From a virus: a stretch of 31,604 nt of DNA. The DNA lies in IMG/VR virus record IMGVR_UViG_3300031857_012369, positions 1-31,604 of that record; one strand, given 5' to 3'. Shown piece by piece: positions 1-31,604 of this stretch; the first letter of the stretch is position 1; every line of letters starts with the position of its first letter. A model generated the notes under the pieces. It worked only from the letters and a program-made list of their open reading frames with translations, did no database searches and was not told the origin of the DNA. The position numbers and the translations under genes are program-made.

Positions 1-1986
1 TCTACTCTTGGGGTAAGTGCATTTGTTAAAAGACTTAGTGATTATCAAAAAGATGGTGATCAGGAATATTACATAAAAATAGCTTATATGCCAAAACGTT
101 ATACCAAAAGTGAAAAGGCAAGAATAGCATTTTATTTTGAATTTTATAATCAATATAACAACGTATTTCAAGGTGAATGGGTAACTATCCATTTAGAAGG
201 GAAAACGAAGTCGATAGAACGGTCTGATACGGTTGATTTTGGTAAACAAAAAATAAAAACAAATAGTAACCCAAGACCCGTACAAATAAAAGTTGGCAAA
301 GATAATGATAAACTTTTTTCAAGAATAGCACCTAAAGACGGATATTATATCGATGGTAAAAATGCTTCGGCTTTTAGTGTTGTAAAATTTGAAAACAATA
401 CTATAACTAAAAAGAAAGAAACGGAAGACACATTTTTTATACAGTTTTCCCCAAAAACTGAGGGGGATAAAGAAGCTGTTTTACGCATAAGAGTTGAAAA
501 TTTTAACACCAAAGGTGAATTTCAAACAACAACTTTCATGGAAAAGCGATTATTTGGTAGAGCGGTTAAAACGGATGCTGAAGTGGATTCATTTGAAAGT
601 GGTATAAAAAAAGAAACAGATGCAACAGTTGATCCAAATGCAACAAATAATACACCGATAGAAACAACAACACCCGATACAACAACACCCGATACAACAA
701 CACCTGATGGTGCGCCTACTGATGGTACTACTGAACCAATAGTTGTTCGTGATAAGATTTTTTGGTATGTTAGATTGGGTTCATTGGTTAACTTCGCAAA
801 TGTATTGGTATCAAGATTTGAAGAAGATAATGCAGACAAAGATCTGTTTTATAGTCTATTCACAATGCAGGCATTCAATAATGAAACACAATACAACCCA
901 TTAGTTAAATCTGCGAATCCTATAGATGTGTTTTTTCCAGATAAATATATGGGTTCATATGGAAACATAACCCCATTTAGTAGTGATAATGACCAAACTT
1001 TACGTCAATTTGGTAGATGGAATTCTGAAAAGAATGCCAAAGAAGTACGTGTAGAACCAGACATTATTAATATCGGAAACATTTTAATTGGTGTAGATGT
1101 TATAAAAAGAATATATGGTACTTTTATTGATGACGGTGGAAAAAATATATCGTTTAAAAACATAACAAAATTTTTTGATGAAATATTGGGATTAGTTAGT
1201 TCTGCTACAGGTGAGATATACGAATTAACCGCCATATTATTTGATGAACCAGAATCACTGGTAAAAACAAAATTCAGCTATGGGTTCACAGAAAAGAGAC
1301 AACGAGCTATATTATCAATAGAAGATACTAATTTGGCAAAAAGAGTAACTGAGTTTAACGGCGTTGACACGGTTGAACCATTTTGGTTTGACGCAACGGT
1401 TATACGCCCGTTATTACGTAATGTGACTGTTGTTTCAAGACCATCCAAAGAGATGGCATCCGCTGCTTACATAGCAGCAAGAGGTGGTGCTGCGTTAATA
1501 AGTGGTCAAAGTGACGGTGCTGGAATCGTTAACTTGGACAACCAACTTAATTTGGGTGGGTATACTAACATAAACGAATATAGAGAGGAATATAAAAAGA
1601 CATTAGAAGAAATGAATACTGCTGAAAGGACATTAGCAAGCTCAGGATGGAACTCAGCGTGGTCAGAAACATATAGAGGATCACTCATAAAATACAAAAG
1701 ATTGGCTGCAGGACTTCCACCGTCAGACGTTACCGATGCACATTGGTTGAATAAAGCCATTTACCCTATAGAATTTAGTGCAACAATAGATGGTATAAAT
1801 GGTTTTAAATTTGGTGATGTTCTCAAAACATCACTTATACCCAAACATTACAATGAAGCATGGGATATAACGTTTACAGTAACTAAAATAACACATAAAG
1901 TAACTCCTAGCACTTGGGAAACAACATTACAAACAGCTGCTAGATTAAGTCAATATGCACCTGGTTATGGAGATGAATCAAAATGA
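1..1986 (+). CDS. Virion structural protein, baseplate/tail-associated (5' partial)
   Basis: The frame is open from base 1, so the gene begins before the window; the ATG at 88 is internal and 29 further codons precede it. The visible part is about 661 residues. It starts with a beta-rich region, then has a low-complexity Thr/Pro/Asp linker (three TTTPD units), and then a long mixed domain. The last 60 or so residues (from PIEFSATIDG) describe a small beta domain in which a bulk-flow phrase (GFKFGDVLKTSLIP) is followed by TVTKITHKV. This resembles the C-terminal domain of hub or late-control-type baseplate proteins, by pattern memory only. The next gene overlaps its stop by ATGA, so the two are translationally coupled. 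A virion role is inferred from size, style and coupling; the exact part is uncertain. Confidence 0.6.
   Translation, partial: STLGVSAFVKRLSDYQKDGDQEYYIKIAYMPKRYTKSEKARIAFYFEFYNQYNNVFQGEWVTIHLEGKTKSIERSDTVDFGKQKIKTNSNPRPVQIKVGKDNDKLFSRIAPKDGYYIDGKNASAFSVVKFENNTITKKKETEDTFFIQFSPKTEGDKEAVLRIRVENFNTKGEFQTTTFMEKRLFGRAVKTDAEVDSFESGIKKETDATVDPNATNNTPIETTTPDTTTPDTTTPDGAPTDGTTEPIVVRDKIFWYVRLGSLVNFANVLVSRFEEDNADKDLFYSLFTMQAFNNETQYNPLVKSANPIDVFFPDKYMGSYGNITPFSSDNDQTLRQFGRWNSEKNAKEVRVEPDIINIGNILIGVDVIKRIYGTFIDDGGKNISFKNITKFFDEILGLVSSATGEIYELTAILFDEPESLVKTKFSYGFTEKRQRAILSIEDTNLAKRVTEFNGVDTVEPFWFDATVIRPLLRNVTVVSRPSKEMASAAYIAARGGAALISGQSDGAGIVNLDNQLNLGGYTNINEYREEYKKTLEEMNTAERTLASSGWNSAWSETYRGSLIKYKRLAAGLPPSDVTDAHWLNKAIYPIEFSATIDGINGFKFGDVLKTSLIPKHYNEAWDITFTVTKITHKVTPSTWETTLQTAARLSQYAPGYGDESK
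664..708 (+). repeat. Three in-frame 15-base tandem repeats coding TTTPD
   Basis: Three copies of acaacaacacccgat lie end to end; the last differs by one base (cct for ccc). They encode (TTTPD)x3 in a Thr/Pro-rich linker between two domains of the structural protein. Such in-frame repeats can change copy number by slippage without breaking the frame. Confidence 0.9.
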
Positions 1987-2648
1987 CAGGTAGAAAACGA
2001 ACATATTATAGTCAAGAACAAATACAAAAGAATCTTTTTACAAAGGGTAAGCAATGGATGACGCTTGATGATTGGAAAGAATACGTTGGGTTTTATCACA
2101 AATATTCTACTGGAGAAGTATTTACTGAAAGAGATTGGATTCCTAATGTATCTATGAAATTGGTGCCTTATAGAGACCGTTCTGAAAGTTATTTCAAATA
2201 TGCTGACTTGAAGGAATACAAAAATATAAGTGGCAACAAAATGAAAATAATAGGCAATTCTATTACAGAAATGGGAAATTTTAGAACACCCGTCCCTAGT
2301 AAAAAGCCACCAACTCGTGATGATTTTGCAAGAGGAAAAATGCAAAGATATTTTATCTATAAAAGAAATGAAATAAATAGAGTGTTTTTTGAAATTGACT
2401 CAACACAAGCTTCCAATTATGAATCAAAAAGATACGGTATAAATCAAACACTTTATGGGTTTGAAACTATAACTTGGAAATTGACCGGTCCTGAGTTCGA
2501 TGAATATTATAAAGGTATATTATACACACCGGGTGTGGTTGATACCAATTCTAGAATTATCTTGAAAATGTCAAATAAATTTCCTATATTTGAAAGGATT
2601 CTAACCGATCCAAAAGAGTACACGGTATATGATGAAAATTACCAATAA
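1983..2648 (+). CDS. Probable virion-associated protein, unknown function
   Basis: This 221-residue protein starts at an ATG that overlaps the stop of the preceding structural gene (ATGA). It is rich in Tyr, Lys and Arg, has no signal peptide or membrane segment and has no motif I recognise. Charged and aromatic residues are mixed along its length, with beta-type stretches such as FETITWKLTGPEFDEYY. Coupling to the upstream gene suggests joint production and a role in the same tail or baseplate structure. That role is inferred from context only. Confidence 0.55.
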   Translation: MTGRKRTYYSQEQIQKNLFTKGKQWMTLDDWKEYVGFYHKYSTGEVFTERDWIPNVSMKLVPYRDRSESYFKYADLKEYKNISGNKMKIIGNSITEMGNFRTPVPSKKPPTRDDFARGKMQRYFIYKRNEINRVFFEIDSTQASNYESKRYGINQTLYGFETITWKLTGPEFDEYYKGILYTPGVVDTNSRIILKMSNKFPIFERILTDPKEYTVYDENYQ

Positions 2649-2663
2649 ATCAAAAGTATCTAT

Positions 2664-3884
2664 ATGTTTCAAGAAAAACCATGTGTATGTGTTCCTCTAA
2701 TATCAAATCCGAATAAACATCCATCCGAAAGTAGTATAATAGGATTGTATGTTGCATTTTCAGACGGAACAGATGAATACGTAAACCTGACACATCCCGA
2801 TGAATTGGATTCCAATGTTAATTTTATTGAAATACAATTCCACCCAAAGTCATTAGTTTTCAATAAAAAGGCAATGCTTTATAATGGTCATGGGGGTGGG
2901 ATTGATTTAAACTCATATTTACATTATTACACAGGTGATAATATAAACCCAAAAGAGTTTTATCCGAAAGGCATGGAAATGCTATGCAATAAGTTTTTCA
3001 GAATACAAGAATTGGGTCACATAATACCACTTGCTATTCAATTAGAATGGGCAAAAAAGATTGCAGAATACGTTTTGAGATTGAAACCATTTGACGATGG
3101 ATATGTGATAACTAAAGATTGTATTGATTATTGTAATGACTTCACTAATGTATTTTATGAGATAGAGAAAAATGAAATTATTGTCGGTGATGAAACTAAG
3201 AAACAAAATTATATGTGGTATACTGCAACAAGTAGACCCAGTAACTCTTGGGATGGTTTCAATTTCTCTGCTATGAATAAAAAAGATGGTACACGGAATA
3301 AAATACGTTCAAGGTTTAGTGGTGGTAAGATAGTTCAATTTGATTATGATGCCTTTCATATTAAATTGTTGGCAAAGATATTAGAATATAAATTTGAAAG
3401 ACATCCGTATGAACAAATACGTGAAGAATTAAATATAAACATGGATTACGATGAGTTCAAATCCAAAATATTTCAAAATATTTACGGTAATATAACATAC
3501 GAATTTATGAATCATCCATTTTTTCAGTCAATACAAGCAGTAATTGATGACTTATGGTATCAATATGAATCCAATAGTAAGGTAGAATCACATTTTTATG
3601 GCAAACTATTCCGAGATATTAAGGATGAAACACCTAATAAAATTTTCAATTATGTGCTTCAATCGTTGGAAACGGAGTATAATGTTAAAAAAATAAAGGC
3701 TATCCTATCATTATTGAAAGGCAAACGGTCTGTTTTTATGTTATATCTATACGATGCTTTTGTTTTCGATATACACCCCGATGAAATGGGTTTAATAGAC
3801 GATTTAACAAGTGCCTTACAAACAGATAATATGTCAATAAAAATTTACATTGGAGACACTTTTGGGGATATTAAACAAATTTAA
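2664..3884 (+). CDS. Compact, divergent family A DNA polymerase-like protein
   Basis: The 406 residues follow the family A (Pol I/T7) plan in order. Residues 186-194 (YTATSRPSN) match the TGRLSS element. Motif A is at 224-237 (FDYDAFHIKLLA against DYSQIELRVLA), keeping the catalytic Asp227 but with His where the steric-gate Glu belongs. Motif B is at 262-275 (K266, F270, Y274, G275 spaced as in the O helix; the first Arg is replaced by Tyr). The FNxxVQ-type element is at 328-341 with Gln333. Motif C is at 362-370 (LYDAFVFDI against VHDELVFEV), keeping Asp364. The N-terminus aligns with a DnaQ-type exonuclease domain (GLYVAFSDGTDEYVNL; GHGGGIDL at 75-82), but the DxE of Exo I is absent. At 406 residues it is shorter than a Klenow fragment (about 600). 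No clear Shine-Dalgarno is seen. The phage also carries a family B replicase, so the role here is open: repair, priming, or a degenerate factor. Confidence 0.72.
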   Translation: MFQEKPCVCVPLISNPNKHPSESSIIGLYVAFSDGTDEYVNLTHPDELDSNVNFIEIQFHPKSLVFNKKAMLYNGHGGGIDLNSYLHYYTGDNINPKEFYPKGMEMLCNKFFRIQELGHIIPLAIQLEWAKKIAEYVLRLKPFDDGYVITKDCIDYCNDFTNVFYEIEKNEIIVGDETKKQNYMWYTATSRPSNSWDGFNFSAMNKKDGTRNKIRSRFSGGKIVQFDYDAFHIKLLAKILEYKFERHPYEQIREELNINMDYDEFKSKIFQNIYGNITYEFMNHPFFQSIQAVIDDLWYQYESNSKVESHFYGKLFRDIKDETPNKIFNYVLQSLETEYNVKKIKAILSLLKGKRSVFMLYLYDAFVFDIHPDEMGLIDDLTSALQTDNMSIKIYIGDTFGDIKQI

Positions 3885-3933
3885 TTTTATATTTATATGT
3901 AAGTAGATATTTTGAAGATTAGAGAGAAAGGTA

Positions 3934-4323
3934 TTGAAGACACAATTGGTATGCACCTTTACAAAAAAATACCAAACGGAAGATACGGTAAATGAAATAA
4001 AAAACAATTTTTCGTTATTTAATAACAAAATTTTTATGTTCAAGCCGTTGGAGGTAAAAGAAGATTTTATGCTGTCCTATAATGTTATTATGGACTCATA
4101 TAAGAAGTTTTTACCAAATTCCATTATGGTTCATCAAAAACGAGAAACCAATACAATATACACCATAAATGCTTTAAACGAATTGATAATGAATCTTAAC
4201 AATGGAATATTGGATAAGACTTATAAAATTGAATGGGAGCGTTATAAAAACTGTGCTTTATTGAAAAATAAGGATGGGTTTAGAGTAGTTAAAATTATTT
4301 TAGTTAAGGTATATTCTTTTTAA
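3934..4323 (+). CDS. Conserved T4-like small phage protein, unknown function
   Basis: The 129-residue frame begins at TTG (3934) a few bases after a purine-rich gagaaagg; there is no usable ATG until residue 34. The N-terminus (KTQLVCTFT) and the phrases INALNEL and YKIEWERYKN recall a small protein common in T4-like marine phages, which supports the TTG start. The evidence is from memory of the family's look, not a search. It is basic and mixed alpha/beta, with no membrane segment and no catalytic motif that I can name. It lies alone between the polymerase-like gene and two unknown genes. Confidence 0.6.
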   Translation: MKTQLVCTFTKKYQTEDTVNEIKNNFSLFNNKIFMFKPLEVKEDFMLSYNVIMDSYKKFLPNSIMVHQKRETNTIYTINALNELIMNLNNGILDKTYKIEWERYKNCALLKNKDGFRVVKIILVKVYSF

Positions 4324-4338
4324 TGTACATATTTATAG

Positions 4339-4346
4339 CGTATAAT
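4339..4346 (+). promoter_or_regulatory. Candidate promoter -10 (CG + TATAAT)
   Basis: A consensus TATAAT at 4341-4346 is preceded by CG, as in the CGTATATT cores elsewhere in the window. It lies 13 bases before the ATG at 4360. No good -35 hexamer is seen 17 bases upstream, so this is a weak call. Confidence 0.35.
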
Positions 4347-4359
4347 ATTTGGTGTTATT

Positions 4360-4686
4360 ATGAAAAAAAATGATTATGAAATCTTGGTAGAAAGAATAAC
4401 AGACCGTGTTATGAATAGATTGATGGAGTTGGTAAGTGTTAAAGAAGGAACGGGGTTTGATACTATATTCGATGAACTTAAATCTGAAATGGAAAACATT
4501 TCAATTCTACCCGATAACAAAATAGATGCAAGTAAATACGAAGAAAAGGCTGTAATGGATTTTCTCAAGAAATTAGGTTACGAATATAAAAAGGCCTTTG
4601 GAAATAAACTACACTTCTTCAATAAAGAAACAAGTGTTAGTCTTTATATGTTGCAAGGAAAAAATGTTATTTCGTTAGTCCCATAG
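4360..4686 (+). CDS. Small phage protein, unknown function
   Basis: This 108-residue protein is mainly helical in its first half (YEILVERITDRVMNRLMELV) and has a small alpha/beta C-terminus ending in VISLVP. No motif, membrane segment or signal is recognised. The start lacks a clear Shine-Dalgarno. It is followed after 8 bases by the 226-residue gene and then gp32. Size and position recall T4 gene 33, which precedes 59 and 32, but I see no sequence resemblance, so no function is assigned. Confidence 0.6.
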   Translation: MKKNDYEILVERITDRVMNRLMELVSVKEGTGFDTIFDELKSEMENISILPDNKIDASKYEEKAVMDFLKKLGYEYKKAFGNKLHFFNKETSVSLYMLQGKNVISLVP

Positions 4687-4694
4687 GAAATACA

Positions 4695-5375
4695 ATGGAA
4701 ACTGAAAAAAATAAATCTATAAAAGAAGAATTAGACGTAACCACTTTAAGCCTATTCAAGTATATGGCGGTTATTGATATGATGGAAGTATTGAAAAATA
4801 ATCGCAGTATGATGAATTATGTATTCACGGAAAAGAAACCCGAAGAAATACGAGCGTGGTTTAGATACTTATATGATTCAAAGGCATACAATGACGGTGA
4901 CTTGAAGAAAAAATTAATGTCTTTGAGTTCAAGAATGTATGGTGATGAAAAAATAAAAACACTGTATAAAGTGCTGAACAAGATATTAACATCCCCATTC
5001 TCAGAAGACGGTAGGGATGAAAGGGAAGCTGACATTAAACGTCTTATGCGAAAAATTTCAATTTATGTAAAGAATAAATTAACAGACGATGATAAAGAGT
5101 CAGTTGATCGAGCATTTGCATATTTGGATGTTGTTTCAAGAACAATAAAAGATAACATGATACAACTATTAGATAGACACATGGAAGTTGATAAGTCAGA
5201 ACCAAAAGATGAAGATCCTGATGCCGAAGAAAAACCAAAAATAAAGGATGTTGAGTCCGATGAAAAACCTAAAAAAGAATCGTTATATGATAATTTTTAT
5301 AAAAGAAAACTGAAAAAGAAGATACGTGAAATGATAAGAACAGCTATCATATCAAAAAAATTTACATCTAAATAA
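4695..5375 (+). CDS. Helical charged phage protein upstream of gp32, unknown function
   Basis: The 226 residues are almost entirely helical. A Met-rich core (residues 1-160) is followed by an acidic, Pro/Lys/Glu linker (about 165-195) and a very basic C-terminal helix (KRKLKKKIREMIRTAI). The acidic-linker/basic-tail layout suggests binding to nucleic acid or to another protein. It lies directly upstream of gp32, the slot where T4 carries the helicase loader gp59 (217 residues), but no gp59 signature can be read, so the similarity is only of size and place. Confidence 0.6.
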   Translation: METEKNKSIKEELDVTTLSLFKYMAVIDMMEVLKNNRSMMNYVFTEKKPEEIRAWFRYLYDSKAYNDGDLKKKLMSLSSRMYGDEKIKTLYKVLNKILTSPFSEDGRDEREADIKRLMRKISIYVKNKLTDDDKESVDRAFAYLDVVSRTIKDNMIQLLDRHMEVDKSEPKDEDPDAEEKPKIKDVESDEKPKKESLYDNFYKRKLKKKIREMIRTAIISKKFTSK

Positions 5376-5383
5376 AATAAAAT

Positions 5384-5412
5384 TTGCATATTAAGTATTA
5401 ATTTCGTATATT
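5384..5412 (+). promoter_or_regulatory. Sigma70-like promoter for gp32
   Basis: TTGCAT (5384-5389), a 17-base spacer and TATATT (5407-5412) make a near-consensus promoter. The -10 is preceded by TCG. The same arrangement (TTGCGT-17-TATATT) occurs before the AbrB-like gene. The predicted start site is near 5419, giving a leader of about 65 bases. Confidence 0.65.
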
Positions 5413-5428
5413 GAATAAATGAAAATTG

Positions 5429-5453
5429 TGCATTGAACAATATTAGTTCAGCA
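5429..5453 (+). promoter_or_regulatory. Leader hairpin of gp32 mRNA
   Basis: TGAAC (5434-5438) pairs with GTTCA (5446-5450) across a seven-base A/T loop, and TGC/GCA extends the stem below a two-base bulge. It begins about 10 bases after the predicted transcript start. T4 gp32 represses its own mRNA through a leader structure; whether this hairpin does so is inference. Confidence 0.45.
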
Positions 5454-5484
5454 TTATCTATTAATTATTATAAGGAGCCATATT

Positions 5485-6258
5485 ATGGGCATCAATTTGG
5501 ACGCGATTAAAAATCGCTTGAATTCTCTCAAAAATACCAACAACAGAACATCGCATATTTGGAGACCTGAACCAGGTGAACACCAAATTCGTATTGTTCC
5601 CTATCTACACAAGGCAGAAAATGCCCCTTTTATTGAGTTATACTTTCATTACAAACTTAGTAAAAGATCTATTCTCTCACCAATTTCATTCGGTAGACCT
5701 GATCCAATTGTAAACTTCGCTGAAAAAATGAAGCAGACAGGGGATAAAAACGATTGGGTTATGGGAAGAAAATTGGAACCAAAAATGAGAACATACGTTC
5801 CCGTAATTGTTCGTGGTTCCGAAGGCGAGGGTGTTAAGTTTTGGGGATTTGGAAAACAACTCTATGAAGAATTGTTGGGATATTTCGCAGACGATGATTA
5901 CGGTGATTTATCCGATGTGCAAACAGGACGTGACATTGTAGTAACCGTTAAGTCTCCCGAAGAAACAGGTCGTGATTATGCAGAAACTACTATCCGTATT
6001 AAACCAAATCCGTCTCCCGTTTCTTCTAATCCTGAAATTGTTGAAAAAATCAAACAACACCCAAACATTACCGAATTATACCCTGAACCATCTTATGATG
6101 AATTGAAGACATATCTTCAAACATACTTAGGTCAATCCGATGACACAGAAGATCTAAATTACACAAGTAAAAAAGAACAAACTAAATCCGAGGAAAGCAA
6201 GCCTGCACCGCCTACATCAAGTGACGATGTTGGTGTTACATTTGACGATCTTTTTTAA
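5485..6258 (+). CDS. 32: gp32-like single-stranded DNA-binding protein, cysteine-free
   Basis: This 257-residue protein coats ssDNA during replication and recombination and would contact the polymerase, helicase and UvsX. The N-terminus has a basic segment (residues 8-25), then the OB-type core (WRPEPGEHQIRIVPYLH; MRTYVPVIVRG; KFWGFGKQLYEELL), and ends in an acidic tail with a phenylalanine tip (DDVGVTFDDLF), as expected for partner binding. T4 gp32 has 301 residues and a His/Cys3 zinc site; this protein contains no cysteine at all, so that site is absent. A strong AAGGAG lies 8 bases before the ATG, behind the promoter and hairpin at 5384-5453. It heads the replication block with uvsX 13 bases downstream. 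Confidence 0.85.
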   Translation: MGINLDAIKNRLNSLKNTNNRTSHIWRPEPGEHQIRIVPYLHKAENAPFIELYFHYKLSKRSILSPISFGRPDPIVNFAEKMKQTGDKNDWVMGRKLEPKMRTYVPVIVRGSEGEGVKFWGFGKQLYEELLGYFADDDYGDLSDVQTGRDIVVTVKSPEETGRDYAETTIRIKPNPSPVSSNPEIVEKIKQHPNITELYPEPSYDELKTYLQTYLGQSDDTEDLNYTSKKEQTKSEESKPAPPTSSDDVGVTFDDLF

Positions 6259-6271
6259 TTAGAGGTAAGTT

Positions 6272-7417
6272 ATGGCAAAAACAAAGAATGAACTGTCCGA
6301 TGAATTGGGTGGTCTCATTGCCGAAACTATTAATAAACAATTCAAAGCTCAACACCTAAAGACTGCTTATTTTCTTGAAGGTGATACCGATGCTCCAACA
6401 ATTGTTAAAGAATGGGTTGGTACTGGGTCAACTATTTTGGACTTGGCAATATCAAATAGAAAAAACGGTGGATTCCCTGTCGGTAGAGTATCTGAAATAA
6501 CAGGTCTTGAACAATCAGGTAAATCCTTATTAGCATCACACGCACTACTAAACACACAGAAAAAAGATGGTTTGGCGGTATACATAGATACTGAAAATGC
6601 TATATCTAAAGAGTATTTGGAAGCAATTGGTTTGGACCTTAAACAGATGTTGTATATTCCATTGGAAACAGTGGAAGATATTTTTGAAACAATTGATGTA
6701 ATCATTGACAAAGTAAGGTCTTCAGATAAAGATAGATTGGTTACTATTGTGGTTGATTCTATAGCAGGTGCTTCAACTAAAACAGAAATGTCCGCTGATT
6801 TCGATAAGGATGGATATGCTACTGCTAAGGCACTTATCATTTCAAAGGCAATGAGAAAGATAACGAATCTTATTGGTAGAGAACGTATCTGTCTAATCAT
6901 AACAAACCAACTACGTCAGAAATTAAATGCTCCGGCATTCTCAGATCCATGGACTACTCCGGGTGGAAAGGGAATACCATTCCATGCTTCGGTTAGATTA
7001 AGACTGTCTTCTATCGGTGCTATAAAGACAAAAGTAGATGGGCATGATCAGATTGTTGGTTCACGTGTAAAGGCTAAATTGGTTAAAAACCGAGTCGGTC
7101 CTCCACTACGTGAATGTGAATATGAGGTTTATTTTGATTCGGGAATAGACGATTTCAGCAGTTGGTTAACAACTATGAAGGATTACGGCTTAGTTAATCA
7201 GGCAGGAGCTTGGTACTCTTGGACTGATAAGGATAGTGGTGAGGTTATAAAATTTCAATCAAAAGAATTTGTTGAAAAGATTATAAATATTCCTAAATAT
7301 AAAGAAACTATTTATGACGAAATTGCTGATAAAGTTATTATGAAATATCAGCAGTTAGATTCACCAAGAATAGATGATGTAGTTCTTTCCGATGAAATTC
7401 CATTTGATGAAGTATGA
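6272..7417 (+). CDS. uvsX: UvsX/RecA-type recombinase
   Basis: The 381-residue protein forms ATP-dependent filaments on ssDNA and performs strand exchange. Walker A is GLEQSGKS (78-85), the catalytic Glu region follows (IDTENA, about 105), Walker B is TIVVDS (158-163) and the L1/L2 region includes IITNQLRQK and TPGGKGIPFHASVRLRL, all typical of the RecA family. The 60-residue C-terminus is acidic. An AGAGG precedes the ATG. It lies between gp32 and the flap nuclease and overlaps the latter by ATGA, so the recombination and repair functions are coupled. Confidence 0.9.
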   Translation: MAKTKNELSDELGGLIAETINKQFKAQHLKTAYFLEGDTDAPTIVKEWVGTGSTILDLAISNRKNGGFPVGRVSEITGLEQSGKSLLASHALLNTQKKDGLAVYIDTENAISKEYLEAIGLDLKQMLYIPLETVEDIFETIDVIIDKVRSSDKDRLVTIVVDSIAGASTKTEMSADFDKDGYATAKALIISKAMRKITNLIGRERICLIITNQLRQKLNAPAFSDPWTTPGGKGIPFHASVRLRLSSIGAIKTKVDGHDQIVGSRVKAKLVKNRVGPPLRECEYEVYFDSGIDDFSSWLTTMKDYGLVNQAGAWYSWTDKDSGEVIKFQSKEFVEKIINIPKYKETIYDEIADKVIMKYQQLDSPRIDDVVLSDEIPFDEV

Positions 7418-8460
7418 ACAAAAAATATGCAAACATATTAAACGAAATTGAGTTTGAAAGAGAAACCCAAAGTTCACTAACCCGTGATGATAAGGTTTTG
7501 ATTGTTGATGGTATGAATCTGTTTATAAGAACATTTTCAGCCATACCTACTTTGAACGAAGAAGGTAAACACGTTGGCGGGTTATCTGGATTTTTACTAT
7601 CATTAGCTTCAACTATCCGTATGGTTAACCCCACACGGGTAGTTGTTGTTTTTGACGGTAAGGGTGGTTCATACAGAAGAAAACAAGTCTATTCAAACTA
7701 TAAAGAAAAACGTGCAATAACAACTCGATTGAATAGAATTGTTGGTTTTGAAGACATACAAGACGAGCAAGCCTCAATAAAATATCAACTGTATCGTGTA
7801 TACAATTATCTACAGAATTTACCAATAACAACAATATCAATAGACCAAATAGAGGCTGATGACGTTATAGCTTATTTGGCATCATACTTTAAAAAGAAAG
7901 TTGTTATATTATCAAACGATAGGGATTTTTTACAATTGGTTTCAGATAGAGTTAGTGTATATTTACCAACAAAAAAACAAATGTATACACCCGATATTTT
8001 GTTGGAGGAGACTGGAATTTGGTGTGAGAATTTTATATTATACAAATCATTATTAGGTGATAAAAGTGATAATATAAAAGGTATGAGTGGTATAGGTAAA
8101 AAAACAATTGAAAAAAATTTTCCGATGCTATCCGAAAAAAGAAAAATTGATTTGGAAATGTTCTTAGAATTTTGTAAATTATACGATGGAAAAGTTAAAT
8201 CACTAAACAACTTAAAAGATAATTTGAAATCATTCGAGACAAATTATCAGATAATGCAATTACATGATGTTGATATATCACAATCACACAAATCAAATAT
8301 AAGAAATTTAGTTGATGGTGATGTTGATGGTATACGATTGGTTGAATTAAGTAAGTTATACATTCAAGATAAATTACATTCTGTTATTCCAAATTGGGAT
8401 AGTTGGGTAAAAAAGAATTTCAATTCATTAAATGAGCTTAGGAATAAACATGCAAGATAG
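7414..8460 (+). CDS. rnh: RNase H / 5'-3' flap nuclease (T4 Rnh type)
   Basis: This 348-residue 5'-nuclease removes RNA primers and flaps from lagging-strand fragments. The acidic metal-binding residues are in the family pattern: VDGMN (D32), VFDG (D81), EADD (147-150), SNDRDF (D169, D171) and LLGDKSDN (D216, D219), followed by a helix-hairpin-helix-type GMSGIGKKT. The Tyr/Lys-rich arch segment (YSNYKEKR) lies between. The start overlaps the uvsX stop (ATGA). T4 Rnh has 305 residues. Motif content is complete, so activity is expected. Confidence 0.88.
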   Translation: MNKKYANILNEIEFERETQSSLTRDDKVLIVDGMNLFIRTFSAIPTLNEEGKHVGGLSGFLLSLASTIRMVNPTRVVVVFDGKGGSYRRKQVYSNYKEKRAITTRLNRIVGFEDIQDEQASIKYQLYRVYNYLQNLPITTISIDQIEADDVIAYLASYFKKKVVILSNDRDFLQLVSDRVSVYLPTKKQMYTPDILLEETGIWCENFILYKSLLGDKSDNIKGMSGIGKKTIEKNFPMLSEKRKIDLEMFLEFCKLYDGKVKSLNNLKDNLKSFETNYQIMQLHDVDISQSHKSNIRNLVDGDVDGIRLVELSKLYIQDKLHSVIPNWDSWVKKNFNSLNELRNKHAR

Positions 8461-9838
8461 TTTGGCGGATTATGGTCATTCATTTCAAACAAAAGTAATA
8501 TCAATACTATTATCCGATAAAGCATTTCTACAACAAGTTTCAGATATAATCGAACCGTATTATTTTGAATCACAAGCCAATAGTTGGTTAGTAGAAAAAG
8601 TATTGTCATACCATAACATATACAGAAACACACCAACATCAGAAGTATTAAAATCCGAAGTTCTGTCAATAGAAGATTCAGCACTTAAAACATCCGTTGT
8701 TAAAACAATTAAAGATATAAAGTCATTTAAAGAATCAACAGACTTTGAATATATCAAGAGTGTTGTTCTTCAGTTCTGTAAAAATCAAAAGATGAAAGGT
8801 GCTATACTCGATTCAGTGGATTTGCTGAAGTCCGGAAACTTTGATTTGATTAAGAAGAAGATAGATACTGCTATGAAAGCCGGTGCTGATAAAGATATTG
8901 GTCACGAATATAAGGTGGATATTTCTGCACGGTATGAAGAAGGTTCACGTGATTGTGTTTCTACTGGTTGGAATGTTATAGATGACGTTATGAACGGTGG
9001 TCTTGCTGGTGGTGAATTGGGAATTGTAGTTGCTCCTGCTGGTATAGGTAAGAGTTGGGCATTGGTAAGTATAGCTGCAAATGCTGTAAAGGCGGGTAAA
9101 ACAGTAATCTATTATACATTAGAATTAAATCAATTTTATGTTGCACGTAGATTTGATGCGTTCTATACTAAGATACCATTTCAAGACTTAAACCAAGAAC
9201 ATGCTCAAGAAAAAATTAGAGAGAATATTGACACTTTGAAAGGTGAATTGATTTTAAGATACTACCCAACTAAAACTGCAAGTGTAATAACAATAAGTTC
9301 ACATATAGAAAAATGTATCAGTCAAAATAAAAAACCAGATTTAATTGTAGTTGATTACGCTGATTTGATAAAACCATCAAAGGCGGGTGATAAGAGATTG
9401 GAATTGAATGACATATACGAAGATTTGCGTGGTCTTGCTGGAACTTACAACATTCCTATATGGAGTGCTTCCCAAGCGAATAGGTCATCGTTAGAAGATG
9501 ATATTATTGAAGGTGGAAAAGTGTCCGAGTCATATAATAAACTAATGATTGCAGATTTCGTAGTGTCTTTATCAAGAAAGGTAAATGATAAAATAGGTGG
9601 TACTGGTAGATTCCACACTATTAAAAACCGTTTCGGACCTGACGGAATGACTTTCCCAAGTAAAATAAATACTATGAACGGTAATATAGAAATATATGAA
9701 CCCAATTCTGATATGGGTAAGAGTATAAGTTCTTCTATGAATGGCGAACCACTTGCTAAGAAACTAATGAGTACGCGTTTGAAAGAGTTAGGTGGGATAG
9801 AAAGTTTAGAAAATTCCAATAAATTTGAAGCGTTTTGA
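8450..9838 (+). CDS. 41: Replicative DNA helicase, DnaB/gp41 type
   Basis: A hexameric 5'-3' helicase of 462 residues from the chosen start. The N-terminal helical domain (about 1-150) leads to the RecA-fold core with Walker A APAGIGKS (195-202), the Glu of the H1a strand (YYTLELN), Walker B LIVVDYADL and the H3-type SASQANRS, as in DnaB/gp41. An earlier ATG at 8432 is in frame, but AGGAA sits correctly for the ATG at 8450, which overlaps the flap nuclease by only 11 bases. No primase is visible in this window. A single gene separates this block from the next terminator. Confidence 0.88.
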   Translation: MQDSLADYGHSFQTKVISILLSDKAFLQQVSDIIEPYYFESQANSWLVEKVLSYHNIYRNTPTSEVLKSEVLSIEDSALKTSVVKTIKDIKSFKESTDFEYIKSVVLQFCKNQKMKGAILDSVDLLKSGNFDLIKKKIDTAMKAGADKDIGHEYKVDISARYEEGSRDCVSTGWNVIDDVMNGGLAGGELGIVVAPAGIGKSWALVSIAANAVKAGKTVIYYTLELNQFYVARRFDAFYTKIPFQDLNQEHAQEKIRENIDTLKGELILRYYPTKTASVITISSHIEKCISQNKKPDLIVVDYADLIKPSKAGDKRLELNDIYEDLRGLAGTYNIPIWSASQANRSSLEDDIIEGGKVSESYNKLMIADFVVSLSRKVNDKIGGTGRFHTIKNRFGPDGMTFPSKINTMNGNIEIYEPNSDMGKSISSSMNGEPLAKKLMSTRLKELGGIESLENSNKFEAF

Positions 9839-9858
9839 TATTTATTTAACGGATATGT

Positions 9859-10584
9859 ATGGCATACTTAAATTCACCAATACCTGTAATAGATTGTTTT
9901 GTACGTGGTAACTTTTTAAGAGACCAAAAAGACCACTTTGATAAAAAATTTCCTTGTTTTATAATTGGAATATCGTCTATACCTGGTAAAACACCATTGT
10001 TTCACTTTGTTATGGAAGATGGCGGTGTGTGGTGGAGAATGCCTATACATGCCTTTTGTTGGAAAGAAGATGCTGAGCAACAGGAATTGGATGAATTGGT
10101 ATTATGGGATTCTTTCTCATACCATGTATCAGTCACACAATTTCCGTATTTTAAAGATAAGGCTGTTAAATTTATATCAAGGCGTAGGAATGAGTATAGA
10201 GGAAGATACTTATTCACAATAGATTGGGCTGCAAGTACTGATTCAGGGGACACGGATTATCTATTCTCAGAATATCCGTCACAACATAAATGCGGCCACG
10301 TGATAATGATGGACAACGGCAATTTTGCGATACAACCTAATAATCGTTTTAGGCTTCATGATCCAGCGTTCACTACAAAGGAGGAACTTGTTATCGAAAG
10401 AATGTATAACAATACTCTGTGGACTGCTGAACGGAATCACCGATGGGTTACACCCGATACAGATAATATGAATTACGATCATACTGATTTGGATGCTGGT
10501 GAATCTAATTTAGAAAGATCTAAATACTATAACGAGAGGTTAAATGAAAATACGAGTCAGTCATGTAAACGGAAAATACGATGA
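9859..10584 (+). CDS. Conserved phage protein, unknown function
   Basis: This 241-residue protein is rich in Trp, Phe, Tyr and Asp. Phrases such as GGVWWRMPIHAFCWKEDA, LWDSFSYHVSV, YLFTIDWA, KCGHVIMMDNGNFAIQPNNR recall an uncharacterised family seen in marine and Vibrio phages (memory only). No catalytic triad, signal or membrane segment is evident. It follows the helicase after 20 bases. Its last 41 bases overlap the next gene, a long overlap, so the two are probably translated together. The tail in the overlap is basic (CKRKIR). Confidence 0.65.
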   Translation: MAYLNSPIPVIDCFVRGNFLRDQKDHFDKKFPCFIIGISSIPGKTPLFHFVMEDGGVWWRMPIHAFCWKEDAEQQELDELVLWDSFSYHVSVTQFPYFKDKAVKFISRRRNEYRGRYLFTIDWAASTDSGDTDYLFSEYPSQHKCGHVIMMDNGNFAIQPNNRFRLHDPAFTTKEELVIERMYNNTLWTAERNHRWVTPDTDNMNYDHTDLDAGESNLERSKYYNERLNENTSQSCKRKIR

Positions 10585-11125
10585 TGAACAAGGCACCGAT
10601 CTATGTGAACTGTTTTGTATACCTGAAGGTGAGACCAGTACTTACCTTTTTGAAAATGGATGGTTGCCAACATCTAATAACGAATGGTATCAATCAAGAT
10701 CTTCAAGATTAAAGATTGGTCAATTAACATCAAGAAGAAAATATCAACTGAGAAAAATGTCCGTTAATACAAATGGAGATTACAGAAAGATATTTGAATC
10801 GTCTAAGTTTCTATACAACCAAAGTATAGAAGAATTTTTGGATACTGTTTTGTCTTTTAAACATGAAATATATTATTTTGATAATAGTGTGTTTGGTGTT
10901 TTAAATTGGTTTGATGAAATACCTTATTTTTCATTCGTGGTTGGTGGTAAAAACGGTAAAGGTGGTATAATACCAATGACCTGTTATTACTTCTTAAACA
11001 AATTAAAAGACCACACATACCCCTATCTATACATAGGAGAGTGGTATGAAGATTTTTATTATAAATCAAGTTATCCCAATTTTGAATGGTGGGATGGTGA
11101 AAAATGGTTAGATAATATAATATAA
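10544..11125 (+). CDS. GNAT-fold, arginyl/leucyl-tRNA-protein transferase-like
   Basis: The 193 residues have the layout of ATE/FemX-type GNAT proteins. An N-terminal phrase LFCIPEGETSTYLFENGWLP is followed by WYQSRSSRLK. A beta-rich core (FGVLNWFDEIPYFSFVV) follows. The C-terminus has PYLYIGEWYEDFYYKSSYPNF, which lines up with the LPYLYLGYW...MxYKxxFxPxE region of aminoacyl-tRNA-protein transferases. The N-terminal CxxC of arginyl transferases is absent. The start is an ATG after GAGAGG, inside the preceding gene. If it does transfer an amino acid, a host protein or small molecule could be the target; that is inference. A terminator closes the unit. Confidence 0.5.
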   Translation: MKIRVSHVNGKYDDEQGTDLCELFCIPEGETSTYLFENGWLPTSNNEWYQSRSSRLKIGQLTSRRKYQLRKMSVNTNGDYRKIFESSKFLYNQSIEEFLDTVLSFKHEIYYFDNSVFGVLNWFDEIPYFSFVVGGKNGKGGIIPMTCYYFLNKLKDHTYPYLYIGEWYEDFYYKSSYPNFEWWDGEKWLDNII

Positions 11126-11158
11126 AAAAATTATCAAAAAATCCAATTTTTTTTATCG

Positions 11159-11193
11159 AAACGGTATAGTTATTACTATATCGTTTTGTTTTT
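11159..11193 (+). terminator. Rho-independent terminator after the helicase unit
   Basis: A 12-base stem (11159-11170 with 11175-11186, one G-T pair) with loop TATT is followed by TGTTTTT. It lies 34 bases after the GNAT-like gene and before nrdJ. Confidence 0.85.
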
Positions 11194-11238
11194 AATACTA
11201 AAAATCAAGTTTTTAACAATAAATAAATGGAGAGCTAA

Positions 11239-13092
11239 ATGGATATTAGCAATAGGATTCTTTCTGAAATAACAGTTCATATGAAATATGCTCGATTTGT
11301 TCCCGAAAAGAATAGACGAGAGACTTGGGATGAATTGGTAACAAGAAATAAAGAAATGCATCAAAGAAAATACCCACAATTAACCGATGAAATAGAAAGG
11401 GTTTATAAGTTGGTGTATGATAAAAAAGTTTTACCATCAATGCGTTCTTTACAATTTGGTGGAAAGCCTATTGAAATATCCCCAAATAGAGTCTATAATT
11501 GTGCTTATATGCCAATAGATGATTGGCGTGCATTTGGTGAAGTGATGTTTCTCCTATTAGGTGGTACAGGAGTAGGGTACTCAGTACAAACACACCACGT
11601 TGAAAAATTACCACCAATCCATAGACCTAAATCAAAAGAGAGAAGATTCCTTATTAGTGATTCTATTGAGGGTTGGGCAGATGCAATAAAAGCCCTTATG
11701 AAATCATACTTCACAGGTGGTTCATCTATGAGATTCGATTATTCAGACATCCGTCACAAAGGAGCAAGACTAATTACAAGTGGTGGAAAGGCACCTGGAC
11801 CAGAACCACTTCGTATTTGTATAGAAAAAATTAGAGCAATGCTTGACCTAAAAACTGATGGTGAACAACTCAAACCTATTGAAGTTCACGATATTGTATG
11901 TCATATTGCAGATGCCGTTCTTGCTGGAGGAATACGCCGTGCAGCTTTAATATCACTATTCTCAGCTGACGATGATGATATGATTTCTTGTAAGTTTGGT
12001 AATTGGTGGGAACTAAATCCACAGAGAGGCCGTGCTAATAACTCCGCTGTTCTGCTACGTAGTAAAGTGTCAGAAGAATTTTTTAAATCACTTTGGAAAA
12101 AGATAGAGTTGTCAAACGCGGGTGAACCAGGTATTTATCTTTCAAATGATAAAGATTGGGGAACCAATCCTTGCTGTGAAATCGCGTTACGTCCATTCCA
12201 ATTCTGTAACTTATGTGAAGTAAACGTGTCTGATGTAGAATCACAAGAAGACTTGGAAGAACGTGTTAAGGCTGCAACCTTCATCGGAACTATGCAAGCT
12301 GGATATACGGATTTCCATTATCTACGTCCTATTTGGCAAAGAACAACTGAAAAGGACGCTTTACTTGGTGTTGGTATGACTGGAATAGGATCGGGTAAAG
12401 TACAAAAATTAGACTTGAAAGCAGCTGCAAAAGCATCGAGAGAAGAAAATGAAAGGGTTGCTTCAATAATTGGTATAAATAAATCTGCGAGAACAACAAC
12501 AATTAAACCAGCAGGAACATCATCATTGACATTGGGTTGTTCATCTGGCATTCATGCTTGGCATAATGATTATTATTTACGCCGTGTTCGTGTTGGTAAG
12601 AATGAGGCAATTTACACATACTTAAAAATAAATCACCCCGAATTAGTTGAAGATGAATATTTCCGTCCACACGATACAGCTGTCATTGGGGTTCCACAGA
12701 AAGCACCTGAAGGTTCAATTCTTCGTAGTGAGAGTCCATTGCAATTGTTAGAGAGAGTAAAGTGGTTCAATCAAAATTGGATTAAACCCGGACATAGAAC
12801 AGGTATGAACACTCACAACATATCCGCAACAGTTTCTATACGTGAACACGAATGGGATGCTGTTGGAAATTGGATGTGGGAAAATAAAGAACACTTCAAT
12901 GGTCTTTCAGTACTGCCATACGATGGTGGAACTTATATTCAGGCACCATTTGAAGATATTGATGAAGAAAAATTCAACAAGTTGATTGAAACTCTACAGG
13001 ATGTTGATTTGAGTGGTGTTATCGAAATGGAAGACAATACCGATTTGACAGGTGAACTTGCGTGTGCGGGTGGTGCTTGTGAGATAAAATAA
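11239..13092 (+). CDS. nrdJ: Adenosylcobalamin-dependent (class II) ribonucleotide reductase
   Basis: The 617-residue enzyme reduces ribonucleoside triphosphates (or diphosphates) to deoxy forms with a B12 radical, in air or without it. Its cysteines match the monomeric class II enzyme: N-terminal redox Cys88 (YNCAYMP), the radical Cys312 in NPCCEI with Glu314, the second redox Cys323 exactly 11 residues later, and a C-terminal CAGGAC pair (609/614) for re-reduction. Other expected blocks are LPSMRSLQFGG, LLGGTGVGYSVQ, TGGSSMRFDYSDIR and TTIKPAGTSSLTLGCSSGIH. It is shorter than the Lactobacillus enzyme (739), without a clear separate ATP-cone. GGAGAG precedes the ATG. As a stand-alone gene it needs no partner subunit, unlike T4 NrdAB. 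It should depend on host B12. Confidence 0.92.
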   Translation: MDISNRILSEITVHMKYARFVPEKNRRETWDELVTRNKEMHQRKYPQLTDEIERVYKLVYDKKVLPSMRSLQFGGKPIEISPNRVYNCAYMPIDDWRAFGEVMFLLLGGTGVGYSVQTHHVEKLPPIHRPKSKERRFLISDSIEGWADAIKALMKSYFTGGSSMRFDYSDIRHKGARLITSGGKAPGPEPLRICIEKIRAMLDLKTDGEQLKPIEVHDIVCHIADAVLAGGIRRAALISLFSADDDDMISCKFGNWWELNPQRGRANNSAVLLRSKVSEEFFKSLWKKIELSNAGEPGIYLSNDKDWGTNPCCEIALRPFQFCNLCEVNVSDVESQEDLEERVKAATFIGTMQAGYTDFHYLRPIWQRTTEKDALLGVGMTGIGSGKVQKLDLKAAAKASREENERVASIIGINKSARTTTIKPAGTSSLTLGCSSGIHAWHNDYYLRRVRVGKNEAIYTYLKINHPELVEDEYFRPHDTAVIGVPQKAPEGSILRSESPLQLLERVKWFNQNWIKPGHRTGMNTHNISATVSIREHEWDAVGNWMWENKEHFNGLSVLPYDGGTYIQAPFEDIDEEKFNKLIETLQDVDLSGVIEMEDNTDLTGELACAGGACEIK

Positions 13093-13163
13093 AAATAATA
13101 GATATTTATTAACAATAGTCGATAGAACTATAACAGTTATTTTTTATATTTAGGAGACTTGTT

Positions 13164-13340
13164 ATGACTAAACAAGAAATCTTTGAGCAAATGTCAAAAT
13201 TGTATAGTGAATTTGAAGCTGCTCATAATTCAACAAAGAAAAAAGATGCAGCTGTTGCTCGTAAAGCTGCTGGTGAAATTAAGAAATTGGTTACACCCTA
13301 CAACAAAGCATCTGTTGCCGAAGCAAAGGCATCCAAATAA
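13164..13340 (+). CDS. Hc1-like mini-histone, 58 residues
   Basis: This small gene starts at an ATG after AGGAG and ends 4 bases before a strong terminator. It encodes 58 residues, rich in Ala and Lys, predicted as two helices: a first amphipathic helix (QEIFEQMSKLYSEFEAA), a Lys-rich turn (HNSTKKKD) and a second (AVARKAAGEIKKLVTPYNKASV). The pattern KxAxxxRKAxxELKKL...xKxSxxA matches the small histone H1/Hc1-like proteins of Bacteroidota and Chlamydiae and similar small phage proteins. A role in binding DNA or packing the genome is likely but inferred. Its codons (gct, gtt, cgt, aag) look optimised, and the private Shine-Dalgarno and terminator fit high expression. A longer frame over the same bases is a shadow. 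Confidence 0.7.
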   Translation: MTKQEIFEQMSKLYSEFEAAHNSTKKKDAAVARKAAGEIKKLVTPYNKASVAEAKASK

Positions 13341-13343
13341 TTT

Positions 13344-13370
13344 AAAGGGGTGGATTTCCACCCCTTTTTT
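13344..13370 (+). terminator. Strong rho-independent terminator
   Basis: AAAGGGGTGG (13344-13353) pairs perfectly with CCACCCCTTT (13358-13367) around loop ATTT and continues into T. It begins 4 bases after the Hc1-like stop codon. Confidence 0.95.
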
Positions 13371-13391
13371 ATTTAATTCATATTTATTATT

Positions 13392-13832
13392 ATGATAAAA
13401 TTATTAGACATATTAACTGAAGCCTCGAAAAGAAAGAGAGAGCGGTGGAAACCTGTTAAAGGCTACGAAGATTCTTATGAAATTTCTTCAACGGGTAAGT
13501 TAAAACGTTTAGCGGGAAAATCACCGTTCAAACGTTCAGGATATGATGACACAACCATAAGTCACGAAGAAATAATACTTAAACCAAGAAAAACTAAAAA
13601 GGGTTATTTGGAATGTGAACTTATAAAATATAATAATGGTAAACGAGTTGTAGAAAAATTCTATCTACATAGATTGGTTGCACAATCGTTTTTACCGCCA
13701 CCCGAAAAAGGAAAGGATCAAATAAACCATAAGAACGGAATACCAACTGATAATAACTATGCTAATTTAGAATGGGTTGATAATGACGAAAATCAACAAC
13801 ATGCTAAAGATAAAAGAAATGGTGATGAATAA
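13392..13832 (+). CDS. NUMOD4-HNH endonuclease with capsid-targeting-like N-terminus
   Basis: A 146-residue HNH_3 nuclease. The NUMOD4 element comes first (residues 18-38: WKPVKGYEDSYEISSTGKLKR), then a beta stretch (PRKTKKGYLECELI), then HNH_3 (HRLVAQSFLPPP, INHKNGIPTDNNYANLEWVDNDEN) with the His-Asn-His core intact. Such enzymes often act as homing or free-standing nicking enzymes. The N-terminus MIKLLDILTE is unusual: it resembles T4 internal-protein targeting peptides (about 10 residues ending in (L/I)xE) and is shared with the 209-residue protein at 19493. There is no Shine-Dalgarno and the gene follows directly on a terminator, so it must have its own signal or read-through. Confidence 0.85.
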   Translation: MIKLLDILTEASKRKRERWKPVKGYEDSYEISSTGKLKRLAGKSPFKRSGYDDTTISHEEIILKPRKTKKGYLECELIKYNNGKRVVEKFYLHRLVAQSFLPPPEKGKDQINHKNGIPTDNNYANLEWVDNDENQQHAKDKRNGDE

Positions 13833-13873
13833 AGGGTTTGTTTAACAATAAGGTAATTTTATGGGATGGCGTC

Positions 13874-14080
13874 ATGTCAGAAAAAAAATCAAGAAAATAC
13901 AAAGATGTTCTAGCAAAAACGTGCTTAATTTTAGGGACGTTCTTCAATCCGCTTGGATTCGATGCGGCTTTTGCTTTTGTGACAAAACTCACAGGAAGTT
14001 ACATCGTCACAGATCTTATATTTTATGGTGTTGCGCTATTATTTTTTGGACTTTATTTTTTATTATCTCGTAGGAGTTAG
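13874..14080 (+). CDS. Small two-helix membrane protein
   Basis: From the ATG at 13874 the protein has 68 residues: a charged N-terminus (SEKKSRKYKD), a hydrophobic helix (about 12-36), a short Gly-Ser-Tyr turn and a second helix (about 44-64) ending in RRS. A TTG 36 bases earlier extends the frame, but adds only unlikely residues and is not preceded by a good Shine-Dalgarno. No motif is recognised; a similar small protein seems common in marine T4-like phages (memory). It sits 3 bases before the next gene. Membrane location is inferred from hydrophobicity. Confidence 0.65.
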   Translation: MSEKKSRKYKDVLAKTCLILGTFFNPLGFDAAFAFVTKLTGSYIVTDLIFYGVALLFFGLYFLLSRRS

Positions 14081-14082
14081 TC

Positions 14083-14466
14083 GTGAATATATCATCAAGA
14101 ACAAAATTAATGAAAGATGCTGAGCATCTTTTGACTGTTATACGTGAAGAAACAGAAGGTGTTGAGCCTAAAGTAGAGAAGGCTGCGAAAAAAATCAAAG
14201 ATATAATGGTAGAAAAGAACGATAGAATCGCTGCTTTAATGGAAATTGCTAAATTGGTTGATGAAAAACATTATACCGATATATTAAAAGCTGTTCAAGA
14301 TATTCATAGTGTTTATGAAAAGGCAGAAAAAAAGGATCAACCTGTTTCTGTTGACAATCACTTTTTGGATAAATATACAGAATCAATTGAAGCTGCATTA
14401 ATGGTTTGTTGCATGAATAAATTAAACAACAAAGAGTGTTCTCTGTTAAAAAGTTCAATCAGTTAA
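14083..14466 (+). CDS. Helical charged phage protein, unknown function
   Basis: The 127-residue frame starts at GTG with TAGGAG 7 bases upstream; a later ATG at 14110 is the alternative. It is nearly all helix, rich in Lys and Glu (EPKVEKAAKKIKDIMVEKNDR), with two cysteines side by side near the end (MVCCMNKLNN). No motif is recognised. Its start is closely coupled to the membrane protein, so a partner role is plausible but unproven. It is followed by the large structural gene after 11 bases. Confidence 0.6.
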   Translation: MNISSRTKLMKDAEHLLTVIREETEGVEPKVEKAAKKIKDIMVEKNDRIAALMEIAKLVDEKHYTDILKAVQDIHSVYEKAEKKDQPVSVDNHFLDKYTESIEAALMVCCMNKLNNKECSLLKSSIS

Positions 14467-14477
14467 TAGTATAAAAA

Positions 14478-17267
14478 ATGCGTTCTACTTATGGAAATAA
14501 ATTAGGCGGTGTGCCTAGATCAAACATTCAAGTTCCACCCGATGAAATTAGATACAGTCCAATTTTAAAGGCCGATGGAACGCGTGATAAGTTATTGGAT
14601 TGGCAGTTATACTTCAAAAAAGAAGAAGACGGTGGTATATTACCTGAATATAAAACAGATCCGATTAGAGCTGATGAATTGGGTACAAATGAAATAAGTG
14701 AAGGTGGTGAGTTTGATTTCGGTAATATATTATATGCCTTTAGGGACATACGTTTAGTTCCATATTATGATGAATTAAATAATAGAGTTACCACACAAAT
14801 TGGTGGGGATACTATACCAGGAAAATGGGATTTAGTTGCTGACCTATACCTTTATTTAAAAAGAGACACTGTTATTCAGTCAAGAGGTTCTGAGGTAATA
14901 ACTGAACACTTTTCTGGTATAGTACAATCCGATATTTTACTTTCATCGGGTCAATTGGAATACTCGTTAAAACCATGTGATAATGGAAGAAATTATGTGG
15001 ATTGGTATTATAAGTTTGATGTTGATGAAATAGAATCACTTTCAAATGTTGATTTAAAACAATTATCAAAAAATACAAATAAATCCATTGAATTAAGAGA
15101 CCGTATTTTACGAGAAGTCGTATTAAATGGCGCACCAACAAAGATAGTATCTTTAGCAAAACGTGGTACTGTTCCAAAAGGACAGGGTGTTTTGCCGTTG
15201 AGTGGTGAATACACATCGGGTCAAGAAGAAGAAATAACGTGGGACGGATTCACACCTGACGGCAATCAATTAAGATTCTTTCAACCATCAACACCACCAC
15301 AACCAGCACTACAAACTCAAACTAAAAATTGGATAGAGGCATTAAAGCAATCTGTATTAAACGCAATAAGAAATGCTGGAATAGAAAAACACGATAGACC
15401 AATAACACAAAATATAGTTTGGCAAACTATATGGAAAGCTTGGTCTGGCGCTAAGTACGATGGTGTATCAATAGACGTTACGGACCCAAGATTGGATGAT
15501 GATTCAACACATTATGATGGTGCGTTGTTACCATTAGAAGCTGAAGGACATCCCATAAATTCAGAATTCGCGTCAAACTATTATTTACCAAGAAATGTAA
15601 AATGGCTCAGAGTAAGTAAAAAATTGTTAGATGGTGCTTATCCAAATATAGGCAGAGGTAAAACATTATGTGTTGATGTACTTCCATCCGATGATTGTAC
15701 TAAAGTTCCATTTAAATTGGTTGATGCTAAACGTAGAATTGATTCTGAGAGTTATAAATTCATATCAAAGGACACATCGAAATACCACCCAATACCAGGT
15801 CAGCCCTGTTATCAAGGATTGCCAGCAACATACGAGAGAACTGCGGTATATGAATATACATCAAGTAAGGAATGCTTTGATGGTAAGGTGGATTCAAACG
15901 GTAACTTAACAGGTCAAAGAAAAACACTATACAGTTATAATACAAAAACAGAAATAGAAAATGTTGTTGAATGGGAAAACATAATCCGCAATTCAATATC
16001 AGCAACTTGTGAGTGCTATGAACTGTCTGTACAGAATCCACCATGTATAGATCCAAATGATCCTGATGGTTGTAATATAATGTATACTGATACAATATAC
16101 ACAATATGTCCTGATGATGGTCCATATTATTATAATAGTAGGGAAATTCCTCCAAATGCGGTTCCAACACGGTTAGAAATACGATACATAAGTGATCATG
16201 AATGTCATAATAACACAAAGATAGCTACATATTATCCTATTAGAATGGATAAAGATGTTATAAATTCATACAAAACCATATTCACAGACGGGGAATTTAA
16301 TTTCCCAACAGAGAGTGAATCATATCCCCAAGTATTTGATAAACCTGTGTGTCTATTGAATACAAATCAGAATGAAGCTTCTAAAAAATATCATACTGAT
16401 GTTATAATTAAAAATGAATTAGATAAATCAATAGAGTTTTCTTTGACTTATGCTAATAAGAATGGATTGGGTTCTGAGAAGATAGGGGAACGTGATAGTG
16501 ATGCTATATCAAAATTGATTTATACACAATATAAATCTATATTAACTGAAAATAATTCAAATGAAATTTCCTTTTATGAAGACGGTGTTAAAAAAAGTAA
16601 TCCCGATGATTACTATGTAATAAATTTTAATAACGATTCCATGAAAGACAGGATAGACGTTGGTAATTTCCAATTAAGTCTTATGGAAATAGAAACTTCA
16701 TCAAGTATAATTTCCTTAATAGACAATTCATTCGACTTGGTAAACAACATATACTATTCAGAATCACCATATTTTTCATTTAGTTTAGTTAGTGGCAGTC
16801 TATTAGACGGTCCATATCAAACTAATTCATTAACAACATACGGTGAAATGTATCCAAATTTAGGAATAATAATTTTGGATTCTGAAAAATTAAATAGTGA
16901 ATTGAATTTTACAACAGTAACTTCTTCAAATGTTTTTGCAAATAATGAAATGAATTTATTTACATCAATAAGTGGTGCAATGAGTCTTGGACACCCAATG
17001 CAGATAAGGAGTTCTGAACAAAAAGTTTCTAACCACTACTTTATAAGAGTTCCCGTTAACGAAGCTAACTATACAAACAATCCAACATATCACAATGCTA
17101 ATGGTAAGATAACCAACACAGGATTCGTACACTATCCACTAACTTATGTGACAACTATTGGTTTGTACAACGATGAAAACGAATTGTTAGCGGTCGGTAA
17201 GCTAAATAAACCAATTAAGAAAACAAAAGATACAGAATTGTTATTTGATATAAAGTTAACAATTTAA
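14478..17267 (+). CDS. Large virion structural protein (929 residues)
   Basis: The long, beta-rich protein is typical of phage tail, neck or fibre components. The final 45 residues (PLTYVTTIGLYNDENELLAVGKLNKPIKK...DIKLTI) match, from memory, a C-terminal module found in large virion proteins of many T4-like marine phages, which supports the call. Two parts stand out: a Pro/Gln-rich stretch around 265-285 (QPSTPPQPALQTQTK) and a cysteine-rich region (11 Cys between residues 398 and 625, including CEC at 511-513 and several C/D/P/N loops), unusual for a cytoplasmic-assembled structural protein. The start has only an A-rich upstream, no Shine-Dalgarno. It is isolated among small genes rather than in a structural operon. 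Confidence 0.7.
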   Translation: MRSTYGNKLGGVPRSNIQVPPDEIRYSPILKADGTRDKLLDWQLYFKKEEDGGILPEYKTDPIRADELGTNEISEGGEFDFGNILYAFRDIRLVPYYDELNNRVTTQIGGDTIPGKWDLVADLYLYLKRDTVIQSRGSEVITEHFSGIVQSDILLSSGQLEYSLKPCDNGRNYVDWYYKFDVDEIESLSNVDLKQLSKNTNKSIELRDRILREVVLNGAPTKIVSLAKRGTVPKGQGVLPLSGEYTSGQEEEITWDGFTPDGNQLRFFQPSTPPQPALQTQTKNWIEALKQSVLNAIRNAGIEKHDRPITQNIVWQTIWKAWSGAKYDGVSIDVTDPRLDDDSTHYDGALLPLEAEGHPINSEFASNYYLPRNVKWLRVSKKLLDGAYPNIGRGKTLCVDVLPSDDCTKVPFKLVDAKRRIDSESYKFISKDTSKYHPIPGQPCYQGLPATYERTAVYEYTSSKECFDGKVDSNGNLTGQRKTLYSYNTKTEIENVVEWENIIRNSISATCECYELSVQNPPCIDPNDPDGCNIMYTDTIYTICPDDGPYYYNSREIPPNAVPTRLEIRYISDHECHNNTKIATYYPIRMDKDVINSYKTIFTDGEFNFPTESESYPQVFDKPVCLLNTNQNEASKKYHTDVIIKNELDKSIEFSLTYANKNGLGSEKIGERDSDAISKLIYTQYKSILTENNSNEISFYEDGVKKSNPDDYYVINFNNDSMKDRIDVGNFQLSLMEIETSSSIISLIDNSFDLVNNIYYSESPYFSFSLVSGSLLDGPYQTNSLTTYGEMYPNLGIIILDSEKLNSELNFTTVTSSNVFANNEMNLFTSISGAMSLGHPMQIRSSEQKVSNHYFIRVPVNEANYTNNPTYHNANGKITNTGFVHYPLTYVTTIGLYNDENELLAVGKLNKPIKKTKDTELLFDIKLTI

Positions 17268-17276
17268 AAAAAATGC

Positions 17277-17305
17277 TTGCGTATGATGTGGAAAATTCGT
17301 ATATT
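17277..17305 (+). promoter_or_regulatory. Sigma70-like promoter for the AbrB-like gene
   Basis: TTGCGT (17277-17282), a 17-base spacer and TATATT (17300-17305) preceded by TTCG. The pattern is nearly identical to that before gp32 (TTGCAT-17-TATATT). Confidence 0.65.
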
Positions 17306-17321
17306 AATACATCAATTAAAT

Positions 17322-17341
17322 GAACGATAATTAAATCGTTC
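17322..17341 (+). promoter_or_regulatory. Leader hairpin of the AbrB-like mRNA
   Basis: GAACGAT (17322-17328) pairs perfectly with ATCGTTC (17335-17341) around loop AATTAA, about 10 bases after the predicted transcript start. The gp32 leader has a similar GAAC/GTTC hairpin at nearly the same distance. Confidence 0.55.
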
Positions 17342-17376
17342 TAAATTTTATGTTTCATTAAATTAAAGGTGCTGTA

Positions 17377-17679
17377 ATGGTTACAGTAGATTCATCCAGA
17401 CGTTTTCGTTTTTCAAACAAAATCAGCCGTGAAGCTGGATTTCGTCCTGGACAAAAATTGGCAGTTGTTGCTACATCAAGCAACACATTTCAAATCGTTT
17501 CATCAAGAAAAGTATCAAAGAATTCAGATGCTATTCGCTACTCAGTAGAGAAAGATGGAAGAATCCGTGTTTCAGAAAGTGGACTAAATAGACTTGGTGT
17601 AACACGTAATTCACGTAGAAGAAACGTAAGTAGCTTCCCAGTAAATGTATCCCGTGGTTCTATCACAGTAAGCATTTAA
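17377..17679 (+). CDS. Small basic protein with two AbrB/MazE-like repeats
   Basis: This 100-residue, Arg/Ser-rich protein has no Cys and little acid. It seems to contain two swapped-hairpin (AbrB/SpoVT-like) units: residues 8-38 (RRFRFSNKISREAGFRPGQKL followed by VV and FQIVS) and 60-100 (GRIRVSESGLNRLGV, then a basic, beta-rich tail). The pattern 'GRxxxxxxxxxxLGxxxGxxL' is the reason for the call; I cannot confirm it without a profile search. It is a transcription unit of its own: near-consensus promoter, leader hairpin, AAAGGTG before the ATG, then an inverted repeat and a terminator. Arg codons are largely cgt, as in gp32 and nrdJ, fitting strong expression. A DNA-binding regulator or abundant architectural protein is inferred. 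Confidence 0.55.
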   Translation: MVTVDSSRRFRFSNKISREAGFRPGQKLAVVATSSNTFQIVSSRKVSKNSDAIRYSVEKDGRIRVSESGLNRLGVTRNSRRRNVSSFPVNVSRGSITVSI

Positions 17680-17684
17680 AAATC

Positions 17685-17702
17685 GTTGATTTATAAATCA
17701 AC
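17685..17702. repeat. Perfect 18-base inverted repeat after the AbrB-like gene
   Basis: GTTGATTTATAAATCAAC is its own reverse complement. It begins 5 bases after the stop codon. It can form a 7-base-pair RNA stem with a four-base loop or be a dimeric protein's operator. Confidence 0.7.
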
Positions 17703-17711
17703 TTACCTTAT

Positions 17712-17763
17712 AGGGGGTATTAACCTGTTTATTTAAATTTGGTGAAACCCCCTTATTTTTTTT
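17712..17763 (+). terminator. Rho-independent terminator
   Basis: AGGGGGT (17712-17718) pairs perfectly with ACCCCCT (17747-17753); an inner ACC/GGT pair extends the stem. It is followed by TATTTTTTTT. It separates the AbrB-like unit from the following genes. Confidence 0.75.
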
Positions 17764-17783
17764 ATAAAGATATAAAAATTAAT

Positions 17784-18215
17784 ATGAAAATTACAGACCA
17801 AGAAATAGAAAAAATGTTTGATATTGCAAATTTAAACAGAAAAGATTTGTTAGATGCTTTGATAGATATGGGACCAAAATTTCTTCACAATAAAAAAATG
17901 AAAGAAGAATATGATGTCAACAATCCTACAAGAAATTTTTGTTATGTTGTTTCTGAATTTGTATATTATTATATCGCACCCGAAGGTTCTAAACCATATG
18001 GTTTACGTATAGAAGGTGATGAATCATTACACAGATTTGTTAAATGGCCTGATGGTAGAATAGTTGACTTAACTTGCGATCAATTTCCTGATTATTCAAA
18101 GGTGATATATCAAAATGCCAAGGTGACGAACTTCTTACCTGTCAGCGGCAAGTGGCAACCATCAAAACGTGCAAGACATTTAGCGGGGTTATTAGGATAT
18201 GAAAAAGTTTTTTGA
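17784..18215 (+). CDS. Conserved phage protein with a possible C-H-D (papain-like) triad
   Basis: From the ATG at 17784 the protein has 143 residues. A TTG 45 bases upstream is in frame, but it lies in the terminator stem and is rejected. After a helical N-terminus comes NFCYVVSEFVYYYI (Cys53), then LHRFVKWPDGRIVDLTCDQFP (His83, Asp95), then a basic C-terminus (WQPSKRARHLAGLLGY). The order Cys, His, Asp with these spacings is that of NlpC/P60- and transglutaminase-type papain folds. A widespread phage family with '...CY..sEa...HWF...G.iiDlT..QF' fits from memory. Enzyme activity is inference. It overlaps the PLP enzyme gene by 17 bases. Confidence 0.6.
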   Translation: MKITDQEIEKMFDIANLNRKDLLDALIDMGPKFLHNKKMKEEYDVNNPTRNFCYVVSEFVYYYIAPEGSKPYGLRIEGDESLHRFVKWPDGRIVDLTCDQFPDYSKVIYQNAKVTNFLPVSGKWQPSKRARHLAGLLGYEKVF

Positions 18216-18948
18216 ATATAAAACAATAGATAGTAACGTTAAGTTACAACCAATAGTGATAGAAAAACACGGTAATATAAATGTTGTTAGGGATGATTTA
18301 CTTCCGGGTGGAACTAAAAGAAGATTTATTTATAAGTTTTTAACATCACATCCCAATGTTAAAGAATGGGTTTATGCCTCCCCAAGAGTCGGTTATGCTC
18401 AAGTTGCGTTAGCTCATGCATGTAAAGATTTGGGATTGAAGGCAACTGTTGTTATACCCAAAGGAAAACATTTTTTCTTAACCACAGAAGCTATTTCATT
18501 GGGAGCTAACATGATAGAAGTTCCAATGGGATTTCTGACACACATACAACACGTTGCAAAAAAATATGCCTCTGAAAATGAAAGTTGTGGTCTAATACCA
18601 TTTGGATTAGATCATCCAATCATTATAGATGAAATAAAAAATATAGCGAGTGGTTTGAATATAAAACCAAAAGAAGTTTGGACCTGCATAAGTTCAGGTG
18701 TACTATCACGTGGACTACAATCTGCATGGCCCGATGCTAAGTTTTATGGTGTTAGAGTTGGTCATGGAACAACAGACAGAGAACGTGGAAGAGCAGAAGT
18801 ATTCGATTCAAAATATAAATTTAATCAGAAGTGTAAGTCGGATGAAAAACCACCGTTCCCTTCATCCGATTATTATGATTCAAAAGTTTGGTCATTTATT
18901 AAAGAACACGCATCACCTGATGCATTATTTTGGAACGTTGGTTCCTAA
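18199..18948 (+). CDS. PLP-dependent enzyme, fold type II (ACC deaminase/cysteine-desulfhydrase-like)
   Basis: The 249 residues follow the TrpB/ACC-deaminase plan. The PLP lysine is in VVRDDLLPGGTKRR (Lys40), and the substrate-binding helix follows (ASPRVGYAQVALAHACKDLG). VVIPKG and ISLGANMIEVP are typical, and CISSGVLSRGLQSAWP stands for the Ser/Gly-rich loop that holds the PLP phosphate. Family members are usually 320-350 residues, so this one is short, mostly at the C-terminus (it ends DALFWNVGS). The substrate cannot be read. It overlaps the upstream gene and lies 10 bases before dUTPase. In a phage, roles in amino-acid, sulphur or base-modification chemistry are possible but unproven. 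Confidence 0.72.
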   Translation: MKKFFEYKTIDSNVKLQPIVIEKHGNINVVRDDLLPGGTKRRFIYKFLTSHPNVKEWVYASPRVGYAQVALAHACKDLGLKATVVIPKGKHFFLTTEAISLGANMIEVPMGFLTHIQHVAKKYASENESCGLIPFGLDHPIIIDEIKNIASGLNIKPKEVWTCISSGVLSRGLQSAWPDAKFYGVRVGHGTTDRERGRAEVFDSKYKFNQKCKSDEKPPFPSSDYYDSKVWSFIKEHASPDALFWNVGS

Positions 18949-18958
18949 AGGAGATTAT

Positions 18959-19468
18959 ATGGCTTGGCAAACAACCCAAGAAAATATTAATGTAACATAT
19001 AAAAATGATTTTGATTTGACGGTAAAATTTCGTAAATTGTTCCCCGAAGCAGTAACACCACAATATGCACAAGACGGTGATGCTGGTATGGATTTGACTG
19101 CAACATCGGTAAGAGTCACAGACACATTCATAGAATATGGAACGGGCATTGCGGTAGAAATCCCACACGGCCATGTTGGTCTTCTTTTTCCAAGAAGTTC
19201 AATTACAAAATTACCAGCGGGAGTTTCATTGAAAAATTCAGTTGGTGTCATTGATTCAAATTATCGTGGTGAAATTCTTGCGAGATTTGAATTACCGTAT
19301 ACATGGAATAAAATTCTTGATGATGTAATTCGAGAAATGCCATTAAAAGGTGATAAGGTTGCTCAGTTATTAATCATTCCATATCCAAAGGTTCACTTGG
19401 AAGAAGTACAAGAGTTGTCCAATAGTAATAGAGGCGATGGTGGTTTTGGTTCAACAGATAAAAAATAA
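18959..19468 (+). CDS. dut: Trimeric deoxyuridine triphosphatase (dUTPase)
   Basis: It hydrolyses dUTP to dUMP and pyrophosphate, limiting uracil in DNA and feeding dTMP synthesis. All five motifs of the trimeric family are present: AGMDLTA (1), FPRSS (2), GVIDSNYRGE (3), GDKVAQLLI (4) and the C-terminal RGDGGFGSTDKK (5). The ATG at 18959 follows AAAGGAG and gives 169 residues; the frame is open upstream, but that part only reads across the PLP gene. It forms a nucleotide-supply pair with the class II reductase. Confidence 0.92.
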   Translation: MAWQTTQENINVTYKNDFDLTVKFRKLFPEAVTPQYAQDGDAGMDLTATSVRVTDTFIEYGTGIAVEIPHGHVGLLFPRSSITKLPAGVSLKNSVGVIDSNYRGEILARFELPYTWNKILDDVIREMPLKGDKVAQLLIIPYPKVHLEEVQELSNSNRGDGGFGSTDKK

Positions 19469-19492
19469 TACAACAAGTTTAGAGGAACAGTA

Positions 19493-20122
19493 ATGAAACT
19501 AAAAGATATTTTAACTGAAAATTCTTCATACAATCTAATAAATGAAGCGGGATTGTCAAGATTATTTGCTGGAATAAAACATGGTGAAAAGAAAAGAGAC
19601 TTCTGTGTTATGTCAGCATTCAGAAAGAACCTAACGTTACAACAAAATCGTTCAAGAAATAAAGAAGTGTATGCTACGTTATCAAATTATAAGATGGGTG
19701 GTTATCCATTAATTGGGCATTGGAAAGAAGCACCCGAAGGTGCGGATTGGCAAACAACACCCGAAGAAGATAAAACACTTGTCCAAGAAGAATCAATATG
19801 GTTTTACAAACCTGATAGTATGGAATTAAATCAGTTTACAGATATATGTGTTTCATTATGCAGAAAATTTAATCAGGATAGTGTTATAATTGGTATAGCA
19901 TCCGATGAAGAAGATACAGGTATTTATTTTTATAGTAAGGACGGTTCAAGGCAAAAGTTTGCTTCATCTGTAACAATAAGACCTGAAAAGTTAGGTGATG
20001 CATACAGTATAATGCGTGGTAATCCGTCTAACCCATTTGTGTTTGAAGGAACAGCACAACCTGTAAATATTATAGGCAATATGATGTTTAAACATCAAAA
20101 TATGCTTTGGTTTTCAAAATAA
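19493..20122 (+). CDS. Phage protein with capsid-targeting-like N-terminus (possible DUF3293)
   Basis: The 209-residue protein begins MKLKDILTEN, nearly the same start as the HNH protein at 13392. It looks like a T4-style targeting peptide of about 10 residues ending in (L/I)xE; a second possible site (INE) lies at residues 16-18. After this comes a domain with conserved features: FCVMSAFRKN, RSRNKEVYATL, GGYPLIGHW, EESIWFYKPD, FNQDSVIIGI. The order 'N..R...L...L...Y...G.W...E.S......QdsV' recalls DUF3293-type proteins (memory, uncertain). AGAGGAA precedes the ATG. If the peptide is real, the protein would enter the head and be injected. Confidence 0.6.
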   Translation: MKLKDILTENSSYNLINEAGLSRLFAGIKHGEKKRDFCVMSAFRKNLTLQQNRSRNKEVYATLSNYKMGGYPLIGHWKEAPEGADWQTTPEEDKTLVQEESIWFYKPDSMELNQFTDICVSLCRKFNQDSVIIGIASDEEDTGIYFYSKDGSRQKFASSVTIRPEKLGDAYSIMRGNPSNPFVFEGTAQPVNIIGNMMFKHQNMLWFSK

Positions 20123-20137
20123 TAAATTGGAATGGTT

Positions 20138-20443
20138 ATGAAAATGTTTTTAGTGCAACCAAAACAAAATAAATTCAGTGCGTATCATTTTGATGGAACA
20201 CACGAATCAGCAGTATCGGTTATTGATAAATGGGGATGTGTTATGTCATTGGTCGGTGATAATCTATACAAACTAACTTTAACAGATGGCAGAGATGTTA
20301 TGCCAAATGATTATGTCATATTGGATAACGGTAACAAAAGAATTTATAAACAAGAAGAATTTGTCAGAAGATATGACATTGTATATGATTCACGCCCATA
20401 TAATAATTACGATAGACTTGGCAATTACATGTCAGAAGATTAA
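20138..20443 (+). CDS. Small conserved phage protein, unknown function
   Basis: Two in-frame ATGs lie at 20132 and 20138; GGA at 20129-20131 suits the second better, giving 101 residues. Content: FSAYHFDG, W-containing middle, YKLTLTDGRDVMPNDYVILDNGNKRIYKQEEFVRRYDIV. The 'pxDyvi...G....y....F...Y' ending is shared by a common family of small phage and prophage proteins of unknown role (memory). It lies 12 bases ahead of the DNA polymerase gene, so it is probably in the same operon. Confidence 0.6.
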   Translation: MKMFLVQPKQNKFSAYHFDGTHESAVSVIDKWGCVMSLVGDNLYKLTLTDGRDVMPNDYVILDNGNKRIYKQEEFVRRYDIVYDSRPYNNYDRLGNYMSED

Positions 20444-20455
20444 TTAAGAGGATTT

Positions 20456-22972
20456 ATGTATCAAAATATATTTGTAAAAATAAATACAAATGAAGCTTGG
20501 ATTTGGGATGATGAAAAGGGATTACTGCATTTTAATTACACACCGTATGCTTACAAAAAGGATCCTAATGGAAGTTATCGTTCATTGTATGGAGAATCGT
20601 TAACACGTGTAACTAATTTCGTAAAGAACGATCCAAATATGTTTGAGTCAGATGTACCCGAAACCACTCGTATATTAGTAGACGCATACTACAAATCAGA
20701 TATGCCATCAAAAGGAATAGTGGTTATGGCATTTGATATTGAGGTTGAAATGATTACAGGTCTACCTGATCCAACAACAGGTAATAATGAAATCACTTCT
20801 ATAGCATATCACGATTCGGCTACCAATCAATATACTATATTAGTTTTGGATAAAAAGAAAAAGTTAAAGTCCTCATCATCTGATAATAAAAATGTAGTGG
20901 TGTGTCACGATGAAAAAACTTTGTTATTAAAATTTTTGGATGCACTTCAAGAAATACAACCACATATTATGACGGGTTGGAATTGTGATGCTTTTGATAT
21001 TCCGTATCTTTATAATAGAATAAAAAGAGTTTTAGGAAAATCAAACGCTTATAGACTATCCCCAATTGGTGAAATGTTTTACTCACCGTATAGAAACCGC
21101 TATACTATTGCGGGTATTTCCGTACTTGATTATATGACAGTCTATAAAAAGTTTTCTTATAAAGAATTACCATCCTACGCACTTAACGCGGTATCTATGA
21201 CAGAATTAGGTCGTGGTAAGGTTGAATACGAAGGTAACTTGGATGACCTTATGGAAAACGATATTGAAACCTTCATACATTACAATATAACTGACGTTGA
21301 GTTGATATTGGAATTAGATAAAAAACTCCAATACATTGATTTAGTCAGAGGTATTGCTCATGTTGGCCATGTTCCATACGAAGACTTTGTGTATTCTTCA
21401 AAGTATTTGGAAGGAGCTCTACTAACTTATTTAAAAAATATCGGTGGTATTGTTGCACCAAATAAACCAGCAGATAGACGCGAGAAGATGGAACAATTAA
21501 AAGAGAGTGGTGAACAAGGATTCATCGGTGCATTTGTAAAGGATCCTGTACCAGGACGTTATGAGTGGATGTATGATTTGGATTTAACATCACTGTATCC
21601 GTCAATTATTATGACGTTGAACATTTCACCCGAAACTAAAATAGCTAAAATAGAAGATTGGAGCGCTGAATCATTTGTTCGTGGTACTAAAGAATCATAT
21701 ATTGTAGATGGCAAAATAGTTACTCACGAAAAATTAAAAGAATTTTTAGACAAATATAAGTACACTGTTGCTTCAAATGGTGTAATGTATAACTCCGAAT
21801 ATGTTGGACTTATACCAGCAATTCTTAATGATTGGTTTGATAAGCGGGTTGAATATAAAAATGAAATGAAACGATGGGGTAAAGATGGTAACGAAGAAAA
21901 GTATGAGTTTTATAAGAAAAGACAGTTGGTACAAAAGATTTTGCTTAACTCTTTGTATGGTGTATTAGGTCTACCCGCATTTAGATTTTATGATATTGAT
22001 AACGCTGAAGCGGTTACATTGACAGGACAGACTGTTATTAAGAAGACACAAGATGCTATAAACTCAAAATACAACAAAGAATTAAAAACAGATGCAATTG
22101 ATTATGTTCAATACGTTGATACTGATTCCGTGTTTGTTTCCTGTTTACCTCTGGTTAAAAATAGATTTCCAAACATAGATACGAATGATATTGAAATAAT
22201 GACACCAAAGATATACGAGATAGCAACAGAGGTTCAAGACTACGTTAATCAGTTTTACGATGTTATGTCAAAGAAACTATTTAACACGGAAAAGCATAGA
22301 TTAGAAATCAAACAGGAAATGATTGGTAGAACAGGTTTTTGGCAAAAGAAAAAACGTTACGCACTTTGGATTATATCAGACAATGGTGTTCCAATGGACA
22401 AACTTGAAGTTAAAGGATTGGATATTGTTCGTTCATCTTTCCCAAAATCCTTTCAGAAAATTATGAAAAGCGTATTGATTGATATTTTGAAAGGTAAAGA
22501 AAAGAATGAAATAGATGATTACATATTAAATTTCAAAAAGGAATTGGATAGTATTATCTACGCTGAAGTTGCGAAAAATTCTTCTATAAAAGAAATTAAG
22601 AAGTATGAAGATGTTGTCAAAGATGATGTGTTGGGTAAGTTTGCGAAAGGAACGCCGGCACATATTAAGGCCGCGATAAACTATAATAAGTTATTAAAGT
22701 TATTCAAGTGCCCACCAAAGTTTCCACCAATGAAAAATGGTGATAAGGTTAAGATTGTATACTTAAAAAATAATCAATATGGTTTGGAAGAATTAGCTTT
22801 CAGAGGTGATTCTGATCCAAAAGAAATTTTGGACTTTATCAAGGAACATATTGATGCGAATGAATTGTTTATGTCTGAATTAGACTCAAAATTAAAAAAC
22901 TTCTATGAAGCTATGAAATGGGATTTCCCATCAGAAAGTAAAAAAATAGCAAAAAAGTTTTTTTCTTTCTAA
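20456..22972 (+). CDS. 43: Family B DNA polymerase (gp43 type), main replicase
   Basis: The 838-residue enzyme has proofreading and polymerase domains in the standard order. Exo I: FDIEVE (D94, E96). Exo II: NCDAFD (176-181). Exo III: HYNITD (D280). Motif A: DLDLTSLYPS (374-383). Motif B: KILLNSLYG (494-502). Motif C: YVDTDS (D555, D557). A KxxKRYALW element follows. All catalytic acids are intact. It is a little shorter than T4 gp43 (898). AAGAGGA precedes the ATG. The clamp gene follows after about 50 bases, which carry a CGTATATT-like promoter core. A regA gene, which follows 43-62 in T4, is not seen. Confidence 0.93.
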   Translation: MYQNIFVKINTNEAWIWDDEKGLLHFNYTPYAYKKDPNGSYRSLYGESLTRVTNFVKNDPNMFESDVPETTRILVDAYYKSDMPSKGIVVMAFDIEVEMITGLPDPTTGNNEITSIAYHDSATNQYTILVLDKKKKLKSSSSDNKNVVVCHDEKTLLLKFLDALQEIQPHIMTGWNCDAFDIPYLYNRIKRVLGKSNAYRLSPIGEMFYSPYRNRYTIAGISVLDYMTVYKKFSYKELPSYALNAVSMTELGRGKVEYEGNLDDLMENDIETFIHYNITDVELILELDKKLQYIDLVRGIAHVGHVPYEDFVYSSKYLEGALLTYLKNIGGIVAPNKPADRREKMEQLKESGEQGFIGAFVKDPVPGRYEWMYDLDLTSLYPSIIMTLNISPETKIAKIEDWSAESFVRGTKESYIVDGKIVTHEKLKEFLDKYKYTVASNGVMYNSEYVGLIPAILNDWFDKRVEYKNEMKRWGKDGNEEKYEFYKKRQLVQKILLNSLYGVLGLPAFRFYDIDNAEAVTLTGQTVIKKTQDAINSKYNKELKTDAIDYVQYVDTDSVFVSCLPLVKNRFPNIDTNDIEIMTPKIYEIATEVQDYVNQFYDVMSKKLFNTEKHRLEIKQEMIGRTGFWQKKKRYALWIISDNGVPMDKLEVKGLDIVRSSFPKSFQKIMKSVLIDILKGKEKNEIDDYILNFKKELDSIIYAEVAKNSSIKEIKKYEDVVKDDVLGKFAKGTPAHIKAAINYNKLLKLFKCPPKFPPMKNGDKVKIVYLKNNQYGLEELAFRGDSDPKEILDFIKEHIDANELFMSELDSKLKNFYEAMKWDFPSESKKIAKKFFSF

Positions 22973-22980
22973 AAATTTAG

Positions 22981-22998
22981 TATATTGTACTATAAATA
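22981..22998 (+). promoter_or_regulatory. Clamp-gene promoter region: TATATT core plus TATAAATA
   Basis: TAGTATATT (TATATT at 22981-22986) resembles the other promoter cores in the window. Immediately downstream TATAAATA (22991-22998) is an exact match to the T4 late-promoter element. Both lie within 45 bases of the clamp ATG. Confidence 0.5.
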
Positions 22999-23023
22999 TT
23001 GTTTTATTATTAGGATTATTGTT

Positions 23024-23743
23024 ATGGAAAAATCAAGATTGATTAACTTCATTGGTAAATACCATTTAGGCGGATTGGTTAATTCAGTTGCTTGGAATTC
23101 AAATGGCTCGTTGTACACAAAATTCATTTCCGATGATAAGTGTGTAGTTGGTGAAATTCGTTTAAATAATTTCAATTCAGAAAATGCTAAGTTTGGTGTA
23201 TATCAAACCGATCTTCTTATCAAACTATTGGGTGTATTAGGTAACAATGTAAACCTTAACATTAATGGTGCTGATGAAAAACCATTCTCACTTACTTTTG
23301 ATGATAAGTCAACTACTGTTAATTATATGTTGGCTGACTTGGCAGTTATTCCACCCGCACCTGATTTGAAGCAGTTACCAAACTTTGAACTAAAAATCCC
23401 AATCACTAAGGAATTTATTGATAAGTTCCTGAAGGCAAAGTCTGCATTGCCCGAAATTGAAAAGTTTACGGTATTGAAAAATAAAAAAGAAAAGAAATAT
23501 CAAATTGTAATTGGTTATGCGAATACCAATTCAAATAGAATTTCTATTGACGTTGACTGTGAATGTGATGACGATATTGAACCAATTAGTTTCTCTGCTA
23601 AATACTTCAGTGGCATCTTGGCTGCTAATAAAGATTTGAACGGTGGAACACTAAAAGTATCTTCAGAAGGTTTGGCGGTTGCTGATTTTGATATTGATGA
23701 CTTTGAAGCAACATATTACTTAGTAAAGTTGGAAGATAATTAA
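23024..23743 (+). CDS. 45: Sliding clamp (gp45 type)
   Basis: From the ATG at 23024 the protein has 239 residues; the upstream in-frame ATG at 22985 gives hydrophobic residues across the promoter region and is rejected. T4 gp45 has 228. Two-domain beta/alpha repeats with long strand pairs (YTKFISDDKCVVGEIRLN; TLKVSSEGLAVADFDIDDFEATYYLVKLEDN) fit a trimeric clamp with acidic tips. It holds the polymerase on DNA and in T4 also activates late transcription. Its stop overlaps the next start by one base (TAATG). Confidence 0.85.
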   Translation: MEKSRLINFIGKYHLGGLVNSVAWNSNGSLYTKFISDDKCVVGEIRLNNFNSENAKFGVYQTDLLIKLLGVLGNNVNLNINGADEKPFSLTFDDKSTTVNYMLADLAVIPPAPDLKQLPNFELKIPITKEFIDKFLKAKSALPEIEKFTVLKNKKEKKYQIVIGYANTNSNRISIDVDCECDDDIEPISFSAKYFSGILAANKDLNGGTLKVSSEGLAVADFDIDDFEATYYLVKLEDN

Positions 23744-25365
23744 TGGAAAAGTATTTCTACGAAAAGAGTGGAATAGAATCTTGGCCAACAAATATTACTT
23801 ATGGTGAATTGGTATCATATAATAAACAAAAATTATATGATTGGTTGGAAGATTTGAGACTACGTGTGTTAAAGAGTTGGGATGAACAAGGTGTTCCGCC
23901 AATTGTTGGTAAGAACGAAAATGAAATTAAAAGTTCATTCTCAAAACTTAGACAATACGATTGTTCCAAATTTTATTATGATGTTGAAAATGGCAATGAT
24001 CCTGATGTTATCGGGGTTATTGCCAATTTTTCAAAGTCAGGTTCAGCCGCAAATCAGTTCTTTCCAACTATGCTTAAAACAAAAATAGCATCAAGTGGTA
24101 GTCCTGACAGTGCAAGATCTATCTATGATTATTTCACGGATGTTTGGAAAGATTCGTTTCATCATATATTGAGACGTGTTATATTTAATGACTCCATGTA
24201 TCTTTATAGTAAATCAATTTCAACACTTGTAGAAAAGAATCCATACTTTAAGTCGGGTGAGACATTAAGAGATATGTTCCAATCCTACAAAAATGGTGAT
24301 GGTAGATTTGATAATAAAGGTTTACGTGTATCTAAAATATCATGCTCAACCGATGAACACAACAGGCTATATAAAAATTGTTTAACTATTAAAGCAAATG
24401 AAATACGTGAATTTTATTCGGAAGGATTGATTGATGATACAATGCTTTCATACTTGGATGATATTGAATCATTAACCGATACATTTTATGTAAAGAACGA
24501 TAGTGATGAACCAAGATTAAATGTTTTTATGATTAGAGTGTATGAGAAAAATATGAGAGTTTTTCCAGCAGCTCTACAGGCATTTAGAATATCATTCTCT
24601 CAGCCAGCAGTTAACTTTCCACCATTAACTGCAAAATTCTTATATGAACATTTTACTAAACATATTCCAGCATCAAGAACCGTAACGGTGTATGATCCAA
24701 GTTCGGGTTGGGGTGGAAGGATTTTGGGTGCAATGTCTGTTATTAGACCGATACATTATGTCGGAACAGATCCAAACACGGATAATATGATCGATGAATT
24801 GGGTATTTCTCGTTATGAATATTTGGCTGACTTTTATCTACGTTCAATAGGTGAACGTGCAAGTATAGCATCAAAGTTTTTCGATACCAAAGAAACACAC
24901 ACATACGAAATGTTTCAGGATGGTTCAGAAACAATACAGTTTAACGAAAGATTTAAGAAGTACAAAGGTGAATTAGATTTTGTTTTCACATCACCCCCAT
25001 ACTTTAATCGTGAAATGTATTCCGATGATGCAACTCAATCATACAAGGCACACTCACAGTACAGTGATTGGAGAGATAATTTTCTCAAACCAACATTGGA
25101 AACCGCTGTTTCCTTTTTGAAACCCGATAGATATTTGTGTTGGAATATTGCTAATATAAAAGTATCAGACAATAAAACAATACACTTGGAAGAAGACTCT
25201 ATTGACATCCTAAAATCATTGGGGATGGAGTATCATGGTAAGATATGTATGCTTATGACTAAAATGATAGGAAATACCGATCCAAAAAGACTTACTAACA
25301 AAGTTTATCATAAGGGTGAATGGTGGAAGATGGAACCCATTTTTGTATTTTATAAACCAAGTTGA
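23743..25365 (+). CDS. SPPY-type DNA methyltransferase with long N-terminal region
   Basis: The 540-residue protein has a class I SAM-methyltransferase core in its C-terminal half: motif I DPSSGWGGR (318-326), GTDPN (341-345), and catalytic motif IV TSPPYF (416-421), as in amino-methyltransferases of N4-cytosine and N6-adenine type. The N-terminal 300 residues have no recognised domain; NFPPLTAKFLYEHF (about 291-304) is shared in pattern with the paralogue downstream. There is no separate target-recognition domain beyond the N-terminus. It starts in the clamp stop codon (TAATG) and is followed after 4 bases by a second, related methyltransferase. The target base is not readable. Confidence 0.78.
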   Translation: MEKYFYEKSGIESWPTNITYGELVSYNKQKLYDWLEDLRLRVLKSWDEQGVPPIVGKNENEIKSSFSKLRQYDCSKFYYDVENGNDPDVIGVIANFSKSGSAANQFFPTMLKTKIASSGSPDSARSIYDYFTDVWKDSFHHILRRVIFNDSMYLYSKSISTLVEKNPYFKSGETLRDMFQSYKNGDGRFDNKGLRVSKISCSTDEHNRLYKNCLTIKANEIREFYSEGLIDDTMLSYLDDIESLTDTFYVKNDSDEPRLNVFMIRVYEKNMRVFPAALQAFRISFSQPAVNFPPLTAKFLYEHFTKHIPASRTVTVYDPSSGWGGRILGAMSVIRPIHYVGTDPNTDNMIDELGISRYEYLADFYLRSIGERASIASKFFDTKETHTYEMFQDGSETIQFNERFKKYKGELDFVFTSPPYFNREMYSDDATQSYKAHSQYSDWRDNFLKPTLETAVSFLKPDRYLCWNIANIKVSDNKTIHLEEDSIDILKSLGMEYHGKICMLMTKMIGNTDPKRLTNKVYHKGEWWKMEPIFVFYKPS

Positions 25366-25369
25366 TTAT

Positions 25370-26428
25370 ATGAATGTAAACTCAGGTAAATTTTTTAACA
25401 TAGATCCTTTAGAAGTTCGTCTTTGGAAAGAAACGGATGAATTTTTAAATGACAAAAGGGAATTAGATGACACAATAGATTGTGTTTTTCAATATTACCG
25501 TAAACACGGTTATCCATATATGAAGATAACCGATGAAGAAAAGCATGATCATATGAAAAAACTTCAGAGTTTTGATTATGAATCTATTTTTATCGGTAAC
25601 GATTTGAAACAAACTATGAATGGACTTAGATTAGCTTGGTCTTATTTTCCACATGCAATGGAAGTTAAATGTGGCAATTCAAAAATGTCTCCAATGGATA
25701 ACTATTTGAATGACCATACTTTCAAGATGACTATAAAAAAATGTTTAACATGGCTTAAAAAACATTGGCACGGTAGATGGCAAGAAAATAGATTGCGTCA
25801 AGCACTGAAAATTTATTCAGGTGTTCAAGCTGTGTCAAACTTTAGACCAACAGCTGCGGGTGCTATCTATAAAAGATATGGTGGTGACGGTGTAATGTGG
25901 GATATGTCTTGTGGTTGGGGTGGAAGATTGGTAGCTGCATTGGCTTCACCATATATTAAAACCTACATCGGAACAGATCCCTCTACGAAAACATTTGAAG
26001 GTTTATGTCAACTACGTGATGATTTTACATATTTAAATAAAAATATTCATTTGCATTGCATGGGTTCTGAAGATTTATTACCCGATAAGGATTCATTAGA
26101 TTTATGCTTCACATCCCCACCATATTTTGATACTGAGAAATATGCGGATGAAGAAACTCAATCATATAATAAGTTTCCAAACAAGGATAGTTGGGGTTCG
26201 GGATTCCTAAGAACAACATTTAACAATTGTTATCATGGATTAAAACAAGATAGATTTATGTTAATAAACATAGCCAATACACCGAAACATAAAGACTTGG
26301 AAGAAATGACAATACATTATGCTGAAGACGTTGGATTCAAACACGTTGACACCTTACAGTTAATTCTTTCATCAGTAATGGGTGCGGGTTATAAGAGAGA
26401 ACCTATTTTTGTTTTCAAAAAGTATTAG
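25370..26428 (+). CDS. SPPY-type DNA methyltransferase, paralogue of its neighbour
   Basis: From the ATG at 25370 the protein has 352 residues; an earlier in-frame ATG lies inside the previous gene and is rejected. Motif I is WDMSCGWGGR (177-186), then GTDPST (201-206), then TSPPYFDTEKY (248-258). The post-IV block (YADEETQSY) matches the neighbour (YSDDATQSY), and both end in (R/M)EPIFVF. They therefore come from one ancestor. This copy lacks most of the neighbour's long N-terminus. Both cores look intact, so a heterodimer, or two enzymes of different specificity, is possible. A CGTATATT-like core follows before the clamp-loader gene. Confidence 0.78.
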   Translation: MNVNSGKFFNIDPLEVRLWKETDEFLNDKRELDDTIDCVFQYYRKHGYPYMKITDEEKHDHMKKLQSFDYESIFIGNDLKQTMNGLRLAWSYFPHAMEVKCGNSKMSPMDNYLNDHTFKMTIKKCLTWLKKHWHGRWQENRLRQALKIYSGVQAVSNFRPTAAGAIYKRYGGDGVMWDMSCGWGGRLVAALASPYIKTYIGTDPSTKTFEGLCQLRDDFTYLNKNIHLHCMGSEDLLPDKDSLDLCFTSPPYFDTEKYADEETQSYNKFPNKDSWGSGFLRTTFNNCYHGLKQDRFMLINIANTPKHKDLEEMTIHYAEDVGFKHVDTLQLILSSVMGAGYKREPIFVFKKY

Positions 26429-26448
26429 GATTTTATCTGAAAATTTTG

Positions 26449-26454
26449 TATATT
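26449..26454 (+). promoter_or_regulatory. Promoter -10 (TATATT) for the clamp-loader unit
   Basis: TTTTGTATATTGATA lies 28 bases before the gp44 ATG, and shares AAAATTTnGTATATTG with the clamp promoter. A -35 is not clear (TTAGGA at an 18-base spacing is weak). Confidence 0.45.
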
Positions 26455-26482
26455 GATAGAGTAAAAATTTACAAGGAATATT

Positions 26483-27421
26483 ATGAATATTAAATCACAC
26501 ACAATTTGGAATGAAAAGTACAGACCACAGACGTTAGAAACGTATATCGGTAATGATACTATTCGGGAAACATTCGCTCAATATATTTCGAGTAATGATA
26601 TTCCCCATCTTTTACTACACGGTGATGCGGGTATAGGTAAAACTACTATTGCAAAGATTCTTGCAAATTCGATTGCAAACAATAACTACATCTATATCAA
26701 TGCATCAGATGAAAACTCAGTTGATATTGTCAGAGACAAAATTAAACAGTTTGCTTCATCAGTTGGTTTTGGTGGAATAAAAATAATCATATTAGATGAA
26801 TGTGATTACATGACACCAAATGCACAAGCTGCTTTGAGAAATATAATGGAAACATTCAGCAAGACAACAAGATTCATTTTGACTTGCAACTATGTTGACA
26901 GGATTATAGATCCAATACAGTCACGTTGTCAAATATTTAATTTGGTAGCACCATCCAAAAAAGAAGTTGCACAACACTTGGTTTCTATATTGGATAAAGA
27001 AAGTGTAAAATATTCTAAAGAAGATTTGGTAGCACTATTGAATGTTACATACCCTGATATTCGCAGAACAATAAACACATCACAACGCAGTGTAATAAAC
27101 GGTGAATTGCGTTTGGATAAATCAACAGTTGTTGGTTATGACTACATGGTAAAGATAGTTGAAGTTTTGAAATCAGATAAAAACAAGAAAGAAAAATTTG
27201 ATTCCATAAGACAAATTATTGCTGACAACTATGTTAAAGACTTTAATTTACTTATGAGATATTTATATGAAAATGTGGAAACCTATGCTAATGGTTTTGT
27301 ATCATCAATAATATTGATACTTGCAGAAGCACAGTATAAGGATTCACTTGTAGTAGACCATGAAATAAATGCCATGGCAATGTTTATTCAAATTATTATG
27401 GAAATCGATCAAAGGAGGTAA
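26483..27421 (+). CDS. 44: Clamp loader large subunit (gp44 type)
   Basis: This 312-residue AAA+ ATPase loads the clamp. Walker A is GDAGIGKTT (47-55), Walker B IIILDECD (101-108, DEC box), sensor 1 ILTCNY (132-137), and the SRC arginine finger (147-149). The N-terminus WNEKYRPQTLETYIG is typical. T4 gp44 has 319 residues. ACAAGGA precedes the ATG. The small subunit is probably two genes on. Confidence 0.93.
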   Translation: MNIKSHTIWNEKYRPQTLETYIGNDTIRETFAQYISSNDIPHLLLHGDAGIGKTTIAKILANSIANNNYIYINASDENSVDIVRDKIKQFASSVGFGGIKIIILDECDYMTPNAQAALRNIMETFSKTTRFILTCNYVDRIIDPIQSRCQIFNLVAPSKKEVAQHLVSILDKESVKYSKEDLVALLNVTYPDIRRTINTSQRSVINGELRLDKSTVVGYDYMVKIVEVLKSDKNKKEKFDSIRQIIADNYVKDFNLLMRYLYENVETYANGFVSSIILILAEAQYKDSLVVDHEINAMAMFIQIIMEIDQRR

Positions 27422-27425
27422 TCTT

Positions 27426-27686
27426 ATGGGCGTATTTGACATCAACGGTGGAAATGAAATTCCACAAGAACAACAACAAATTTCTGTTAACTTAAATGAT
27501 GCAACTGATTTAGTTTGTGCAGAATGTGGTAACAGATTTTTTAAAGAAGTAACATTCTTCAAAAAGATTTCAGCTTTGCTATCACCAACTGGGCAAGCGG
27601 GTTTAGTTCCAATTCCTGCGTTTGCTTGTACTAAGTGTGAACATGTTAACGATGAATTTTTACCAAAACAAATGTTAAATGATTAA
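27426..27686 (+). CDS. Zinc-ribbon protein
   Basis: From the ATG at 27426, behind an ideal AGGAGG, the protein has 86 residues. Cys31-x2-Cys34 and Cys68-x2-Cys71 frame a 33-residue basic/hydrophobic loop (FFKEVTFFKKISALL), a zinc-ribbon layout. Phrases IPAFACTKCEHVNDEF recall a conserved small T4-like phage protein. It lies between the two clamp-loader genes; its partner is unknown. The longer in-frame start lies inside gp44. Confidence 0.75.
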   Translation: MGVFDINGGNEIPQEQQQISVNLNDATDLVCAECGNRFFKEVTFFKKISALLSPTGQAGLVPIPAFACTKCEHVNDEFLPKQMLND

Positions 27687-27695
27687 AGGTGTATA

Positions 27696-28148
27696 ATGTC
27701 TAAAAGTATTTTTGACCATATTAAAGGTGTTACTATACGTAAAACCAAATGGGAAAACTTGTCGGATGATGAGAAAAAAAGTTGGAGTAATTACATGATA
27801 ACTAAATTTTTTTCTATGGAAATGGAATTGGTTGAGTTAATGAACGATGTGCAAAAATACACCAACGGAATATTGTCACCGAAAGACTATTATAACTTTT
27901 TATACGATACATTGCCTAAACACTCATTCTTTCTTAAATATGTGAAGGCTAAAGATAAGTTGGATATAGATTCTGAACTATCAAAAATATTTTGCAATCA
28001 CTTTCAATTAGGAAGGAATGAGGTTTATGCTTATGTAAAATATCTTAAACGAAATAATGAAGATGAATTAAATTCGATATTAAAAATGTATGGTGTCAAA
28101 GACACCGATATAGAGAACTTTCATAAAAAGCTAAAGAATATAAAGTGA
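27696..28148 (+). CDS. 62: Probable clamp loader small subunit (gp62 type)
   Basis: The 150-residue, mostly helical protein starts at an ATG after AAAGGTG. It has the look of divergent gp62 in marine T4-like phages: NYMITKFFSMEMELVELMND, KDYYNFLYDTLPKHSFFLKYVK, then a helical C-terminus (SILKMYGVKDTDIENFHKKL). Similarity is of pattern and context (near gp44), not a confirmed match; T4 gp62 is 187 residues. It would complete the 4:1 loader. The next gene's GTG frame overlaps its stop, but that gene's likely start follows it. Confidence 0.6.
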   Translation: MSKSIFDHIKGVTIRKTKWENLSDDEKKSWSNYMITKFFSMEMELVELMNDVQKYTNGILSPKDYYNFLYDTLPKHSFFLKYVKAKDKLDIDSELSKIFCNHFQLGRNEVYAYVKYLKRNNEDELNSILKMYGVKDTDIENFHKKLKNIK

Positions 28149-28156
28149 GGAGTGTT

Positions 28157-28528
28157 ATGTCAATTATTGAAAAAGATTTAAGTTTAGCATCAACAGGTGT
28201 TATTGCGGAAATGGAACAGAAGTTCCCAATTATGACTGAAGAATTTAAAAGAATACAACAGATGCAGTATGAGTTATTTTGTGCAAAGCAGTCGAATTAT
28301 GGACCTGACAATATTTCATTAGGTACTAACTTGGAACGAGACCAAGATAGAATACTATCATTACAGGGTTTGTTTTTTAGACTGAATGATAAAATTAATC
28401 GTTATAAACAAATGATTATGTTTGGTTCAAAAGATGCAGTTGGTGAGAGCCTCGATGATACGTTCAAAGATATTTCTGTATACGGTATTATAGCTCAACT
28501 CGTTCAATCGGGTAAGTGGGGTAAATAA
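28157..28528 (+). CDS. Nucleotide-modification-associated protein (Nmad1/DUF1599-like)
   Basis: From the ATG at 28157, with GAGGAG before it, the protein has 123 residues (a GTG 12 bases earlier is less suitable). It has the helical pattern of the Nmad1/DUF1599 family: ELFCAKQSNYGPDN..., GLFFRLNDKINRYKQMI, ESLDDTFKDISVYGIIAQL. This family is MazG/dUTPase-like in fold and is common near phage base-modification genes. The acidic residues ED..DD..D are consistent with metal or nucleotide binding. Its exact role is unknown. It overlaps the next start by one base (TAATG). Confidence 0.65.
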   Translation: MSIIEKDLSLASTGVIAEMEQKFPIMTEEFKRIQQMQYELFCAKQSNYGPDNISLGTNLERDQDRILSLQGLFFRLNDKINRYKQMIMFGSKDAVGESLDDTFKDISVYGIIAQLVQSGKWGK

Positions 28529-29439
28529 TGGCTGAAAGAAGAATATCATTCTCACAATATCAAATGTGGAAAGGTTGTCCGCATCGTTGGAAACTAAATT
28601 ATATTGACCGTATCAATACATACGAACCATCCGTTGCAGCTCTATTCGGAACTGCTATGCACGAAGCTTTACAAGAGTATGTTAAGTGTATTTATGACAA
28701 CTCAATAGCAGAAGCAAATAAAATGAATCTAAACGAGATTCTTCAGAATGGCATGAAACGTGAATATAAAAAGTTATTAACGGAGTCAAGTAATCAACAC
28801 TTTTCAAACCAAGAAGAATTGGCTGAGTACTATAATGATGGTGTTCAGATATTAGATTGGTTTAAAGCTCATCGTGCTGATTTCTTTTTGAAAAAAGATT
28901 TTGAATTAGTCGGTATAGAATTGCCAATAAATATAATTCCATTGGAATCACATCCGTCTATAAAATTGGTTGGTTTCTTAGATTTGGTTCTTAGGAATGT
29001 ATCAACGGGTGACATATACATATATGATTTCAAAACATCAACTAAAGGTTGGGGACAATATCAAAAGTCTGATAAGACAAAGGTATCTCAATTGGTTTTG
29101 TATAAAACATATTACGCAAAACAATACAATGTTGATGCGGAAACTATACATGTGGAATATTTAATATTAAAGAGAAAGATTGATCAGGATGCTGAATACG
29201 AAGCTATGAAGAAACGTGTTCAGAAATTTGAACCATCAAACGGGATAGTTTCAAGAAATTACGTGCAAAAGGAATTAAAAGAATTCATAACTAATAATTT
29301 CACAGAAGACGGTGAATATAGATTAGATGTTGTTCAATCAGCAGAGGCTGGACAAAACTATTCAAATTGTAAATATTGTTGGTTCAATGATAAAGAAGAA
29401 TTCTGTCCAAAAGAACATAGAAATATTATGCCATTTTGA
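28528..29439 (+). CDS. Cas4/RecB-like PD-(D/E)XK nuclease with Fe-S cysteines
   Basis: The 303-residue protein has the iron-sulphur nuclease layout. Cys17 (KGCPHRWKLNY) is the first cluster ligand. The catalytic core follows: H45 (GTAMHEALQ), D152 (GFLDLVL), DFKTS (D167, K169), Q188. The last three ligands are at 281, 284 and 293 (CKYCWF, C). This matches Cas4 and AddB/RecB-type nucleases, which resect or process DNA ends. In phages such enzymes act in recombination or replication, next to UvsX and gp44-type genes. No Cas1/Cas2 or repeats are visible, so no CRISPR role is implied. Confidence 0.85.
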   Translation: MAERRISFSQYQMWKGCPHRWKLNYIDRINTYEPSVAALFGTAMHEALQEYVKCIYDNSIAEANKMNLNEILQNGMKREYKKLLTESSNQHFSNQEELAEYYNDGVQILDWFKAHRADFFLKKDFELVGIELPINIIPLESHPSIKLVGFLDLVLRNVSTGDIYIYDFKTSTKGWGQYQKSDKTKVSQLVLYKTYYAKQYNVDAETIHVEYLILKRKIDQDAEYEAMKKRVQKFEPSNGIVSRNYVQKELKEFITNNFTEDGEYRLDVVQSAEAGQNYSNCKYCWFNDKEEFCPKEHRNIMPF

Positions 29440-29448
29440 GGATAAGTG

Positions 29449-30177
29449 ATGAAAGTAGCTTTAGTTTGTATTGCTAAAAATGAAGATAATTACATAAAAG
29501 AGTGGGTTGACTATCATACTAAATTGGGATTTGATCAAATATGTATTTATCAAAATGATTGGCGATGTAGTGTTCAATTGGACAACACAACAATTATGGA
29601 CTTTGATGGACCAAATAGACAAACTGAAGCGTATAATAATTTTTTAAGGTATTGGCACAATGATTATGATTGGGTTGCCTTCTTGGATGTTGATGAATTC
29701 TTAGTATTAAAAAAACACAGTAATGTTAAGGACTTTATACAAGATTACCAACAACATGATGTAATAGGAATAAATTGGGTTTTATTTGGAGATAACGGCT
29801 TAACATTTGATGGCAATTATAATGTATTAAGTAGATTTACAAAAAGACAGATAGGTGTGGTGCCATTAGTAAAATGTATATCAAGAGTTAAACCAAATAT
29901 ATCATGGGCTTTACATAATGCTGTTAATGTAAATGCTATTGATACTAATTATAAAATATTTGCAGGGTGTAGTAACGAAAACGGTGATGATAGTATAGCT
30001 CAAATAAATCATTATTTTTGTAAAACTTGGGACGAGTGGTCTGCAAAAAAGAATCGAGGCAGGGCTGATTTGTCACCAAACAGTCTTGGTTACATAAGGT
30101 GTGATTCTGATTTTGAAGCACACAATGCTAATGAAATAGAAGACACTTTCGCTTTAGACTTTTTTAACTCACATTAG
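29449..30177 (+). CDS. Glycosyltransferase, family 92/family 2-like (copy 1)
   Basis: A 242-residue GT-A enzyme from the ATG at 29449 (GAGGATAA upstream). The N-terminus VALVCIAKNEDNYIKEWVDYH is the start of GT92 and related bacterial family-2 proteins, and WVAFLDVDEFLVLKK (DVDEF, 80-84) is the metal-binding DxD-type motif. The C-terminal half is Asn-rich and contains HNAVNV and INHYFCKTWDEWSAK. A second, 3'-cut copy lies at 31069, very similar over the first 90 residues. Target (base, glycan or host surface) is unknown. Confidence 0.8.
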   Translation: MKVALVCIAKNEDNYIKEWVDYHTKLGFDQICIYQNDWRCSVQLDNTTIMDFDGPNRQTEAYNNFLRYWHNDYDWVAFLDVDEFLVLKKHSNVKDFIQDYQQHDVIGINWVLFGDNGLTFDGNYNVLSRFTKRQIGVVPLVKCISRVKPNISWALHNAVNVNAIDTNYKIFAGCSNENGDDSIAQINHYFCKTWDEWSAKKNRGRADLSPNSLGYIRCDSDFEAHNANEIEDTFALDFFNSH

Positions 30178-30187
30178 TTGACAAAAT

Positions 30188-31063
30188 ATGAAAAAACCAC
30201 TACTACATAATGAAAGATATTCTCAAATTAAACAAAAGCGTAAAAAAGAGTTCATTCCAAATTTACCAAATACAAACAAATTAAATGATGGTGTTGTTAG
30301 TGAATTGGGTAAAGTGGAAGACTTTTCATTATTCACTGATAATCAGGTTTTATTAAGATTCCCACACTTAATAAACAGACCTTGGATAAGACATGATACC
30401 ACCAAGAAGTTAAGTGTAATAGTGCCTTACCGTGATAGAGAGAATCATTTAAATATATTTATAAATGAATTTCCACAATACTTGGAAAGACAGGGTATAG
30501 ACTATCATATAACAGTAGTTGAACAGGCAAATAATGAAAGCCCTTTTAATAAGGGCATGCTTTTTAATGCTGGTTTTAAAGAAACAAAGAACTATGATTA
30601 CTTTTGTCTTCACGATGTTGACATGATACCACTGTATTCCGATTATGGCTATGACATTAATACACCAAAAGGAAACGGGTTTTTTATACACCCAGCTCGT
30701 TATATTGAAAAATGGGATTACATCGAATTACCTGGATGTTGTGGTGGTGTTGTTTTAGTAGATAGACAAACATATTTAGATGTTAATGGGTATAGTATAA
30801 GTTATTGGGGTTGGGGTGTTGAGGATGACGACTTTAAACGTAGATGTCAACAAAATAAAACAACTCGCATAATAAACACAGAGGGCATATACAGAACACT
30901 ATACCATTTACATAATTACAATCCAAATTGTTATGTAAAAAATAAAAAAGTATTTGATTCAAATATACCAAAAGAACAAGATGGTTTAAATCACACTATG
31001 TATAAAGTTGTTTCACGTAAAAAACTTACGGATAGAATATCATTTCTAAGTATTATGTTCTAA
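30188..31063 (+). CDS. Beta-1,4-galactosyltransferase-like (GT7) protein
   Basis: The 291-residue protein carries the GT7 signature blocks of animal beta-4-GalT: VIVPYRDRENHL (77-88), FNKGMLFNAGF (120-130), HDVDMIP (142-148, metal), GCCGGV (183-188), and YWGWGVEDDDFKRR (206-219). Order and spacing match the family. There is no signal peptide or membrane anchor, so it acts in the cytoplasm. N-terminal 60 residues are a basic, unmatched lead. It sits between two GT92-like copies in what looks like a glycosylation cassette. Donor and acceptor are not readable. The start has no clear Shine-Dalgarno. Confidence 0.85.
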   Translation: MKKPLLHNERYSQIKQKRKKEFIPNLPNTNKLNDGVVSELGKVEDFSLFTDNQVLLRFPHLINRPWIRHDTTKKLSVIVPYRDRENHLNIFINEFPQYLERQGIDYHITVVEQANNESPFNKGMLFNAGFKETKNYDYFCLHDVDMIPLYSDYGYDINTPKGNGFFIHPARYIEKWDYIELPGCCGGVVLVDRQTYLDVNGYSISYWGWGVEDDDFKRRCQQNKTTRIINTEGIYRTLYHLHNYNPNCYVKNKKVFDSNIPKEQDGLNHTMYKVVSRKKLTDRISFLSIMF

Positions 31064-31068
31064 TAAAT

Positions 31069-31604
31069 ATGAATGTTGCATTAGCATGTATAGCAAAAAA
31101 CGAAGATTATTATATTAATGAATGGTTAGAATACAACTTGTATTTAGGATTCGATAAAATTTTCGTATACAATAATGATTGGCAATTTCATATAGACTCA
31201 CCATTTGTAGAAACAATATCAGTCGAAGGTCGTGGTAAACAAGAGGTTGTGTATAATAATTTTTTGAATGAGTATAAAAACGAATATGATTGGGTAGCAT
31301 TTTTTGATGTTGATGAGTTCTTAGTATTAAAAAAGCATGACAATATAAAGGACTTCTTAAAAGACTACGATGGTTTCAACTGTATAGGTATAAATTGGCA
31401 CCTGTTCGGAGACAACAATCAACCAAAGCCAACAAACGAATACTCAGTTCTGAAAAGATTTACAAGACGTGGCTTGAAAGTTGATAAACATATAAAATGT
31501 ATAGTAAGACCAAGTGTTATTACAAACTACAAAATACACGCACCCGATAGGGACTCTATAATAGATACTGACAAAAATGTTTTTTATGGTCCATATAATG
31601 AAAA
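31069..31604 (+). CDS. Glycosyltransferase, family 92-like (copy 2; 3' partial)
   Basis: The frame is open to the window edge (178 codons seen). It begins MNVALACIAKNEDYYINEWLEY and has WVAFFDVDEFLVLKK with DVDEF at 80-84, exactly where copy 1 has it. Base similarity is also high across this block, so the two arose by duplication. Divergence rises after about residue 105 (KPTNEYSVLKRFTRRGLKVDKHIKCIV against the corresponding part of copy 1), as if the acceptor side has changed. It starts 5 bases after the GT7 stop. Confidence 0.8.
   Translation, partial: MNVALACIAKNEDYYINEWLEYNLYLGFDKIFVYNNDWQFHIDSPFVETISVEGRGKQEVVYNNFLNEYKNEYDWVAFFDVDEFLVLKKHDNIKDFLKDYDGFNCIGINWHLFGDNNQPKPTNEYSVLKRFTRRGLKVDKHIKCIVRPSVITNYKIHAPDRDSIIDTDKNVFYGPYNE

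Follow-up and report, generated by a model that had tools for sequence, protein, structure and literature searches.

The replisome block of a T4-like phage, represented by a 31.6-kb contig of a virus record (called the window at its full length), carries two related methyltransferase genes, MT1 and MT2, between the genes for the sliding clamp and the clamp loader. The reading that we favor, with reasonable though not strong confidence, is that the two products are independent amino-methyltransferases, probably acting on cytosine N4 of DNA, that would be made together with the replisome and serve in anti-restriction. The sequences themselves show that both genes belong to this family, keep their motifs intact, stand in this gene order, are under purifying selection, and have separate ancestries, and they also show a promoter-like pattern; target and purpose are put forward below as the most plausible interpretation.

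The block is ordered polymerase, clamp, MT1, MT2, gp44-like loader, small gene, and gp62-like loader, and the polymerase, clamp, methyltransferase, and two loader genes lie on the + strand. The family B DNA polymerase (gp43-like, 20456..22972) was identified by a match to phrog_262 (E 1.7e-190) and is 63% identical to the polymerase of Microcystis phage Mel-JY01. The sliding clamp (gp45-like, 23024..23743) matched phrog_223, DNA polymerase processivity factor (E 1.3e-7); its likely start is the ATG at 23024, and the listed ORF begins with a TTG at 22985. MT1 (23743..25365, 540 aa) was recognized as an SPPY-type amino-methyltransferase by its motifs, by Pfam and PHROGs matches, and by BLASTP to MT2, and MT2 (25370..26428, 352 aa) was placed in the same type by motifs, profile matches, and a structure model. 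They are followed by the large subunit (gp44-like AAA+ ATPase, 26483..27421; phrog_168, E 1.4e-83) and the small subunit (gp62-like, 27696..28148; phrog_225, E 6e-9) of the clamp loader. The clamp stop codon TAA (23741-23743) shares a base with the ATG of MT1 (23743) in the junction TAATG, and a 4-base gap separates the MT1 stop at 25365 from the MT2 ATG at 25370. The first-pass annotation had described two tightly coupled, related SPPY methyltransferases at this place; their coordinates were confirmed by sequence, translations, and BLASTP, and the coupling by the sequence at both junctions. No restriction endonuclease gene was found beside MT1 and MT2 with Pfam and PHROGs, the flanks being replisome genes. 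Just past the replisome block, GT92-like and galactosyltransferase-like glycosyltransferase genes were observed (29446-31063). The phrog label of bilin reductase for 9859-10584 was dropped after Pfam gave no match there, and no host was inferred.

MT1 residues 279-538 and MT2 residues 144-351 were aligned by BLASTP at 30% identity with E 4e-24, and at this value the likeness is not due to chance. Motif I is DPSSGWGGR in MT1 (residues 318-326) and DMSCGWGGR in MT2 (residues 178-186), and motif IV is TSPPYF in both (residues 416-421 and 248-253, respectively). All of the sequence blocks that had been listed previously (GWGGR, GTDP, TSPPYF, DxxTQSY or ExxTQSY, and EPIFVF) were recovered in both proteins, and little or no variation is seen in them across 31 distinct MT1 and 36 distinct MT2 sequences. 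Neither family varies in motif I or motif IV, and FTSPPYF occurs in every MT1 and MT2 row of the alignment and also in the rows of a third family member, MT3. The 300-residue N-terminus ascribed to MT1 alone needs correction, as MT2 also has such a region; about 276 residues precede the catalytic core in MT1 and about 136 in MT2, so the net extra length is about 140 residues. The dN/dS ratios (about 0.04-0.09 for MT1 and about 0.04-0.14 for MT2) indicate purifying selection.

By motif IV, both proteins belong to the (S/D/N)PPY amino-methyltransferase superfamily. The sole clear lead in Pfam was N6_N4_Mtase (PF01555), with E 8e-6 and 4.5e-5 for the two proteins, and the scores of 26.4 and 24.0 bits do not reach the cut-off of 26.7 bits, so that they are related to this family but not filed as members. 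PHROGs gave phrog_12517 (unknown function) and phrog_498 (DNA methyltransferase, 4.9e-11), and PADLOC gave type II MTase matches (8e-10 and 9e-9). The TSPPY motif suggests DNA cytosine-N4 methylation (m4C). TSPPY m4C enzymes of the PF01555 or REBASE type are similar to MT1 and MT2 in motif I (DxxxGxGG), motif IV (TSPPY), and the class I fold, with a weak profile match over motif IV, whereas MT1 and MT2 have motif I before motif IV, an N-terminal region, nothing past motif VIII, and no restriction partner. Among annotated phage proteins, MT2 has its closest homologue in the N-4 cytosine-specific DNA methylase of Vibrio phage 2.058.O (AUS02009.1; 39% identity over 91% of the length). The gene for this methylase is present in a single copy and is located not in a clamp operon but among nucleotide-metabolism genes, next to those for thioredoxin and dCMP deaminase.

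The structure model of MT2 (pLDDT 75, pTM 0.75) shows a class I fold in which the N-terminal region is followed by motif I and then by motif IV, and the EPIFVF end is the final beta strand of this fold (strand 342-351 of the model) and not a separate tail. The model matched class I methyltransferases in the PDB with Z 13-16; a PDB search by sequence found no relative of MT1 and only four chance-level matches for MT2. The MT1 model was poor (pLDDT 53, from 10 rows), and the fold class of MT1 is taken from its core alignment to MT2. On the basis of the model and this alignment, both proteins are class I SAM-dependent methyltransferases with a GxGG motif I after beta strand 1. In the viral structure library, the MT2 model gave full-length TM scores of 0.59-0.64 to pithovirus-like (giant-virus) proteins annotated as cytosine-N4 DNA methyltransferases; this, together with the PF01555 score just under the cut-off, bears out the previous assignment as SPPY-type methyltransferases.

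The nearest solved folds to the MT2 model are those of Trm11, TrmN, and Trm14 (Z ~16, rmsd ~3 Å, ~180 residues), which have a PPY-type motif and the motif order in common with MT2; the likeness in fold is confined to the catalytic domain. Because these are tRNA m2G methyltransferases, they count, as does the Pfam score below the curated cut-off, against the favored reading, and MT1 and MT2 might instead be RNA methyltransferases, for example for tRNA m2G, that modify the tRNA of host or phage in the course of infection. We regard this as unlikely. Trm11, TrmN, and Trm14 carry a THUMP RNA-binding domain, whereas no THUMP-type sequence match was obtained for MT1 or MT2; the UPF0020 (THUMP-family) profile was absent for both at Pfam E values up to 1, where a DNA methylase profile was found, and the gene context of the replisome and the full-length viral matches to annotated DNA N4-cytosine enzymes likewise argue for DNA. 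The fold alone does not choose between DNA and RNA; the substrate is probably DNA, and the product is probably cytosine methylated at N4.

To place the two genes among relatives, IMG/VR was scanned with profiles, which gave 357 MT1-bearing and 332 MT2-bearing candidate stretches, 80 of each being examined; relatives were divided into close (at least 69% identity) and distant (~46%) groups, and the counts refer to distinct genes with enough flanking sequence. In all 41 close and in 18 of 20 distant relatives, 59 of 61 distinct ones altogether, the clamp gene is directly upstream of MT1, and the junction is exactly TAATG in 30 of 58 distinct cases. MT2 adjoins MT1 in 35 of 41 close relatives and is missing from that position in the other six (L084, L086, L088, L091, L095, and L096). 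Nearly all distant relatives are without MT2 beside MT1, and two distant rows in which MT2 appeared to come next look like L053 and L134, members of the close group whose MT1 frames are broken. MT2 was not found anywhere in the 177-kb contig of L092, which has MT1 and MT3, nor anywhere in a 169-kb contig with MT1 and two MT3 genes, and in another marine clade MT2 lies directly behind gp62. Many relatives have MT3 ahead of the polymerase gene (for example at L016 2-1075 and at L116 2258-4692, where it is doubled), and MT3 was not found in the 31.6-kb window. Predicted DNA methyltransferase genes directly behind the clamp are a feature of a widespread and mostly uncultured group of T4-like phages. 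No paper describing the clamp-methyltransferase arrangement was found in the literature covered, which leaves out most subscription journals; a general remark has been made that a phage may have several DNA methylases, perhaps to beat more than one restriction system (PMC7824862).

Several further features of the relatives were observed. Two very distant methyltransferase-like genes stand in tandem in L241 (858-1766 and 2390-3343), a 123-kb contig that also has MT1, MT2, and MT3. An insert of approximately 0.7-1.2 kb, possibly an intein, an intron, or a homing endonuclease, splits the polymerase gene in L028, L037, L039, L087, and L094. In L119 and L121, MT1 relatives are without a recognizable clamp upstream, and PhoH-like and nucleosidase-like genes, named from translations only, are found there.

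The phylogenetic tree placed MT2 with proteins of Pelagibacter, Thioglobus, Bacteroidales, Acidobacterium, and a Vibrio phage, and MT1 with those of Devosia and a Flavobacteriales bin; long branches on some rows make the deeper placements uncertain. Forcing phage MT1 and MT2 into one clade was rejected by the AU test (p-AU 2.7e-5). Tree and test together rule out local tandem duplication of one gene, and by these analyses MT1 and MT2 are old, separate lineages. Identity to the window is 92% for MT1 and 70% for MT2 in L006, and 73% and 82%, respectively, in L013, opposite patterns of the kind that separate exchange of the two genes would produce. Full-length homologues with the same motifs, MT1-like (35-40% identity) or MT2-like, are present in Devosia (L248), Flavobacteriales (L246), Pelagibacter (L251), and Thioglobus (L253); these are not beside a clamp gene, and some are in integrase- or recombinase-bearing regions. 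The Devosia homologue of MT1 is right behind a DUF3102 gene and near an N6-methylase-like protein in an integrase-flanked region (L248 5616-13207). Genes for an aspartyl/asparaginyl hydroxylase-like, an unassigned, and a PAPS-reductase-family protein precede the MT1 homologue of L246 (1790-4396), which may be part of a base-modification cluster.

These results bear on the proposal of the first-pass annotation that MT1 and MT2 may be the two subunits of one enzyme with divided roles; METTL3-METTL14 would be a comparable heteromer. The 4-base gap and the adjacency in most close relatives speak for it, and this adjacency could reflect some cooperation between the two. Partners of such an enzyme would be always encoded together, but several contigs, including those of 169 and 177 kb, carry MT1 without MT2, and in the marine clade MT2 is away from MT1, behind gp62. 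One partner with degraded catalytic motifs would also be expected, but both motif sets are complete and invariant. Given in addition the independent divergence and the separate relatives outside these phages, a two-subunit enzyme appears very improbable. The survey of how often the pair occurs together, which had been suggested as a check, gave in large part the outcome, frequent single-copy genomes, that had been named as speaking against the proposal.

Promoter-like motifs were compared between the window and the relatives. The motif TTTnGTATATTG has exactly three occurrences in the window (5402, 22976, and 26444), before gp32, the clamp, and gp44. The copy before the clamp, TTTAGTATATTG (22976..22987, +), is an exact match and one of these three, and TTTTGTATATTG (26444..26455, +), also an exact match, stands before gp44, between this gene and the clamp-MT1-MT2 unit. 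Among distinct genes of the relatives, the core motif is ahead of 40 of 56 clamp and 28 of 64 gp44 genes (background, 1.7% of random windows), and ahead of none of 66 MT1 and none of 59 MT2 genes. Since the motif precedes the clamp and gp44 and never MT1 or MT2, the methyltransferase genes appear to be read with the clamp, and a promoter at the clamp probably drives clamp-MT1-MT2. Late-promoter-like sites TATAAATA are present before the clamp, but their frequency in the window is not above chance. Of the replication-coupled, two-subunit modification enzyme that had been suggested, the coupling is thus retained as apparent co-expression with the clamp, whereas the two-subunit form is not.

The modification might time or mark replication (strand discrimination, origin control, or packaging), with MT1 riding on the clamp, rather than counter restriction, and the position of MT1 almost always right behind the clamp, even at ~46% protein identity, would fit such a role. 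However, no clamp-binding peptide was seen, the conserved C-terminal EPIFVF being a core beta strand in the MT2 model; in two distinct sequences with MT1, no recognizable clamp precedes it; and full-length MT1 relatives are found in non-replisome settings such as the integrase-flanked region of Devosia. Microcystis phage Mel-JY01, which has the closest polymerase in the phage collection and by polymerase is the closest cultured relative, has the same replisome order and gave no match to MT1 or MT2 in its genome, so that the replisome does not need these two genes; its 26-kb replisome region gave no match to MT3 either. We consider marking of replication to be quite unlikely, and it is a similarly long shot that MT1, made with the clamp, acts at the fork and marks each new strand while MT2 and MT3 add further marks, as a modification program built by the replisome in this uncultured group. 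A SAM synthase gene was observed behind gp62 in the replisome block of Mel-JY01 (L060 17590-18792).

Under the favored reading of independent DNA methyltransferases, the clamp message would also be translated into MT1 and MT2, and the enzymes would be made while the phage genome is copied. Each would use SAM to methylate an exocyclic amine in new phage DNA, probably N4 of cytosine and probably at its own set of target sites, and the methylated progeny DNA would probably be shielded from host restriction. Between two and four related enzymes would be present per phage: MT1 following the clamp, MT2 following either MT1 or gp62, and MT3 ahead of the polymerase. The window also has a probable S-adenosylmethionine lyase gene at 19493-20122 (PF23780, 38.8 bits versus a cut-off of 28), with weak homologues close to the dUTPase gene of the relatives L242 and L245; such a lyase is odd beside SAM-dependent enzymes in the same phage and weighs against this reading.

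DNA methyltransferases are commonly encoded by phages, and phage methyltransferases as such are already known; here they are fixed in the clamp operon and occur as a variable set. That a methyltransferase is fixed behind the clamp throughout a broad group of phages suggests a coupling between replication and the expression of the modification enzyme. Should the DNA turn out to be modified, these phages would serve as a natural experiment on how one genome layers and exchanges several modification enzymes, and on why a close relative manages without methyltransferases.
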